Source of the DNA: Algiphilus aromaticivorans DG1253
Lineage (GTDB): Bacteria > Pseudomonadota > Gammaproteobacteria > Nevskiales > Nevskiaceae
Reading direction: 5' to 3'
Length of the DNA: 64,000 nt
NCBI RefSeq assembly: GCF_000733765.1
Contig: NZ_JPOG01000001.1
Coordinates: 2,790,001-2,854,000 of the forward strand
The notes under the pieces are model-generated. The model searched no databases and had not been told where the DNA came from. It saw nothing but the letters and a program-made list of their open reading frames with translations. Shown here in pieces: positions 1 to 64,000 of this stretch. How positions within the stretch are numbered: the stretch's first letter is position 1; each line of letters begins with the position of its first letter. The position numbers were made by a program, and so were the translations under genes.

Positions 1-404
1 GAGACGAAGACCGCGCGCTTGCCGTTGCAGGGTGAAGCGAAGACGAAAGCGCGTGCGAACTGGCGCTGATGAATGCCGCGCATGACCTGCGTCGGGTCCT
101 CCCAGCCGGCACCACTCTTGTTCGCCGCCGGGCCGGTGATGTCCTGCAGGCCGCGACCGACGCGGAAGCGCGCGTTCTCGCGGCAGGCGCCGTCGGCCTC
201 GCCGACCGGCGCCGGCGGCGAGACGTCCAGCGGCGCGCCGGGCGCGTCGCGCCCCGCTCCGACTTCACTCAGCGGGTTGTCCAGCACGCAGCGCACGGCA
301 GTGCTGTCCAAGGACTCACCAACGCCGGGTACGTCACTGCCGCCGCAAGCGGCGAGGACAACAGCCGCCAGCGCGGCGATAGTAGCTTTGCGTAAATGGC
401 TCAT
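1..404 (-). CDS. Neutral ceramidase-like lipoprotein, N-terminal part (truncated by window edge)
   Basis: 134 codons are visible before the left edge cuts the gene. The protein begins with a basic start and a hydrophobic stretch ending in a lipobox (LAAC, Cys20), so it is probably an outer-membrane or exported lipoprotein. Residues 80-125 carry GRGLQDITGPAAN and then GIHQRQFARAFVF, which resemble the start of the neutral/alkaline ceramidase family, enzymes that hydrolyse the N-acyl bond of ceramide. The zinc-binding and catalytic parts lie outside the window, so activity cannot be judged. The start was chosen because the ATG at 404 puts the lipoprotein signal directly at the N terminus. The family call rests on this short segment only. 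Confidence 0.6.
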   Translation of the reverse strand, partial: MSHLRKATIAALAAVVLAACGGSDVPGVGESLDSTAVRCVLDNPLSEVGAGRDAPGAPLDVSPPAPVGEADGACRENARFRVGRGLQDITGPAANKSGAGWEDPTQVMRGIHQRQFARAFVFASPCNGKRAVFV

Positions 405-585
405 TTCTTTGGGGTCCGGACTATCGGGTGAGTCTATGCGGCGCGCCACGCAATGACAGTCGTCCTTATGCAGGAGCCTGTCAGCTTTCTGCCATGTTGT
501 GCGGGCAGAATCTGAACAGCGCTGCGTAGTTGCCCGTGCGGCACCGTTATCGGCTAGGATGCGGAGTAGATAGAGGCCCCACGCC

Positions 586-1149
586 ATGTCGTTACCATCG
601 ATACTGAAACTCGATGTCGGCGGCTTGCCGGTCGGCTGGATCGACTGGCAGACGGCCGCCACGCTCTATGCCCGCAACCGCGTTTGCTGGGAGACGGGTG
701 AGGAGCGTTTTGTCATTCGCGGCGGCATCAATGCCGAGGGCGTGCAGTCGCGCCTCGAGATCGGTTCCATCGTCGCGGTCGCCGACCGCTCGCACCGCTT
801 CGAGCGCGGCATACCGCTGCTCAACAATCGCACCCTCTTCCAGCGGGACGAGAATCTCTGCCTGTATTGCGGCAGGCAGTTCCCGCCCGGCCAGCTGACG
901 CGCGACCACGTCGTGCCCGTCTCGCGCGGCGGCGACAACGTCTGGGAGAACTGCGTCACCGCCTGCCGGCGCTGCAATCAGGCCAAGGACGATCGCACGC
1001 CCGAACAGGCCGGCATGAAGCTGCTGGCGGTACCCTTTACGCCGAATCTGGCCGAATACCTGATCCTGCAGAATCGACGCATCCTCGCCGATCAGATGGA
1101 CTTCCTGCGCACTTTCGCACGCCGCGCGCGCGATGCGCGCGGCCACTGA
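586..1149 (+). CDS. HNH endonuclease family protein
   Basis: A 187-residue protein with a C-terminal HNH domain. Two zinc knuckles (Cys92-x2-Cys95 and Cys127-x2-Cys130) flank the motif TRDHVVPVSRGG, where His108 is the expected general base; ENC at 121-123 supplies the Asn. This is the stand-alone bacterial HNH layout seen in McrA-like and CRISPR-unrelated DNA nucleases. The first 80 residues form a separate N-terminal domain without a recognisable motif. It is convergent with the MerR regulator (12 bp apart) and has no partner methylase or restriction gene nearby, so its target is unknown. The nuclease call is strong; the biological role is not known. Confidence 0.88.
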   Translation: MSLPSILKLDVGGLPVGWIDWQTAATLYARNRVCWETGEERFVIRGGINAEGVQSRLEIGSIVAVADRSHRFERGIPLLNNRTLFQRDENLCLYCGRQFPPGQLTRDHVVPVSRGGDNVWENCVTACRRCNQAKDDRTPEQAGMKLLAVPFTPNLAEYLILQNRRILADQMDFLRTFARRARDARGH

Positions 1150-1161
1150 CACCGGCTCCCG

Positions 1162-2115
1162 TCAGTCGCCGGCGCGACGCAGCGCCTCCAGGTCGCGGTC
1201 GAAATCGGCCAACGTGTCAGGCAGTACTGCGCCGATCTGCTCCAGCGCACGTTTGTAGCCACTGGCGGCCGCTCCACCAGCAAATATCGGCACGCCGGGC
1301 TGGAGCTGCGCGCGCAGCCGCAGCAACTGGGCCGGCAAGCGCGTGTCGTCGGCCGGGTAGGCAATGGACAGCGCCACCGCCCGTGCCCGCGTCAGATCGG
1401 CGGCGAAGGCGATCTCGTCGGCCGGCAACATGGGGCCGAGATACATCACCCGCCAGCCGGCGCGCGCGGCGATCACCGCCGCCATCAGAGCGCCCAGCTC
1501 GTGCGTCTGCGACGACGGTGTGGTCACGAGCAGGGCAGGCCCATCGCTGAGCGTGGAAGCCTGCGCCAGCACCTCACCGAGAAAGGAGCGCAGGTGCGCC
1601 GAGGCAAAATGCTCGTGGCAGGCGCGCATGCGCCCCATGCGCCAGCGCTCGCCGATGGCCGTCATCAGTGGCTGAATGACTTCCTCCATGACCACCGGCG
1701 TCGACTGCACCGCCGTCGCACGCTCCATGACCTGCACGAAGCCGGGCCCGTCCAGTCGCGCCACCGCGTCCATGGACAGCTTCACCAATTGCTCGACCGT
1801 GGGCGCCTCCAGCTCCGGCGGCTGCGCGACGCTGCGCGTACTCGGAATACCCTCATCCTTGAGCAGCTGCGACAGCTTCTCGTCGGGCAGATCGGCCACG
1901 TCACCGATGCGCCAGCCGGCCTCGGTGACGCGACGCAGCAGGCTCAGGCGATTGATCTCGGCGTCGGAGTACAGCCGCCGCGAGGTACCGGAACGCTTGG
2001 GCGCTACCGCCTGGTAGCGCTTCTCCCAGGCGCGGATGACATGCGTCGACAAACCACTCCGGCGCGCGGCGACTTGAATGGGGTGCTGGGGATGCTGAAG
2101 CTCTTCTTCCGTCAT
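1162..2115 (-). CDS. MerR-family regulator with cobalamin-binding domain (CarH/LitR-like photoreceptor candidate)
   Basis: 317 residues. Residues 11-80 are a MerR winged helix with the typical RAWEKRYQAVAPKR and SRRLYS segments. Residues 105-185 form a helical cobalamin-cap domain carrying Trp158-x9-Glu168-His169, the signature known from light-sensing AdoCbl-dependent CarH proteins. The C-terminal half is a Rossmann-like B12-binding domain with SQTHELG (His205 the likely lower axial ligand; the residue two before it is Gln where Glu or Asp is usual). In CarH/LitR, B12-bound tetramers repress DNA in the dark and light releases them. No carotenoid or photolyase genes are adjacent, so the target genes are unknown. 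A sigma70-like promoter lies upstream. Confidence 0.85.
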   Translation of the reverse strand: MTEEELQHPQHPIQVAARRSGLSTHVIRAWEKRYQAVAPKRSGTSRRLYSDAEINRLSLLRRVTEAGWRIGDVADLPDEKLSQLLKDEGIPSTRSVAQPPELEAPTVEQLVKLSMDAVARLDGPGFVQVMERATAVQSTPVVMEEVIQPLMTAIGERWRMGRMRACHEHFASAHLRSFLGEVLAQASTLSDGPALLVTTPSSQTHELGALMAAVIAARAGWRVMYLGPMLPADEIAFAADLTRARAVALSIAYPADDTRLPAQLLRLRAQLQPGVPIFAGGAAASGYKRALEQIGAVLPDTLADFDRDLEALRRAGD

Positions 2116-2195
2116 GACTGCGGGCTCTGTCTGACCAAATCGTTCGTTGCGAAATGTACCGACGGTGTTAGGGTTTCGTCGAAACTTTTCCGCTT

Positions 2196-2224
2196 TGTAT
2201 CGGATACGTCCAGCTTCTTGTCAA
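2196..2224 (-). promoter_or_regulatory. Sigma70-like promoter of the MerR/B12 regulator gene
   Basis: Reading leftward there is a perfect -35 hexamer TTGACA (2224-2219), a 17-bp spacer, and a -10-like GATACA (2201-2196), about 80 bp before the ATG at 2115. The -35 and spacing are ideal; the -10 matches three of six positions. MerR proteins often act on such elements, so autoregulation is possible but not shown. Confidence 0.5.
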
Positions 2225-2586
2225 ATCCTAGTCGCGAGAGGAAGCGGCGACTGACCAGGATTGCTGACACCCTCCGAACTCACGCCATGCCACTGACTTG
2301 GATGCTCGGGCTCGGGGGGGGGATGCCGAGGGCAGCCGGAAAAGCCGGCGAGCTGCAATTGGCGGCATCAGTTATCCCTGCGCAGCTGGCCTGAAGCGCC
2401 GCCCGCGTGGCGGTAATCGCACGCGTTGGCACTGATCGGGCCCTTCGGCCTGCTTGATTCCATTGGTGCCGGGATCGCGCACCCTGGCCTGCACACCCCG
2501 GAGTGCCGGCTGCAGCGCCAGACCCTCAGCGCGGGCGCTTCGCGAAGGTTCGTTCCCCCGCGCCGGCTACTAGTACTCCACGATGC
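2225..2586. other. Intergenic region, no gene seen
   Basis: About 360 bp between the regulator promoter and the end of the AEC transporter gene. I see no open frame with a ribosome site, no tRNA and no convincing terminator. A run of nine G around 2320 is the only low-complexity feature. Confidence 0.5.
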
Positions 2587-3483
2587 TCACAGCAACGCGT
2601 TGATAAGCGGCACGCTGGCCAGCGACAGAACGATGCCGACGCCGACGATGCGATTGGCCAACGCCGGCGCCAGGCCGTGCTGTTGCGCGAGAATGCCGGC
2701 GGTGATCATCGGCGCCATCGCCGCCTGCAACACGGCGACATCGGCTACCGGCGCGCTCACGCCGCGCCAGGCCAGCACGGCCCAGACCAGCGCCGGCGCC
2801 GCCAGCATCTTCCAGCTCAAACCGGCCGCCATACGCCCGACATCGCCCCAGGAGGCGCGCAACTGCAGCTGCAGGCCTACCGAGAACAGTGCCAGCGGCG
2901 TCAGTGTGTCTCCGAGCCGCGCCAGCACCGGTATCAGCAGTTCGGGAATATCCAGCGCCAATGCACGCAATACGACTGCCAGTGCGAGCGCGATAAAGGC
3001 CGGAAAAAACAGCACGCGTCGTGCAATGGCCGCCGGCGCCACGCGCGTGCCGGCGTACCAGGCCGCCACGACCAGCCCGAAGGTCGACAGCAGCAGGAAG
3101 GTGCCGAGCTGATCCGCGACCACGGCCACGCCCAGAGCCTCATCGCCACGAAGCGCCTCGATCAAGGGATAACCGACGAAGGCGGTGTTGCCCAAACCGC
3201 AAGTCAGCACCAGCGCACCAGTCTCGCCACGCGTCCAGCCGCAGAGCCGACCCATGCCCACCATCGTCAGCCAGGCACCGAAGAAGACCAGCCACATCGC
3301 CGCCGCCGGCCAGAGCAGTTCCACGGTCCAGCTCAGCGCCGTGACCTTCAGCACGATCAGCGGCGGCAGCGCAATGTTCATCACCCACCAGTTCAATCCC
3401 GCGACCAGACCCGGCGGATGCGGCAGGCGCACCACCAGGGCGCCGGCGCCGATGCAGACCACGACCAGAAGCAGCTCACTCAC
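2587..3483 (-). CDS. AEC (auxin efflux carrier) family transporter
   Basis: 298 residues, almost entirely hydrophobic, with about ten predicted membrane helices. The N-terminal helix bundle contains NIALPPLIVLKV and the second TM block has GLGNTAFVGYPL, the conserved Asn-Thr-Phe-Gly/Val-x-Pro signature of AEC/MdcF-like permeases. These carriers move small organic acids or amino-acid derivatives; the substrate here cannot be told. The reading frame stays open upstream to 3834, but I choose the GTG at 3483 because it overlaps the stop of the amidotransferase gene (GTGA) and places the first membrane helix at the N terminus. The overlap implies translational coupling and a shared small-molecule substrate or stress. 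Confidence 0.85.
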   Translation of the reverse strand: MSELLLVVVCIGAGALVVRLPHPPGLVAGLNWWVMNIALPPLIVLKVTALSWTVELLWPAAAMWLVFFGAWLTMVGMGRLCGWTRGETGALVLTCGLGNTAFVGYPLIEALRGDEALGVAVVADQLGTFLLLSTFGLVVAAWYAGTRVAPAAIARRVLFFPAFIALALAVVLRALALDIPELLIPVLARLGDTLTPLALFSVGLQLQLRASWGDVGRMAAGLSWKMLAAPALVWAVLAWRGVSAPVADVAVLQAAMAPMITAGILAQQHGLAPALANRIVGVGIVLSLASVPLINALL

Positions 3484-4172
3484 GACGCCGCCCGCAGCCA
3501 GTCGCCGAAAACCTTGCGCGCCGCGCACTCGGCAGCCGGCGCCCAGCGCTGCGTCTCGGCGCGCAAGGCGCACGTGTCGATGCCTTCGCGCTGCAGCTGA
3601 CCGTGGTGGCCAATCAGCCAGTCCTCTATGGCCGACGCCGGCACCTCCAGATGGAATTGCAGCGCAAGCACCGGCTTGCCCGGCAGATCGAAGGCCTGGC
3701 AGGGGATCGCCTCGGTGGTCGCGAGCGCACGCGCGCCTTTCGGCAACGCGAAGGTATCCCCATGCCAGTGCAGCACCGACTGCGCACCGATGGCTGCCAG
3801 CGGGCCGCCGCCTTCGACAAGCTGCAGCGGCCACCAGCCAATGTGCTGTGCGCCGCTTTCGCGCACCGGCGCGTCCAGCGCCGCAGCCATGAGCTGCGCG
3901 CCCAGACAGATACCCAGCGTCGGCAGCCCGGCCGCCAATCGTGGGCGCAGCCCGTTGATGGATTCGGCAACACAGGGATGCGCCTCGCTGTCGCCGACAC
4001 CGATGGGACCGCCGAGCAGCACCACCGGCTCCGGTGTCAGCCAGGGAAAAGCAGAGGCCGCGAGCGCCGGCGCGCGGTGATAGCTGTGCGCGAAGCCGAG
4101 CCCTCGCGCGACCTCGGCAATAACGCCGAGATCCTCGAAAGCGACATGGCGGATGGCATGCAGGCGCCGCAT
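3480..4172 (-). CDS. Class I glutamine amidotransferase-like protein (GMP synthase-type GATase)
   Basis: 230 residues. The fold is the triad glutamine amidotransferase: GICLGAQL holds the nucleophile Cys89, and QFHLEV supplies His174 and Glu176. It stands alone, without a synthetase domain, like the YfeJ/GAT1-type proteins that hydrolyse gamma-glutamyl compounds or act as an unassigned GATase. An ATG at 4172 preceded by TGAGG was chosen; the frame is open further upstream, but that part lacks family similarity and the normal start (MRRLHAIRHV) fits well. It is first in a two-gene operon with the AEC transporter and is divergent from fpr. Confidence 0.82.
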   Translation of the reverse strand: MRRLHAIRHVAFEDLGVIAEVARGLGFAHSYHRAPALAASAFPWLTPEPVVLLGGPIGVGDSEAHPCVAESINGLRPRLAAGLPTLGICLGAQLMAAALDAPVRESGAQHIGWWPLQLVEGGGPLAAIGAQSVLHWHGDTFALPKGARALATTEAIPCQAFDLPGKPVLALQFHLEVPASAIEDWLIGHHGQLQREGIDTCALRAETQRWAPAAECAARKVFGDWLRAAS

Positions 4173-4402
4173 ACGCGCCTCAGGTAGCCCGCCGGCGCGC
4201 CAATCGCCTGGCATGTCGAGAACATTCAGACATGTTCTTAGTCCAATATGATGCGGTGCAACAAGCAGGAAGGTGCCACAGCAGCCTCCGAGGCCCATGG
4301 CGACGGCATCTGACGCACATGGCCGCGCCGGAGGCTTTCGCGCGCAGCGGCATTAGATCATGCCATCGGCGCTTTGGGGGATTTACTTGCGAGCCATTCC
4401 CA

Positions 4403-4408
4403 TATAAT
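4403..4408 (+). promoter_or_regulatory. -10 element (TATAAT) of the fpr promoter
   Basis: A perfect TATAAT sits 33 bp before the fpr start codon, in an AT-richer stretch. No good -35 hexamer lies 16-18 bp upstream, which would fit an activator-dependent promoter. In other gammaproteobacteria fpr is controlled by SoxS or FinR; no such site is identified here. Confidence 0.5.
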
Positions 4409-4441
4409 AGATCCAAACGGAATCACCACCAGGATTCACTG

Positions 4442-5218
4442 ATGCAAAAGTTTCTTAACGAGCGTGTTCTGAGCGTCCAACACTGGAGCGAGGGCCTGTT
4501 CAGCTTCACGACAACCCGCGACCCGAGCCTGCGCTTCGAAAACGGCCAGTTCATCATGGTCGGCCTGCAGGTGGACGGCAAGCCGCTGATGCGCGCCTAC
4601 TCGGTAGCCAGCGCCAACTGGGAGGAAACGCTGGAGTTCTTCAGCATCAAGGTGCCCGACGGCCCGCTGACTTCGCGCCTGCAGCATCTTCAGCCGGGCG
4701 ACGAAGTCCTGCTGAGCAAGAAGCCCACGGGCACACTGCTGATCGACGACCTGCACCCTGGCAAGCGCCTCTACCTGCTGGCCACCGGTACGGGGCTGGC
4801 GCCCTATCTCGCCATCATCAAGGACCCGCGCACTTACGAGCGCTTCGACACCGTGATCCTCTGCCACGGCACGCGCCGCGTCGCCGATCTCGCCTACCGC
4901 GAGTATCTGGAGAACGAACTGCCGCAGCACGAACTGCTCGGCGAAACCATCCGCGAGCAGTTCCGTTACTTCCCCACCGTCACGCGCGAGGACTTCCAGC
5001 ACCAGGGTCGCCTCACGCAGCTGCTGACCGACGGCACGATTCCCGAGGAGTTCGGCCTGCCGCCGCTCGACCCGTCCGAGGATCGCATCATGCTCTGCGG
5101 CAGCCCGGCCATGCTCGACGAGTTCCGCACGATCCTCGACGAGCGTGGCTTCCGCGCCTCGCAGCACATCGGCGATCCGGGCGACTACGTCTTCGAGCGC
5201 GCCTTCGCCGAGCACTAG
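4442..5218 (+). CDS. fpr: Ferredoxin-NADP(+) reductase
   Basis: 258 residues, the usual length for bacterial subclass FNR. It transfers electrons between NADPH and ferredoxin or flavodoxin through FAD. The FAD-binding motif RAYSVAS is near residue 52, the NADP-binding fold contains LLATGTGLAPYLAI (about 113-126) and the tail DYVFERAFAEH matches the conserved C terminus that covers the flavin. The ATG at 4442 was chosen over upstream in-frame codons because homologous proteins start with the MQKFLNERVLSV-like strand and an AGGA site precedes it. It is monocistronic or first in a loose unit with the next gene. Roles known for the family include oxidative-stress defence and iron-sulfur metabolism. 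Confidence 0.95.
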   Translation: MQKFLNERVLSVQHWSEGLFSFTTTRDPSLRFENGQFIMVGLQVDGKPLMRAYSVASANWEETLEFFSIKVPDGPLTSRLQHLQPGDEVLLSKKPTGTLLIDDLHPGKRLYLLATGTGLAPYLAIIKDPRTYERFDTVILCHGTRRVADLAYREYLENELPQHELLGETIREQFRYFPTVTREDFQHQGRLTQLLTDGTIPEEFGLPPLDPSEDRIMLCGSPAMLDEFRTILDERGFRASQHIGDPGDYVFERAFAEH

Positions 5219-5259
5219 TAAGGCTTGCCGACCTGGCGGCGTTCCCGCAGTCTCGGGGA

Positions 5260-6447
5260 ATGCCACCGCGAACACCCGACTCCGCCGCCACACGACCTGC
5301 CCCGCCGGCCCTGCCCACGATGCTGCGGCTGGCTCGCCAGCAGCTGCGGCGACGATTGCGACGTGTCCACAACACCCAACCCGCCCCCGGCGCGTTCCGT
5401 CAGCGTCTGAGCAAGGCCGTCGAGAAGCTCGGCGACGAGGTGCACGCACTGCACTGGGCGGAGCTGCCCGCCGGCAGCGCGCGCTGGACGACGGTAACCA
5501 CTCTGCCCGCAGGTAGCGAAGTCACACTGCTCGCCGCGGGCGAAGCGCGCCTGTCGCGCCTGCTCCGCATCGGCGCCGGCCCGAAGGCCGCGCTTTGGTA
5601 CCGAATGGACGGCGGCGACGCGCACAAGATTGCCGAGAACGGCCATAGCCTGAAGCTCGATCACGACACCCGGATTGAGCTGATCGCCACCATACCCGGC
5701 GAGTTCGCCACAAAGGAAGGCGAGTTCGGCCCTGAAGTGCCGCGCGCCAAGGTCAGCGGAAAGCTGCTCGCGGCAGTGGTGGTCTGGCGCCGCGATGCCG
5801 AGACCGGCTTGCGCGCGGCACTGGCACACGAGCAGAGACTCTTCGCCGTCGCGGCAGCCCGCCCCGAGCGCGCCACACCCCCGGGCAACTGGCGCTACCT
5901 GTGGCGCCTTGGCGAAGGGCGCATCTATGGTCCATGCGACGAGGCACCCGAGGCGCTCTGCTGCCATACCGAAGCCGACGTCGGCATCCTCCAGCATCCG
6001 GTGTCGCTGCCGCTGGACGATAACCTGCGCCTGCGCTGGCAATGGCTAGCCGAACAGCTGCCCTCGACGCTGCCCGAGCACACCCAACCGACCCACGACT
6101 ATCTCTCCATCGCCGTCGAGTTCGACAACGGCCTGGATCTGACCTATATGTGGAGTTCCGGGCTGGCCATCGACACCGTCTTCCAATGCCCGCTGAGTTG
6201 GTGGGACCAGCGCGAGACGCACTGGGTTATCCGCAACGACCCGAAGGAGCTCGGCCAATGGCTGAGCGAGGAGCGCCATCTGCTCGCCGACTACCACGCG
6301 GCCATCGGCGGCACGCCGCCGGAGCGCGTGGTGAGCGTATGGCTGATCGCGAACTCGCTCTTCCAGCGCGGCGTAGGCGCCTGTCGCTACCGCGACATCG
6401 CGCTGGTCGACGGCACCGACGCCGTCACGCCGGTACCCATCGGCTAG
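5260..6447 (+). CDS. DUF3047-like protein of unknown function
   Basis: 395 residues. The C-terminal 200 residues carry the layout of DUF3047: LRLRWQWLAEQLP, then a beta-rich segment SIAVEFDNG, YMWSSG, a tryptophan-rich middle and a closing strand near ACRYRDIALVDG. The function of this family is not known; members are often exported. The N-terminal half is unusual for the family, Ala/Arg rich at the very start and with no signal peptide visible. The first ATG has GGGG only three bases before it, and the Met at 5320 is a possible alternative start. It lies 41 bp after fpr. Confidence 0.6.
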   Translation: MPPRTPDSAATRPAPPALPTMLRLARQQLRRRLRRVHNTQPAPGAFRQRLSKAVEKLGDEVHALHWAELPAGSARWTTVTTLPAGSEVTLLAAGEARLSRLLRIGAGPKAALWYRMDGGDAHKIAENGHSLKLDHDTRIELIATIPGEFATKEGEFGPEVPRAKVSGKLLAAVVVWRRDAETGLRAALAHEQRLFAVAAARPERATPPGNWRYLWRLGEGRIYGPCDEAPEALCCHTEADVGILQHPVSLPLDDNLRLRWQWLAEQLPSTLPEHTQPTHDYLSIAVEFDNGLDLTYMWSSGLAIDTVFQCPLSWWDQRETHWVIRNDPKELGQWLSEERHLLADYHAAIGGTPPERVVSVWLIANSLFQRGVGACRYRDIALVDGTDAVTPVPIG

Positions 6448-6458
6448 TTATTGCAAAT

Positions 6459-6477
6459 AGAAATCGTTCTCATTATT
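6459..6477. promoter_or_regulatory. Fur-box-like operator
   Basis: On the reverse strand the site reads AATAATGAGAACGATTTCT, matching 13 of 19 positions of the classical GATAATGATAATCATTATC iron box, in an otherwise GC-rich region. It lies 30-48 bp before the start of the following gene, the right place for iron-dependent repression. Prediction by eye only. Confidence 0.5.
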
Positions 6478-6506
6478 GTGAGGTTCCGTCCTATGGAGCC
6501 TTGCCC

Positions 6507-6965
6507 ATGTATTTCCTCTGCCGCCATCACCGCGAGAGCCTGATCCGCGACCACGACGCCGATCAGCTTCTGACACTGTGGTTCGAATGGATGAGCAACG
6601 GCGGCCTGCACTACGCGCTGGACAGCCTGCGCCAGGCCATCCCCTACATCGGCTGCGCCTTCGAACTGATGAGCGAGGCGCTGGGTCGGGAACGCGTCGC
6701 CGCGCGCGAGGCCGTGACCCGGCTGACGCTGTCCGGCATCTACCTGGCTGACAGCTTCGAGCGCTACGGCGACGCCGAGAAGGCCCGCTTCAGCCTCAGC
6801 CGCACCTTCCAGCAACTCGGCGGCCAGCTCGACGGCGAAGCCGGCCCCTGGGCCGAACAGTGCATGCAGCTGCTGCTGCGCCCCGAACGGCACGCCGGCT
6901 TCTTCCAGAGCTATCTCAACCTACCCATCGCCGGACGCGAGGATGCCGCCACTCGGCTGCACTGA
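6507..6965 (+). CDS. Hypothetical protein, probably iron-regulated
   Basis: 152 residues, predicted soluble and helical, no signal peptide and no cofactor motif. Cys/His residues near the N terminus (MYFLCRHHRE) could bind a metal, but this is speculative. I do not recognise the family. A GGAG sequence nine bases before the ATG supports the start; an upstream in-frame extension overlaps the previous gene and was discarded. The Fur-like box directly upstream suggests induction under iron limitation. It is convergent with the next gene. Confidence 0.7.
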   Translation: MYFLCRHHRESLIRDHDADQLLTLWFEWMSNGGLHYALDSLRQAIPYIGCAFELMSEALGRERVAAREAVTRLTLSGIYLADSFERYGDAEKARFSLSRTFQQLGGQLDGEAGPWAEQCMQLLLRPERHAGFFQSYLNLPIAGREDAATRLH

Positions 6966-6976
6966 GGGCGCCTCAG
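6962..6976. terminator. Short hairpin between convergent genes
   Basis: CTGAGG-GCG-CCTCAG, a 6-bp perfect stem with a 3-nt loop, lies between the stops of two convergent genes. There is no T run, so it may only weakly terminate. Confidence 0.3.
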
Positions 6977-6978
6977 AT

Positions 6979-8250
6979 TCAACGCTGCGCCAGCGCCTCC
7001 ACCATCCAGAAACGATCACGCCCCCAGGTACTGAAATCGCCCCAGCGATAGCTGGGTACGCCCCACAGCCCGGCCTCGAAGAGGGCGCTGCGATTGATCT
7101 CGGCGGCCTCCAGGTCCATGCCGGCGGCGAGCTTTTCGGCCACGCGTGTCCAGGCGATCCCCGCCCGCTCGCAGACCTGACGCAGGCCGTCGTCGGTGGC
7201 CACGTCGATGGCCTCGGCCCAGACCGCGCGGCTGGCCGACACCAGGAAATCGAGCTGCTGCTCGACCCCCTTGGCGAGCTGGAAGACGGTCAGGCAGCGT
7301 TCGGCGCCTGCGCCAATGGGATCGGCGATGCGACCGAAGGGCAGGCCCAGGCGATCGGCCTCGCGCTTGACGTCGCGCACTATGTAGAGCCGCTTGCGCG
7401 ATGGCACCTTCATGCCGCGCATGGCCATGGGCAACACCGGCCGCACGGCCAGCGGCGCGCCCAGCCGTGGCAGCGCCTCACGAAGCGCCTCTGCCGCCAG
7501 ATAGGAATAGGGGCTACGGAAGCTGAAGAAGAACTCGATGGGCGCCTCGCCTTGCGGCGGCGCAGGCAGGCGGGCTTTTGTCGCGTCGAAGCCCAGCAAC
7601 GGTGCCTCGCCTTCGAGGGCGCCGCGGGCGCACAAGGCCGCTTCCAGCGGCGCCATGCGATCCACACCCCAGAACCAGTCGCCGGCGAGCTGCCACATGC
7701 CGGGCAGATAGTGGCCGAGCCGCGCGCGGCGCTGGCCGTTGGCGGCTAGCAGGCGCTGGGTCTCTGCCTCACCCAGCCGTTCGCCAGTTGGCAGCGGCTG
7801 GCCGCGGAAGAGGGCGTCCGCTACCACCGCCTCGCGCTCGGCGAAGGCGCGCGGCTCAGCAATGCCGGCGAGCAGACGGGCAGCCTCGAAGCAGGCTTGT
7901 GGCGGCGGCATAGTGGCCGCCTCCGGAAAGTCCAGACCGTAGGCCAGCGCAATGCGCTCGGCATCGCGCAAGGCGAAGCCGCGCTGCTTGTCGGCTTCCG
8001 GGTAGAGCTCGGCCTCCGGCTCGCCAACCACGCGCACCGTCAGCGGCAAGCGCACGCGCTCAGCCAGTCGTGGCAGACACCGCGCGGCCAGATGTGAATG
8101 CGGGTCGCCGGGCTCGTAGTACAGCTCCAGCGTCGGCGGCCGGCCCAGCAGCGGATCGAGGCCGCGCGCACGCAGCCGCTGCAGCGGGCCGGGGCCTTGC
8201 ACGAGCCGCTGGGCGACGGCCGCGCGCAGCCTTGTCCTTAGCGCGCTCAT
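6979..8250 (-). CDS. Tandem DsbA/2-hydroxychromene-2-carboxylate isomerase-like protein
   Basis: 423 residues built from two thioredoxin-fold (kappa-GST/HCCA isomerase) halves. The second half starts near residue 223 with IEFFFSFRSPYSYLAAEAL, where Ser replaces the first catalytic Cys of DsbA as in HCCA isomerases, and ends with FEAGLWGVPSYRWG, the cis-Pro region. The first half (about residues 38-180) is a more divergent copy beginning LELYYEPGDPHSHLAAR. Such proteins use glutathione as a cofactor to isomerise aromatic-degradation intermediates; a double-domain version is uncommon. Its ATG overlaps the stop of the upstream GST gene (ATGA), so the two are coupled and probably act on the same compound. 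Confidence 0.8.
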   Translation of the reverse strand: MSALRTRLRAAVAQRLVQGPGPLQRLRARGLDPLLGRPPTLELYYEPGDPHSHLAARCLPRLAERVRLPLTVRVVGEPEAELYPEADKQRGFALRDAERIALAYGLDFPEAATMPPPQACFEAARLLAGIAEPRAFAEREAVVADALFRGQPLPTGERLGEAETQRLLAANGQRRARLGHYLPGMWQLAGDWFWGVDRMAPLEAALCARGALEGEAPLLGFDATKARLPAPPQGEAPIEFFFSFRSPYSYLAAEALREALPRLGAPLAVRPVLPMAMRGMKVPSRKRLYIVRDVKREADRLGLPFGRIADPIGAGAERCLTVFQLAKGVEQQLDFLVSASRAVWAEAIDVATDDGLRQVCERAGIAWTRVAEKLAAGMDLEAAEINRSALFEAGLWGVPSYRWGDFSTWGRDRFWMVEALAQR

Positions 8251-9269
8251 GCCGACACCCCCTGCGCGTCGATGGCCTCGAGGCAGCCCGCGGTCTCCAG
8301 CCAGGGCGCGATGCGCTGGCGGCTGCCTGCATCCAGGCCGGCGAAGGCCTCGCGCAGCGCGCTCAGGCACTTCACCTGATAGCGGAAGGGCGCCTGCGCG
8401 TAGCGTCGCCCGCGCAGCTGCACGGCCATTTCCTCCTCGCCGGCCTCCCAGGCACGGGCATTGGCCGCCAGGAAGGGCAGATAGTCGCGGCCCACCAAAC
8501 CCAGCAGCGCAGCGATGGCTGGGGCGGGCTTTGCCCCGGACTCACGCCAGTCGCCTTCCACGCCGGAGGCATCGTCCATCGCGCGCAGCCAGACGTCCAG
8601 TCGCGGCGCCTTTTCGCGCAGGACCGCCTGCGGCGTCGGATCGGTGGCCAGCATCTTGAGCTGGCCGTAGAGCGCGAAGTCGGCCAGCGACGGCCGGCTG
8701 CCGAAGAGGAAGGCGGCGCCGTTGAGATGCGGCTCCAGCGCCGCGAGCAGATCGGCAAAGCTTTCCTCGATGATCGGCGCGTTGTCGGACGTGCAGCCCA
8801 CCAGCGCCATGCGCCCCTGCTGGCGCTCACGCATATAGGCCATGGCCTGCGCACGGCGGTTGGCGTCGGCGCCCGGCTGGTGTTCGTCGACGATCCAGGC
8901 CTGCGCGAAGTCGGCGTCGGCCGCGTAGTACCAGCGGTAGTGGAACATGATCTTCGTGACCCACTCGTCGGCGAAGTCCTCGATCAGATGACAGAGAAAG
9001 GCGTCGGCGGAATCGGCCGGCACCACCGAGCGCGCGCCGTGGCGCGCCTCCAGCGCGTGCGCAAGCGGTGTCGAGTCGACGCGGTAGTCGGTCTCCTCCG
9101 GGAAGCGCAGCATCGGCACGATCTGCGGCTTGACGTGCGCGATCTCGGCCTCCACCGCCACCGTGCGCGGCACCCAGACGTGGGAAATGCGCCGGTAACG
9201 CAGCAGCGCGCGCAGCTTGTTGGAATAGGGCGAGGGCGTGCTGCCGATGAGGCGGTAGGGCGCGGTCAT
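8247..9269 (-). CDS. Extended glutathione S-transferase family protein
   Basis: 340 residues. The N-terminal 80 residues are a thioredoxin-like GST domain (RLIGSTPSPYSNKLRALL, with the Ser/Tyr region that activates glutathione). The all-helical C-terminal domain contains EDFADEWVTKIMFHYRW and RPSLADFALYGQL, the latter the GST N-capping box. It is longer than a normal GST (200-230 residues) by about 100 residues at the C terminus. Two paralogues with the same extension lie at 15847-18065. The frame continues upstream into the DUF3604 gene, but the ATG at 9269 starts the GST domain precisely. It forms a coupled pair with the following isomerase-like gene. Confidence 0.85.
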   Translation of the reverse strand: MTAPYRLIGSTPSPYSNKLRALLRYRRISHVWVPRTVAVEAEIAHVKPQIVPMLRFPEETDYRVDSTPLAHALEARHGARSVVPADSADAFLCHLIEDFADEWVTKIMFHYRWYYAADADFAQAWIVDEHQPGADANRRAQAMAYMRERQQGRMALVGCTSDNAPIIEESFADLLAALEPHLNGAAFLFGSRPSLADFALYGQLKMLATDPTPQAVLREKAPRLDVWLRAMDDASGVEGDWRESGAKPAPAIAALLGLVGRDYLPFLAANARAWEAGEEEMAVQLRGRRYAQAPFRYQVKCLSALREAFAGLDAGSRQRIAPWLETAGCLEAIDAQGVSA

Positions 9270-9292
9270 GCCGTCTCCTTCTTCGAAAAGGC

Positions 9293-11536
9293 TCAGTTCG
9301 AGGGGCGCAGATAGATGGGCGAGGACCAGGCGCGCTGGGCGGCAGGCGCCAGGCAGTCGTCCTCGGCGGGCGTGCGCGGGTCGCCGTAGCAGGGGTCGAC
9401 CGCCACGCATTCGCCCGCGGCATTTGTCTCGCAGCGCAGGTTGGCGGCGTTGATGGTGGCCTGCTCGGCCTGCAGCGCGCGCACGTAGTAGATCGTCTCG
9501 CGGCCGGCCTCCGCATATTCCGGGTCGCTGAAGCGCACGGTGCAGCCCGTGCCGTCGCCGGGGCAGTCCAGCACCTTCCACGGGTCCTCGATCAGCTCGC
9601 CGACGGGTTCGTCGGGGTCGGTCTGTGGCCGAATGCGCACGACCTCGATGGCGGTGATGGGGTACCTGGTGTCGCCGGGGTGGTAGCACTCGCCCCCCGA
9701 CAGCTTCTGCAATCGCTCGGCGCCGAGGCGCGCCACGACATCCTCCGGGCAGCCGTCGCGCTGCTCGAAGGCACCGAGCGCGCGCACCTCGAACTCGGGA
9801 ACATCTCCGCGTCGCAGGATGCTGCCCATCGGCTGGCGCGCATCCGCCTCGATCAAGTCGAACCAGAGCAGGATGCGCGGTCCCGACGTGGCGTAGACCT
9901 CGCGCCGGTTGATGGCGTCCCAGATCGCCTCGCGGTCGCGCCCGATGCTGTGCACGGCCATCAGCCCGCCCGTGTAGAAGAAGGAAGCCTGGCGCTCGGA
10001 CTCGTTGACCTGCAGGAAGTTGTAGGCGGCGTTGCCCGGGTCGAAGGCGCGCGAGCCGCCCTCGGCCGCGTCGGTACGCGCGGCGTCGACGAAGACCTTC
10101 TGCGCCAGCGGATTGTGCGCGCCGTAGGTGTCGGTGACGCTTTGGCGGTCGACCTCCTTGAAGCCATGGCCGGGGCGCGCGTTGTGGTCGTCGCTGGAGC
10201 CGACGAAGCCGAAGCGCAGCCCGAAGGGGTCGCCGTCCTCATCAGATTCGTCGAAGTTGCGCTTGGCGAGGATGTACTGCACGGAGCCACCCGGCCGGTG
10301 ATTCAGCGGGGGCTGGAAGCAGTCGCGGCACTGACCGGCGTCCAGCCAGTCGGCCGCGTCTGTGCCCGGTACGACCAGATGCCCGGCACGGCCGGCCTGC
10401 ACGTAGCGCTTCTGCGCGCGGGTGACTTCGGCCTCGCATTCGGCCGATTCTGGGGCATCGCAACGGCTGCGCACGATCTGCCCGGCGCGGCGGCAGCTCG
10501 GCAGATAATCATCGGTAGCCTCCGGACAGGCCAGCTCGCCGTCAGCGACGCGCGTGGCGGCACGCCAATCGCGGTAGGGCTCGGCGTTGCCGTGGCCGGA
10601 ATAGACCTCGATGAGCTTCTGGCGCTCGGCGTCGGCGTGCTCGGGCACGATCTGCTTGTCCCAGTCATAGGCCGGCGGGGTGTAGAAGCCCCAGGTGGTG
10701 CCGTGCGGCACCACCTGCACCGGGAGATCCCAGTCGGCCAGCTTCGCCAGCAGCACCTCCGGCGTAGCGGCCAGCTCCATGCAGTCGGCGGGCAGCTCAC
10801 GTACCGGCACGCCGTCTTCACAGGGCGACACCGCGCGCAGCTCGGCGGACTTGCGGCGCTGGTCGAACTGCCGCTGCCGGCTGCCGGGGCTCACCAGATA
10901 GGGCCCGATGTACTTCTCGAAGGCGGAGAGACTGTCCTGGCGCATGGCGTCGAAGGCGACACCGGCGGCAGCGATCGGCCGGGTCGGCGTACGGTCTTCG
11001 TCGTCGTGCAGCAGGAAGATGTTGCGGTGGCCGTAGTGCGTCTCGGCAGTATTGCCCATCTGCGTCCATTCCCAGCCGAGGAAGGTCACTAGATCGGGGT
11101 TCGCCGGGTCACCGGCGGCGGCATTGCAGGCGCGCACTGTGTCGCGGATCAGCTGCCAGTGCCGCGGCGTCAGGCTCTCGGCGTGGTCGGTGTGCGCCCA
11201 GAAGTCGAGCTGCGCGACGAAGCGCGCGTAATCGCAGGCGTCGGCCGGCGGGTGGACACCCTCGCCACCCAGCACGGGCAGGCTCCAGGCGAAGGCGTCC
11301 ATCGAGAAGGTGGTGTGCGCGTGCACGTCGCCGAAGAGGATCTGTTTGGTAGCCGGCGCATCCAGCGTCTCGCGCGCTGATCGCTGCCGGGCTTCGGCCT
11401 CCGCCACGCCGACGTGCTGCGCTGCCGTGATGGTGCCGGCCTGTTCGGGCTCGCCGCGACTGTCGATGGCGATGAAGCCGAACGCGCCGCCCAGCAGCGC
11501 CCCCACGACCAGCAGCGCAATAATGAATCCCCGCAT
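9293..11536 (-). CDS. DUF3604 family protein, membrane-anchored
   Basis: 747 residues. An N-terminal hydrophobic segment (about residues 4-25) acts as a signal anchor; there is no lipobox. The DUF3604 core begins with LFGDVHAHTTFSMDAF, a His-x-His metal site typical of PHP-type phosphoesterase folds, followed by FWAHTDHAES and later FVGSSDDHNARPGHG and VYATSGPR. The domain is believed to be a metal-dependent hydrolase, but no substrate is known. GGGGAGG precedes the ATG. It is divergent from a PpiC/HupE pair across an 84-bp region carrying the shared TTACAT motif, and it is upstream of the GST/isomerase pair. A homologue lies at 24776. Confidence 0.88.
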   Translation of the reverse strand: MRGFIIALLVVGALLGGAFGFIAIDSRGEPEQAGTITAAQHVGVAEAEARQRSARETLDAPATKQILFGDVHAHTTFSMDAFAWSLPVLGGEGVHPPADACDYARFVAQLDFWAHTDHAESLTPRHWQLIRDTVRACNAAAGDPANPDLVTFLGWEWTQMGNTAETHYGHRNIFLLHDDEDRTPTRPIAAAGVAFDAMRQDSLSAFEKYIGPYLVSPGSRQRQFDQRRKSAELRAVSPCEDGVPVRELPADCMELAATPEVLLAKLADWDLPVQVVPHGTTWGFYTPPAYDWDKQIVPEHADAERQKLIEVYSGHGNAEPYRDWRAATRVADGELACPEATDDYLPSCRRAGQIVRSRCDAPESAECEAEVTRAQKRYVQAGRAGHLVVPGTDAADWLDAGQCRDCFQPPLNHRPGGSVQYILAKRNFDESDEDGDPFGLRFGFVGSSDDHNARPGHGFKEVDRQSVTDTYGAHNPLAQKVFVDAARTDAAEGGSRAFDPGNAAYNFLQVNESERQASFFYTGGLMAVHSIGRDREAIWDAINRREVYATSGPRILLWFDLIEADARQPMGSILRRGDVPEFEVRALGAFEQRDGCPEDVVARLGAERLQKLSGGECYHPGDTRYPITAIEVVRIRPQTDPDEPVGELIEDPWKVLDCPGDGTGCTVRFSDPEYAEAGRETIYYVRALQAEQATINAANLRCETNAAGECVAVDPCYGDPRTPAEDDCLAPAAQRAWSSPIYLRPSN

Positions 11537-11565
11537 CGCGCACCTCCCCGTTTTGTTCTATATTT

Positions 11566-11583
11566 TTTACATCATGTCATATT
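11566..11583. promoter_or_regulatory. Shared cluster motif, copy A
   Basis: TTTACATCATGTCATATT lies between the divergent DUF3604 and PpiC genes. It matches TTACATnnnGnCnnAT, which also occurs at 15127, 20559 and 20604, always in a promoter region of this cluster. It contains the small palindrome ACATCATGT and is probably an operator. Confidence 0.5.
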
Positions 11584-11620
11584 CTAAGGCCATGTCGCCG
11601 TCCTGCTTCCGCGCAGCGCG

Positions 11621-12475
11621 ATGACCGCAAGCACGAACAGCCCCCGCATGACACGCTGGCTGATCGTCGGGCTGATCACCGGCCTGGCCATCGCCATGAT
11701 GGGCCTGATCCGGGAGCAAGCGCCAGCCCCGCTCCCCGAGGACCTCATAGCGCGCGCCGCCGGCCAGGACATCACGCGCACCGACTACGAAGCCGCACTG
11801 CGCGCTGTCGCCGCCGACAAGCGCGGGCCATTGACCGCGGCGGACCGGCGGCGCGTGCGCGAGCAGCTGGTCAACGAGGCCCTGCTCGTCGCCCACGGGC
11901 GCGATCTCGGCCTGGTCGAGCGCGTGCCGCGGCTGCGCGACACGCTGGTCGACGAGGTACTGGACAGCCTGCGCGCCGAGGCCGAGTCGGAGCCGGTCCT
12001 TGAGGCAACGCTGCGCGCCTACTACGCCGACAACCGCGCGCGCTTTGCCGGCCCCGATCTGCTGCAGCTGGATGCGTTGCGCTTCCCCGACGAGGCGAGC
12101 GCACGGGCTGCTTCCGAAGCGCTGTCCGAGGGCAGCGACATGGCCACGGTCGCGCGGCGCGAGGGGGGCACGCGCCTGCCCCTGCCCGACGGCCCGCTGC
12201 CGGCCGCCAAACTGCGCGACTACGTCGGCGCCAGCGCCGCCGAAGCCGCGACGCGGCTCGAAACCGGCAAGCCGAAGCAGATCGTCACCGAGGCCGGCAC
12301 CCATCTGCTGCTGCGCCTGGAGGCGCGCCAGCCGGCCCCGGAGCCGGCCTTTGCCGACATCGCCGACAGCCTGCGTCAGGCCATCGTCCGCGATCGCGCC
12401 GAGGCGCTGATGGCCGAGCGGCTGGCTGCGCTGCGCGAGCGCTACCCGGTGCAGCGCAGCGATGACCCGGACTAG
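11621..12475 (+). CDS. PpiC-type (SurA-like) peptidyl-prolyl isomerase, membrane-anchored
   Basis: 284 residues. One N-terminal membrane helix (about residues 11-30) anchors a periplasmic domain. Residues 40-125 resemble the SurA N-terminal chaperone region (RREQLVNEALLVAHGRDLGL-type helices) and the rest the parvulin domain, which is short and divergent. The family folds outer-membrane and exported proteins. Its last 14 bp overlap the start of the HupE/UreJ gene, so the two are translated together. A second PpiC-HupE pair is at 22924-24764. Isomerase activity is uncertain because the parvulin core is weakly conserved. Confidence 0.75.
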   Translation: MTASTNSPRMTRWLIVGLITGLAIAMMGLIREQAPAPLPEDLIARAAGQDITRTDYEAALRAVAADKRGPLTAADRRRVREQLVNEALLVAHGRDLGLVERVPRLRDTLVDEVLDSLRAEAESEPVLEATLRAYYADNRARFAGPDLLQLDALRFPDEASARAASEALSEGSDMATVARREGGTRLPLPDGPLPAAKLRDYVGASAAEAATRLETGKPKQIVTEAGTHLLLRLEARQPAPEPAFADIADSLRQAIVRDRAEALMAERLAALRERYPVQRSDDPD

Positions 12476-13625
12476 GCGGCTCGCCGGCGCGCTGCTGCTG
12501 AGCCTGCTGGCCGGCGCGGCCGAGGCCCACACGCGCAGCGTCTCGCACGGCTTCTGGGAGGTCACCGGCAGCAGCGTCGAGGCGCGGGTGGTCATCCCGC
12601 TGCTGGAGATCACGCGCATGGGCATCCGGCCGGAGACCCCGACAGGCCGCGCCCGCGCCGGCGAAGCGTTGATGGCGGCGCTGCGCGTGCACGACGCCGA
12701 AGGCGTCTGTGCATCGAGCGCCCGCCTGCCACCCGAGGTGCGCGACGGCAATCTCATCCACCACTGGCGCGTCGATTGCGCGTCGCCGCCGCGCATGCTG
12801 GCGAGTGGCCTCTTCGCGGGTAGTGCCATCGCGCATACCCACTTCGCCCGCCTGCAAGCCAACGGCGAAGAACCGGTAAGCGCCGTGCTGAGCCCGCGCC
12901 AGCCAGAGTGGCGGTGGCAGGCCAGCGCAAGCACCGCACCCGGCAGCTTCGGTGCCTTCGTCGCCCATGGCGTCAGCCACATCCTCACCGGCTGGGATCA
13001 TCTGCTCTTCCTGCTCGTGCTGGTGGTACTGGCGCGCTCGCTGAAGGAGGTGGTCGTGCTGGCCACCGGCTTCACCCTCGGTCACAGCGCCACGCTGGCG
13101 CTGGCCGTGCTCGACATCGCCCGCCCCGCCGCGCCGGCCATCGAGGCCTTCATCGCGCTGTCCATCGTGCTGATAGCGCTGGAGAACGGCGTGCGTCTGG
13201 ACACACGCAGCCGCGGCTTCGCGCTCGCCGCCGCGACGGGGCTGCTGGGGCTGGCCGCGCTGTCGCCGGTGATGGCGCCGACGGTGGTGGCCGGCCTGGC
13301 GCTGGCCGGGCTGTGCTACACGGCGCTTCTGGCGCGCGACGCGCCGGGGCTGCCCCTGCGGCTGGCGCTGACCGCAGCCTTCGGACTCTTCCACGGCTTC
13401 GGCTTCGCCGGTGAGCTCACGGCGCTGGATCTGGGGCCGGCGCTGCTGCTGCCCGCCCTGCTCGGCTTCAATCTGGGCGTCGAGGCGGGCCAGCTGCTGA
13501 TGCTCACCGCCATCTGGCCGCTGCTTCTGCTGCTGCGCCGCGCGCGCCTGCCGGCTGCGGCTGCTGCCAGCAGCATGGCCGCCGGCATCGGTGTCTACTG
13601 GTTCGTGCTCCGCCTCTTCGGCTGA
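12462..13625 (+). CDS. HupE/UreJ-2 family membrane protein
   Basis: 387 residues. A signal peptide ends in AEA, so the mature protein would begin with His (HTRSVSHGFW). An exported domain of about 140 residues follows, then six or seven membrane helices. The first holds HILTGWDHLLFLL and a later one FHGFGFAGEL, the His/Asp motifs typical of HupE/UreJ proteins, which are thought to move nickel or cobalt. This type with a large periplasmic N-terminal domain belongs to the second HupE/UreJ family, whose substrate is not established. It is coupled to the PpiC gene and convergent with the following lipoprotein gene. Confidence 0.85.
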   Translation: MTRTRRLAGALLLSLLAGAAEAHTRSVSHGFWEVTGSSVEARVVIPLLEITRMGIRPETPTGRARAGEALMAALRVHDAEGVCASSARLPPEVRDGNLIHHWRVDCASPPRMLASGLFAGSAIAHTHFARLQANGEEPVSAVLSPRQPEWRWQASASTAPGSFGAFVAHGVSHILTGWDHLLFLLVLVVLARSLKEVVVLATGFTLGHSATLALAVLDIARPAAPAIEAFIALSIVLIALENGVRLDTRSRGFALAAATGLLGLAALSPVMAPTVVAGLALAGLCYTALLARDAPGLPLRLALTAAFGLFHGFGFAGELTALDLGPALLLPALLGFNLGVEAGQLLMLTAIWPLLLLLRRARLPAAAAASSMAAGIGVYWFVLRLFG

Positions 13626-13628
13626 GCC

Positions 13629-15107
13629 TCAGCGCCCCGCCGCGCCGCTGGCATTCAGGACCGGCCCGAGCAGGCCGCCGGGCGCGCGTTCGGCCTGTTC
13701 GGCGGCGCAAGCCGCGAATATCTCTGCGGCATCGCCCCCGGCGGCCTCGAAGGTCGCGCGGCTGCAGTAGGTCGCCTGCGGGAAGTAGTCGCCCATCACC
13801 GCGTCCGGATCGGTCCCGCGCGGCACGTTGTGGATGGCCTCGGCGAAATCGTCGGCGGGCAGCATGTGCCGGTAGATCAGGATGCCGTCCTTGTAGATGC
13901 CGCCCCAGGGCAGCCAGGCGATACCGGCATCGGCCACCGCGTTCCCGGGCCGGTCGGCGGCATCCGACACCGCCACGGTGAAGAAGCCTTCCGCGTCGAG
14001 TGGCGCGTCGCGGTCGATGACGCAATCGACGAAACGCTGGGTGGCGAACTCGTTCTGACAGACCGACCAGTAACGCAGGTTGGGCCGCGCACCGCTGCTC
14101 GCCGCCCGCGCATCGCCGGGAAAGGTGGGCGCACGGGCGCGCAGCAGATAGATATCGCCGAAGGCACGATCGAAGCCCGTGGAGGTGTAGGCGTTGTGCA
14201 CATTGCTGAGAAAGCCGCCGCCTCCTGCGGTCTGCTCGGGGAGCGCATCCGTCAGCGGCAGCTCGGCCGGCAGCAGGTTGCCCAGGACGGCCAGCGCGGT
14301 ATCGGGCAGCCCGTAGAAGACGCGCGTGCTGGGCGGAGAGGTCGCCAGCGGCAGATTCAGCCCGAGGGCCTGATCCACGGCATCTGGGTAGTCGGCGCCG
14401 ACGATGAGATCGTTGAGCGGCACGCCCGGCAAGAGCCCGAAGGCATTGGGCAGCGGCGCCTCCTCGCAAGCGCCCAGCGGCAACAGCTCGTTGCTGCCAT
14501 CCGTGGTCTCCAGCGCAAGCTGAGGCAGTCCGACACCGCCCTTGAAGTCCTCGAAGTCGGCCGGCACATAGGTGCGGTAGAGCATGGCCGTCAGCGGATT
14601 GGGCAGCCCCGGGCCGAGATCGACCTGGCCGGAATAGATGCTGTTCGGCGCCGGCTGATCGGGCCGTCCGGTGAATTCGACGAAGGCCGTATAGCCCGCA
14701 CCGGGTCCCGCGTCGGGATTGCGGAATGGGTTGCGGCCGGCCTCATCGGGGGCGATCTCGACGTCGGCAATGGCGTCGATGGGGCGCAGCAGCGGGTCGT
14801 AGACGTTGAAGGAGAAGTAGCGCGCATCCGGATAGCGCCCGTCGATGCGCAGCCGGGTGCCCGGAATGTTCGGCACCAGCGCGAGCCAGTAGCGCGCGCC
14901 GGCATCCGGAAAGGCGACATTCGTCGTCTCGATGTCCGATACCGCCAACCAGCTGCAGCCGAGACCGGCGCGCGGCTCGGTGCCGTCGGGCGGTGCCGAG
15001 GCGACAGGCGCGCCGTCGCCAGCAGTAACGGCGCTTCCGTTGCCGCAAGCGCTCAGCAACAGCGCCGCGGACAGCATCAGCGCAGCGCGCGCGATGGCAG
15101 TGAACAT
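13629..15107 (-). CDS. Large periplasmic lipoprotein of unknown function
   Basis: 492 residues with a clear lipoprotein signal (LLSAC, Cys20 or so). The mature part is acidic and rich in beta strands and turns, with segments such as ARYFSFNVYDPLLRPID and YRHMLPADDFAEAIHNVPRG. The first recalls DUF1214/DUF1254-type domains, but I cannot assign a family. The start is well supported by GAGGAGG six bases before the ATG. It is divergent from the TetR regulator, with a copy of the cluster motif close to its own start. Its position suggests it belongs to the same regulon as the DUF3604 genes. Confidence 0.8.
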   Translation of the reverse strand: MFTAIARAALMLSAALLLSACGNGSAVTAGDGAPVASAPPDGTEPRAGLGCSWLAVSDIETTNVAFPDAGARYWLALVPNIPGTRLRIDGRYPDARYFSFNVYDPLLRPIDAIADVEIAPDEAGRNPFRNPDAGPGAGYTAFVEFTGRPDQPAPNSIYSGQVDLGPGLPNPLTAMLYRTYVPADFEDFKGGVGLPQLALETTDGSNELLPLGACEEAPLPNAFGLLPGVPLNDLIVGADYPDAVDQALGLNLPLATSPPSTRVFYGLPDTALAVLGNLLPAELPLTDALPEQTAGGGGFLSNVHNAYTSTGFDRAFGDIYLLRARAPTFPGDARAASSGARPNLRYWSVCQNEFATQRFVDCVIDRDAPLDAEGFFTVAVSDAADRPGNAVADAGIAWLPWGGIYKDGILIYRHMLPADDFAEAIHNVPRGTDPDAVMGDYFPQATYCSRATFEAAGGDAAEIFAACAAEQAERAPGGLLGPVLNASGAAGR

Positions 15108-15126
15108 GCTCGCCTCCTCGTGTTTT

Positions 15127-15144
15127 CTTACATTCTGCCCAATT
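15127..15144. promoter_or_regulatory. Shared cluster motif, copy C
   Basis: CTTACATTCTGCCCAATT, 20 bp before the lipoprotein gene and between it and the divergent TetR gene. It fits TTACATnnnGnCnnAT. Position next to the regulator gene is typical of TetR autoregulation. Confidence 0.5.
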
Positions 15145-15205
15145 CGGACGTCGCCGGGAGCGGCCCGTGTCGACAGCGCGCTGTTCCGCCCCTTAAGCTC
15201 GCGCC

Positions 15206-15841
15206 ATGCCACGCCAATCCTCAGAATCCGCGCGGGCCGCCGCCGGCGCGGGCCGCAAGCGCTCCTATCTTCGCCGCGGTGAGCGCAAGCAGATGCTGCT
15301 CGACGTTGCCGCCGGCGTCGTCGAGGCACAGGGCTGGACGGCGCTCAGCATGAGCGCGCTGGCGACGGCTGCCGGTGTCAGCCGGCAGCTCGTCTATCAC
15401 TACTTCCCGAATCTCGAGACGCTGATCGCCAAGACGGCGTGGCACATCTTCAACGACACCATCGAGGGCACGCGCGCCTCCATCGCGGCACACCCGGGCA
15501 ATCTGCGCGAAGCGGCCGAAAGCGCCGAGGCGGTGACGCTGGATCTGCCACCGGGCCGCGGTGACGCGCTCTGGCAGCTCATAGCCGGAACGGCCGGCGC
15601 TACGCCCGAGTTGGAGCGCATCCGCCGCGGCATTCGCCAGCTGGTCGCGGAAACCTGGCAGCCCTCGATGGAGAGCGAGCTCGGTCTTGAAGGCGAGGAC
15701 GCCCGCGCCGGCAGCTGGATGATGGTCATGGCCTTCTGGGGCATGCGCCAGCTGGTACGCGACGGCGACCTCAGCCGCGAACGCGGCACGGCCATCTTCA
15801 ATGCGCTGCTCGATCGTCTGACGCGGACGCCCGAAAGCTAG
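15206..15841 (+). CDS. TetR/AcrR family transcriptional regulator
   Basis: 211 residues. Residues about 28-75 are the TetR helix-turn-helix: LLDVAAGVVEAQGWTALSMS, then ATAAGVSRQLVYHYFPNLETL. The C-terminal ligand domain has no recognised effector motif. It is divergent from the large lipoprotein gene, the usual arrangement for a TetR repressor, and lies in the middle of the cluster whose promoters share TTACATnnnGnCnnAT. I infer it is the cluster regulator responding to a small hydrophobic ligand; this is not shown by sequence alone. Confidence 0.9.
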   Translation: MPRQSSESARAAAGAGRKRSYLRRGERKQMLLDVAAGVVEAQGWTALSMSALATAAGVSRQLVYHYFPNLETLIAKTAWHIFNDTIEGTRASIAAHPGNLREAAESAEAVTLDLPPGRGDALWQLIAGTAGATPELERIRRGIRQLVAETWQPSMESELGLEGEDARAGSWMMVMAFWGMRQLVRDGDLSRERGTAIFNALLDRLTRTPES

Positions 15842-15846
15842 CGCGC

Positions 15847-16965
15847 TCAGTTCCGCGGTTGGCCGAGCAAGGCCACGCGCAGCGACTGGCGGTGCCGGCC
15901 GGCCGTCACCGGCAGCGGGGATGTCGCCGCCGTGCCGGGATCGATCGCCCCGTCGGCGTGCAATGCCCCCAAACCGCCGTGCGGCGCGAACAGCCTTTCG
16001 ACGCGCTCGCGCGCATCGACATCGAGCGCGGCGAAGCGCTGCTGCAGCGCATGGCGGCAGGCAACGCGATAGTGATGCGTGACGGTGCCGCGAAGAGCAA
16101 TGCTCGCTCCCTGCCAATCGAAGCGCCGCCGCCCATCGCGGAAGGCCAGCGCATTGGCGTGCAGATAGGGTAGGTAGTCGCCGGCGATGCGCGCCCACAA
16201 CCGCTGCCATTCCGGCGCATCGGGCCACTGCCAGCGCGGCGAGTGTTCCGGTTGCGGTGTCTTCCACAAGCGCGCCAGCCATTCGGCGACTGCCGGCGCG
16301 CGCCGGCGCATGACCTCGGCCGGGTCCGGGTCGTTGCCGAAGTGCCGGAACATCGGCCCGCAGTAACCGAAGTCGGCGACGCTCGGCGTATCGCCGAGCA
16401 GGAAGGGCTGGCGCCGGAGCACCGCCTCCAGCAGATCCAGCTCCTCAAGATAGAGATCGCGCACGACCTGGGCATTGCCGCGATCCATACCATCGCCCCA
16501 CAACCAGGTACGGCGCTGGCGCCAGGCGAAGAAGCGCGCAAAGGCTGCCTTCGGTACGCCCGGCAGGTCGACGCTCTCGGCGATGCGCCGGCCCAGCGCC
16601 AGGCGCGAGGGCATCGGCTCCCAACGCCACCACATCGCCGGGCGCCACAGCCATTCGTCGGCGTAATCCTCGATCAGCGCAGAGACAAAGGCTAGCGCCG
16701 GATCCGCCGGCTGGAAGCAGGGCGTCGGGTGCTGGACTTCCAGCCAGGCGATGGTCGGCGTGGTGTCGAAGAGCCAGCGGCCGTCGTGCAGCGCGACGGC
16801 CGGCACCTTCTTCACCCCGGTGGCGGCATGGATCCGCGCAAAGGCGCGCGCGTCGACCTCCACCGGCTCGTAGGCGATTCCCTTGGCGCGCAGATAGCAC
16901 TCCAGCTTGCCGCTGAAGTAGGAGATGTCCATCTTGTAGACGGTATACGGCGCGCGCCCGCTCAT
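15847..16965 (-). CDS. Extended glutathione S-transferase family protein
   Basis: 372 residues. N-terminal GST thioredoxin domain (YKMDISYFSGKLECYL), then a helical domain with EDYADEWLWRPAMWWRW and TPSVADFGYCGPM. Like the paralogues at 8247 and 16965 it has an extra C-terminal region of about 120 residues. The ATG overlaps the stop of the upstream paralogue by one base (TAATG), so it is translationally coupled. Substrate unknown; the pairing of two related GSTs suggests a heterodimer or sequential steps. Confidence 0.83.
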   Translation of the reverse strand: MSGRAPYTVYKMDISYFSGKLECYLRAKGIAYEPVEVDARAFARIHAATGVKKVPAVALHDGRWLFDTTPTIAWLEVQHPTPCFQPADPALAFVSALIEDYADEWLWRPAMWWRWEPMPSRLALGRRIAESVDLPGVPKAAFARFFAWRQRRTWLWGDGMDRGNAQVVRDLYLEELDLLEAVLRRQPFLLGDTPSVADFGYCGPMFRHFGNDPDPAEVMRRRAPAVAEWLARLWKTPQPEHSPRWQWPDAPEWQRLWARIAGDYLPYLHANALAFRDGRRRFDWQGASIALRGTVTHHYRVACRHALQQRFAALDVDARERVERLFAPHGGLGALHADGAIDPGTAATSPLPVTAGRHRQSLRVALLGQPRN

Positions 16966-18065
16966 TACGCCAGCTCGGCGCGCAAGCCCTTGCGCTGCAA
17001 CGGCGGGCCCCAGTCGCGCGACAGCGCATCGGCCGCACCCTGGCTCGCCAGCCACGCATCGACCTGCCCGCGGGCGGTGTCGTCGAGGCTGCGATAGGCC
17101 GCCTGTACCCGTTGCATCATCCACAGCGCGTAGGGCATGGCGCCGCGTTCAAAGCTGGTCTCGCCCATCGGGAAACGCACCGCTTCCATCATGCGCGGCA
17201 AGCGCCCGCGCTCTATAGGCGGCCGTTCAGCGTACGCAGCCACCTGGTCGCGAATGCCCTCGAGCATGGGTAGAAGCTCCCGGAAGACGGAGGCGACGAC
17301 CGGTGCCAATGTTTCCGGCAGCGCGTCATCGGCGAGCAACGCGCCACTGCCGGCTTCGCCGCCGTGCGCACGCGCGATCCAGGCCGCCAGCTCCGGGCGA
17401 GGAGCGATCAGTTCGCGCTTCGGCCACGGGTCGCGGCCGAGATGCGCATAGAGCGGGCCGGCCAGCGCGAAATCCGCAAGCGTCGGCCGCCCACCTAGAA
17501 GATAGTCGTGGCGCGTGAAATGCGCCTCAAGCGCGTCGAGCATGGCCTCGGTCCAGGCTTCCATGATCGGCTGCTGTGCAGGGGTGACACCGACGCCGGG
17601 CAGATAGCTCTTCAGCAATCTCGCCGAGCGCTGCGCCACACGCCGGCCGATGAAGGCCGGCGCCCAAGGCAGCAGCGCGCGACCGGCTTCGGTGAGGAAG
17701 AGCCGCTCGTTCTCGGGATAGGACCAGCGGTAGTGCATCGCCGGCGGAATCCAGTACTCGTCGGCCCACAGCTCGATCATCATCGCCGCCATCTGCTGCA
17801 CCGGAGTGTCCGGCATGACGGGGAGCTCGGGGTGGCGACGCTCCAGCTGCTCGATGATCGCGGTAGTGTCCTGCAACCATTCGCCCTCGGGCGTCACCAC
17901 CACCGGCATGGCCGTGGCGCCCGTCTTCTTCGGGAAGCGCTTCAGCAGCGTCCAGGCGTTCACCGCCACATCGTCGAAGGGGATGCCCTTGTAGCGCAGA
18001 TAGGCGCGCGCCTTGCCGCTGAAGTAGGAGAGATGCCAACCGTAGAGGCGATAGGTGTTTTTCAT
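16965..18065 (-). CDS. Extended glutathione S-transferase family protein
   Basis: 366 residues, first gene of a coupled pair. The N-terminal domain is YGWHLSYFSGKARAYLRY, nearly the same layout as its neighbour. The helical domain contains LWADEYWIPPAMHYRW and RPTLADFALAGPL (N-capping box). It shares the long C-terminal extension, including a segment starting FPMGETSFERGAMPY. The upstream region is a 480-bp gene-free stretch, and I see no copy of the TTACAT motif in it, so this pair may be regulated separately from the DUF3604 operons. Confidence 0.83.
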   Translation of the reverse strand: MKNTYRLYGWHLSYFSGKARAYLRYKGIPFDDVAVNAWTLLKRFPKKTGATAMPVVVTPEGEWLQDTTAIIEQLERRHPELPVMPDTPVQQMAAMMIELWADEYWIPPAMHYRWSYPENERLFLTEAGRALLPWAPAFIGRRVAQRSARLLKSYLPGVGVTPAQQPIMEAWTEAMLDALEAHFTRHDYLLGGRPTLADFALAGPLYAHLGRDPWPKRELIAPRPELAAWIARAHGGEAGSGALLADDALPETLAPVVASVFRELLPMLEGIRDQVAAYAERPPIERGRLPRMMEAVRFPMGETSFERGAMPYALWMMQRVQAAYRSLDDTARGQVDAWLASQGAADALSRDWGPPLQRKGLRAELA

Positions 18066-18543
18066 GCTGTTACCGGAGGTTGTTCATGCCTTGATGCTTG
18101 GCTCCATTGGGGAGCGTCCCGCCCTCTTGCTCCGCGAAGCGGCTCGCAGAGGATGGCCTAAGAACCGTTTCGCTCGCGGGTTCCGCGCCTCGTAGCGACA
18201 GCGCTATCAGATGCAGCCGCGCGACTGGCGCGGGGTACTTTGGTTCCGGCCAAAGTACCCAAAGCCATGGTGCCCGCCGGGTGGCCTGCTCCAGCTTCGC
18301 CGAAGCAGGTACCCGAGGCGGGCGCCGTGCTCGGAGCACGCGCGAACAGGCCATCCCTGGCCTGGTCGCGCTCGCTCGGCATCCTTGCCTCGCGACTCCT
18401 GCGCGCGACGCCCGCCTCGGCCACCCTAAAAGGGCACGGATCGCACTGGCTCGCCGCTTCGCGGCGTCGCCATCGGGTGATCGCCGTGCAAAAAAGCGGC
18501 GCGCCCTGCGGGATTCATTTGCAGCATCGACAAGCATCACGAA
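18066..18543. other. Gene-free region with a strong hairpin
   Basis: Both strands have open frames here, but their products are Arg/Ala/Pro-rich and unlike proteins, and none has a ribosome site. The notable element is a perfect 11-bp inverted repeat: GGGTACTTTGG (18233-18243) and CCAAAGTACCC (18250-18260) around a 6-nt loop. It has no T run. I recall similar GTACTTTGG/CCAAAGTAC hairpins as dispersed intergenic repeats in related genomes, but only one copy is in this window. Confidence 0.5.
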
Positions 18544-19623
18544 TCAGAAGGCAATCAGCGAATCAAAGAGGATCCCATCGTCTTCGGCCGGCAGATGCAC
18601 CCATAGCCCGTCGGCACCAACCTCTACCCGCCCGTCGTAGGCATCGGCGACGCCTTCGAGGAACAGGCTCTCCAGCATCCGGCTCGGCAGCTGCGGAACG
18701 ATGTGGTAGTAGACCAGCGCACCGACACCGGCCTGCTGCGCGATCTCGGCGGCCTCCACCGGGCTGGTGTGGTAGTCGAGGATGTCGCGCGTGATGGTCG
18801 CGAAACGGGCGTTGCCGGCCGCCTCGGCGGCCTCGGTAAGCACACCGACCAGCCCCGGATGTAGCGCCTCGTGCAGCAGTACATCGACGCCCTCGGCGAA
18901 GGCCGCCACCGTCGGCGAAGCCGTGGTGTCGCCGCTGATCACCACCGAGCGGCCGCGGTAGTCGAAGCGGTAGCCCACCGCCGGCTCGACCGGATCGTGG
19001 CTCACCGGAAAGGCCATCACGCGCAGCCCGTCGGCCGCGTAGACCTCGCGACCCGCCGCCTCCGGCATCGCGAAGGGCTGCGCAGTGGCGCCGGCTCCCG
19101 ACGGCGGCACGACCGCCGTCCCGTGATGCGCGACGCGGTAGCCGAAGTCGTGGGCGTAGGCGGCGTTGAAGCCGTCGACGATGGGGGTCACGCCCTCGGG
19201 CGCGATCACGGGCAGCGGCGCGTCGCGCCCGCCGCCGGCCCAGCGCTGCAGCATCAACTCGCCGAGGCCGTCGATGTGATCGGAATGGAAGTGCGTCAGC
19301 AGCAGCGCGTCGATGGCGCCGGCCGGCACCTGCATCGGCCCGAGGTTGCGCGGGCTGCCCGAGCCGACATCCACCACCAGCAACGTCTCGCCGGCCTGTA
19401 CCAGCACACAGGGGCCGGCGCGGCCGGGGTCGGGCAGGGGTGCGCCGGCGCCGCAGAGCGCGACGTTGAGGCCGCCGGCCATTTTCGCCAGACCCTCGCC
19501 CGCGAGCGCAGCCATGGCCTGGCGCTTCATGACGCCGCGCAGCAGCTGGTCGCCGAAGAAGTGAAGGCCGATCCCGGCGATCAGCGCCAGCCCCAGGATG
19601 CCGATGAGCAGCTTCTTGATCAT
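18544..19623 (-). CDS. MBL-fold metallo-hydrolase with signal anchor (RNase Z-like fold)
   Basis: 359 residues. An N-terminal hydrophobic helix (MIKKLLIGILGLALIAGIG) anchors or exports it. The metallo-beta-lactamase zinc motif LLTHFHSDHIDGLG is near residue 120, further ligands are in FPVSHDP, VISGDTT and a final His in VYYHIVP. The architecture resembles arylsulfatase/RNase Z-like MBL proteins, but the export signal argues against RNA processing; a periplasmic esterase or phosphodiesterase is more likely. Start at 19623 chosen because of GGGAG and the signal. Seventeen bp after the SDR gene, same operon. Confidence 0.83.
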   Translation of the reverse strand: MIKKLLIGILGLALIAGIGLHFFGDQLLRGVMKRQAMAALAGEGLAKMAGGLNVALCGAGAPLPDPGRAGPCVLVQAGETLLVVDVGSGSPRNLGPMQVPAGAIDALLLTHFHSDHIDGLGELMLQRWAGGGRDAPLPVIAPEGVTPIVDGFNAAYAHDFGYRVAHHGTAVVPPSGAGATAQPFAMPEAAGREVYAADGLRVMAFPVSHDPVEPAVGYRFDYRGRSVVISGDTTASPTVAAFAEGVDVLLHEALHPGLVGVLTEAAEAAGNARFATITRDILDYHTSPVEAAEIAQQAGVGALVYYHIVPQLPSRMLESLFLEGVADAYDGRVEVGADGLWVHLPAEDDGILFDSLIAF

Positions 19624-19639
19624 GCGGGTTCTCCCTATA

Positions 19640-20482
19640 TCAGCGATTCGCCGCGGCGCCGGCACGCGCCAGCGAGCGACGGAACAGCGCCGGCGCCCAG
19701 CGCTTGCCGAGATAGCCGGCGCGCGCGTCGCGGCCCACCACCAGCAGCGGACGGTCGGCAGCCGCGGCCGCCAACGCGCGGCGCGCTACCGTCTCGGGTG
19801 TGAGCTTATTGCGCGCGAACCACCGCGCGATGCCCTTGCGCGTGCGCGGGCTGTCCATGCGGCCGAAGAGCGCCAGCTTGTCCGCAATGGGCGTCTGCAC
19901 GAAACCCGGGCAGACCGCCGTCACACCGATACCCAGGGCGGACAGCTCGGCGCGCAGACTCTCGCTGAGCGCCACCACCGCCGCCTTGGTGGCGCCGTAG
20001 GCGCTCATGCCGGGGAAGCCGACCAGACCGGCGGCCGAGGCAATGTTGAGGATGTGGCCGCCGCCCCCACCGGCCTCGGCGCGGGCGCGCATCGCCGGCA
20101 ACAGCGTCTGCAGCACGCCCACCAGACCGAGGACGTTGAGCGCGTGCAGACGTTGCCATTCGGCCAGCGGCGTCTCTTCCAGCAACCCGGCGCTGACGAT
20201 GCCGGCGCTGGTGACGACGAGATCGGCCGCCTCGCCCATCGCCGCTACCGCCGGCACCAGCCGCGCGCGATCGGCTTCCTGCGTGACATCGGCTGCGAGC
20301 ACCGCCACCTCGGCTGCCCCCCGAGTGCGCAGCGACTGCGCCGCACGCTCGAGTGCGACCGGATCGCGCGCCACCAGCAGCAGGCGCGCACCCTGCGCCG
20401 CCAGCCGCTCGGCAATGCTGTAGCCGATGCCGCTGGAACCGCCCGTGATGACACAGAGCTTGCCCCCGAACGTCCCCGTCAT
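19640..20482 (-). CDS. SDR family NAD(P)-dependent oxidoreductase
   Basis: 280 residues, classical short-chain dehydrogenase. The cofactor motif TGGSSGIGYSIAE is at residues 13-25, the catalytic Ser lies in IASAAG and the active-site Tyr-x3-Lys in SAYGATKAA. The C-terminal 40 residues (from KGIARWFARNKLTP) are a basic/hydrophobic tail like those of membrane-associated SDRs acting on lipids or steroids. It heads an operon with the MBL-fold gene and is divergent from the DUF1302 operon across a promoter region with two cluster motifs. Confidence 0.88.
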   Translation of the reverse strand: MTGTFGGKLCVITGGSSGIGYSIAERLAAQGARLLLVARDPVALERAAQSLRTRGAAEVAVLAADVTQEADRARLVPAVAAMGEAADLVVTSAGIVSAGLLEETPLAEWQRLHALNVLGLVGVLQTLLPAMRARAEAGGGGGHILNIASAAGLVGFPGMSAYGATKAAVVALSESLRAELSALGIGVTAVCPGFVQTPIADKLALFGRMDSPRTRKGIARWFARNKLTPETVARRALAAAAADRPLLVVGRDARAGYLGKRWAPALFRRSLARAGAAANR

Positions 20483-20558
20483 CCCTCGTCTCCGAAAGCG
20501 GCCTCGGCGCGGGTCTCCGCCCTACTGGTACCGCGGAATCGGTAGCTTGCAATTATTT

Positions 20559-20576
20559 TTTACATGTTGTCAAATA
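20559..20576. promoter_or_regulatory. Shared cluster motif, copy B
   Basis: TTTACATGTTGTCAAATA in the SDR/DUF1302 divergent region. It overlaps the -35 hexamer of the rightward promoter, so a protein bound here would block it. Confidence 0.5.
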
Positions 20577-20595
20577 TAGGGCGTGCGCCTATGCT
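20567..20595 (+). promoter_or_regulatory. Candidate promoter of the DUF1302-PpiC-HupE-DUF3604 operon
   Basis: TTGTCA (20567-20572), 17-bp spacer, TATGCT (20590-20595), about 100 bp before the DUF1302 start. It sits between and partly within two copies of the cluster motif, which fits repression. Predicted by eye. Confidence 0.4.
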
Positions 20596-20603
20596 ACTGC
20601 GCG

Positions 20604-20621
20604 TTTACATAACGTCCAATT
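20604..20621. promoter_or_regulatory. Shared cluster motif, copy D
   Basis: TTTACATAACGTCCAATT, 9 bp downstream of the predicted -10 of the DUF1302 operon, so at the expected transcription start. Matches copy C over TTACATnnnGnCCAATT. Confidence 0.5.
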
Positions 20622-20693
20622 TCCGGAATAGTGCTGGCAAGGGGAATGGCGGCTTGGCCGCACATGTGCCGGGAAACGGCCGGAGGAGACACA

Positions 20694-22934
20694 ATGAGGC
20701 AATTGGGGGAGATCGCCGCGCGCCGTTGGAGCGTCCGGCTGCTACTCGGAACAGGGCTGCTGGCTGTGTCCGGCGCGGCACCGGCCGTGGACTGGCGGCT
20801 CGGCGAGGCAGAGTTCCGCCTGCAGGGACGCGTCGCCCTCGGCGCCACCTGGCGCACCAGCGACCGCGACGAACGGCTGCTCGCCAAGCTCAATGTGCCC
20901 GGTCAGGAGACGCTCTGCGACGCCGACGACTGTATCTCGCTCGCCGGCGACCCGGAGCCCAACCAGCGTCTGGTCGATGCCCGCGGCGGCTACAACGTCA
21001 ACGGCGACGACGGCAACCTCAACTACGCGCAGGGCGACATCGCCTACGCCACCGCGCAGTACGAACCCGTCCTGACACTCGACTGGGGCCGGCTGGCGGC
21101 CCGCGTCTCCGGACTGGCCTTCTTCGACCCGGTCAACAGCAACTTCGACACTTTCAACCAGAACACGCTCTATCAGCCAAGGCACGTGCCGCGGCGCCAC
21201 GATCTGGAAGCCGACCTGGGCAGCCGCTTCCGGCTTCTGGAAGCCTTCGTCAGTTTCCCGGTGCAGCTGTTCGGCAAGCCGCTGGGCCTGGCCATCGGGC
21301 AGCAGACGCTGCGCTGGGGCGAGAGCACCTTCCTGGTCTTCTCGAGCCTGAACCAGGTCAACCCGGTCAGCGCGCAGCTGCTGCGCCAGCCCGGCACGCG
21401 TCTGCGCAACGCCTTCGTGCCAGTACCGCTGTTCACGGCCGACTGGGAGCTCAGCCGCACCCTCGTGCTCGGTGGCTTCTATCAGCTCGATTGGGAGCCA
21501 TCCGAACCCGATGTCGCCGGCTCTCTGCTGTCGATCAGCGATGGCGCCGGCGCCGGCCGCGGCCCAACCCACATCACCCTCGGGATCGGCCAGTACCCGG
21601 AGGACCCGAACCGGCAGTTCCGGCCGGCCGGCCTGGCGGGGACCTTCTCCAGCGCCACACGCACCACCTATCTGCGCGACGAGCGCTTCGGCTACCCGCG
21701 CGACTCGGGCCAGTTCGGCCTGCGCGCCGAGTACTACGCCGACTGGCTCAACGGTGGGACCGAGCTGACCGCCTACGGCATGAACTATCACAGCCGCCTG
21801 CCCTATCTCAGCGGCTTCGCGGCGGAGGAAAGCTGTCTTCGCGATCTCGATGCCGTCGACCCGCAGGGTCTGGCCGGCCTGCTGCCGCAGCTCGTCGGGA
21901 CGCTGCCGGGCGGGCTGGACGGCGTCATCGACGAGACGCGCTTCGCGCAGGCGCTGATTGCCTGCGGCGGCTTCAACGGCAGCCTCAACGTCGTCAACGG
22001 CACCCTGCTGGAGGAACTCGCAGCGGCCGTGCCCGGAACCCCGGAGATCGGCGGCGAACCGACCCCGGTGGACACGTTCCAGCCCTTCGTCGACTACCCG
22101 GAGGACATCCGCCTCTTCGGCGTCAGCGGCACCACCAACATCGGCAGCTGGTCGGTGGCCGGCGAGATCGCCTACAGCCCGAACCAGCCCGTGCAGGTCC
22201 ACACGCGCGACGTCGTCTTCGCGGGTCTGAATCCTGCCTTCCCGGCCGAGGACATCGGCGTGGCGACCGACACCGGTGCCGTGCTGACGATCCCCGGGGC
22301 GCGCGCGGCCGTACCCGACTACCTGCAGACCCGCTACCGCGACCAGCCGCTCGAAGGCGGCCAACGCTTCAACGGCTACGAGCGGCTGCAGGTCGGGCAG
22401 GCGAGCTTCACCGCGATCCGCGTCTTCTCCAGCAGCAACTACATCCGCGCCGACCAGATCCTGCTGCTGGTCGAGGCCGGCGCCACCGGCATCTTCGACC
22501 TGCCGCCACTGAGCGAGCTGCAGATCGAGGGGGCCGGCGCCACCAACACGCACTTCAGCCCCGGCGCGGACGGCAGCGGCAGCGGCGGCGAGCCGGACAC
22601 GCGTCGGGCCAACCCCGAACAGGCCAACCCGAACATCTTCGCCGACGACTTCGCCTGGGGCTATCGCCTGCTGCTGGAGCCCAGCTATCTCAACGCGCTG
22701 TTCGGCTGGAGCATCTTCCCGCGCCTGCGCTTCGATCACGACGTGCACGGGACCTCGGCCTCGCCCATCCAGAACTTCGTTGCCGACCGCATCGAGATCA
22801 CCGCAGGCTTCGCCACGCGCTTCACGCCGAATACGACGCTGACGATGGAGCAGACCGTCTATGCCGGCGCCGGCGATCGCAACCTTCGGCAGGACCGCGA
22901 TCATTTCACCGCCGTGCTGACCTATGCCTTCTGA
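20694..22934 (+). CDS. DUF1302 family outer-membrane protein
   Basis: 746 residues. Signal peptide (about residues 12-31, ending APA), then a beta-rich protein with alternating strands, many Tyr/Trp/Asn, and a C-terminal VLTYAF whose final Phe is the usual beta-barrel assembly signal. GRVALGATWRTSDRDE near the mature start and GQQTLRWGEST further on fit DUF1302, a family often found with DUF1329 and RND-type genes in loci for hydrophobic substrates such as sterols. GGAGGAG upstream of the ATG supports the start. It heads a tightly packed operon with PpiC, HupE/UreJ and DUF3604, presumably providing outer-membrane passage for their substrate. Confidence 0.88.
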   Translation: MRQLGEIAARRWSVRLLLGTGLLAVSGAAPAVDWRLGEAEFRLQGRVALGATWRTSDRDERLLAKLNVPGQETLCDADDCISLAGDPEPNQRLVDARGGYNVNGDDGNLNYAQGDIAYATAQYEPVLTLDWGRLAARVSGLAFFDPVNSNFDTFNQNTLYQPRHVPRRHDLEADLGSRFRLLEAFVSFPVQLFGKPLGLAIGQQTLRWGESTFLVFSSLNQVNPVSAQLLRQPGTRLRNAFVPVPLFTADWELSRTLVLGGFYQLDWEPSEPDVAGSLLSISDGAGAGRGPTHITLGIGQYPEDPNRQFRPAGLAGTFSSATRTTYLRDERFGYPRDSGQFGLRAEYYADWLNGGTELTAYGMNYHSRLPYLSGFAAEESCLRDLDAVDPQGLAGLLPQLVGTLPGGLDGVIDETRFAQALIACGGFNGSLNVVNGTLLEELAAAVPGTPEIGGEPTPVDTFQPFVDYPEDIRLFGVSGTTNIGSWSVAGEIAYSPNQPVQVHTRDVVFAGLNPAFPAEDIGVATDTGAVLTIPGARAAVPDYLQTRYRDQPLEGGQRFNGYERLQVGQASFTAIRVFSSSNYIRADQILLLVEAGATGIFDLPPLSELQIEGAGATNTHFSPGADGSGSGGEPDTRRANPEQANPNIFADDFAWGYRLLLEPSYLNALFGWSIFPRLRFDHDVHGTSASPIQNFVADRIEITAGFATRFTPNTTLTMEQTVYAGAGDRNLRQDRDHFTAVLTYAF

Positions 22935-23766
22935 GGATGCCGCGCACGCCGGAATCCGCCGCCTGACCCGAGAACCGCTGCTCGTCTTCCTGCTGCTCGG
23001 CGCGCTGATATTCGCCGTCGACCGGATGGGGGTGGGGGCCGAAGCCGACACCATTGCCGTCTCCGAGGCGCGGCTGGGCAGCCTGCGCGCGGATTTCGCC
23101 GCCCGTGAAGGGCGCGCGCCCGACGCAGGTGAACTGGACACCCTGGTGGCGGACTGGGTCACCGAGGAGGCCCTCTACCGCCGCGCGCGCGAGCTGGGTC
23201 TGCATCGCAACGACCCGCTGATCCGCCGCCAGCTCGTGCGCAAGATGCGCTATCTCATCGAGGACGCCACGCCCCTGACCGAGCCGAGCCAGGCCGAGGC
23301 GGCAGCCTGGCTGGCCAAGCACCCGGAACGCTTCGGGACGCCGCCCCGCGTCAGCTTCGACCACGTCTTCATCGCGCGCGGCAGCAACGCCGAGGCGCGC
23401 GCCCGCGCCGCGCTCGCGCTCCTGCGCGACGGCGCGTCAGCCACCAACGGAATGGGCGATCCCTTCCCCGGCGGCGCGCGCGTCGACGACGCCACGCCAC
23501 AGCAGCTCGCGCGCGACTTCGGTAGCGGTTTCGCCACCGAGCTCGGCGCCCTGGAGCGCCATCGCTGGAGTGGTCCGGTGGCTACGCGACTGGGCTGGCA
23601 TCTGCTGCGCGTGACCGAACGCACGCCCTTCCAGGCGGCGACCGTGGAATCGGCCGGCGAGCGGCTGCGCGCCGACTACCGCAGCCATCAGCGCGAGCGC
23701 GCCAATGCCGAAGCCATCGAGACGCTTCGCGAAGGCTTCCGGGTCGAGCGAGCAGATCGGCAATGA
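22924..23766 (+). CDS. PpiC-type peptidyl-prolyl isomerase, membrane-anchored
   Basis: 280 residues. One membrane helix (LLVFLLLGALIFAVD, about 20-34), a SurA-like helical part, and a parvulin domain from about residue 125 (RVSFDHVFIARG). Its start overlaps the DUF1302 stop by 11 bp and its end overlaps the HupE start (ATGA). Parvulins of this sort help fold exported and outer-membrane proteins; the coupling suggests its client is a product of this operon. Paralogue of the gene at 11621. Confidence 0.85.
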   Translation: MPSEDAAHAGIRRLTREPLLVFLLLGALIFAVDRMGVGAEADTIAVSEARLGSLRADFAAREGRAPDAGELDTLVADWVTEEALYRRARELGLHRNDPLIRRQLVRKMRYLIEDATPLTEPSQAEAAAWLAKHPERFGTPPRVSFDHVFIARGSNAEARARAALALLRDGASATNGMGDPFPGGARVDDATPQQLARDFGSGFATELGALERHRWSGPVATRLGWHLLRVTERTPFQAATVESAGERLRADYRSHQRERANAEAIETLREGFRVERADRQ

Positions 23767-24764
23767 CCTGGCGCGCCCTCCTTCTGAGCTTCATGGTGCT
23801 AGCCCCGCCTGCGGCTGCGCACGAGCTACCCGTGGCCAGCGTGCAGCTGCAGTTGCAGGATACCCATCGGCTGAGTGTGGCGACCAAGGATCCGCTGCGC
23901 GGGGGCGAGCTGGTGGCGCCCATCGGACTGCGCTTCCAGCCCGACTGCGCCCGTACCGCCGCACCGCAAGTCGAGCGCACGGCGACGGCCGTTCTGCGCC
24001 GCTGGCAGCTGGAGTGCAGCCGGCCGCTCACCGAGACCCGCCTGACCGTCGAAGGTCTGGACCGCCAGCGGCCCGAAGCGATGCTGCACATCAGCCGCGC
24101 CAACGGTGACACGGAGTACACGCGCGTGGATCGCCTCGCTCCCGGCCTGGCGCTCGCCGGCGGCAAGGAAGCCGTCGGGCTGGACGCCTACTTCGGCATC
24201 GGCGTCGAGCACATCCTGCTCGGGCCGGACCATCTGCTCTTCGTGCTCGGGCTGATGCTGCTCATCGCCGCCACCGGCCGCGGCGCCGGCGCACTGCTGG
24301 CGACGGTGACGGCCTTCACGGTCGCGCACAGCCTCACGCTGGGGCTGGCGACGATAGGAGACATCACTCTGCCCAGGGGGGCCGTCGAGGCCGTCATTTC
24401 GCTGTCGATTCTGCTGCTGGCCGTCGAGCTGGCACGGCTGCGGCCGGGTGCGCCGCCGGCGACGCTGACGCAGCGCTTTCCCTGGCTCGTGGCCTTCGGC
24501 TTCGGGCTGCTGCACGGCTTCGGCTTCGCCGGTGCGCTCGCCGAGATCGGCCTGCCGCCGGACGCGCAATGGCGCGCACTGCTGCTCTTCAACCTCGGCG
24601 TCGAAGCCGGCCAGCTCGGCGTCATCGCGCTGCTCGTGCTGGGCGCGCGACTGCTGCACGCCACCACCCTGCTGGCCCGCGTCACGCGGCTGGCAACCAC
24701 CGCCATCGGCGCCGTCGCCGCCTTCTGGCTGCTCGACCGCCTGCAACCCGTCGTCGGTCTGTGA
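23763..24764 (+). CDS. HupE/UreJ-2 family membrane protein
   Basis: 333 residues. The signal peptide ends PPAAA, leaving a mature N-terminal His (HELPVASVQL). An exported beta domain of about 130 residues precedes six membrane helices with HILLGPDHLLFVLG and LLHGFGFAGAL, the metal-site-like motifs of HupE/UreJ proteins. Predicted to transport or handle Ni/Co or another metal ion across the inner membrane; substrate unproven. Coupled to the PpiC gene upstream, with the DUF3604 gene starting 11 bp downstream. The metal link to the DUF3604 hydrolase is inference. Confidence 0.87.
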   Translation: MTWRALLLSFMVLAPPAAAHELPVASVQLQLQDTHRLSVATKDPLRGGELVAPIGLRFQPDCARTAAPQVERTATAVLRRWQLECSRPLTETRLTVEGLDRQRPEAMLHISRANGDTEYTRVDRLAPGLALAGGKEAVGLDAYFGIGVEHILLGPDHLLFVLGLMLLIAATGRGAGALLATVTAFTVAHSLTLGLATIGDITLPRGAVEAVISLSILLLAVELARLRPGAPPATLTQRFPWLVAFGFGLLHGFGFAGALAEIGLPPDAQWRALLLFNLGVEAGQLGVIALLVLGARLLHATTLLARVTRLATTAIGAVAAFWLLDRLQPVVGL

Positions 24765-24775
24765 GGACACCCGCC

Positions 24776-27022
24776 ATGCCCATCAAGCCGCTGCTGCTCC
24801 TGCTCCCTCTGCTCCTGCTCGCCGCCTGCGGTGGCAACGCACCAGGCGCGGAAGCACCAGCGGAGGAACCGATCGTCGACGTACCGGTACCGGAGGACCC
24901 GTGCACGGACTTCCGCGCCGGTCACCGCAACGCCTACTTCGGCGATCTGCACACGCACACCAATCTGTCCATCGACGCCTTCTTCTTCAATTCGCTCAAC
25001 GGCCCGCGCGAGGCGCTGCGCTTCGCCCAGGGCGAAGCCATCAGCCTGCCCGCCGGCGACGACCCGGATACGCCGGCGCGCAGCGTACAGCTGGACCGTC
25101 CGCTGGACTTCGCCGCGGTCACCGACCACGCCGAATCGCTGGGCAACTTCTTCAACCTCTGCACGGCCTTCGGCAACGCGCCGGCCGACTCGAACCCCGC
25201 CTGCGTCCTGCTCGGCAACCAGATCCGCGCCAATGTGCGCAGCTTCGTGGCCGGCGACACCAACGCGCTGCTGGCGCTGTTGCAGGGCGTGACCGCCGAA
25301 CTGCCGACCACGCGCTCGGCCTGGCGCGACACCCAGCGCATCAACAACGAGGAATACGCGCCCTGCCGCTTCTCGACGATGCACGCCTACGAGTACACAC
25401 CCAACGCCTTCGGGCAGGCGCTGCACCGGAATATCTTCTTCCGCAATGACACGGTGCCGGACAATGTCTTCAGCGCGGTAGGGGTGCTGAGCAGCTTTGC
25501 GCAGGACAACGCCAACATCGAGTGGGCGCTCTTCGACCACCTGCAGGCCGAATGCGTCGATGTCGACGGCTGCGAGGTCTTCACCATCGCACACAACCCG
25601 AACACCAGCGACGGCCGCTTCTTCCGGCCCATCGACCCGGCCACCGGCCTGCCACCGGCGCGCGACAACCAGCCGCTGAGCCACGCCGACGCCGAGCTGC
25701 GCGGCCGCCTCGAGCGCGGCTTCGAGGTCAGTCAGCACAAGGGCAACTCCGAGTGCGCGGTGGGCGTGACCTCGGATCTGCTGCAGGGCGAGGAGAGCCG
25801 CTGCGACTTCGAGAACTTCAAGACGGTCTGCACCGGCAGCATCGACGACCCGGCCGAGTGCGCGGACTTCTGTACCGGGGCCGACGACGATCCGGCCTTC
25901 TGCCAGCATCGCGATTCGCTCTATCTCGTGCAGAACTGCGACACGGTCGCCCCGGATGGGTCGGCCCCAGAGAACTGCACGACCTCCGGCGACTATCTGG
26001 TCGATGCGCTGACGCAGGGCCTGGCCATCCAGGACCGGCTCGACGGCATCAACCCCTACCGCATGGGGCTGAGCGCGTCCACCGACAACCACAACGGCAC
26101 GCCCGGGAATGTGCGCGAGGAAGGCTTTACCGGCCACGGCGGCATTCTCGACGACGAGCCGGCCGAACAGCTCGGCGAGTGGCAGTGCCTGGAAGCCGGC
26201 GCGCTCGACAATGCCGACCCCGCCGATCCCGACAACTGCCCAGGCCGGCTCTTCGCCGATGTTTCCCGCCCCTTCAACCCGGGCGGGCTTGCCGGCGTCT
26301 GGGCGCCGCAGAACACGCGCGACGCGCTCTGGCAGGCCATCCGTCGCGGCGAGACCTGGGGCACCTCCGGCCCGCGCCTGCGCATGCGCATGCTCGCCGG
26401 ATGGGAGAGCTTCCCCGCCGACATCGCCCAGCGCCTGGCCGAGGGTCAGGACCCCGATGCCTTCGCCGAACTGCCGGGCGTCGCCATGGGCGCCGACCTG
26501 CCGCCGCGCACGGGCGACGCGCCGCGCATCGCGGCCTGGGCCATGCAGGATCCGGAGGGGCATCCGCTGCAGGCGCTGCAGATCGTCAAGGGCTGGGTCG
26601 ACGCCAGCGGCGAGCAGCGCATCCGCGTTTTCACGATCGCCGAAACCGGCGACACCGTGCGCGAACCGGCGCGGGATTCCTGCGCCGTCTTCGCCGGCGA
26701 CCACCCGGCGCAACTGGCCGGGATCTGGCAGGACCCGGCGTTCGATCCCAACCATCACGCCTTCTACTACCTGCGCGCGCTGGTCGTGCCCAGCTGCCGC
26801 TACAACACCCACCTCTGCCTGACGAAGGACGTGGACTGCGGGCTGCTGAACCCGGACAACGGCATCTTCCCGGAGGCGACCGGACTGCAGGGCTTCGAGG
26901 GCTGTTGCCGCATTACCGAGGCGGAAACACCGGACGGCCCGCGCTTTGCCGGCAGCCCGGTCTTCCAGACGGTGGAGGAGCGCGGCTGGGGCTCGCCGGT
27001 CTGGTACAACGCGCCGCGTTGA
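24776..27022 (+). CDS. DUF3604 family lipoprotein
   Basis: 748 residues. Lipoprotein signal LLLLAAC (Cys19) places it in the envelope. The DUF3604 core starts with YFGDLHTHTNLSIDAF (His-x-His), then FAAVTDHAESLG, and later GLSASTDNHNGTPG and TWGTSGPR; these repeat the motif order of the homologue at 9293. Many Cys pairs in the second half (for example CEVFTIAHNP, DCGLL) suggest disulfides in the periplasm. Probably a metal-dependent hydrolase of unknown substrate. Last gene of the DUF1302 operon; the frame is open upstream, but the ATG at 24776 gives the signal. Confidence 0.88.
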   Translation: MPIKPLLLLLPLLLLAACGGNAPGAEAPAEEPIVDVPVPEDPCTDFRAGHRNAYFGDLHTHTNLSIDAFFFNSLNGPREALRFAQGEAISLPAGDDPDTPARSVQLDRPLDFAAVTDHAESLGNFFNLCTAFGNAPADSNPACVLLGNQIRANVRSFVAGDTNALLALLQGVTAELPTTRSAWRDTQRINNEEYAPCRFSTMHAYEYTPNAFGQALHRNIFFRNDTVPDNVFSAVGVLSSFAQDNANIEWALFDHLQAECVDVDGCEVFTIAHNPNTSDGRFFRPIDPATGLPPARDNQPLSHADAELRGRLERGFEVSQHKGNSECAVGVTSDLLQGEESRCDFENFKTVCTGSIDDPAECADFCTGADDDPAFCQHRDSLYLVQNCDTVAPDGSAPENCTTSGDYLVDALTQGLAIQDRLDGINPYRMGLSASTDNHNGTPGNVREEGFTGHGGILDDEPAEQLGEWQCLEAGALDNADPADPDNCPGRLFADVSRPFNPGGLAGVWAPQNTRDALWQAIRRGETWGTSGPRLRMRMLAGWESFPADIAQRLAEGQDPDAFAELPGVAMGADLPPRTGDAPRIAAWAMQDPEGHPLQALQIVKGWVDASGEQRIRVFTIAETGDTVREPARDSCAVFAGDHPAQLAGIWQDPAFDPNHHAFYYLRALVVPSCRYNTHLCLTKDVDCGLLNPDNGIFPEATGLQGFEGCCRITEAETPDGPRFAGSPVFQTVEERGWGSPVWYNAPR

Positions 27023-27023
27023 T

Positions 27024-27038
27024 TGACCTCGGAGGTCA
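27024..27038. promoter_or_regulatory. Palindromic operator, copy 1 (TGACCTCGGAGGTCA)
   Basis: A perfect 7-bp inverted repeat around one base, 57 bp before the small membrane protein gene at 27096. An 18-bp stretch (27024-27041) is identical to 28331-28348. Likely target of the XRE regulator encoded between the two copies. Confidence 0.65.
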
Positions 27039-27095
27039 TTGTCGTGACGGGCGGCACGCCGAAGACTGGGGTCAGCCAGCCATCCGGAAACGAAT

Positions 27096-27509
27096 ATGAC
27101 CCTGAATGTCGCCGCAACGCGCACGCGCGAGCCCCTCTTTGCCATCGGCCTCGCGCTGCTGCTCAGCCACGAGCTCGACGCGGTGAAGCACGCCGAATGG
27201 CAGGTGCTGCCACTGCTGCGTTGGCTGGATGACGCGAACGGCTATCCCGTCTTCGTGCTGGCCCACGTACCGCTGTTCGCGGTGATGCTCTGGGCGCTGG
27301 CGCATCGCTCGTCAGCCGTGCGCCGCAACACCCGCTTCGGCCTGGCTGCCTTCATGGTCATCCACGCCGGGCTGCATTGGGCCTTTCACGAGGACCCGCA
27401 CTATCACTTCACGGGCTGGCTATCGCACGGCCTGGTCGGTGGCGCCGCGATCTTCGGCGCGCTCTATCTGGCGGCGGTGCTGGCAGCGAGACCTTCCAGC
27501 AGGGCCTGA
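27096..27509 (+). CDS. Small His-rich membrane protein (DUF6713-like)
   Basis: 137 residues with four predicted membrane helices. Conserved-looking polar residues lie at helix ends: SHELDAVKHAEW near residue 24, AHVPLF, HAGLHW and FHEDPHYHF. The His/Glu pattern suggests metal or haem binding, but no function is known; I associate it with DUF6713 from memory only. The gene follows operator copy 1 and its last 46 bp overlap the end of the convergent regulator gene. Confidence 0.65.
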   Translation: MTLNVAATRTREPLFAIGLALLLSHELDAVKHAEWQVLPLLRWLDDANGYPVFVLAHVPLFAVMLWALAHRSSAVRRNTRFGLAAFMVIHAGLHWAFHEDPHYHFTGWLSHGLVGGAAIFGALYLAAVLAARPSSRA

Positions 27510-28294
27510 CTTTCGGCGTCGGCCGGGAAGAAGAGCTCCAGCCGCAGTTCGTCGGTCGTCACATCCAGGGGCGTGCCGAAGCTCGCCAGCATCGTGAACA
27601 GGCGCAGATCGGTTCCGCCCAATCGCAGATGCGTGGGCACCACCGGCAGGCGCGCGTCCTGCAGATCGATGCGGCGATAGGCTCGCGGCAGCTCGGGATA
27701 GGCCAGCACGGCGTCGAGCACGGGCTGGACTTCGGGATACTCCAGCGCCTCGCGCGCGGTGCGCGCCAGCACCAGCGGCGCCAGATCGTCGAGATTGACG
27801 ATCATCGAGGCCAGCCCCTCCGGATGCAGCGTCAGCTGCAGGATGTTGCGTGGGCCGTCGCCGCAGACGCGCTGCCACATGGCATCGACATCGCCGGCCA
27901 GTCCCAGCAGCGCCTGCATGGCACGGTTGGCCTCCAGCAGATTCCAGGCGCGATCGACGACGACACCGGGATAGGGTTCCTGCTGGCGCAGCATGTGCTG
28001 CAGCGCCTCGCGCACCGGCCGCATGTCGGCGGCCTCGATGCTGCGCTGTGCGTACTCGCCCACGAAGCCGGCCGCATGCAGCAGGCGATTGCGCTCGCGC
28101 ATGCTCAGATCCAGCGCCACGGCGAGCTGCAGGACCATTTCGCGGCTGGGCCGCGAGCGGCCGGACTCCAGACAGCTCAGATGCCGCTGCGAGACCTCGG
28201 CCTGCAGCGCGAGATCGAGCTGCGACAGCCGGCGCATCGCGCGGGCACGGCGCAACAGCATGCCGAAGGGCGGATGGTCGGAAACAGCTTCCAT
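27464..28294 (-). CDS. XRE-type regulator with MmyB-like ligand-binding domain
   Basis: 276 residues. N-terminal HTH (about 10-68): GMLLRRARAMRRLSQLDLAL, then VSQRHLSCLESGRSRPS. The C-terminal part from about residue 105 (YPGVVVDRAWNLLEANRAM) is the MmyB-like PAS-related domain that binds fatty-acid-like ligands in its family. An identical palindrome lies 36 bp before its start and upstream of both neighbouring small membrane protein genes, so it most likely controls itself and both of them. Confidence 0.9.
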   Translation of the reverse strand: MEAVSDHPPFGMLLRRARAMRRLSQLDLALQAEVSQRHLSCLESGRSRPSREMVLQLAVALDLSMRERNRLLHAAGFVGEYAQRSIEAADMRPVREALQHMLRQQEPYPGVVVDRAWNLLEANRAMQALLGLAGDVDAMWQRVCGDGPRNILQLTLHPEGLASMIVNLDDLAPLVLARTAREALEYPEVQPVLDAVLAYPELPRAYRRIDLQDARLPVVPTHLRLGGTDLRLFTMLASFGTPLDVTTDELRLELFFPADAESQALLEGLAASTAAR

Positions 28295-28330
28295 GGCATG
28301 CAGTGTGGCACGACGCGCCCGTGGCTCCGA

Positions 28331-28345
28331 TGACCTCGGAGGTCA
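28331..28345. promoter_or_regulatory. Palindromic operator, copy 2 (TGACCTCGGAGGTCA)
   Basis: Lies between the divergent regulator gene (start 28294) and the small membrane protein gene (start 28406), in position to control both. Identical to copy 1. Confidence 0.65.
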
Positions 28346-28405
28346 TTGCGGGGGGCGTGTGCCATCCGCCTAATCGAATTCGTCAACCCCGAACCAGGAC
28401 ACCCC

Positions 28406-28801
28406 ATGATGCCCACCGAGCTGCTCGCCGTCCTTGCTGCCCTGCTCTTCGCCATCGCCGCCATCACAATTGCACTGCGCGACTGTGAAAGCGCGCAACG
28501 AATCTGGCTGCTGCCGGCAGCGCTGTCTGCAGCGCTGCTCGGCTTCTCCCTGATCACCGTCGCCAGCGAAGGCCCCGTCGCGCTGTGGGAGGCCCATTCC
28601 AGGGATCTGTGGGCCAATCAGATCTGGTTCGACCTGCTGCTGGCCATCGGCACGGCCTGGGCGCTGATCGTGCCGCGCGCCCGCGCCCTGGGCATGCGCC
28701 CCCTGCCCTGGCTCGCTCTCATCGTCGGCACGGGCAGCGTCGGCCTGCTCGCGATGGCCGCGAGAATGCTCTACCTGCAGAACTCGACCGACAGAGCATA
28801 A
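28406..28801 (+). CDS. Small four-helix membrane protein, unknown function
   Basis: 131 residues, four predicted membrane helices (about 4-25, 32-52, 68-90, 97-118) joined by short loops; family not recognised. AGGA precedes the ATG; an upstream in-frame extension would run over the operator and was dropped. Under operator copy 2, so part of the predicted XRE regulon with the 27096 gene. Confidence 0.65.
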   Translation: MMPTELLAVLAALLFAIAAITIALRDCESAQRIWLLPAALSAALLGFSLITVASEGPVALWEAHSRDLWANQIWFDLLLAIGTAWALIVPRARALGMRPLPWLALIVGTGSVGLLAMAARMLYLQNSTDRA

Positions 28802-28808
28802 GGAGACG

Positions 28809-29630
28809 CTAGCCGAAGATCACCATGCACTGCGTGCCGCGGGCCACCGCGTAGCCATCCGGAGCGAAAAGCGTCACGGTCTGCTGGGTATACCCGTCGT
28901 GGGCGGCGTCGAGCTTGACGTCAATGACCCAGTCGGCAAGCGGCTGATCATCAAAACGGTGCCCGGTGAAATTGAGCATCCAGGTCATCGTGCTGCCAGG
29001 CGTGAAGCGCTTCAGCCAGCTCAGCCCCACCGGCGGCGGGAAGTCGGTCATCGCCAGCAACTGTGGCAGGCCGGTGCGCTCGGCGTCGTCGTGCAGACTG
29101 ATGCGATAGACGTGCTCGGTATCCGGCGTGCCGGAGCCTGGGAAGTGCCCCTTGAGGATGCGGGCGGAGAACTGCTTCAGGAAGGCTGGCATGCCCTCGA
29201 GAAAGGGCATCGCGTGACCTGCGCCACTGTCGATATCCGGCTGAACGAAATCGTGCGCAACCTCGGACTCCCGCGCGCGCCCGAAAATACCGACGAAGAG
29301 CGCCAGCACCGCCTCGCCGTCGGTGATGCGCGCCTCGACCTGCCGGGTATTGCCGCCGGCGCGCAGCAGCCGTGCCTCGATACGCATCGTGCCGGCCGGC
29401 ACCGGCGAGCACAGGGTGGCCTGCAGGGTACGCATGGGCAACCCGTCGCTGTGCGGCAGCATCGCTTCGACGGCCAGTGCGGCCTGAATGCCGCCGTAGG
29501 CGCTGCGGCCCTGCAGCCAGTCTTCACTGACCTCGGCGGTCAGGCTGCCGTCGTCGTGGCGTCGGCAAGTGCCCAGCAGCGCACTGACTTTCTGGCGGAC
29601 CGAACCTCCCGCCTTCTTGCTTTCTTCCAT
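28809..29630 (-). CDS. TesB-like acyl-CoA thioesterase family protein
   Basis: 273 residues with two hot-dog-type halves. The first contains DWLQGRSAYGGIQAALAVEAM and the strand block RTLQATLCSPVPAGTMRI; the second ends VARGTQCMVIFG. This matches the acyl-CoA thioesterase/double hot-dog family, which cleaves acyl-CoA to free acid and CoA in the cytoplasm. Catalytic residues vary in the group and chain-length preference cannot be read. ATG at 29630 chosen for its AAGGGA site; 23 extra upstream codons are possible but less likely. Confidence 0.8.
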   Translation of the reverse strand: MEESKKAGGSVRQKVSALLGTCRRHDDGSLTAEVSEDWLQGRSAYGGIQAALAVEAMLPHSDGLPMRTLQATLCSPVPAGTMRIEARLLRAGGNTRQVEARITDGEAVLALFVGIFGRARESEVAHDFVQPDIDSGAGHAMPFLEGMPAFLKQFSARILKGHFPGSGTPDTEHVYRISLHDDAERTGLPQLLAMTDFPPPVGLSWLKRFTPGSTMTWMLNFTGHRFDDQPLADWVIDVKLDAAHDGYTQQTVTLFAPDGYAVARGTQCMVIFG

Positions 29631-29806
29631 TAGCGATCCCTTGTCGAGTGCATGGCGTGCAATACCGGCGGCACCCACGTCCGCGCAAAGTTTACGCATT
29701 TCGACAGCCGCAACCCGACTCCCGCGCTAGGTCGTGGCTCGGCCAGGACGCGCTACGATCGTATTGTCTGATCTAGTTATCCACAGCGACCGGGAGATTC
29801 ACCAGG

Positions 29807-30691
29807 GTGGAATGGTTACTGGAGCTGGAGCCTTTGGTCCGGCTGGGCGTGCTGCTCGGCGTGCTTGCGCCGATGGCTGCCTGGGAGATCCTGCGTCCAC
29901 GCCGAAAGCTCCAGGTCGGCAAGGCATACCGCTGGGCGAACAACTGGGGCATCGTCGTTGTCGATACGCTGCTGACGCGGCTGCTCTTCCCGGCCGGACT
30001 GGTGGGAATCGGCCTTCTCGTCGAGAGCCGATCCTGGGGACCGCTGCAGGTGGTGGACCTGCCTGCCTGGATGATCGTGATCCTGTCGATCGTCTTCCTG
30101 GATTTACTGGTCTGGGCACAGCACGTCATGTTCCACGCCGTGCCTGCGCTGTGGCGCCTGCATCGCATGCACCACGCCGATCTCGACTTCGACCTGACCA
30201 CGGGCCTGCGCTTCCATCCGCTGGAGATCCTGCTCTCCTTCGGCATCAAGGCGGGCGGCATCGTGATGATCGGCGCGCCGGCCGTCGCCGTGCTGCTCTT
30301 CGAGATCGTCCTGAGCTCGACCGCCCTGTTCAATCATTCCAACGTGAGCCTGCCGAAGCCCATCGACCGAATACTGCGGCTTTTCATCGTCACCCCCGAT
30401 TTCCACCGCGTGCACCACTCCTGGCACCCGAACGAAACAAACTCCAACTTCGGCTTCAACCTCTCCTGGTGGGATCGACTGCTCGGCTCCTATCAAGACC
30501 AGCCGCGCGATGGTCACGACAATATGACCATCGGCCTCAACCTGTTCCGGAGCCCGCGCTGGGAGCGGCTGGATCGCATGCTGATCCAGCCCTTCGTGGG
30601 GCCGGCCGATAGCTACCCGATCAACCTCCGCGCGGAGGACCGGGAGGCGGAACGCGATGCATCGGATGATGCTGAAAAGCGCGACCGCTGA
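29807..30691 (+). CDS. Sterol desaturase / fatty acid hydroxylase family protein
   Basis: 294 residues, four or five membrane helices. All diiron His clusters of the family are present: QHVMFH, HRMHHAD, NHSN and HRVHHSWH, so an active membrane di-iron oxygenase is expected. Substrates in the family include sterols, carotenoids and fatty acids; the specific one is unknown. Starts at a GTG with GGGAG upstream; an ATG five bases later is out of frame. Convergent with glmS. Confidence 0.9.
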   Translation: MEWLLELEPLVRLGVLLGVLAPMAAWEILRPRRKLQVGKAYRWANNWGIVVVDTLLTRLLFPAGLVGIGLLVESRSWGPLQVVDLPAWMIVILSIVFLDLLVWAQHVMFHAVPALWRLHRMHHADLDFDLTTGLRFHPLEILLSFGIKAGGIVMIGAPAVAVLLFEIVLSSTALFNHSNVSLPKPIDRILRLFIVTPDFHRVHHSWHPNETNSNFGFNLSWWDRLLGSYQDQPRDGHDNMTIGLNLFRSPRWERLDRMLIQPFVGPADSYPINLRAEDREAERDASDDAEKRDR

Positions 30692-30750
30692 ACGATGGCA
30701 CCACGGCCGCAACCGATCGTGGTCGTTGGCGTGATGCGCGAAGCCGTCCG

Positions 30751-32577
30751 CTATTCGACCGTCACCGACTTGGCCAGATTGCGTGGCTGATCGACGTCGG
30801 TGCCCTTGAGCACCGCGACGTGATACGCAAGCAGCTGCAGGGGGATGGTGTAGATCAGCGGATGATTCAGGCTGCCAGCCACGGGCATGGCCATCATCTC
30901 GGTATAGGCGTCGCGCTCGAAACCGCCGGCGGCGTCAGCGAAGACGATGAGACGCCCGCCGCGAGCGCGGACTTCCTGCAGATTCGAGCGCAGCTTCTCC
31001 AGCAGGCCGGTGTCGGGCGCGACCGCAATGACAGGCATTTCCTCGTCGACCAGCGCCAGCGGCCCGTGCTTGAGCTCCCCTGCAGCGTAGGCCTCGGCGT
31101 GGATGTAGGAGATTTCCTTGAGCTTGAGCGCGCCCTCGAGGGCCACGGGAAACAGCGTGTTGCGGCCCAGGAAGAGTGCGTGATGCTTGTCCACCAGTCG
31201 CTCGGCAAGCTGCCGGATGGCCTCGTCGTTTTCCAGCACCTCCTCGACCGCGCGCGGCGTAGCTTCGAGCTGCGCGACCAGATCGGCTTCCGTAGCAGCA
31301 TCCATACCGCGGCGACGCGCCATCAGCAGCATGACCAGCGCCAGCGCGGTGAGCTGGGTGGTGAAGGCCTTGGTCGAGGCGACGCTGCGCTCGGGGCCGG
31401 CGTGGGTCATCAGCACCAGGTCGGACTCGCGCACCAGGCTGGATTCCGGCGCATTGCAGATGGCCAGCGCGCCGGCCAGCTCAAAGTCGCGCGCGTGGCG
31501 CAGCGCTTCCAGCGTATCGGCCGTCTCGCCGGACTGCGAGATGGTGATGAAGAGCGTGCCGGGCTCGATCAGCGGCTCGCGGTAACGGAACTCGCTGGCC
31601 AGCTCGACGCGGCAGGGCACGCGTGCGATCTGCTCGAACCAGTAGGCAGCGACCTGGCCGGCGTGGGCCGAGGTGCCGCAGGCGACGATGTGCACGCGCT
31701 GCACGCTGTCGAGAATGCGACCGGTATCCGGACCCAGGATGGCGTCGAGCACGCGGCCGTCGCCGATGCGGCCTTCCAGAGTGTGTGCGATGGCGGTGGG
31801 TTGCTCGTGGATTTCCTTGAGCATGAAGTGGCGATACTCGCCCTTCTCCACCGCCGCGGCCGATTGCGTCGACTGATGCACGGGTCGCACGACGTCCTGT
31901 CCGTCGTGCAGCACGCGGTAGCCCTGCGGCGACAGCTCGGCGATATCGCCTTCCTCGAGGTAGACGAAGCGGTTGGTTACCGGCAGCAGTGCCAGCGCGT
32001 CGGAGGCGCAGAAATGCTCACCGATGCCGACGCCGATGGCCAACGGCGAGCCTTTGCGCGCGATCACGAGCCGGTCCGGCGCGCGCGCGCTGCAGACGGC
32101 CAGCGCGAAGGCGCCAGTCAGCTGTGCGACTGCGGCTTGCAGCGCGCCGAGCAAATCGTCGGCGCCAGCCAGTTCGCGGTGCAACAGATGCGCAACGACC
32201 TCGGTGTCCGTGTCGCTGAGAAAGGCGTAGCCTGCGGCGACTAGTTCCTGCTTCAGCGCGGCGTGATTCTCGATGATGCCGTTATGCACCACTGCCACAT
32301 CGCCGGAGACATGCGGATGCGCGTTGTGCTCGGCCGGCGCACCGTGGGTGGCCCAACGCGTATGCGCAATGCCGCAGCGGCCGTCATGGCCGGCACTCTG
32401 CGCGGCCTGCACCAGCGCCTCGACCTTGCCCTGTGCGCGCACTAGCCGCAGCTGATGTTCCGCGTCGACGACCGCGAAACCGGCCGAATCATAGCCGCGA
32501 TACTCCAGCCGTCGCAGCCCCTCGATAAGCACTTCCCGGATATCCCGCTGCGCCGTGGCGCCGACAATGCCGCACAT
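30751..32577 (-). CDS. glmS: Glutamine--fructose-6-phosphate aminotransferase (isomerizing)
   Basis: 608 residues, the normal length. It makes glucosamine-6-phosphate from fructose-6-phosphate and glutamine, the first step to UDP-GlcNAc for peptidoglycan and LPS. The N-terminal glutaminase uses Cys2 (MCGIVGA), with RWATHG and a following HNG; two SIS sugar-isomerase domains fill residues about 285-600 (CGTSAHAG, ISQSGETADT, LGRNTLFPVALEGALKLKE). The tail DQPRNLAKSVTVE is family-typical. Forty-nine bp after glmU, probably one transcript. Confidence 0.97.
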   Translation of the reverse strand: MCGIVGATAQRDIREVLIEGLRRLEYRGYDSAGFAVVDAEHQLRLVRAQGKVEALVQAAQSAGHDGRCGIAHTRWATHGAPAEHNAHPHVSGDVAVVHNGIIENHAALKQELVAAGYAFLSDTDTEVVAHLLHRELAGADDLLGALQAAVAQLTGAFALAVCSARAPDRLVIARKGSPLAIGVGIGEHFCASDALALLPVTNRFVYLEEGDIAELSPQGYRVLHDGQDVVRPVHQSTQSAAAVEKGEYRHFMLKEIHEQPTAIAHTLEGRIGDGRVLDAILGPDTGRILDSVQRVHIVACGTSAHAGQVAAYWFEQIARVPCRVELASEFRYREPLIEPGTLFITISQSGETADTLEALRHARDFELAGALAICNAPESSLVRESDLVLMTHAGPERSVASTKAFTTQLTALALVMLLMARRRGMDAATEADLVAQLEATPRAVEEVLENDEAIRQLAERLVDKHHALFLGRNTLFPVALEGALKLKEISYIHAEAYAAGELKHGPLALVDEEMPVIAVAPDTGLLEKLRSNLQEVRARGGRLIVFADAAGGFERDAYTEMMAMPVAGSLNHPLIYTIPLQLLAYHVAVLKGTDVDQPRNLAKSVTVE

Positions 32578-32626
32578 CTGAGCGTCTCCTTGAGTGCACC
32601 GGGCGCGCCGGCAGCGCGCCGCTGGC

Positions 32627-34024
32627 CTACTTCCGCTGCTTGCCGGCGTCGCCCTTGGTGGGGCGCTTCCAGCCGACGATGGACTTCTGCTCGCGCGATC
32701 GTGCCACGGTCAGGGCGTCGTCCGGCGCATCGCGCGTCAGTACCGAGCCGGCGGCAATGGTGGCGCGATCGCCGACGCGCACGGGTGCAACCAGCGCGCT
32801 GTTGCTGCCGATGAAGGCATCGGCGCCGATCTCGGTTCGGTGCTTGTTGGCGCCGTCGTAGTTGCAGGTGATCGTGCCGGCGCCGATGTTGGCGCCGGCG
32901 CCCACCGTGGCGTCGCCGAGATAGCTCAGGTGGTTGGCCTTGGCGCCGGGGCCGAGCTGCGCCTGCTTGATCTCGACAAAGTTGCCGACGCGGCTGCCGG
33001 CGCCCAGCTCGGTGCCGTTGCGCAGCCGCGCGTAGGGTCCGACGACGGCACCCTCGCCGATGACTGCGCCCTCGATGTCGCAATGCGGCTCGACGCGCGC
33101 GCCCGCAGCAATCTCGCTGTCCTTGATCCGACAGAAGGGGCCGATGCGCACGCCGTCACCGAGCCGCACCCGGCCCTCGACGATGACATCCGGCGCAATG
33201 ACGACATCGCTGCCAACTTCCAGGCTGCCGCGCAGATCGAAACGCGCCGGGTCCTCCAGCGTGGCGCCGGCGTGCATCAGGCTTTCGGCGGCGCGCTTCT
33301 GGAAGACACGCTCGGCGCGGGAAAGCTGGACGCGGTCGTTGACGCCCTCGACTTCGGCAGCCTCGCCGGCCGTCACCACGGCCAGCGGCTGCCCGGCTTC
33401 CGCGGCCATGGCGACGATATCGGTGAGGTAGTACTCACCCTTGGCGTTGGCGTTATCGACCCGTGCCAGCCAGGCACGAAGATCATCCGCCGGCGCACAG
33501 ACGAAACCGGTATTGATTTCGTCAATGGCGCGTTGCTCGGGGGTGGCTTCCTTGTCCTCGACGATGGCGGCCAGCCTGCCTGCCGCGTCGCGCAGCAATC
33601 GTCCATATCCGCTGGGATCGACCAGGCGCGTACCCAGCAGCGCACCGTGCTCGCCGGCCGCCTCCAGCAACGCGCCGAGCGTGGCGGCGCTGACCAGCGG
33701 CACGTCGCCGTACATAACAAGTACCTGTGCGTCATCGGGAATGGCCGGCATGGCCTGCATGACAGCGTGTGCGGTACCGAGCTGCTCGGTCTGCTCGACC
33801 CAGCGCAGCGGCAGCCGCTCGCGCTCGGCGGTGGCCTGCCGGACGCGCTCACCGCCGTGGCCATGCACGACGTGGCACTCCACGGCGCCCAAGGCCTCGG
33901 CGGTGTCGAGCACACGCTCCAGCATGGGACGGCCACCAACGGGATGCAGCACCTTGGGCAGCGCACTCTTCATGCGCGTGCCCTGCCCGGCAGCCAGAAC
34001 GACGATGTGCAGCGCGCGGCTCAT
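32627..34024 (-). CDS. glmU: Bifunctional GlcNAc-1-P uridylyltransferase / GlcN-1-P acetyltransferase
   Basis: 465 residues. The pyrophosphorylase domain opens with LAAGQGTRMKS; the C-terminal left-handed beta helix (from about residue 250) shows hexapeptide repeats such as IGPFCRIKDSEI and the acetyltransferase segment NYDGANKHRTEIG with SNSALVAPV. It makes UDP-GlcNAc from glucosamine-1-phosphate. Lies between atpC and glmS, the common gammaproteobacterial arrangement. Confidence 0.97.
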   Translation of the reverse strand: MSRALHIVVLAAGQGTRMKSALPKVLHPVGGRPMLERVLDTAEALGAVECHVVHGHGGERVRQATAERERLPLRWVEQTEQLGTAHAVMQAMPAIPDDAQVLVMYGDVPLVSAATLGALLEAAGEHGALLGTRLVDPSGYGRLLRDAAGRLAAIVEDKEATPEQRAIDEINTGFVCAPADDLRAWLARVDNANAKGEYYLTDIVAMAAEAGQPLAVVTAGEAAEVEGVNDRVQLSRAERVFQKRAAESLMHAGATLEDPARFDLRGSLEVGSDVVIAPDVIVEGRVRLGDGVRIGPFCRIKDSEIAAGARVEPHCDIEGAVIGEGAVVGPYARLRNGTELGAGSRVGNFVEIKQAQLGPGAKANHLSYLGDATVGAGANIGAGTITCNYDGANKHRTEIGADAFIGSNSALVAPVRVGDRATIAAGSVLTRDAPDDALTVARSREQKSIVGWKRPTKGDAGKQRK

Positions 34025-34067
34025 GCGACAGATCTTACGACGAGCGGGCGCGCCGGCGCGCGTGGCG

Positions 34068-34484
34068 CTAGTGGCCTTCCTTCAGCTTGCGCACGAACTC
34101 CAGACGCGCAGTAGCCTCGACCAGTTCGGCCTGAGCGCGGGCGAGATCCGATTCCTCGGAAGCCCCCTCCATCGCCTTCTCAGCCGCCTTCTTGGCTTCA
34201 GCGGCCGCTGCCTCGTCGGCATCCTCGCCGCGCAGAGCGGTGTCGGCAAGCACGGTGACGCGATCGGGCTGGACCTCCAGTACGCCGCCGCCCACGAAGA
34301 AGCGCAGATGCTCGCCTTCGGGCGTTTCCACACGCATCTCGCCGGGCTTGATCGCGGTCAGCAGCGGCGCGTGGCGCGGCGCGATGCCGACCTCGCCCTG
34401 CGCCGCCGGCACTACCACCATCACGGCCTTGCCGGAGTGGATCTCGCCTTCGGTGGCGACGATGTCGAGCTGAATCTCTGCCAT
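34068..34484 (-). CDS. atpC: ATP synthase F1 epsilon subunit
   Basis: 138 residues. N-terminal beta sandwich (EIQLDIVATEGEIHSG, RHAPLLTAIKPGEM) and a C-terminal helical hairpin that can inhibit ATPase activity. Last gene of the atp operon. Confidence 0.96.
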   Translation of the reverse strand: MAEIQLDIVATEGEIHSGKAVMVVVPAAQGEVGIAPRHAPLLTAIKPGEMRVETPEGEHLRFFVGGGVLEVQPDRVTVLADTALRGEDADEAAAAEAKKAAEKAMEGASEESDLARAQAELVEATARLEFVRKLKEGH

Positions 34485-34506
34485 GAGCTAGCGTTCTCCG
34501 GGGGCC

Positions 34507-36841
<2,335 letters not shown>

Positions 36842-36885
36842 TTAGCGGGCCTCCATGGGAAGGGGGAGCTTCATCGGAGAATGGC

Positions 36886-38436
<1,551 letters not shown>

Positions 38437-38464
38437 GGTTTGGGAATCCTCGGATAAATGCGGT

Positions 38465-38998
38465 TTAGGCGGTCAGCGCGTGACGCAGCTGATCCAGCTG
38501 GCTGCTGGCGGTCGCGTCGATGACCTGGTCGCCGGCACGGATGCGGGCGCCGGCGAGCAGCTCGGCGTCGACATCCCAGCGGACGTCGGCGCGGAGGCTC
38601 AGGTGGCGCTCGATGGCTTCGACCAGCTTGGCGCGCTGCGACTCGTCCACTTCGGTGGCCGTGGTCACGGTGACTTCGGCCGTGCCCTCGTGCTCGCGAC
38701 GCAGCGCCTCGAAAGCTTCGAAGATGGCGGGCAATAGCCCCAGGCGGCGGTTGACGGCGAGCAGGCGCACGAAGTTGCGGCCGGCGCCGTCATCAATGCC
38801 GGCGGCTTCGCTAACGACATCGGTGAGCTGCTGTCGTGCCACGCCCGGCATGCCAAAAAGTGCGCGCGCATCGGCCATGCCGGCCAGCGTCGCGAGCGCT
38901 TGCAGGCGCTCGCGCCAAGCGGCCAGCGTGCCGGCATCGCGCGCCAGTTCGAAGACGGCGCGGGCGTAGGGGCGGGCGGAAGTGGCGGAGTCGCTCAT
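38465..38998 (-). CDS. atpH: ATP synthase F1 delta subunit
   Basis: 177 residues. N-terminal helical domain ([21 protein letters not shown]) and C-terminal strand segment ([16 protein letters not shown]). Links F1 to the peripheral b stalk. Nine bp after atpF. Confidence 0.96.
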
Positions 38999-39007
38999 GG
39001 CAGGGCC

Positions 39008-39478
39008 CTAGAGCTGACCGGCGACTTCGTCGAGCACTTCGGCGTGCTTGGAAGCGTCGATCTCACGCTTGACCACGCGCGCCGCGCCCAGCACGGCAAG
39101 CTCGCCGACGCGCTTGCGCAGCGCCTCACGGGCCTTTTCCGCCTCGCGCTCGGCCTCTTCCTCGGCCGACTTGCGGATGCGCTCGGCTTCGGTGCGCGCC
39201 TTGGACTGCGCGTCCTCGACGATCTGGCTCGCCTGACGGTTGGCGGCGGACAGAATCTCCTGCGCCTGCGCACGGGCCTGTGCCAGCTCCTCGTCGCGCT
39301 TGGTCTGCGCCTCGGCGAGAGCCTTCTGTCCCTTGTCAGCGGCAGCCAGACCGTCGGCGATACGCGCCTCGCGCTCGCTCATGGCCTTATGGATCGGCGG
39401 CCACACGAACTTGAGTGTGAACCAGACGAACACCGCAAAGGTGATCATCTGGACAATCAGCGTCGCATTAACTCCCAC
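39008..39478 (-). CDS. atpF: ATP synthase Fo b subunit
   Basis: 156 residues. One N-terminal membrane helix ([20 protein letters not shown]) and a long charged coiled coil forming the peripheral stalk dimer. Confidence 0.96.
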
Positions 39479-39531
39479 GGCCTAAGCCTCCGTGTTGCTG
39501 GATCGGATTACAGCTCGCACGCGGATAGCGC

Positions 39532-41091
<1,560 letters not shown>

Positions 41092-41212
41092 CTCTTCCGG
41101 CGCGAGACGGAAGCACTCGGCTTCCACCGCGAAAATCGCGGCGCGCAGTCTACCCGGACGGATAGGCGCGGGTCAACGAATTTGTGCCGCAGCGCAGCAA
41201 AACCGCGCCAAC

Positions 41213-42085
41213 TCAGCGTGACAACCGCTCCAGCAATGCTTCCAGCTCGGCGCGATCACGAAAATTGATTGTAACCCGGCCACGCCCCTTGTCGGAGGCC
41301 CTGATCGACACCGGCAGCCCAACCTGCTCGGCCAGGCTGTCGGCCAGTCCGTCAATAGCCGGATCCGGCGCCGGCGCCGGGCTGCGCGCCGGCTTGTCAC
41401 CGCTGGCGACCAGCGCCTCGGTCTGGCGCACCGACAGGCCGCGGCGGATGACCTGCTCGGCCAGCGGCATGCGCCGCTCCTCAGCCGCACCCAGCAGCGC
41501 GCGGGCGTGCCCGAAACTGAGTTCGCCGTCGCGCAGCATCTGCTGTACTTCGGCCGGCAGATCGAATAGCCGCAGCAGATTACTGATCGCAGCGCGCGAG
41601 CGTCCCACGGCCTCGGCGGCCTGGGCGTGGGTCAGCTCGCATTCCTGGATCAGACGCCGGATGGCGTCGCCCTCCTCCAGCGGGTTGAGATCCGCGCGCT
41701 GAATGTTCTCGACCAGCGCCACAGCCATGGCGCCCTGCTCGTCAATCTCGCGCACGATGACCGGCACTTCCGGCAGACCCGCGGCCTTGGCCGCGCGCCA
41801 GCGACGCTCGCCGGCGATGATCTCGAAGCGGCCCTGCCCCTGCGGCCGCACCAGCAGCGGCTGGATGATGCCCTGGGTGCGGATCGACTCGGCGAGCTGC
41901 GCCAGCGCGTCTTCATCGAAGTGTTGACGCGGCTGGTGACGCCCGGGGCGCAGCGCGTCCAGGCGCACGCTCTTCAGCGCGGCACGCGCGTCCTCGGACA
42001 GCTGCTCGACATCCTGGTGACCTTCGGGCGTGCTACCGAGCAGCGCATCCAGCCCGCGGCCGAGGCCTCTCTTCTTAGTGCTCAT
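41213..42085 (-). CDS. parB: Chromosome partitioning protein ParB
   Basis: 290 residues. N-terminal RGLGRGLDALLG, CTPase/ParB box GERRWRAAKAAGL and NIQRADLNPLEEG, then the helix-turn-helix (THAQAAEAVGRSRAAISNLLRL) that reads parS. Loads on DNA near the origin and works with ParA. The frame is open further upstream, but the ATG at 42085 gives the usual N terminus. Twenty-two bp after parA. No perfect parS site was seen in the window. Confidence 0.97.
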   Translation of the reverse strand: MSTKKRGLGRGLDALLGSTPEGHQDVEQLSEDARAALKSVRLDALRPGRHQPRQHFDEDALAQLAESIRTQGIIQPLLVRPQGQGRFEIIAGERRWRAAKAAGLPEVPVIVREIDEQGAMAVALVENIQRADLNPLEEGDAIRRLIQECELTHAQAAEAVGRSRAAISNLLRLFDLPAEVQQMLRDGELSFGHARALLGAAEERRMPLAEQVIRRGLSVRQTEALVASGDKPARSPAPAPDPAIDGLADSLAEQVGLPVSIRASDKGRGRVTINFRDRAELEALLERLSR

Positions 42086-42107
42086 ACTTCCTGTTGGTCT
42101 ATGCAGC

Positions 42108-42890
42108 TCAGGCCGCGCTGCGGCTGTAGCCATGACGACGCAACATCTCGCCGGCCAGCGCCAGATAGGCGCGCGCGCCAGTGGATTGGGCATCGTAGAC
42201 GAGCGCCGGCACGCCGTGGCTGGGCGCCTCGGCCAGCCGCACGTTGCGCGGCACGATGGTGCGGTAGACGCGGTCACCGAAGTGCTGGGTGAGCTGCGCC
42301 GAGACATCGTTGGCAAGGTTGTTGCGCGGATCGAACATCGTGCGCAGCAGACCGTCGATGGCCAGATCCTGGTTGATGACCTTGCGGATACGCTCGATGG
42401 TATCCATCAGCGCCGTCAGCCCTTCCAACGCGTAGTACTCGCACTGCATGGGCACCAGCACGCCGTCGGCGGCCACCAGCGCGTTGACCGTCAGCTTGGA
42501 CAGCGCCGGCGGGCAGTCGAGGAAGATGTACTCATAGTCGTCGCGGATATCGGCCAGCGCCGACTTCAGCGCGAAGTCACCCACCGCCTGGTCGCGCAGC
42601 CGCACCTCGGCCTCGGTGAGGTCGCTGTTGGCCGGCAGCAGATCCAGCGCCAGCTTGTCGATGCGGATGGTCGCGCGCCGGGCGTCGCATTCCTCCAGCA
42701 GCACATCACGCACGGTGGGCTCGCAATCGTCCTTGTCGACACCGACCCCCATGGTGGCGTTGCCCTGAGCGTCGAGATCGACCAGCAGCACGCGCCGCCC
42801 GGCCGAGGCCAACGAAGCCGCGAGATTGACCGCGGTGGTGGTCTTGCCCACCCCGCCCTTCTGGTTGGCGACGGCGATCGTGCGGGTCAT
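42108..42890 (-). CDS. parA: Chromosome partitioning ATPase ParA (Soj)
   Basis: 260 residues. Deviant Walker A KGGVGKTTTAVNLA at about residue 11, Walker B FLDCPP near 125. Its ATG overlaps the rsmG stop (ATGA). Drives origin segregation with ParB. Confidence 0.97.
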   Translation of the reverse strand: MTRTIAVANQKGGVGKTTTAVNLAASLASAGRRVLLVDLDAQGNATMGVGVDKDDCEPTVRDVLLEECDARRATIRIDKLALDLLPANSDLTEAEVRLRDQAVGDFALKSALADIRDDYEYIFLDCPPALSKLTVNALVAADGVLVPMQCEYYALEGLTALMDTIERIRKVINQDLAIDGLLRTMFDPRNNLANDVSAQLTQHFGDRVYRTIVPRNVRLAEAPSHGVPALVYDAQSTGARAYLALAGEMLRRHGYSRSAA

Positions 42891-43549
42891 ACCGCCCCCG
42901 CGGGCCGCGCCACCACGAGGTGGCGCGCCTCGTCGAGGCCGGGAACCTGCAGCGCTGTGATCTGCATGATGCGCACCCCCTGTTTACGGGCTTGGGCGAC
43001 TTCCGGATCGGCCAGCTTACCCTTCATAGCCAGCCAGTAGCCATCAGCAGCCAGTGCCGCATGCGTGGAAGCGAAAAAGTCAGCCAGCTGACTGTAGGCG
43101 CGCGAGATGATGGCCGTGAAGGGGCGCTCGGGACGGTAGCGCTCGGCGCGCTCCTGCACGGTGGCGACATTGGCGAGCCCCAGATCGCGCGCAGCGAAGC
43201 GCATGAAGCGCGCCTTCTTGCCGTTGGAATCGAGCACCGTCACCGACCAGTCCGGCCGCGCCATCGCCAGCAGCAGGCCGGGCAGGCCGGCGCCGGCGCC
43301 GACGTCGAGCAGGCGCAGATCCTTGGGCAGCGCCAGCGCGTCCAGAACCGGCAGTACCGCCAGGCAGTCGAGCACATGGCGCGTGACCATCTGCTCGGGG
43401 TCACGCACGGAGGTCAGGTTGTAGGCGCGATTCCAGCGCGCCAGCAGCGCGATGTAGTCTGCCAGCGGAGCGGCCAGGGCCTGATCGAGCCCGAACTTGC
43501 CGAGCCCGCGCGCCAGCGCGTCAGCAATACCCCTTGTCTGCTTGGGCAC
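42887..43549 (-). CDS. rsmG: 16S rRNA (guanine-527-N7) methyltransferase
   Basis: 220 residues from a GTG at 43549. Contains RWNRAYNLTSVRDPEQM and the SAM site LLDVGAGAGLPGLLLA, both diagnostic for RsmG, which methylates G527 of 16S rRNA. Homologues are 205-220 residues, so the longer open frame to 43624 is unlikely. Coupled to parA. The usual upstream neighbour mnmG (gidA) is missing here. Confidence 0.93.
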   Translation of the reverse strand: MPKQTRGIADALARGLGKFGLDQALAAPLADYIALLARWNRAYNLTSVRDPEQMVTRHVLDCLAVLPVLDALALPKDLRLLDVGAGAGLPGLLLAMARPDWSVTVLDSNGKKARFMRFAARDLGLANVATVQERAERYRPERPFTAIISRAYSQLADFFASTHAALAADGYWLAMKGKLADPEVAQARKQGVRIMQITALQVPGLDEARHLVVARPAGAV

Positions 43550-43557
43550 GGCTTGCG

Positions 43558-43884
43558 CTAGACCACGAAGAAGTCGGGAGAATCGGGCACCGAGGTCGCC
43601 TCTAGCCGCTTGTGGTCGCCGCAACGGTGGACGATCTGCTCACGCTGTTGCTGTGTAGCCTTCAGTGCGAACTCGCCCCGGACCTCATGCGCCATGATCG
43701 TCGCCTCGAACATGCTCTTTTGCTCGCGCCAGTGCCGCTGGCAGCGCCGCGCATTGACATGAGATGGGTACACCAGCTGCCCCATCTGGCTCGTATCGCG
43801 GCCGACACGTGCCTGGCGGCCCTGCTGCGATGCGGCGCGAATCATGGCGCGGAAAACTGTGCACACATACAAGTGTACCGCCAT
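43558..43884 (-). CDS. Hypothetical 108-residue protein (doubtful)
   Basis: Ends nine bp before the rsmG start, so could be an operon member. The product is charged and His/Gln-rich with no recognisable motif, and its third codon positions are less GC-rich than in neighbours. It may be a chance frame in a promoter region. Confidence 0.35.
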   Translation of the reverse strand: MAVHLYVCTVFRAMIRAASQQGRQARVGRDTSQMGQLVYPSHVNARRCQRHWREQKSMFEATIMAHEVRGEFALKATQQQREQIVHRCGDHKRLEATSVPDSPDFFVV

Positions 43885-43940
43885 GTTGCACCCGGAACAG
43901 TGGGGCGGGCGGAGCGCGGCGGATAGCGGCCGTTAGACCG

Positions 43941-45494
43941 CTAGTAGATTCCCCGTCTCTCCGGTGCCTCCAGGCGGCCGGCATCCACGAGCAGGTTGAT
44001 CGTGGCCAGCGCATCGCCCGAGAGCGCGTCCATGCCATTGACCGCCTCGATGAAGCGGGTGCGTTCGGCGTCACTGACCAGATCCTTGGTGTAGTCCGCG
44101 AGCTTGGCTTCGTAGTCGGGGCGCTGCCACGGGGTGTCGCCACCGGGGTGGGCATTGGCGCGGGTCTTCTCGTCCGCCACCTCGGAGCCATCGGCGAGCG
44201 TCACGATCATGCGGCCGCCGTAGGCCTGCACGTTCGGGTCCTGGTCGTGGTAGAGGTCTTCCCAGCGCTGGTCGAACTGCGTTTCGATGCGGGCCATCAG
44301 CGCGCGTAGCTCGTCCTTTTCCGCCTGGGTCATCTGGTAGGCGCGGTCCTTGTGGAATTCGCCGGTCTGAATGCAGCGCGCGATGGCGAACATGATGCTG
44401 TGATCCAGCGTGCCGCGCGGCGAATCCGGGTCGATCTTCTGCGGGTCCTGCGCGTCGGTGCCGATCACGTGATGGGTGTGGTGGCTGGTCTCCAGCACGA
44501 TCTTCTCGATCCGGTCGAGATCCACGCCGTCGCCCTTCTTCGGCAGTTGATCCCGCAGCTGCAGCGCGAGGTCGATGATCGCCTGACCCTGGTATTCGAA
44601 GGCGTGCTGCTTGGGATAGGTCTTCAGGATGTTGCGCAGCGGATCGACGCCCGCCTCCACCAGCGCGATCTTGTAGACGGCGTTCTCGTCGTCGCGGCCG
44701 TTCAGGAAGCGACGAATGATGCTGTCGACGCCTTCGTACACCGGATTGGGCCCCTTGAGCCCATGCATGGCGTGGTTCACGGCCTTGATGGCGATCTCCG
44801 CCGAGAAGCCGGGCACGAATTCCTTCTGCGCACCGATGTCGCCCTTGCGGGACTGGCGCGAGGAAATGGCGTTGTGCACGGCGAAGTTGATGGCGTGATA
44901 GGCCTGCTCGGTGCTCAGCTCCAACATGGAAGCGATGCCCGCAGCCGTGCCTGCGGCAATGTGGGTCATGTGATCGACCTTGTGCTTGTGCAGGCAGATG
45001 CCGGTGCCGTCGCCGGTGCCGACCAGCGCCACGTGCACCTCGTAGGCCACCACGATGCCGCGCAGGATGTCGGCGCCGTTCACGGCCAGATGCTGGCCGA
45101 CCGCGATGATCGGGGAAATGTTGTCGTCCGGGTGCGAATACTCCGCCGCCAGGTAGCAGTCGTCGTTGTCCAGGAAGCGCACGGCCACTGCATTGGCAAA
45201 GGCAGCCGGCACGGGCGCAAAGCGATCCTTCAGCCCCCAGATGGTGGCCTTGCCGGTGCCCTTGGAAGCCTGCGCGTCGGCGCGCGCGACCTTGACCGCC
45301 ATTTCATTCGCGGCACCCAGGGCGATCGCGGCGTTGTCGATGATCCGGTTCTTGGCCATCGCCACCGCGTCGGCGTCCTGCGGGGCATCCTTCGCCCGGG
45401 TCGCAAGCTCAGCCAGCTTCCATGCCAGTTGCTCCTCGCGGGCCAGGGCGCCGCTGGTTTTCTCTGCCTGAACGGAGTGGATCGTCGCGGTCAT
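43941..45494 (-). CDS. prpD: 2-Methylcitrate dehydratase (MmgE/PrpD family)
   Basis: 517 residues. Contains the family segments FLDNDDCYLAAEYSHPDDNI and FSAEIAIKAVNHAMHG, and GTLDHSIMFAIARC with the conserved His. PrpD dehydrates 2-methylcitrate in the methylcitrate cycle for propionate. Length and motifs fit true PrpD better than short MmgE paralogues. GGAAGGAG precedes the ATG; upstream in-frame codons were discarded. No prpB or prpC neighbours are present, which is unusual. Confidence 0.88.
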   Translation of the reverse strand: MTATIHSVQAEKTSGALAREEQLAWKLAELATRAKDAPQDADAVAMAKNRIIDNAAIALGAANEMAVKVARADAQASKGTGKATIWGLKDRFAPVPAAFANAVAVRFLDNDDCYLAAEYSHPDDNISPIIAVGQHLAVNGADILRGIVVAYEVHVALVGTGDGTGICLHKHKVDHMTHIAAGTAAGIASMLELSTEQAYHAINFAVHNAISSRQSRKGDIGAQKEFVPGFSAEIAIKAVNHAMHGLKGPNPVYEGVDSIIRRFLNGRDDENAVYKIALVEAGVDPLRNILKTYPKQHAFEYQGQAIIDLALQLRDQLPKKGDGVDLDRIEKIVLETSHHTHHVIGTDAQDPQKIDPDSPRGTLDHSIMFAIARCIQTGEFHKDRAYQMTQAEKDELRALMARIETQFDQRWEDLYHDQDPNVQAYGGRMIVTLADGSEVADEKTRANAHPGGDTPWQRPDYEAKLADYTKDLVSDAERTRFIEAVNGMDALSGDALATINLLVDAGRLEAPERRGIY

Positions 45495-45804
45495 GTCGTA
45501 GCTCCTTCCTTTCAAAAATCCGGCCGACCCCAGAAGGAGACAGCGCCTGCGTCGGAACGCGATTTTATACGGTGTGGCGTGTCTCCCGGTTCCCGGCCCT
45601 TCTATCCTGGACCCTTTTCCAGGAATCGATAGGCTCGCGGAACCACAGCTCGGCAAGCTGCTAGATAACGGCCCTCGGATCGGCCCGGGCGGCGCCTCGG
45701 ATATCGTCGCTGCTCATGGGCTGCCGCCTGTTACTGGTTGTGACCGGGGGTGAAATCCGCGCGCAGAATCCGCAAAGGCACGCGTCGCCCTTCGCCCGAT
45801 TGGC
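45495..45804. other. Intergenic region with candidate prpD promoter
   Basis: 310 bp between prpD and mpl. Reading leftward, TATAAA (45569-45564), 70 bp before the prpD ATG, is a candidate -10; no clear -35 is found. No ORF or RNA gene recognised in the rest. Confidence 0.4.
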
Positions 45805-47145
45805 CTAGGCGGCGGCCCCCAGCGCCGCGAGCAGCCGCTCGTGCACGCCGCCGAAATCGCCGTTGCTCATCACCAGCAGCACATCGCCATCGGCGGCGCC
45901 TGCGCTGACACGCGCAACCATCGCGTCGAGATCGCGCAGCACGGTGACGCGTTCCCCCAGCGAGGCCAGCGCGGCATCGGCATCCCAGTCGATGTCGGGC
46001 CGCAGATAGACGTAGCTATGGTCGGCATCGGCCAGCGAATCCGCCAGCGCGGCGGCGTGCGCGCCCATGCGCATGGTATTCGAGCGCGGCTCCAGCACCG
46101 CGATGATGCGCCCGGCGTCCAGGCCTTTGGCGGCGGCCAGCGTGGCGGCCACCGCCGTCGGGTGATGCGCAAAGTCGTCGTAGACCGCCACCCCGCGAGC
46201 GCGGCCGCGCAGCTCCATACGCCGACGCACCCCGCGGAAAGCAGCCAGCGCGGCCAGCGCATCTTCCGGATCGACGCCGACATCGGCCGCCGCTGCTACC
46301 GCCGCCACGGCATTGCTGCGGTTGTGCTCGCCGGGTTGAGTCAGCGCTAGCTCGCCGATGCAGCGCTGCGCTTGCCAGAGCCGGCCGTCGTCGTCGATGC
46401 GCCAGGGCTGCTCGGCGCCGAAGGCGATACTGGGCGTCCAGCAACCGGCCTCCAGCACGCGCGCCAAGCTGGCGTCGTCGCCGTTGACGATGAGCTGCCC
46501 ATTGGCCGGCACCGTGCGCAGCAGGTGCGAGAACTGGCGCTCGATGGCACGCAGATCGTCGAAGATGTCGGCATGGTCGTATTCGAGGTTGTTCAACACC
46601 AGCGTGCGCGGCCGGTAGTGCAGGAACTTGGAGCGCTTGTCGAAGAAAGCCGTGTCGTACTCGTCGGCCTCGATAACGAACTCCGTGCCGCTGCCCAACG
46701 CCGCCGAGACGCCGAGATCCGCCGCCAACCCGCCCACCAGCCAGCCCGGGTCGCGGCCGCAGGCGCGAAGGATGTGGGCGAGCATGGCGCTGGTCGTGGT
46801 CTTGCCGTGGGTGCCGGCCACGGCCAGCACGTGGCGGCCGCGCAGCACGTGCTCGGCGAGCCACTGCGGACCGGAAACCAGCGGCTTGTCCTCGGAGAGC
46901 AGCCATTCGACGACGTCGTGGCCGCGCGTCATGACATTGCCGACGATGATGGCGTCGGGCTCCGGATCGCGCAGATGCGCCACCTCGTAGCCGGGCATGA
47001 CTTCGATACCCAGCGCCTCCAGCTGCGTCGACATCGGCGGCCAAGCGTTGGCATCTGAGCCGGTAACGCGGTGACCGGCCTCGCGCGCCAGCGCGGCGAT
47101 GCCGGCCATGAAGGTGCCGCAGATGCCGAGGATATGGACGTGCAC
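45805..47145 (-). CDS. mpl: UDP-MurNAc:L-alanyl-gamma-D-glutamyl-meso-DAP ligase
   Basis: 446 residues. Starts MHVHILGICGTFMAGIA, typical of Mpl rather than MurC. Mur-ligase ATP site AGTHGKTTTSAML near 112, then EADEYDTAFFDKRSKFLHY, a signature of Mpl, and YDDFAHHPTAV. It reuses tripeptide from peptidoglycan turnover in the cytoplasm. Follows a membrane protein gene by 12 bp. Confidence 0.96.
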   Translation of the reverse strand: MHVHILGICGTFMAGIAALAREAGHRVTGSDANAWPPMSTQLEALGIEVMPGYEVAHLRDPEPDAIIVGNVMTRGHDVVEWLLSEDKPLVSGPQWLAEHVLRGRHVLAVAGTHGKTTTSAMLAHILRACGRDPGWLVGGLAADLGVSAALGSGTEFVIEADEYDTAFFDKRSKFLHYRPRTLVLNNLEYDHADIFDDLRAIERQFSHLLRTVPANGQLIVNGDDASLARVLEAGCWTPSIAFGAEQPWRIDDDGRLWQAQRCIGELALTQPGEHNRSNAVAAVAAAADVGVDPEDALAALAAFRGVRRRMELRGRARGVAVYDDFAHHPTAVAATLAAAKGLDAGRIIAVLEPRSNTMRMGAHAAALADSLADADHSYVYLRPDIDWDADAALASLGERVTVLRDLDAMVARVSAGAADGDVLLVMSNGDFGGVHERLLAALGAAA

Positions 47146-47157
47146 TGGGGCCGTGGC

Positions 47158-47709
47158 CTAGCCCTGCGGGGCCAGCAGCATGCCGACGCCGCCGGCGACG
47201 ATGTAGACCGTCAGCGCCAGACCCAGCGCGCAGGCGATGGCGAGCGCGTTACGGGCCTCCATCGCATTGCGGAAGATCCAGACCGAGACGGCAATGCTCC
47301 AGGCGGACAGGGCCACCGTCCCGGCCAGCGCCAGCCCCGGCACGTCCACCTGGGCTTCCGGATCCTTGGCGATGGCCTCCATGGCGGGAATCATCGGCAG
47401 CAGCAGGGGCACCAGCAGCAGCGAGAAGATGGCGTTGGTCATCAGCAGTGCGCTGGCTGTCTGCGGCGCGCGCTCGGGCGTGCCGCGCATGTTCAGCACG
47501 CCGGTGGTGAAGGCCCAGACCACCACCACCGCCACCACCGATTGCGCGATGGCCGCCAGCAGCGGCAGCGTCAGCTGGAACTGCACGGCTTGAACCACCA
47601 CGGCCAGCATCACCGCATGGGCCACCGCCTGCGTTGCGGCGGGGAGATCCTGGGGGCCGGCACGGAAGATACAGATGCGCCAGGCGGTAGACAGCACGTT
47701 GAGCAGCAT
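47158..47709 (-). CDS. Membrane protein of unknown function
   Basis: 183 residues, about five membrane helices. The N terminus has IFRAGPQDLPAA, a motif I recall in small proteobacterial membrane proteins without assigned function (Yip1-like topology). Same operon as mpl, divergent from rnd. Confidence 0.7.
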   Translation of the reverse strand: MLLNVLSTAWRICIFRAGPQDLPAATQAVAHAVMLAVVVQAVQFQLTLPLLAAIAQSVVAVVVVWAFTTGVLNMRGTPERAPQTASALLMTNAIFSLLLVPLLLPMIPAMEAIAKDPEAQVDVPGLALAGTVALSAWSIAVSVWIFRNAMEARNALAIACALGLALTVYIVAGGVGMLLAPQG

Positions 47710-47754
47710 GAAATGGCCGGGCCTCGGCAGTGAATGCCCGGTATTCTACTCACC

Positions 47755-48849
47755 ATGCAGCCGCAGCTAATCGCCGACGACGCCGCCCTTACCGCCCTGC
47801 TTCAGCGCCTGTCGAGCTCGGACTGGGTGACCGTCGATACCGAGTTCGTGCGCGAGCGCACCTATTTCGCCCAGCTCTGCCTGGTGCAGATCGGCAACGC
47901 CGAGGAGGTCGCCTGCGTCGATGCACTGACGGTGAACATGGCGCCACTGTGGGCGTTCCTGGCCGAGCCGGCGCGTATCAAGGTGATGCATTCGGCCTCG
48001 CAGGACATGGAGATCTTCGTCCAGCACACCGGCGACTGCCCGCGGCCGCTGTTCGACACACAGGTTGCCGCAGCCATGCTCGGCCTGGGCGATCAGATCA
48101 GCTACGCCGCGCTGGTCGAGCAGCGGCTGGGCGTGACGCTCGACAAGTCGCAGTCGCGCACGGACTGGTCGGCGCGACCGCTGAAGCCGGCCCAACTCGA
48201 TTACGCCGCCGACGACGTGCGGCAACTGGGCAGGCTGTACCCCGAGTTGCGCGACGCACTGGAAGCCGCCGGACGCAGCGAATGGCTGCGCGAAGACTGT
48301 GAATCGATCTGCGAACCGGCCCGTTACCGGCCCAACCCCGATGGCGCCTGGCAGCGTCTGAAGGGACTGGGCCGGCTGGCGCCGGACTCTCAGCACGCCG
48401 CGGCGGCGCTGGCGCACTGGCGCGAGGAGCGCGCCCTGGCCAGCGACCGCCCGCGCCGCTGGGTGCTCGACGACGAGACGCTGCTCGCCATTGCCGCCGC
48501 CATGCCCACCGACGAGGCGCAGCTGCGTGCGCTCGAAGGCATCGCCCCGCGCAGTCTGGATCACTGGGGAAAGACCTGGCTGGAGCGCATCGCACAGGCG
48601 CCGAGAGAACTCGAACCACTAGTGGAAGATCTGCGCCCGGATGCCGCGCACAAGGCGCTGGTCAAGAAACTCGGACAGACCGTGCGCAGCCGCGCGGAGA
48701 CGCTGGGGGTGCCGCCCAGCCTGCTGGCGGCGCGCGCCGGGCTGGAGCGGCTGGCGCGCGAGGGCGCGGGCAGCGCCATTCCGGCGCTGCAGGGCTGGCG
48801 CCGTCAGCAGGTGGGCGAGGCCCTGCTCGCCACCCTCGACAGCGCCTGA
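47755..48849 (+). CDS. rnd: Ribonuclease D
   Basis: 364 residues. DEDD exonuclease: Exo I DTEFVRERTYF, Exo II containing HSASQDMEIF, Exo III LDYAADDVRQL; then HRDC domains. Trims the 3' ends of tRNA and other small RNAs. ATG at 47755 chosen to match the family N terminus; seven codons longer is possible. Confidence 0.95.
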   Translation: MQPQLIADDAALTALLQRLSSSDWVTVDTEFVRERTYFAQLCLVQIGNAEEVACVDALTVNMAPLWAFLAEPARIKVMHSASQDMEIFVQHTGDCPRPLFDTQVAAAMLGLGDQISYAALVEQRLGVTLDKSQSRTDWSARPLKPAQLDYAADDVRQLGRLYPELRDALEAAGRSEWLREDCESICEPARYRPNPDGAWQRLKGLGRLAPDSQHAAAALAHWREERALASDRPRRWVLDDETLLAIAAAMPTDEAQLRALEGIAPRSLDHWGKTWLERIAQAPRELEPLVEDLRPDAAHKALVKKLGQTVRSRAETLGVPPSLLAARAGLERLAREGAGSAIPALQGWRRQQVGEALLATLDSA

Positions 48850-48865
48850 GGCAGGCCCTCAGGCG
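48843..48865. terminator. Bidirectional hairpin between convergent rnd and adk
   Basis: CGCCTGAGG and CCTCAGGCG form a perfect 9-bp stem with a 5-nt loop. Both genes' stop codons lie within it. No long T run follows, so termination strength is uncertain. Confidence 0.5.
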
Positions 48866-49416
48866 TTAACAGCCTGCTCGATGCGGCCGTAGATGTCCTC
48901 GATGTCACCGACACCCTTGACGGTGACGAGCAGGTCGCGCTCCTCGTAATACTTGAGCAGCGGATGCGTCTGGTCGCGGAAGACCTTCATGCGATTGCGG
49001 ATGGTCTCCTCGGTATCGTCGGCACGACCGCGCTCCAGCAGACGCTTGACGATCTCTTCCTCGTCGGCCTCCAGGTGCACAACGCGATCCAGCGGCTTGC
49101 CCAACGCGATCAACAGCTCGTCCAGCGCCTCGGCCTGGGGCCGGCTGCGCGGAAAGCCGTCAAGAATGTAGCCGTTGGCGGCGTCCGGCTCATTGAGCCG
49201 CTCGCGGATCATGCCGATGACGACCTCGTCAGCCACCAGCTCGCCGGCATCCATCGCCGCCTTGGCCTTAAGGCCGAGCTCGCTGCCGGCGGCCACGGCC
49301 GCGCGCAGCAAATCGCCGGTAGAAACCTGGGGAATGCCGAGGCGCTCCATCAGCAGCGCACCCTGGGTACCCTTCCCGGAGCCGGGCGCACCCAGCAGAA
49401 CAAGTCGTTTGCTCAT
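48859..49416 (-). CDS. adk: Adenylate kinase (short type)
   Basis: 185 residues. GAPGSGKGTQGALL P-loop, DGFPRSRPQAEALD, and a short LID, without the zinc-containing extension of long bacterial enzymes. Balances ATP, ADP and AMP. Divergent from the PFK gene. Confidence 0.96.
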   Translation of the reverse strand: MSKRLVLLGAPGSGKGTQGALLMERLGIPQVSTGDLLRAAVAAGSELGLKAKAAMDAGELVADEVVIGMIRERLNEPDAANGYILDGFPRSRPQAEALDELLIALGKPLDRVVHLEADEEEIVKRLLERGRADDTEETIRNRMKVFRDQTHPLLKYYEERDLLVTVKGVGDIEDIYGRIEQAVNA

Positions 49417-49605
49417 AGTGAAGCGTTACTCGAGGGATCGTGTGGGCCGGGGCCCGGGGGCGAGCGCCACGCGGGCGACCGTAGAGCGGCGCAACGTTAA
49501 TGCCGGCTAGCGGCGAGGTCAATGTTGCAGTGCGTCGTAAGGCAGCGCTTTTTTGTACCATAGCGCCCCATCGCCGCGACCCGACACGCCCGGAACGTCT
49601 ACCGC

Positions 49606-50874
49606 ATGGCCGAGCAACGCAACGCTTTCTACGCGCAGTCCGGCGGCGTCACCGCCGTCATCAACGCTTCCGCCGCCGGGGTCATCGAGGCCGCCCGCGA
49701 GCATCCCGAGGCCATCGGCACGGTCTACGCCGGCGCCAACGGCATCCTCGGTGCGCTGCACGAGGAACTGATCGATACCAGCACGCTGAGCGCCGATGAC
49801 CTGCAAGCGCTCAAGCGCACGCCGGCCGGCGCCTTCGGCTCCTGCCGCCACAAGCTCAAGGGCTTCGACCGCAATCTCGCCGAGTACGAGCGCCTGATTG
49901 AGGTCTTCAAGGCCTTCGATATCGGCTACTTCTTCTACAACGGCGGCGGCGACTCGGCCGACACCTGCGACAAGATCAGCCAGCTCGGTGAGCGCATGGG
50001 CTACCCCATCCGTGCGGTTCACGTGCCCAAGACCATGGACAACGACCTGCCCGAGACCGACTGCTGCCCCGGCTTCGGCTCGGTGGCCAAGTACACCGCC
50101 GTGTCCATCGCCGAAGCCAGCCTGGACATCGCCTCCATGGCGCGCAGCTCCACCAAGGTCTTCATCCTGGAGGTGATGGGCCGCCACGCCGGCTGGACCG
50201 CCGCGGCCGGCGGCCTGGCCGCGCGCGAAGCCGACGACGGCCCGCAGATCCTGCTCTTTCCGGAGGTCGCCTTCGATCCCGAGCGCTTTCTCGCCAAGGT
50301 GCGCGAAACCGTCGAACGCGTCGGCTGGTGCACCATCGTCGCCTCCGAGGGCATCACCAACCCGGACGGCAGCCTCTTCGCCGAAGCCGGCGGCACCGAC
50401 GCCTTCGGCCACAAGCAGCTGGGCGGCGTCGCGCCGCGACTGGCCGACATGATCAAAGCCGAGCTCGGCTACAAGCATCACCATGCCGTAGCCGACTACC
50501 TGATGCGCGCGGCGCGCCACATCGCCTCGGCCACCGACCTCGAACAGAGCTACGCAGTCGGCCGCGCGGCCGTAGAGAAAGCCGTGGCCGGACGCAGCGG
50601 CATCATGGTGACCATCGACCGCGAATCCGACAGCCCCTACCGCTGGAGCATCGGCGAAGCGTCGCTGGAAGCAGTCGCCAACAACGAGCGCATGATGCCG
50701 CGTGAGTTCATCAGCGAGGACGGCTTTCACATCACCGAGGCCGCCCGCCGCTATCTGCAGCCGCTGATCGCCGGAGAGGCCTATCCGGCCTATCGTGACG
50801 GCCTGCCCGACTATTTCCGCTTCAAGCCACAGCTGGTCGCTCCCCGCACCGGCCGGCGCTACGAAGCGGCCTGA
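49606..50874 (+). CDS. pfp: 6-Phosphofructokinase, pyrophosphate-dependent type
   Basis: 422 residues. YNGGGDSADT replaces the GGDGS of ATP enzymes, and PKTMDNDLPETD (Lys before TMDND) replaces GTIDND; both changes mark PPi-dependent enzymes. MGRHAGWTAA is also typical. Catalyses reversible fructose-6-phosphate/fructose-1,6-bisphosphate conversion with PPi. The inorganic pyrophosphatase gene follows 53 bp downstream. Confidence 0.88.
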   Translation: MAEQRNAFYAQSGGVTAVINASAAGVIEAAREHPEAIGTVYAGANGILGALHEELIDTSTLSADDLQALKRTPAGAFGSCRHKLKGFDRNLAEYERLIEVFKAFDIGYFFYNGGGDSADTCDKISQLGERMGYPIRAVHVPKTMDNDLPETDCCPGFGSVAKYTAVSIAEASLDIASMARSSTKVFILEVMGRHAGWTAAAGGLAAREADDGPQILLFPEVAFDPERFLAKVRETVERVGWCTIVASEGITNPDGSLFAEAGGTDAFGHKQLGGVAPRLADMIKAELGYKHHHAVADYLMRAARHIASATDLEQSYAVGRAAVEKAVAGRSGIMVTIDRESDSPYRWSIGEASLEAVANNERMMPREFISEDGFHITEAARRYLQPLIAGEAYPAYRDGLPDYFRFKPQLVAPRTGRRYEAA

Positions 50875-50927
50875 ATCATCCCGCGCGTGCACGCGCACGG
50901 CATTCCACTCTCAAGGGAGCAAGCACA

Positions 50928-51461
50928 ATGAGTTTCAAGGACCTCGACCCGGGCAAGAAGGCGCCCGATGAATTCCTAGTCGTCATCGAGATCGCCGCCA
51001 ACGCCGGCCCGGTCAAGTACGAAGTCGACAAGGACACCGGCCTGCTGATCGTCGACCGCTTCATGAACGTCGCCATGCACTACCCGGCCAACTACGGCTA
51101 CGTGCCCGGCACGCTCTACGACGACGGCGACCCGGTCGACGTACTGGTGCTGACGCCGCATGACATCATCCCGGGCAGCGCCATCAAATGCCGCGCGGTG
51201 GCCGTGCTCGATACCGAGGACGAATCCGGCATGGACGCCAAGATCCTGGCCGTGCCGACCGACAAGGTCTCCACCGGCTACTACAAGGACATGAAGGACC
51301 TCGCCGACGTGCCGGAGCGCCTGCAGAACGAGATCCGCCACTTCTTCGAGCGCTACAAAGACCTCGAGGAAGGCAAGTGGGTCAAGATCTCCGGCTGGCG
51401 CGATGCCGCCGCGGCCAAGGGCGAGATCAGCAAGTCCATCGAGGCTTACAAGAAGAGCTGA
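50928..51461 (+). CDS. ppa: Inorganic pyrophosphatase (family I)
   Basis: 177 residues. PANYGYVPGTLYDDGDPVDV holds the catalytic Asp cluster and metal ligands; ISGWRDAAAAKGEI near the end. Hydrolyses PPi, so it competes with the adjacent PPi-PFK. AAGGGAG lies upstream of the ATG. Confidence 0.97.
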   Translation: MSFKDLDPGKKAPDEFLVVIEIAANAGPVKYEVDKDTGLLIVDRFMNVAMHYPANYGYVPGTLYDDGDPVDVLVLTPHDIIPGSAIKCRAVAVLDTEDESGMDAKILAVPTDKVSTGYYKDMKDLADVPERLQNEIRHFFERYKDLEEGKWVKISGWRDAAAAKGEISKSIEAYKKS

Positions 51462-51522
51462 TGCGACCCGGGCGGCGGCGCATGGCTGCCGCCGCCTTCA
51501 TCCCACGAGCAGGAGCGCCGCC

Positions 51523-51900
51523 ATGAACGAGATCATCGAGGACCGCCCGACGCCGGGCAGCGAAGGCGGCGACCACGGCAACGAGGGCGAGCGCAACGTC
51601 GTCATCATCGCCTACATCCTGCACGCCTGCGCCGTCTTCACTGGCCTGACCGCCATCGTCGGCGTCATCATCAATCACCTCAAGGTCAACGACACCGACA
51701 GCGCCTTCATCCGTAGCCATCACCGCTGGATGCTGCGCACCTTCTGGTGGGGTCTGCTCTGGTCGTTGATCTGCGGCGTGCTGACACTGATCTTCATCGG
51801 CTTGATCGGCTACGCCATCCTCGCCATCTGGTGGATCTACCGCATCGTGCGCGGCCTGCTCGCCTTCGCCGAGCGGCGACAACTTCCGCTGCCGGACTGA
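51523..51900 (+). CDS. Small membrane protein (DUF4870-like)
   Basis: 125 residues. Acidic hydrophilic N terminus, then three membrane helices with SHHRWMLRTFWWGLLWSLI in the middle. Function unknown. AGGAG nine bases before the ATG fixes the start. Followed at once by another membrane protein gene. Confidence 0.75.
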   Translation: MNEIIEDRPTPGSEGGDHGNEGERNVVIIAYILHACAVFTGLTAIVGVIINHLKVNDTDSAFIRSHHRWMLRTFWWGLLWSLICGVLTLIFIGLIGYAILAIWWIYRIVRGLLAFAERRQLPLPD

Positions 51901-51901
51901 C

Positions 51902-52387
51902 GTGCACGGCGTAACCGCCGGCTATCTGCTGGCTGGCAGCCTGGCAGTGCTGGTCTTCTTCGGCATGGGCTGGCTCGTGCTGCCCCTGCTGCCGCTGTTA
52001 CTGATCTGGCACGCGCTGCGCAGCCTGGGCGATCGCGGCGACATCGCGCACAGCCACGAAGCCTTTCTGCTGAGAAGCCATCTGCTGCTGGCGCTACTCC
52101 TGGTGCTGCTCTACGCGCTGCCGCTGGGCTGGGTGCTGAGCGCAATGGACCCGGATTCCGAGCTGGCCGCAGTGCTCGGCACGCGCGACCCGACGACTAT
52201 CACGCACTGGCTGAAGCTGTGGCTAGCCGACCAGCTGCGCGAGCCCTCCGGCGCCTTCGCCTTACAGATGGCTTCCGGCTTCTTCTGGTTCACTTCGCAT
52301 GCGCTGATCAGCATGGCGGTCGGCATCTACACCATGGTCCGCCTGCTGCGCCGCTTCCTGCGCTGGAGCGACCGCAAGCCCGCCTAG
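51902..52387 (+). CDS. Membrane protein of unknown function
   Basis: 161 residues, three or four membrane helices. GTG start one base after the previous stop, so coupled. The end overlaps the convergent kinase gene by four bases. Family not recognised. Confidence 0.65.
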   Translation: MHGVTAGYLLAGSLAVLVFFGMGWLVLPLLPLLLIWHALRSLGDRGDIAHSHEAFLLRSHLLLALLLVLLYALPLGWVLSAMDPDSELAAVLGTRDPTTITHWLKLWLADQLREPSGAFALQMASGFFWFTSHALISMAVGIYTMVRLLRRFLRWSDRKPA

Positions 52388-52893
52388 GCCTTGAGCGCAG
52401 CCAGTACTTCGGCCAGCTGATCCTCGACGGGCAGCATCCCGCTCACCACCAGCGTGCCCGCCTCGGCCGGTGCGAAGCGCGCCGCAACCTGCCGCACGAG
52501 CTTCGGCGTACGTTCCTTGGAGCTGTGCGCCTGGGCGCGTACACGCTGCTGCGCCGTGCGCAGGCTCACGCGCAGCTCCACCCCTAGCCAGCGTGCCCCG
52601 TAGGCCGCCGCCATACCCGCGGCGATGCGCCGATTCCCCACGGAAGCGAAGGTCATGCCATCGATGATGGCTCCCTGACCACCGGCAAGCATCGCGCGCA
52701 GCGCCTGCCAGAGCGCGGCGTTAGCCGCCGGCTTCTCGTCGACGCCGGACACATGCGCCGGGAACATCGCCGCGCGCATGGCGTCGCGGTCCAGTACCAC
52801 CAAGCCGGTACGCGCTGCCAATTCTGCGGCCAGAGTCGACTTGCCGCTGCCAGGCAGCCCCATCAAAGCAACGACAGCAAAGAGCGGCGTCAT
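52384..52893 (-). CDS. P-loop kinase-like protein (AAA_33/zeta-type fold)
   Basis: 169 residues. Walker A GLPGSGKSTLAAELA at about 11-25 and LDRDAMRAAMF; a small-molecule kinase fold of unknown substrate. Four bp after the ROK kinase gene, so likely the same operon and perhaps sugar metabolism. A longer open frame upstream overlaps that gene and was dropped. Confidence 0.78.
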   Translation of the reverse strand: MTPLFAVVALMGLPGSGKSTLAAELAARTGLVVLDRDAMRAAMFPAHVSGVDEKPAANAALWQALRAMLAGGQGAIIDGMTFASVGNRRIAAGMAAAYGARWLGVELRVSLRTAQQRVRAQAHSSKERTPKLVRQVAARFAPAEAGTLVVSGMLPVEDQLAEVLAALKA

Positions 52894-52897
52894 CGTG

Positions 52898-53824
52898 TCA
52901 CTGCCCTTCCAGTGGCCACAGCCACGCCGCGCCGCGCACGCCGGAGCTGTCGCCAAAGCGCGCCGGCACCAGCTTGGTATCCACCCGGTCCGAGAACACC
53001 CACTCCGTCCACAGCGCCGGGACGTGCCGGTACATCCGATCAATGCCGGACAGGCCGCCGCCGACGACGATCACCTCTGGATCGAGAATATTAACGATGC
53101 TGGCCAGCGCCCGCGCCAGCCGGTCCTCCCAACGCGCCAGCGTCGCCATGGCCTGATGATCGCCGGCCTCGGCCGCCGCGCAGATCGCCTGAGCATTCTC
53201 TGCCTGGCCACCACTGCGCTCGTGATCGGCGAGCAGACCTGGGCCGCAGCACCAGGTCTCGATGGAGCCATAGCGACCATCCCAGCCCTTCGGGCCCGGC
53301 ACCTCATTCCATTCCGGTCGCGGCCAGGGCAAGGGGTTATGCCCCCACTCGCCAGCGATGGCGTTGGGCCCGGCCAGCAGCCGACCGTCGACAACAACGC
53401 CGCCGCCAACACCGGTACCGAGAATCACGCCGAAGACCGTGCCCCCACCAGCCGCTGCACCGTCCGTAGCCTCCGACAGCGCGAAGCAGTCCGCGTCGTT
53501 GGCAATGCGCACCTCGCGCCCCAGCGCCGCCATCAGGTCTTCGCGCAGCATCTGGTCATTCAGGCAGACGGAATTCGAGTTCTTCATCCGCCCCGTTGCC
53601 CGCGACACCGCCCCCGGCGTACCGGCCCCCACCGGCACGCCCGTCAAGCCCTGCTCACGCTCCACGGCCGTCACCATCTCCCGAACCTGCCGGATGATCG
53701 CGCCATAGTCACCAACCGGCGTCGCCTCCCGCCGCCGCGCAACGAACTCGCCCTCCGCATCGAGCAATGCGACCTCGATCTTCGTGCCGCCGAGATCGAC
53801 GCCGATGCGGTAGGTGGAAGACAT
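52898..53824 (-). CDS. ROK family sugar kinase (fructokinase/Mak-like)
   Basis: 308 residues. ATP site GVDLGGTKIEVALLD at 8-22, catalytic Asp in ANDADCFALSE, LGTGVGGGVVVDGRLL, and GEWGHNPLPWPRP. The expected Cys-rich zinc motif after this point is replaced by GPKGWDGRYGSIETWCCG, with no Cys at the usual positions. Overall closest to the Mak group, which phosphorylates fructose or other hexoses; exact sugar unknown. A GTG/ATG four codons earlier (53836) is possible. Confidence 0.83.
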   Translation of the reverse strand: MSSTYRIGVDLGGTKIEVALLDAEGEFVARRREATPVGDYGAIIRQVREMVTAVEREQGLTGVPVGAGTPGAVSRATGRMKNSNSVCLNDQMLREDLMAALGREVRIANDADCFALSEATDGAAAGGGTVFGVILGTGVGGGVVVDGRLLAGPNAIAGEWGHNPLPWPRPEWNEVPGPKGWDGRYGSIETWCCGPGLLADHERSGGQAENAQAICAAAEAGDHQAMATLARWEDRLARALASIVNILDPEVIVVGGGLSGIDRMYRHVPALWTEWVFSDRVDTKLVPARFGDSSGVRGAAWLWPLEGQ

Positions 53825-54493
53825 TGCAGAGACCATTAAAGAGGGGGCTTAGGAAGAGCGAACGTAATTCGTATCCTACTGGCGTCAGCGTCAGAACAGC
53901 TGACGAAGACTCCGTTCAACCCAGCGTGCGCGGGAGTTACTCAGCCCTGGAAGGCGCTGGCATCTAGCCACCATCAAGGGCGCGACCAAGCGACAAGAAG
54001 CCTGGTTGCAGAGCTTTCGACGCAGCGCCAAGCCCTGCATGGAGCGCAAGCGACATCGCGCGAGAGGAAGAGCGCGATCTGCTCAAGGATGAATAGGTCA
54101 GTGCCCGGGCAGGGACCTCCAGCGCACCCTGCTTTCGCGAGCGGCCGAAGCCGCGGCAGCCGTCGGAGGCTATTTACGGCACGTCTCGGACACCGAACCC
54201 GCAGCATACGCCTGCAGGAGAACGGATCCAACGACCGGTACATAGCTTCGCGCCCGCGGACGCGGGACCCAAAGCATATTGAAACAAGGCAACCAGCGCT
54301 TGAGTTCCTGCCGCCCGAAGAGCCATAAAATCCGACGACCAAGCACGTCTGCTGCGCACTCGCGGCGGCAATCATCTTTACGGCCCACTTGATCATGAGC
54401 ACACTCGATCACCGTCTCACGCAAGAAACGACCGCGCATCATGGCCGAACGATCGCGCCGGGACGCGAACGAACCCCGATAGACGAAATTGCG
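53825..54493. other. Intergenic region, no gene supported
   Basis: About 670 bp between the ROK gene and the CRISPR flank. Open frames exist on both strands, but their products lack motifs and ribosome sites. The base composition is less GC-rich than the flanks; it could be decayed foreign DNA. Confidence 0.4.
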
Positions 54494-54691
54494 ATGCATG
54501 AATATGCCAAAACGCAGCCGCGGCCGGGCGACACCCTGATCGGGGGCGCGGTTATCGCCGCTTTTCTGGGGGTGCTGGCAATTTTTCTCGATGAAATCGG
54601 CGAGCCGTCATTCGCTTTCACCCTCGCAGCTGTTCTCGCGATCGCGGGCGCTGTGCGCCGAATCAGGCATTCCCCTCGGGACCCCAAGTAG
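54494..54691 (+). CDS. Small membrane protein (doubtful)
   Basis: 65 residues from the ATG at 54494, or 100 from 54389. Two hydrophobic segments (LIGGAVIAAFLGVLAIFL and FAFTLAAVLAIAGA) and a basic tail look protein-like, but no family is recognised. Ends 70 bp before the last, degenerate CRISPR repeat. Confidence 0.35.
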   Translation: MHEYAKTQPRPGDTLIGGAVIAAFLGVLAIFLDEIGEPSFAFTLAAVLAIAGAVRRIRHSPRDPK

Positions 54692-54761
54692 CCCAAACGC
54701 TAAGCCGGAGAAAACGAAACGGTCGCCTCGCACCAACATTCGTATCCGCGCGCCTCACGAC

Positions 54762-57700
54762 CAGCTCATCCCCGCGCCTGCGGGGAACACCTCTACGCCG
54801 AGCGCATCCACTACGACCCGGCCGGTTCATCCCCGCGCCTGCGGGGAACACTCAACATCGGCCACATCGTCGGCACGATCCTCCGGTTCATCCCCGCGCC
54901 TGCGGGGAACACCGAATAGACGACGCCGTCATCGTCGGTGGAGACGGTTCATCCCCGCGCCTGCGGGGAACACGCCGCACCGCCGAGGCTGTTTTCCAGC
55001 TGCACCGGTTCATCCCCGCGCCTGCGGGGAACACGAGCGCACGAAGGCCTTTCGCCGGCGAAAGGTCGGTTCATCCCCGCGCCTGCGGGGAACACACGGG
55101 CTCTGGCAAGAGCCTCATACTCGCCGACGGTTCATCCCCGCGCCTGCGGGGAACACCCGTGACGCAGGCCGCCAAGGGAGAGTTCGAGCGGTTCATCCCC
55201 GCGCCTGCGGGGAACACTGGCGGCTGCCGGTCGCGGGCCACAGCGCGATCGGTTCATCCCCGCGCCTGCGGGGAACACCCGTGACGCAGGCCGCCAAGGG
55301 AGAGTTCGAGCGGTTCATCCCCGCGCCTGCGGGGAACACTGGCGGCTGCCGGTCGCGGGCCACAGCGCGATCGGTTCATCCCCGCGCCTGCGGGGAACAC
55401 TCGCCCAGGCGCCGCCAGATGTCCGGCATAGCCGGTTCATCCCCGCGCCTGCGGGGAACACATGCCGCCGGACCCAATGGAGACGACGGGGCACGGTTCA
55501 TCCCCGCGCCTGCGGGGAACACTCAAGCCGCAGCAAAAGATAAAAGCTATTACCCGGTTCATCCCCGCGCCTGCGGGGAACACACGACACTAGCAACGTG
55601 CCCGTTTTGCGCCAGCGGTTCATCCCCGCGCCTGCGGGGAACACCCAGGCGGCGATACTCGGCGGCCAGGCGTGCGAGTTCGGTTCATCCCCGCGCCTGC
55701 GGGGAACACTGTAGTCGCGGCGCTCGGCGTGGTGGTCCTGGCGGTTCATCCCCGCGCCTGCGGGGAACACATCATTTCCGGGGGCCGGGGCGTCACCCAC
55801 GCCGGTTCATCCCCGCGCCTGCGGGGAACACCAGTACTGATCGCGGAAGCGATCGGCGAGCTGCGGTTCATCCCCGCGCCTGCGGGGAACACAGTTTTTC
55901 CAGCTGGTCGAGGAGCATCGCGTGCGGTTCATCCCCGCGCCTGCGGGGAACACTACGACCGAGATGACACAAATCGGCGAGGAATCGGTTCATCCCCGCG
56001 CCTGCGGGGAACACCTCGATGATGCGGGACCAATAGCCATCCTGGCCGGTTCATCCCCGCGCCTGCGGGGAACACGGCGTTGGCGTGGCCGGATTTGCGG
56101 CGGATGGCGGTTCATCCCCGCGCCTGCGGGGAACACGTGATCGACGAGGTTTCTTTGTACGCCGGGCTTCGGTTCATCCCCGCGCCTGCGGGGAACACGG
56201 CTGGGTCGAGGTCAGCCGCAGCCCCGATCCCGGTTCATCCCCGCGCCTGCGGGGAACACGGCTGTTCGCTGGACGATCCCAAGTCGGTGACCGGTTCATC
56301 CCCGCGCCTGCGGGGAACACGTCTACGGCGAGATCGCGCACATCATCGCTTACGGTTCATCCCCGCGCCTGCGGGGAACACACCTGGTCAGGCGTTCGGC
56401 CGTCGAGCGCGTCCGGTTCATCCCCGCGCCTGCGGGGAACACCCGGCCGAGGTCGTCGTCATGATTGATTCGGTCGGTTCATCCCCGCGCCTGCGGGGAA
56501 CACGCGTCAGGGTCATCGGTGACGTGGTGAGTGATCGGTTCATCCCCGCGCCTGCGGGGAACACCTCCTCCGGTGCGACACAGATTTTGCGTCGCTCGGT
56601 TCATCCCCGCGCCTGCGGGGAACACTCGATTCCAGCATCCACGACGTGGGCGGCGATCGGTTCATCCCCGCGCCTGCGGGGAACACGTGCGAGCCGTCGT
56701 TCTTCCGGACCTGGTGCGCGGTTCATCCCCGCGCCTGCGGGGAACACCAGGCACCAGGCCCGGAACAAATCCCAGATGTCGGTTCATCCCCGCGCCTGCG
56801 GGGAACACTCGGATTCCCGGTTACCGATATCGCCGACGCTCGGTTCATCCCCGCGCCTGCGGGGAACACGGTGAAGCGCGTGAGGCTGCCCGGGGTGCGG
56901 TCGGTTCATCCCCGCGCCTGCGGGGAACACGCCCTGCAGGCAGTTGAGCAGCACGAACAGGGCGGTTCATCCCCGCGCCTGCGGGGAACACTCGCGCGCG
57001 ACGATGGCCGCATCCAGGTTCTCCGGTTCATCCCCGCGCCTGCGGGGAACACCCGACGCCCTCGGGGATCATCGTCGGGTCGACCGGTTCATCCCCGCGC
57101 CTGCGGGGAACACGTCTGGACCCGCTGCTGCGCGAAACCGAGGTGCGGTTCATCCCCGCGCCTGCGGGGAACACGCGCGGCGCGGCTGGCGGCAACTAAA
57201 GCCGTCCGGTTCATCCCCGCGCCTGCGGGGAACACGACGACCGGCCGACGCCGTTCAACCACAACGACGGTTCATCCCCGCGCCTGCGGGGAACACTTCT
57301 GCGCCTCGCGCGTCAGCTGGTGCTTGGTCGGTTCATCCCCGCGCCTGCGGGGAACACATGGTGAACGCCCTGCGCGTTGCGGCGCAGCGCGGTTCATCCC
57401 CGCGCCTGCGGGGAACACGCGGCTGATGTCGCCCAGGGTCTGCTCGAAGGCGGTTCATCCCCGCGCCTGCGGGGAACACCCAACGCCATCGGGGATCATC
57501 GTCGGGTCGACCGGTTCATCCCCGCGCCTGCGGGGAACACACGAGTCAGACTACCCGCTGCAGGGCATCCGTCGGTTCATCCCCGCGCCTGCGGGGAACA
57601 CAAGATGCGCGTATCGCAGCGTCGTGCGGATATCGGTTCATCCCCGCGCCTGCGGGGAACACCCATCGACGCCCACCACCGGGACGATGCCGCCCGGTTC

Positions 57701-58455
57701 ATCCCCGCGCCTGCGGGGAACACAGACCCGCTCCCAGCCGAGGGGGGATCTCGCGCGGTTCATCCCCGCGCCTGCGGGGAACACGCCGAGCGGAAACTCG
57801 CGCGTAGCGCCGAAGGCGGTTCATCCCCGCGCCTGCGGGGAACACACCTGCCGGCTCCATTCCAGCTCGCACAGCGTCGGTTCATCCCCGCGCCTGCGGG
57901 GAACACATCCGGTTGCCGGCGATGATGTCGGGCCGGCACGGTTCATCCCCGCGCCTGCGGGGAACACCTGCGCAATAGCCTCGCGCCAGTCGGTCGGGCC
58001 GGTTCATCCCCGCGCCTGCGGGGAACACCAGGTGAAGGGCGAGATCAGCGTCATCGACAACGGTTCATCCCCGCGCCTGCGGGGAACACGCGCTGCTCAA
58101 GGACGTGCTGCCCGGCCAGACCGGTTCATCCCCGCGCCTGCGGGGAACACTGAAGCCCGCCTCGAGCGGGCTCCTCATTCTTCGGTTCATCCCCGCGCCT
58201 GCGGGGAACACCGGGTCGCGGCCTTCCAGGACCTGCATCAGCGCGGTTCATCCCCGCGCCTGCGGGGAACACCAGAAGGAAGTCTCCCGGATAAAGGCTG
58301 CGCGCGGTTCATCCCCGCGCCTGCGGGGAACACACGCCGACGGCGGTCGCTGCTGGCACGCCGGACGGTTCATCCCCGCGCCTGCGGGGAACACCTCGGC
58401 TTCCAGCTGCCCGCGACCCGCGACGGCGGTTCATCCCCGCGCCTGCGGGGAACAC
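54762..58455 (-). CRISPR. Type I-E CRISPR array, 61 repeats and 60 spacers
   Basis: 29-bp repeats beginning CGGTTCATCCCC and ending GGGGAACAC on the plus strand, with a CCCCGC/GCGGGG stem. The reverse strand gives the standard I-E form (GTGTTCCCCGC...), so transcription is leftward from the leader beside cas2. Spacers are 32 bp except one of 33 (56137-56169) and one of 36 (55645-55680). The leader-distal repeat (54762-54790) has two mismatches, as expected for the old end; the others appear identical. Spacers 55157-55188/55218-55249 are repeated exactly at 55279-55310/55340-55371. Confidence 0.99.
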
Positions 58456-58549
58456 TCTTCGCGTAACCGCCTGATCCATAAGGGCAGAAACTTGAAGGAA
58501 AATTCTACCGGCGATTTAGGCGACGTGCCGCCGGCAAGTATCCGGGTTG
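58456..58549 (-). promoter_or_regulatory. CRISPR leader
   Basis: 94 bp between cas2 and the first repeat. It is AT-richer than its surroundings (TAGAATTTTCC on the transcribed strand) and should contain the array promoter and integration signals. No confident -35 could be placed. Confidence 0.7.
58464..58476 (-). promoter_or_regulatory. IHF-like site in the leader
   Basis: GATCAGGCGGTTA on the leftward strand, 8 bp from the first repeat. It matches WATCAANNNNTTR at all but two positions, and IHF binds at this place in the E. coli I-E leader to direct Cas1-Cas2. Weak match, strong position. Confidence 0.35.
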
Positions 58550-59789
<1,240 letters not shown>

Positions 59790-59790
<1 letters not shown>

Positions 59791-60320
59791 CACAGCTCTC
59801 CGCAGATACGCAGCGTTTCACGGACCAGCGCGGTCCCCAGGAAGTAACCGCTCCCGCGCAGCTTGCGGACTATCGGAGCCACCTCGTCCAGCGAGCCGTG
59901 TCGTTTGGCCATTACGAGCACCCCCAATGTCCCGATCACGAGCACTTCGCAGTTGCGCGCGATTGATCTCGCCGCACGGTCATCCATCAATACCCATGCA
60001 TCGCGCCGCAGCGCGACGCTGATAGCGGCACGCTCGCCCGCACCTAGCGGGAGGTCGGCCAGCCAAGGGTGCGTAGCGCTGGCGCATAGGCTGAAAGCAG
60101 CCTCCGTCTTGATGGCCTTGCGCAATGCTTTCGCGTCTTCGCGCGAAGGATGGTGCTGGCTCTCCTTCCAGACCACGCGCGGCACGAGGACTTGACCAAA
60201 ACCGTTCGCCAACCACGCAAGCCCGTCGACCCGGGCAAGCGCCAGCAACGGCCCGGTGTCGGCAACAAGCAGCCGCTCAGTCGAGGCCAAGCCCCGTGAG
60301 CTCCTCGCGCAACTCGTCAA
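59790..60320 (-). CDS. DUF3368 / PIN-domain protein (putative toxin) within the cas operon
   Basis: 176 residues at most. PIN-fold DUF3368 pattern: VADTGPLLALARVDGL (Asp), RVVWKES (Glu), GAGERAAISVAL, LMDDRAARSIARN (Asp pair), and VIGTLGVLVMAKRHGSL. PIN proteins paired with UPF0175-type antitoxins act as VapC-like ribonucleases. All expected acidic residues are present, so it may be active. Its start is uncertain: the ATG at 60320 overlaps the antitoxin by 44 bp; a CTG just before LLVADTG is an alternative. Its stop overlaps cas1, so the two are translationally coupled. Confidence 0.85.
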
Positions 60321-60606
60321 CCGGGTAACCGGCTGCCGGTACGCGATGCCGAGCCATAAGATCCAGGAAATCGCTGCGGCTCATGCCGGCCAGCTCGGCG
60401 GCCACGCCTTGGCTGATGGTTCCGTCCCGGACAAGCTGCAAAGCAAGAGCCGTCCTGACGCCACCGGTAAGCAGACTCTCACTGAAGGGCACGGCGACAA
60501 AGAGCGGATTGCCCCGCTTGGATACCAGCGAGAGTTTGCCGGCTTCGGCGCCGCGCACCAGCTCACCGGTGCGCTCGCGTAAATCACGGATCGTGAAGTT
60601 TTCCAT
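60277..60606 (-). CDS. Phd/UPF0175-type antitoxin within the cas operon
   Basis: 109 residues. The N-terminal half (FTIRDLRERTGELVRGAEAG) resembles Phd/YefM DNA-binding antitoxins; the C-terminal half (DGTISQGVAAELAGMSRSDF and PVDELREEL) is UPF0175, the usual partner of DUF3368 PIN proteins. So it appears to be a fusion of two antitoxin modules. ATG at 60606 has GAGG nine bases upstream. Lies 44 bp after cas6e, preceded by an inverted repeat that could be its operator. Confidence 0.82.
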   Translation of the reverse strand: MENFTIRDLRERTGELVRGAEAGKLSLVSKRGNPLFVAVPFSESLLTGGVRTALALQLVRDGTISQGVAAELAGMSRSDFLDLMARHRVPAAGYPVDELREELTGLGLD

Positions 60607-60624
60607 GTGCTTGTGCCTCAGCAT

Positions 60625-60644
60625 GTGCCATCAAAAGATAGCAC
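60625..60644. promoter_or_regulatory. Inverted repeat upstream of the antitoxin gene
   Basis: On the minus strand GTGCTATC-TTTT-GATGGCAC, an 8-bp inverted repeat with one G-T mismatch, 18 bp before the antitoxin ATG in the cas6e-antitoxin gap. Suited to be an autoregulatory operator or an RNA hairpin that separates the modules. Confidence 0.45.
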
Positions 60645-60650
60645 TTTGAC

Positions 60651-61352
60651 TCAGGCCGGGCGCACCAGCAACAGGCCACAACCGAACGCTTTCGCGTGGC
60701 CGATACCCTGCAGAAGCGCCATCCGGAATCGCTCTACATCCTGCACTTCAAGCTCTCCTGAGAAATCCACCGTGCTGAGCTGAATGGCTTTACCGTTGGC
60801 CCGCTTTGGGGCTTTCTCAGCCACCCGGTTGTAGTTGTCTACGCGCAGACTGCCATCGATCACCGCGAATCCCGCCTGCTGGGCGCGACTACGCAACCAC
60901 TGCCCGCAGACATTCGTGACCAGCTCATACAGTGGCGGCTTGTCCTCGTCGACCCAATCCTTCCAGCGTGCAAGTCCGCGCGCATCCAGCATCTCGCGCT
61001 TGGCGTGCATAACGACATCATCGCGGCGCGACTTGCCCTCGCGTTTATGCGTAACAACGGGATTCGCACGCAGCTCGAAACGAAGGCATGCGCCCTCCGC
61101 CACTTTCGGGTCGTACTCGCGCGACTGCACGTCCCAGCCGTCCATCGCGGGCGAAGGCCGGCGCGCGGAAACCACGTGATAACGGGGCATGCCATCGACA
61201 TCAGAGCTGCGGAACAGGAAATCGCGCGGCGTGCCTTCCGGCGCTTCGAAGAATTGCCACAGCCATTGATGCTCGCGGTAGGGCCCTGTCGCGCGACTTG
61301 CCGCGGCATCGCGCTCGCGGCCCGGCTTTGGCGTGATCATACTGAAGTACAT
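60651..61352 (-). CDS. cas6e: CRISPR RNA endonuclease Cas6e
   Basis: 233 residues. REHQWLWQFF holds the catalytic His; the tail GIGHAKAFGCGLLLV is the Gly-rich loop of Cas6. Cleaves the pre-crRNA repeat hairpin and stays in Cascade. Start at 61352, one base after the cas5 stop. Confidence 0.95.
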   Translation of the reverse strand: MYFSMITPKPGRERDAAASRATGPYREHQWLWQFFEAPEGTPRDFLFRSSDVDGMPRYHVVSARRPSPAMDGWDVQSREYDPKVAEGACLRFELRANPVVTHKREGKSRRDDVVMHAKREMLDARGLARWKDWVDEDKPPLYELVTNVCGQWLRSRAQQAGFAVIDGSLRVDNYNRVAEKAPKRANGKAIQLSTVDFSGELEVQDVERFRMALLQGIGHAKAFGCGLLLVRPA

Positions 61353-61353
61353 T

Positions 61354-62115
61354 TCAGCCCTCCGCTTCCAGAAAGGCGACATGCTCCACTCGATCGCCAA
61401 ATTGCCATTTCCCGCGTGAGATGAGCCGGTCCTTGCGCATTGCCGTCAGGCTGGATTCGTCGACGCCAGCGTCAATGCTCTCGTCCCAGACGAGCCGTGA
61501 CAGAGCGGGCAAAGCTTCCACTGGTGCATTGCCCCAGCGATCACGATTCGCTTCTCGCGCTTGGTCATGCTCTGCGGCGTATCCCGTGAAGGCTTCCATC
61601 GCCGAATCAGCCTGCAGCACCCTGGGGCACAGCGGAGCGTCGAGCGGACAGGATTTGCGGCCGAGATACAGCACGAACCGAGGTTGCGCTAGCGCGCTGC
61701 TCAGCTGATCCAGGGAATACGGCGCCTCGGCCTTCTCCTGAAGGGCGACCAACCAGCCGGCATTCTCGCGATAGTCGCGTTTGGAGATGATCGTGGTGAG
61801 CGCCGTTCGCGCGTGGGCGAGTTCATCGCGCCGTGTCGCATGAGGGCGCCCCTTCATCCGGGATTGGCTAGGCATCTGCACCGTGTGGTAATCGCGCATC
61901 AGTGTCCCGGTGGACAGGACACCGATCGCCAATCCGTAACCCTGCGCCAATCGATGGTGCTCAGCCTCCTGTTCGCGGCGAAGGCCAAGCGCAGCAGCCA
62001 GGAGTCCGAATACGCCGGATGCGCTGGGATAGATATCCGTACCGCGATAGTCGCCTACAGCCGTAGCACCCCAGGCGGCCAGCGACCCCTGCAGTTGGAA
62101 AACAAGGAAGGCCAT
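61354..62115 (-). CDS. cas5e: Cascade subunit Cas5e
   Basis: 253 residues. FLVFQLQGSLAAWG start and SASGVFGLLAAALGLRRE (the Gly-rich segment of Cas5). Caps the 5' handle of crRNA. ATG lies four bp after the cas7 stop. Confidence 0.95.
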   Translation of the reverse strand: MAFLVFQLQGSLAAWGATAVGDYRGTDIYPSASGVFGLLAAALGLRREQEAEHHRLAQGYGLAIGVLSTGTLMRDYHTVQMPSQSRMKGRPHATRRDELAHARTALTTIISKRDYRENAGWLVALQEKAEAPYSLDQLSSALAQPRFVLYLGRKSCPLDAPLCPRVLQADSAMEAFTGYAAEHDQAREANRDRWGNAPVEALPALSRLVWDESIDAGVDESSLTAMRKDRLISRGKWQFGDRVEHVAFLEAEG

Positions 62116-62119
62116 GGCT

Positions 62120-63238
62120 TCAGCACCGCGCGACGAAGTCGACAAGCTCCTGCAGCGACCCCTCGCCACGCTCGACGTTCATGACGCGGTGTTCTTCCGC
62201 ACAGCTGCCATAAACCTTGTCGAAATTGTCGCGACGGGTCTCCAGTGCCTGGACCGCGAGATCGAAGGTCCCTTTCTCTTCATTCCCGCGCACCGGCTTA
62301 AGGAAGGCCTGTGACAGTGACCGCGGCTGCTGGTCCCCGCACTCCGCCATGACATAGCTCGCATAGGCGCGGGAGGCATAGCTGTTCTGCATGCCGGTCG
62401 GCGAGATCTTGGTGACGGCGTGGAGCAAGGCTTGTAGCGCTTTCTCGGTGAGCGCATCGTCGCCATCCAGGTTTTCCGCCAGAAGCTCGCGATTGATGCA
62501 CAGATAGAGGTAGAAGACGCCGGCACCATAGCCCCGCTCGCCAATATGACCGGCCCCCTTGTCCTCCAGCCCCTCGTTGAGGTCATCCACGGCGCTGAAG
62601 TAATCATCCTCCACCGCGCTCTTGTGGACGGTGAAGGCGTGTGCCACCTGCACCGCAGCGTCCATGTTGTGAGATGGCTCATCAGCCAGCATGCGGCCGA
62701 ACATGGCGATGTCGACGGCGTGCTGCGGCCGGCGCAGGAGCTTCAGCTCATCATCGCTTGGCGCACTGCCACGCCCGGCGCAGGATTTCACGAGCGCGTC
62801 GATCGCATCGCGCTCGCCCGGGCTGACATGGGCGAGCTGCTCGATCTCGAGATCGTTCTGTGGATTCTCCTTGGACTCCTTCTTGCGCTTGCCGAAGCGT
62901 TCGGCAATCTTTTGCGCCCAGGCATGCGCATCCTTTTCCGATACGCCACGCTCCACGAGCGCCTCGTAGACGCGGATGCCCGCTTCTTTGGTGCGTGTGC
63001 CCAGCACGGTGGACACCTTGCCCCAGCGAACCACCGGCTCGCCCGCCGGATATGCCGATGCACCAAGCGCCTCACCGAAGACCTCTGAGGTGCGCCAGGC
63101 GCGCTTCAGGCTCTGGGAAGAAATGCGCAGACGCAATGCATCGCCGACCAGGGCGGTCTTCGGCCGACCGGTATCGTCGCGGTTGAGATTGGATGGCGGG
63201 TATTGCGTAAGGATATGCAACTGAATAAAGCGAGACAT
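62120..63238 (-). CDS. cas7e: Cascade backbone subunit Cas7e
   Basis: 372 residues. Starts FIQLHILTQYPPSNLNRDD and continues LRISSQSLKRAWRTS, diagnostic for Cas7e/CasC; six copies coat the crRNA spacer. GGGAGAAG upstream of the ATG. Confidence 0.97.
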   Translation of the reverse strand: MSRFIQLHILTQYPPSNLNRDDTGRPKTALVGDALRLRISSQSLKRAWRTSEVFGEALGASAYPAGEPVVRWGKVSTVLGTRTKEAGIRVYEALVERGVSEKDAHAWAQKIAERFGKRKKESKENPQNDLEIEQLAHVSPGERDAIDALVKSCAGRGSAPSDDELKLLRRPQHAVDIAMFGRMLADEPSHNMDAAVQVAHAFTVHKSAVEDDYFSAVDDLNEGLEDKGAGHIGERGYGAGVFYLYLCINRELLAENLDGDDALTEKALQALLHAVTKISPTGMQNSYASRAYASYVMAECGDQQPRSLSQAFLKPVRGNEEKGTFDLAVQALETRRDNFDKVYGSCAEEHRVMNVERGEGSLQELVDFVARC

Positions 63239-63289
63239 GAGGACTTCTCCCTTGATGGCATCGAATGGGATCGAATGGCGGAAGCCGAG

Positions 63290-63784
63290 CTACTCGGGCC
63301 AGTGGTAGCCGTAGGCCCAGGCCTTCCTGACGCCATCTCCCCAGAACAGAAGATCGTGGGCGAGGGCGATGACGTTCATCTTGTGATCAGTAAGCGGCAG
63401 GGCTCGACGCAGGCCGATGAAAAGGCTGTCGATATCCGGTGATTCCAGCAAGCGGACGAAGCGCAGCTTGCTGACGGCGGGTTGGTCATCACCGGCTGCA
63501 CGCACGCTGAGGCGTTCGGGGACGCTGTCTCCGGGGCTATCGAATTTGACATGCGCAAGCAAACCGACTGCCGCCGCCAGCCGATCTCGCGAATGCACTG
63601 AACCGAATGACTCGTCGTAGTCCAGCAGACGGCGATAGCAGCGCTGATAGGGTGCGCTGATGCTGACCGCAGTGATGTCTGGCGCGCGCCGGAGAATCGC
63701 GCGATCCGCACGCCTATCGTCCAGCTCCTGCCACCATTCGAGTAGCGCCGCTCCGGCACCGTATTCACGCTTGAGACTTTTCAT
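63290..63784 (-). CDS. cse2: Cascade small subunit Cas11e (Cse2/CasB)
   Basis: 164 residues, mostly helical: LLEWWQELDDRRADRAILRR at the start and AHDLLFWGDGVRKAWAYGYH at the end, the Cse2 pattern. Dimer that stabilises the target strand. ATG at 63784 is 10 bp after the cas8e stop, with a G-rich ribosome site; longer frames were discarded. Confidence 0.95.
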   Translation of the reverse strand: MKSLKREYGAGAALLEWWQELDDRRADRAILRRAPDITAVSISAPYQRCYRRLLDYDESFGSVHSRDRLAAAVGLLAHVKFDSPGDSVPERLSVRAAGDDQPAVSKLRFVRLLESPDIDSLFIGLRRALPLTDHKMNVIALAHDLLFWGDGVRKAWAYGYHWPE

Positions 63785-63794
63785 CCCTTCCCCC

Positions 63795-64000
63795 TCAGGC
63801 CGATGCGGACTCATGTTCTTGATAGGGGGCCTTGTCAGGCCCGGCGTCATTCTTCGGCAGCGCCAGGGCATCGCGCAGCTTGCGCCCATGAAGGCTCTGA
63901 CGAAGACGTCGGTACGCGGCCGCCACGCGTTGTGGGTGCTGGCGCTCGACAGCACCCGCGCCGACAAAGCACTCATCGAACAGCGATGTGGCGGCATGCA
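63795..64000 (-). CDS. cse1: Cascade large subunit Cas8e (Cse1/CasA), C-terminal end
   Basis: Last 68 codons and the stop; the rest lies beyond the right edge. AATSLFDECFVGAG and AAYRRLRQSLHG fit the C-terminal four-helix bundle of Cse1. Identified mainly by its place before cse2. Confidence 0.85.
   Translation of the reverse strand, partial: HAATSLFDECFVGAGAVERQHPQRVAAAYRRLRQSLHGRKLRDALALPKNDAGPDKAPYQEHESASA

Follow-up and report, generated by a model that had tools for sequence, protein, structure and literature searches.

In type I-E CRISPR systems, Cas1-Cas2 cuts at the PAM during capture, and a common PAM therefore fixes both ends of the captured piece and gives an identical 32-nt register and orientation. 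Phage mini-arrays were reportedly proposed by Shmakov et al., in NAR in 2023, to inhibit effector expression. CreR is described as a cas-regulating RNA of type I-E (Liu et al. 2023, cited in PMC13131331; reviewed in PMC12737573). RNA anti-CRISPRs made of a lone repeat are known, type I-E included (Camara-Wilpert et al. 2023, PMC10651486), and the SRUFinder rules for them ask for at least 90% repeat identity and no second repeat nearby (PMC10651486). Furthermore, self-targeting that is tolerated via anti-CRISPRs has been described in Xanthomonas albilineans (PMC10810201).

The locus studied here lies in and next to a 64,000-nt stretch of DNA (the window). Compared with repeated type I-E acquisition of a single protospacer from a group of related phages, it has the same PAM-set boundaries, strand, and coding divergence, and it differs in nothing except that a third allele sits in the host's own prophage. 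As in the X. albilineans case, several exact, PAM-flanked self-targets occur beside a complete cas set; here, in contrast, the system is type I-E, with an Aca10-linked operon of orphan genes plus an RNA as candidate inhibitors. A mini-array of the host resembles CreR in having a 32-nt guide, set between two repeat-like hairpins, beside cas8e, as well as a PAM and a partial match at a putative cas promoter; the host copy fits CreR, but a second copy sits in the prophage. That prophage element is like a Racr or solitary repeat unit in that it is an intergenic prophage mimic of the host I-E repeat beside acr-like genes, and unlike one in that the repeat is followed by a copy of the host CreR guide and then by a further hairpin. 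With the mini-arrays of Shmakov et al. it shares being a phage mini-array predicted to silence cas genes; what differs is that the mimic, the host CreR, the target promoter, and the tolerated self-targets are all found in one genome.

A type I-E array with two near-identical spacers

The array has 61 repeats and 60 spacers (Table 1). Its repeat is 29 nt long and reads GTGTTCCCCGCAGGCGCGGGGATGAACCG on the minus strand, its spacers are 32 nt, its PAM is AAG, and all eight I-E cas genes (cas1, cas2, cas3, cas8e, cse2, cas5, cas6, and cas7) are full length, which together place the system in type I-E. Given the reading of the repeat, the position of the degenerate end (54762), and cas2 adjoining the right end, we placed the leader at the right end of the array and counted spacers from there. 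Elsewhere in the array, a two-spacer block is exactly duplicated in tandem (spacers 51 to 54, window 55157-55371), and there are spacers of atypical length, 36 nt (window 55645-55680) and 33 nt (56137-56169).

Spacers 16 and 23, each 32 nt long, agree at 30 of 32 positions and differ at spacer positions 24 and 30 only; on the crRNA strand, they read GTCGACCCGACGATGATCCCCGA[G/T]GGCGT[C/T]GG. Apart from the exact tandem duplicates 51/53 and 52/54, no other pair in the set of 60 has over 20 matches, and an identity of 30/32 in a common register cannot be chance. The original prediction had described these two spacers, their two differences, and a shared open frame, VDPTMIP(E/D)GVG, and each of these was confirmed; the frame is that of a genuine gene and covers residues 42 to 52 of a 99-aa prophage protein. 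Both differences also fall, as had been claimed, at third codon positions (which for this pair alone would happen by chance in 9% of cases), and GTC/GTT is silent, but GAG/GAT changes E to D.

TABLE 1 Features of the array, the cas region, and the prophage (window positions unless prefixed)
Feature	Coordinates	Strand	Remarks
Type I-E CRISPR array	54762..58455	-	crRNA strand minus; leader end right; degenerate terminal repeat 54762-54790
Leader side, between first repeat and cas2	58456..58549	-	assigned by position and orientation
Spacer 7	58029..58060	-	prophage RecE-like exonuclease gene, 2 mismatches, AAG PAM
Spacer 13	57663..57694	-	prophage RecT/Bet gene, exact, AAG PAM
Spacer 15	57541..57572	-	prophage major head gene, 3 mismatches (all silent), GAT at PAM place
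Spacer 16 (newer allele B)	57480..57511	-	prophage gene 37, 4 mismatches (3, 9, 24, 30), AAG PAM
Spacer 18	57358..57389	-	prophage virion structural gene, exact, AAG PAM
Spacer 20	57236..57267	-	prophage portal gene, one mismatch (15), AAG PAM
Spacer 23 (older allele A)	57053..57084	-	prophage gene 37, 2 mismatches (3, 9), AAG PAM
Spacer 24	56992..57023	-	prophage terminase gene, mismatches at 6, 12, 18 only, AAG PAM
Spacer 25	56931..56962	-	prophage endolysin gene, exact, AAG PAM
Spacer 27	56809..56840	-	prophage gene 47 (anti-CRISPR candidate), exact, CAG PAM
Spacer 37	56199..56230	-	prophage portal gene, exact, AAG PAM
cas2e	58550..58864	-	TIGR01873
cas1e	58861..59793	-	TIGR03638
cas6e	60651..61400	-	TIGR01907
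cas5e	61354..62169	-	TIGR01868
cas7e	62120..63238	-	TIGR01869
cse2 (cas11e)	63290..63997	-	TIGR02548
cas8e	L011:5795-7432, just past window	-	TIGR02547
cas3	L011:7731-10580, past window	-	cas3 models
Host CreR-like mini-array	L011:7633-7721		between cas3 and cas8e, just right of window
Host mini-array including target	L011:7589-7721 = G000:C1:2855589-2855721
AAG-flanked target of CreR-like guide	L011:7592-7623
Third allele	G000:C1:1996868-1996899		in prophage gene 37
Bounding repeats of prophage	1962347 and 2022587		16 bp
Small-gene operon of prophage	G000:C1:2001527-2002834 (L007:14527-15834)		candidate acr-aca locus
Prophage mini-array	G000:C1:2002252-2002334 (L007:15252-15334)	-	between two small genes
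CRISPR-repeat mimic in prophage	G000:C1:2002306-2002334	-	25/29 matches

Prophage targets and the origin of the spacer pair

The original prediction had named its own check, namely, a search with the peptide and both spacers and a look at the flanking PAM. When the host genome was searched for the VDPTMIP(E/D)GVG pattern, it returned both spacers and a third place, the small gene 37 in the structural region of a resident prophage, where the frame of this 99-aa gene reads VDPTMIPEGVG and an AAG PAM is present. The prophage, whose genes were called with a simple script, is 60 kb long, and the first of its bounding repeats is the 3' end of tRNA-Leu(CAG). It carries integrase, repressor, RecT, RecE-like, endolysin, terminase, portal, and head genes, and its portal is closest to the portals of ~60-kb podoviruses (37 to 43% identity). 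Near one prophage end there is also a lone open frame of 4731 codons (G000:C1:1962748-1976943, minus).

The IMG/VR contig that matches the site is the host's own prophage. Besides this prophage, spacer Blast and motif scans turned up no close homologue among phages, IMG/VR, and GTDB contigs, and none of the collections searched yielded a source phage or prophage that carries allele A or B. Loose motif matches (L028-L042) were rejected as different proteins or different frames. With tblastn, gene 37 has distant relatives of its N-terminal half alone, in Pseudomonas/Stenotrophomonas phages, at about 47% identity.

In total, 11 spacers match the prophage, 5 of them exactly (4 of those 5 with AAG), and AAG stands at 8 of 10 prophage sites. 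Array positions 13 to 27 contain 9 of the 11, so the host met this phage family mostly during one stretch of the array's history. Mismatches occur in 6 of the 11 spacers, and 12 of the 13 distinct differences fall at third codon positions (binomial p=1.7e-5); 11 of the 13 are silent. Strand runs of the prophage-matching spacers, examined for priming, were not significant. When all distinct spacers were compared with the genome by Blast, no convincing self-match appeared outside the prophage, and a plasmid match of spacer 11 was rejected (6 mismatches, without AAG). At the spacer 15 site (G000:C1:1988826), GAT replaces AAG and there are three silent differences; this is possibly an escaped site.

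We consider it about 90% probable, from comparison of the three alleles and the array, that spacers 16 and 23 are separate captures of one AAG-flanked site from diverged variants of one phage gene. The internal repeats carry no change in 59 copies (0/1711 repeat positions), against 2 changes in the 32 nt of the spacer pair (Fisher p=3.3e-4), and this lack of drift, together with the clustering of differences at third codon positions, indicates that the spacers were captured from diverged relatives of the prophage. Independent captures from homologous phage genes, at one site and in one orientation, were what the original prediction had proposed, and the third allele with its AAG, the third-codon bias, and the mutation-free array all agree with it. 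Its further idea of a preferred protospacer or PAM is supported as regards the PAM, and a preferred protospacer is not needed: with 1334 AAG sites in the prophage, one repeated site would arise by chance in 4 to 13% of cases for 11 to 20 captures and in 74% for 60.

Duplication of one spacer unit within the array, followed by two point mutations, is very improbable. Duplication does happen in this array, as the exact tandem copy of block 51-52 in 53-54 demonstrates, but spacers 16 and 23 are separated by six unrelated spacers, a distance of seven units, which is unlike the tandem copy. Moreover, no other unit of the array has mutated, and the third-codon differences to the prophage, in the pair as in other spacers, would not result from mutation in an array. 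Drift is disfavored because it ignores codons, because the duplicated spacers 51 to 54 are unchanged, and because the old spacers 25, 27, and 37 are still exact. That a sequencing or assembly error split one spacer into two versions can practically be dismissed; just two bases differ, but the two copies have different neighbors, the changes both hit third positions of codons, and the genome assembly, in 2 contigs, is close to complete (98.9%). A variant of the favored explanation, in which a single outbreak of a mixed phage population supplied both alleles instead of two encounters, would fit the clustering of the family's captures, but we consider it rather unlikely given the six other spacers between the pair and the unequal amounts by which the neighbors differ from the prophage.

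With separate captures, spacer 23 would have been taken first from one member of the family and spacer 16 later from another that had changed at two more wobble positions; when and in which direction the captures went is read from array order only. Cascade flips out every sixth base (PMC5904413). Both 24 and 30 are multiples of six, so these positions are flipped out and the guides of spacers 16 and 23 should be equivalent. The mismatches of spacer 24 to the prophage are likewise at flipped-out positions, a coincidence that is suggestive only, since half of the third codon positions are multiples of six. If the guides are equivalent, allele A should already guard against allele B, and capture of the site again would mean that protection had failed. 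Thus, the re-capture suggests that the phage family persisted despite the first memory. The spacer pair itself is ordinary recurrent immunity, well documented by three alleles.

A CreR-like mini-array beside cas8e and a related element in the prophage

In the mini-array between cas3 and cas8e, repeat-like units of 28 nt (first) and 29 nt (last) flank a guide of 32 nt. This guide, TGGAATGGTTCGCTGC..., matches AAG-TGGAAAGGTTCTCTG (L011:7589-7606) over 15 nt except at positions 6 and 12; the runner-up among 2681 AAG sites in 120 kb matches over 6 nt, and the 18-nt target pattern has a single occurrence in the genome. The target adjoins TTGACA on the cas8e strand. A consensus scan called no promoter at the target, and a cas8e promoter there is a guess. 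By its make-up, the mini-array is a putative CreR-like autorepressor, and it is predicted to repress cas transcription.

The prophage mini-array begins with the repeat mimic, whose 25 of 29 matches compare with at most 23 in 1000 shuffled hairpins. The bases that follow, TGGAACGGTTCGCTGC, agree with the host CreR guide at 15 of 16 positions and deviate at position 6 only; a match of this quality at a fixed place has a chance of 1e-8. From position 17 onward, the prophage guide is unrelated to the host CreR guide. A second hairpin, TTCCCC...GGGGAT, lies 33 nt downstream of the repeat mimic and scores as a terminator too. Among 85 genomes of the order, the repeat-end-plus-guide pattern was found at two places, the host CreR and the prophage, in one genome; in IMG/VR, it was found in this prophage only. 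As an intergenic repeat mimic in a mobile element, the prophage element resembles Racr and solitary repeats, and with 86% identity and a second hairpin nearby, it falls outside the SRUFinder rules. It is more than a lone repeat, since what comes after the repeat mimic is a guide equal to that of the host CreR and then another hairpin. A "solitary" repeat in a relative (G036) was rejected since it belongs to an array.

The small-gene operon of the prophage contains two orphan genes, a DUF1456 gene, and an Aca10-like gene. The Aca10-like protein (75 aa) is homologous (E=7.7e-12) to PDB 7XI5, identified as Aca10 from PMC9410881. The operon promoter, TTGACC-17-TATAGT, comes with a 7-bp inverted repeat, of a kind that occurs 19 times per 100 kb, and the first gene of the operon is the target of spacer 27. 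The genes next to the Aca10-like gene match no known Acr, AcrIE or other, and modeled structures of the two acr candidates were too low in quality to be of use. We regard the operon as a candidate acr-aca locus. Directly downstream of the acr-like promoter, L007:14546-14606 (GGAACCGTGGATAGGG...TTCCCCGGGACCGGGGA) resembles a crRNA handle followed by a guide and a hairpin, which may be chance.

How the self-targets may be tolerated

Spacers 13, 18, 25, and 37 match the resident prophage exactly and with AAG, beside a complete cas set. We infer that the phage family would keep infecting, and that one member would have lysogenised the host despite at least four exact AAG targets, because the phage blocks the system. 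The likeliest blockers would be a phage RNA that copies the CreR guide and protein inhibitors from the operon of the Aca10-like repressor. The crRNA-like RNA of the prophage would load into Cascade, direct it to the cas8e promoter, and silence cas; the processed RNAs would begin AUGAACCG for CreR and AUGAUCCG for the prophage mini-array. As far as sequence comparison goes, the best reading of the prophage locus is an anti-CRISPR locus with a predicted CreR-mimicking RNA. We put at slightly better than even odds both the part played by such blockers and the idea that this RNA would be a working mimic of the host CreR, acting as an RNA anti-CRISPR.

Alternatively, protein anti-CRISPRs by themselves or a cas operon that is not expressed could account for the tolerance, with the mini-array as a decoy repeat (Racr) or an inert relic. 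The presence of an Aca10-like gene among the orphan small genes of one operon is consistent with this, as are the known lone-repeat RNA decoys, found for type I-E too (PMC10651486), and we take it as a serious possibility at less than even odds. However, a decoy requires the repeat alone, so the 15 of 16 bases shared with the host CreR guide are left unexplained, as is the location of that guide's sole AAG-flanked genome target at the putative cas8e promoter. Should the predicted CreR mimic be functional, then a phage can overcome type I-E immunity with a copy of some 16 nt of the autorepressor guide of its host. To our knowledge, phage copying of the CreR guide has so far been predicted only; our search covered openly licensed papers and may have missed a published case. 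CRISPR memory, prophage target, and candidate RNA off-switch are united in one genome and are jointly testable.

The cas operon itself also contains a toxin-antitoxin-like pair, a DUF3368 protein and a Phd-family antitoxin, in the gap between cas6e and cas1 (59790-60624, minus).

Follow-up and report, generated by a model that had tools for sequence, protein, structure and literature searches.

Toxin–antitoxin cargo between the effector and adaptation genes of type I-E CRISPR–cas loci

A toxin–antitoxin pair within a cas operon

Why should a type I-E CRISPR–cas operon carry a toxin–antitoxin (TA) pair between its interference and adaptation genes? The operon forms the right end of the window, the 64,000-nucleotide stretch of DNA that we analysed (contig positions 2790001-2854000), and lies on the minus strand of the 3.8-Mb genome of Algiphilus aromaticivorans DG1253. 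On that strand the order is cas3-cas8e-cas11-cas7e-cas5e-cas6e-antitoxin-PIN-cas1-cas2-CRISPR. The genes from cas11 to cas2 were named from Pfam and NCBIfam matches. The genes cas8e, which touches the window edge, and cas3, which lies outside it, were assigned from the size and position of long open frames; cas8e and cas3 profiles match 74/83 and 73/83 searched loci, respectively. The last effector gene is cas6e (60651..61400, minus strand; TIGR01907), the 3' end of which is the site of exchange breakpoints and tail scars in some relatives. The adaptation genes cas1e (58861..59790, minus strand; TIGR03638, 379.8 bits) and cas2e (58550..58864, minus strand; TIGR01873) are followed by a minus-strand CRISPR array at 54762..58455 in which 60 spacers separate 61 repeats. 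The repeat farthest from cas2 is the only one that differs from the others, and the array looks recently active.

The junction between the last effector gene and cas1 is referred to here as the seam. At its downstream end the PIN stop codon TGA (59792-59790) overlaps the cas1 start codon ATG (59790-59788) in the sequence TGATG. The initial annotation had placed an antitoxin gene and a PIN gene at the cas6e–cas1 boundary, in the cas orientation and with this overlap, and both the sequence and the family matches bear it out. Its premise that cas6e normally leads directly into cas1 holds in an E. coli plasmid locus, for instance; among the loci nearest to the window Cas1e (best 80 of 582 relatives), however, about half have an insert there.

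The toxin gene (59790..60320, minus strand) encodes a PIN-domain protein of the DUF3368 family (PF11848, 37.7 bits, cut-off 27.3) that had no match in NCBIfam. Two TTG codons, at 60320 and 60290, are candidate starts, the latter being the likelier. The best Foldseek matches of its AlphaFold2 model (pLDDT 93) are PIN and VapC folds with TM-scores of about 0.5, among them VapC4 and the VapBC15 complex; a profile search against the sequences of solved structures returned 2mdt at E 0.79 and nothing else. The acidic residues, already described as intact, are kept in all 11 seam copies of the protein in an alignment assessed by eye.

Directly upstream on the same strand is the antitoxin gene (60277..60624), which overlaps the PIN gene by 14 or 44 nt according to the start chosen and itself likely starts at the ATG at 60606 (MENFT). 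Its product combines a Phd-like N-terminus (TIGR01552, 24.6 bits, cut-off 20.8) with a UPF0175 C-terminus (PF03683, 52 bits, cut-off 27.9); at 16.6 bits the match to PF02604 is under the cut-off for that family. Residues 1-40 of the antitoxin alignment profile match the antitoxin VapB46 (E 2.6e-4), which is outranked by matches of two designed repeat proteins to residues 42-91. The structural model of the antitoxin is weak (pLDDT 69), and a structure search with it gave no match at E 0.001. The UPF0175 and DUF3368 families each occur once in the genome at E 0.001. By families and fold, the identification of the pair as a type II, VapBC-like TA module is well supported. The PIN protein is predicted to be a ribonuclease, most likely a toxic one, and the antitoxin is predicted to bind DNA. 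Pairs of this kind, with a COG2886 (UPF0175) antitoxin adjoining a PIN gene, have been predicted to be TA modules with an HTH antitoxin (Makarova et al. 2009, PMC2701414). The relevant passages of that paper treat them as general TA pairs and not as cas genes, whereas here the pair lies within a cas operon; replying to a reviewer, the authors saw no particularly strong link between TA and CRISPR loci.

Just before the antitoxin gene is a palindromic, operator-like site with the core GTGCTATCTTTTGATGGCAC (60625..60644, minus strand; no mismatches to the pattern), 18 nt ahead of the likely antitoxin start. Its chance expectation in the window is 0.01 at up to 3 mismatches, and, allowing up to 2 mismatches, it has no second copy in the 3.8-Mb genome. 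The interval described in the initial annotation ended at 60644, which is the end of the palindrome, a feature absent from that description. The full 22-bp palindrome, TGTGCTAYCATTTGATRGCACA, is found 16-26 nt ahead of the antitoxin start and recurs, with at least 18 of 22 bases matching, before 17 of 22 distinct antitoxin homologues, comprising 10 of the 12 that are embedded among cas genes and 7 of the 10 that are free (no cas genes in flanks of roughly 1.5 kb). In each of the 17 positive homologues the match was reached by none of 200 shuffles, and, because the pattern was read from those same homologues, it is the recurrence that counts and not the fit. Two loci (L071 and L110) have, by eye, a different palindrome in the usual place (about GTGCCCACACCTGTGGGCAT in L071), and in both loci the antitoxin carries HTFTIRDLRDRT close to its start, so a joint change of site and antitoxin is possible there. 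The conservation and position of the palindrome make it a likely, putative operator of the antitoxin gene and, by the same token, a likely operator upstream of cas1-cas2. Within it, TGCTATCTT is similar to an extended -10 element; a sigma-70 promoter scan of 58400-61500, the palindrome included, found no -35/-10 pair.

The presence of a toxin gene within a cas operon recalls CreTA, in which an RNA toxin is repressed by Cascade with a guide and which guards CRISPR (PMC10097628; PMC8730458), a parallel drawn in the initial annotation. The likeness is at most functional, namely a toxin–antitoxin system within a cas locus on which the cell comes to depend. Unlike CreTA, the window pair consists of a protein toxin, the gene for which is conserved, with its own protein antitoxin and a DNA palindrome, and no guide was found. 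Outside the array the window contains no sequence like the array repeat at up to 8 mismatches (one at 9, at position 146), and so no degenerate repeat within the operon, and no array spacer matches the cas operon (blastn-short, E 0.05). It is thus very improbable that Cascade with a degenerate guide represses this toxin.

Recurrence and content of seam inserts

Among 61 genomes (the genome itself and 60 relatives), PIN matches occur in three: the genome itself, G027 and G036. In G027, which is of the same family, the order is cas6e-antitoxin-PIN-cas1-cas2, and the PIN match, listed with one internal stop, has a frame that is open from its start codon; in G036 the pair occurs without the cas genes searched for. 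Identity between G027 and the window is 65% for the antitoxin, 56% for PIN, 83% for cas1 and 75% for cas2, and on the effector side it is 31% for cas6e and 35% for cas5 and cas7. In a broader sample of the class the pair also adjoins cas1 in G184 and G263, so that the arrangement first noted in the window is found elsewhere too. That sample listed 37 PIN matches in 25 of 369 genomes, and those at cas1 are the window's own and two others. Searches of viral contigs found no relative of the antitoxin and, with Cas1e as query, seven distant loci.

These data bear on whether the PIN nuclease works with CRISPR, either in RNA or prespacer processing during adaptation or in abortive infection triggered by an attack on Cascade or the array. 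Such a role would be in keeping with the shared operon, the overlap with cas1 and the listing of the family as an anti-phage candidate: the window PIN protein and antitoxin match the PADLOC models for PDC-S70 (best E 7.8e-32 and E 3.5e-5, respectively), a phage defence candidate in PADLOC-DB. The PDC families derive from a guilt-by-embedding survey (doi 10.1101/2024.01.29.577857), and antiviral validation is described in PMC12988326 as pending for most candidates of this type. However, most homologues listed for the class sample lie away from cas1, unrelated cargo occupies the same place, and loci free of inserts have the same cas genes, all of which makes a CRISPR-associated nuclease improbable. 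A toxin dedicated to CRISPR is not supported, given that 3 of the 37 listed PIN matches in the class sample (its own included) are by cas1 and that the seam takes many unrelated families. Nor does the class sample support a dedicated, cas-like accessory gene of type I-E systems, as the family is not mainly found there with I-E cas genes.

We measured the junctions of related operons with profiles of eight cas genes. The genome scan used an alignment of 18 Cas1e sequences as query and retained the best 80 of 582 relatives, so it samples loci near the window Cas1e. With the window, G027 and G263, all three selected for their cargo, this gave 79 loci with an effector gene before cas1; L102, which is identical to L100, and L077, L111 and L132, in which no effector gene was found upstream, were left out of the counts. 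The seam holds an insert of at least 500 bp in 39 of these 79 loci, or in 36/76 without the three chosen ones, and is shorter than 120 bp in 32/79. In the same sample of the best 80 plus the chosen loci, inserts of this size are found in 0/81 cas1–cas2, 0/74 cas5–cas6e, 0/76 cas7–cas5 and 0/73 cas8e–cas11 junctions, in 2/70 cas11–cas7 junctions and in 10/71 cas3–cas8e junctions. Fisher p values for the seam against these six junctions range from 4e-6 to 2e-15, with related loci not being independent; the comparison with the cas3–cas8e junction (39/79 versus 10/71) accounts for the value of 4e-6, which the relatedness of the loci makes too small. When loci were thinned to single representatives at 95, 90 or 85% Cas1 identity, seam inserts remained in 31/67, 23/53 and 19/38 loci, respectively.

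A DUF3368 gene is present at the seam in 11 of the 79 loci (best 80 of 582 plus chosen), and the UPF0175/DUF3368 family is represented in 12, one of which (L087) has the antitoxin only; the divergent antitoxin of L072 was recognized by eye. An accidental, meaningless single insertion, which the initial annotation had proposed to recognize by homologous loci lacking both the pair and any conserved insertion, might be suggested by the absence of inserts from sampled I-E loci outside the Cas1e neighbourhood of the window. It is already contradicted by the 12/79 loci with this family (11 with DUF3368 and one with the antitoxin alone) and the 39/79 with any insert, and is very improbable.

Four loci (L074, L103, L133 and L148) have the variant order cas11-cas6e-cas7-cas5-cas1, in which the seam follows cas5. 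Two of the four have a seam insert, compared with 0/4 at each of two other junctions of this order (p 0.12), and strict specificity of the insert for cas6e was rejected on these grounds.

In the class sample, which has 22 close loci besides the window and in which cargo was identified by eye without Pfam, 11 of the 19 loci with a measured gap have a seam insert of at least 500 bp. In L045 and L055 TA-like genes occupy the place but cas6e is absent from the nearest 1.5 kb; L061 carries repeats there. This sample overlaps the genome scan, because L045 and L088 carry the same cargo. Farther afield, a phylum sample has 15 close loci, none with an insert of at least 500 bp (L180 reaches 356 bp; L171 and L060 are one locus). 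None of 19 loci with distant Cas1e and a measured gap has such an insert either (largest 266; L064 has no upstream cas gene), and no insert was found in 10 annotated plasmid I-E loci, an eleventh (H36) being unannotated at this place. The first two of these results reject a universal hot spot. Thus, the seam is well supported as a recurrent place of insertion, and the hot spot is clade-specific rather than general.

The seam cargo was labelled with Pfam on representatives and otherwise by eye. TA genes are present in 26 of the 39 inserts (best 80 of 582 plus chosen), and the other 13 comprise eight with KilA-N, three with Bro-N with or without RhuM, one with YhcG and one with Uma2. Considering frames of at least 70 residues in gaps of at least 290 bp, 77 frames on the cas strand matched 29 Pfam families: PhdYefM (15 matches), UPF0175 (11), DUF3368 (11), KilA-N (8), ParE (7), PIN (6), Bro-N (3), DUF433, DUF5615, MazE-type and RhuM (2 each) and others once or twice. 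The 81 control frames on the opposite strand of the same gaps gave no Pfam match, which indicates that recognizable seam cargo reads in the cas direction. PADLOC models matched by seam cargo are PDC-S70 (11), PDC-S22 (9), PDC-S13 (3) and also PDC-S05, S04 and S23. A KilA-N protein of about 274 residues lies between cas6e and cas1 in L081, L083, L090, L106, L115, L121, L127 and L143, with a fragment in L107; the carriers are Pseudomonas relatives and others, and the nine seam frames that match PDC-S22 are presumably these proteins.

Pairs also occur at the cas3–cas8e boundary, in both orientations: Phd with PIN in L119 (and, by eye, in L127), Phd with ParE in L125 and, on the opposite strand, YafQ with RelB in L118 and ParE in L107. 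Within Cascade itself, Methylobacter L128 has DUF4160 and DUF2442 genes between cas11 and cas7e, where L147 has a DUF2442-like frame by eye.

Cargo, cas1 and effector exchange

In 31 of the 39 inserts (best 80 of 582 plus chosen) the last cargo stop codon lies between -20 and +12 nt from a possible cas1 start. The exceptions are L078, L087, L118, L120, L125, L128, L133 and L144, and in L109 the spacing requires a TTG start. In the Methylobacter loci among them (L118, L120, L125 and L128) a Phd-ParE pair does not abut cas1. The DUF3368 gene is closely spaced to cas1 in 9 of 11 loci; in L078 it is about 430 nt away and in L039 a second pair intervenes.

To follow cargo through the loci, ten cargo labels were mapped on quick trees of cas1 and cas7 for 68 of the 79 loci, the labels being partly assigned by eye and the cas7 tree having long branches. 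Five loci with gaps of at least 120 bp and unclassified cargo (L080, L086, L099, L116 and L141) were left out, as were six with short or missing cas7e or cas8e. Cargo labels change 23 times on the cas1 tree (shuffled mean 34.5; as low in 0/200 shuffles) and 30 times on the cas7 tree (shuffled mean 34.6; 1/200), which is also better than shuffled. Presence of an insert is labile, with 19 changes between insert and none on the cas1 tree. Among ten pair-bearing loci, antitoxin distances correlate with those of cas1 (r 0.58, p 0.0006) versus r 0.16 (p 0.23) for cas7, and PIN distances show r 0.37 (p 0.014) with cas1 versus r 0.06 (p 0.33) with cas7. Cargo therefore follows cas1 better than it follows cas7.

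Direct comparison of Methylobacter loci locates the exchange. Between L120 and L128, blastn (E 1e-10) finds no DNA match over a stretch that begins early in cas3 and ends 61 nt short of the cas6e stop codon; from there the match is 92% through the Phd-ParE pair, and cas1-cas2 match as well. The effector set of L113 is a different one, followed by an old cas6e tail and then by the same Phd-ParE region (86.5%) and cas1-cas2 (92%). In these Methylobacter loci, effector modules have been exchanged upstream while cargo and cas1-cas2 stayed.

Old tails were sought with a cas6e-tail profile in the 47 gaps of at least 120 bp. L039 and L113 have two each, those of L039 lying one ahead of each TA pair; L075 and L144 also have tails, and L087 has a weak match (E 0.01). 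On the opposite strand of the same gaps nothing scored below E 0.4. In L039 (8200-9400) and L113 (8460-9330), TA pairs are stacked, each with an old cas6e 3' tail ahead of it, an arrangement that looks like layers left by successive effector exchanges.

Cargo is also lost and decays. Antitoxin without toxin is found in L087, L145 and L147, and the antitoxin is kept beside a broken toxin in L113 (ParE) and in L123 (the PIN gene of an RHH pair, frame-shifted; L123 is a metagenome-assembled genome, in which the shift may be an assembly error). Both genes of the pair are damaged in L118, and no toxin left alone was met among the decayed pairs, which were assessed by eye and not systematically. The five cases in which the antitoxin was kept fit addiction and equally show that cargo can be lost; from the pattern of gene decay, addiction is plausible, with the chances close to even.

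A serious rival to any role in CRISPR biology is a tolerated passenger, in which the pair inserts where it is least harmful, maintains itself through addiction and contributes nothing to CRISPR. The great variety and turnover of cargo agree with this, as do the pairs in either orientation at the other module boundary, cas3–cas8e, and a pair of close relatives, L127 (occupied) and L119 (empty), the operons of which are collinear (81 and 78%), KilA-N cargo of about 0.86 kb being present at the TGA/ATG junction in L127 only. Against a passenger stand the excess of inserts at the seam far above that at cas3–cas8e in the best-80-plus-chosen sample, the reading of recognizable cargo in the cas direction, with 29 Pfam families against none on the opposite strand, and the fact that cargo mostly abuts cas1 and follows it through effector exchange. 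On balance we consider the passive passenger possible but doubtful.

A proposed role in retention and expression of the adaptation genes

The reading that we favour, and consider probable, is that mobile type II TA cargo remains linked to the adaptation genes, probably making the cell addicted to them and driving their expression. The TA module would arrive as mobile cargo between the effector module (Cascade) and the adaptation module (cas1-cas2), bringing its own palindromic operator. Given this operator and the tight coupling to cas1, cas1-cas2 would most likely lie in the transcription unit of the TA module. Loss of the TA-cas1-cas2 block would then remove the labile antitoxin and free the toxin, so that the block would be kept. 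Expression of cas1-cas2 would in part follow TA autoregulation, although for such operator-driven control, which we infer from the arrangement of the sequence, we put the chances at somewhat short of even.

In a stronger version, TA modules at the seam would hold adaptation modules in place during effector exchange and also make cas1-cas2 an antitoxin-gated operon. Stress or phage would drain the antitoxin and free the operator, and spacer acquisition would rise as the toxin slows the cell. We regard this combined proposal as unlikely.

It has been reported that the adaptation module mostly stays during in situ exchange of effectors, which is put down to escape from anti-CRISPRs (PMC6452270). 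The loci described here share this behaviour and differ in having cargo at the point of exchange, whereas the relevant parts of that report give TA cargo at the breakpoint no role. The matches of window and seam genes to PDC models mean that the idea of such genes embedded in defence loci is already public. Our literature search, which covered sources other than bioRxiv preprints, found no description of TA cargo at the effector–cas1 seam; as far as that search shows, the seam position, the palindrome ahead of cas1-cas2, the link to cas1 and the scars are new.

Addictive cargo at the exchange point would be a concrete and testable addition to what is known of effector exchange, and the cas6e remnants that precede stacked TA pairs would offer a readable record of past exchanges. 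If the cargo operator also drives cas1-cas2, it would act as a switch for the timing of new immune memories. Selfish TA pairs may thus help to retain, and to switch on, the genes that make those memories.
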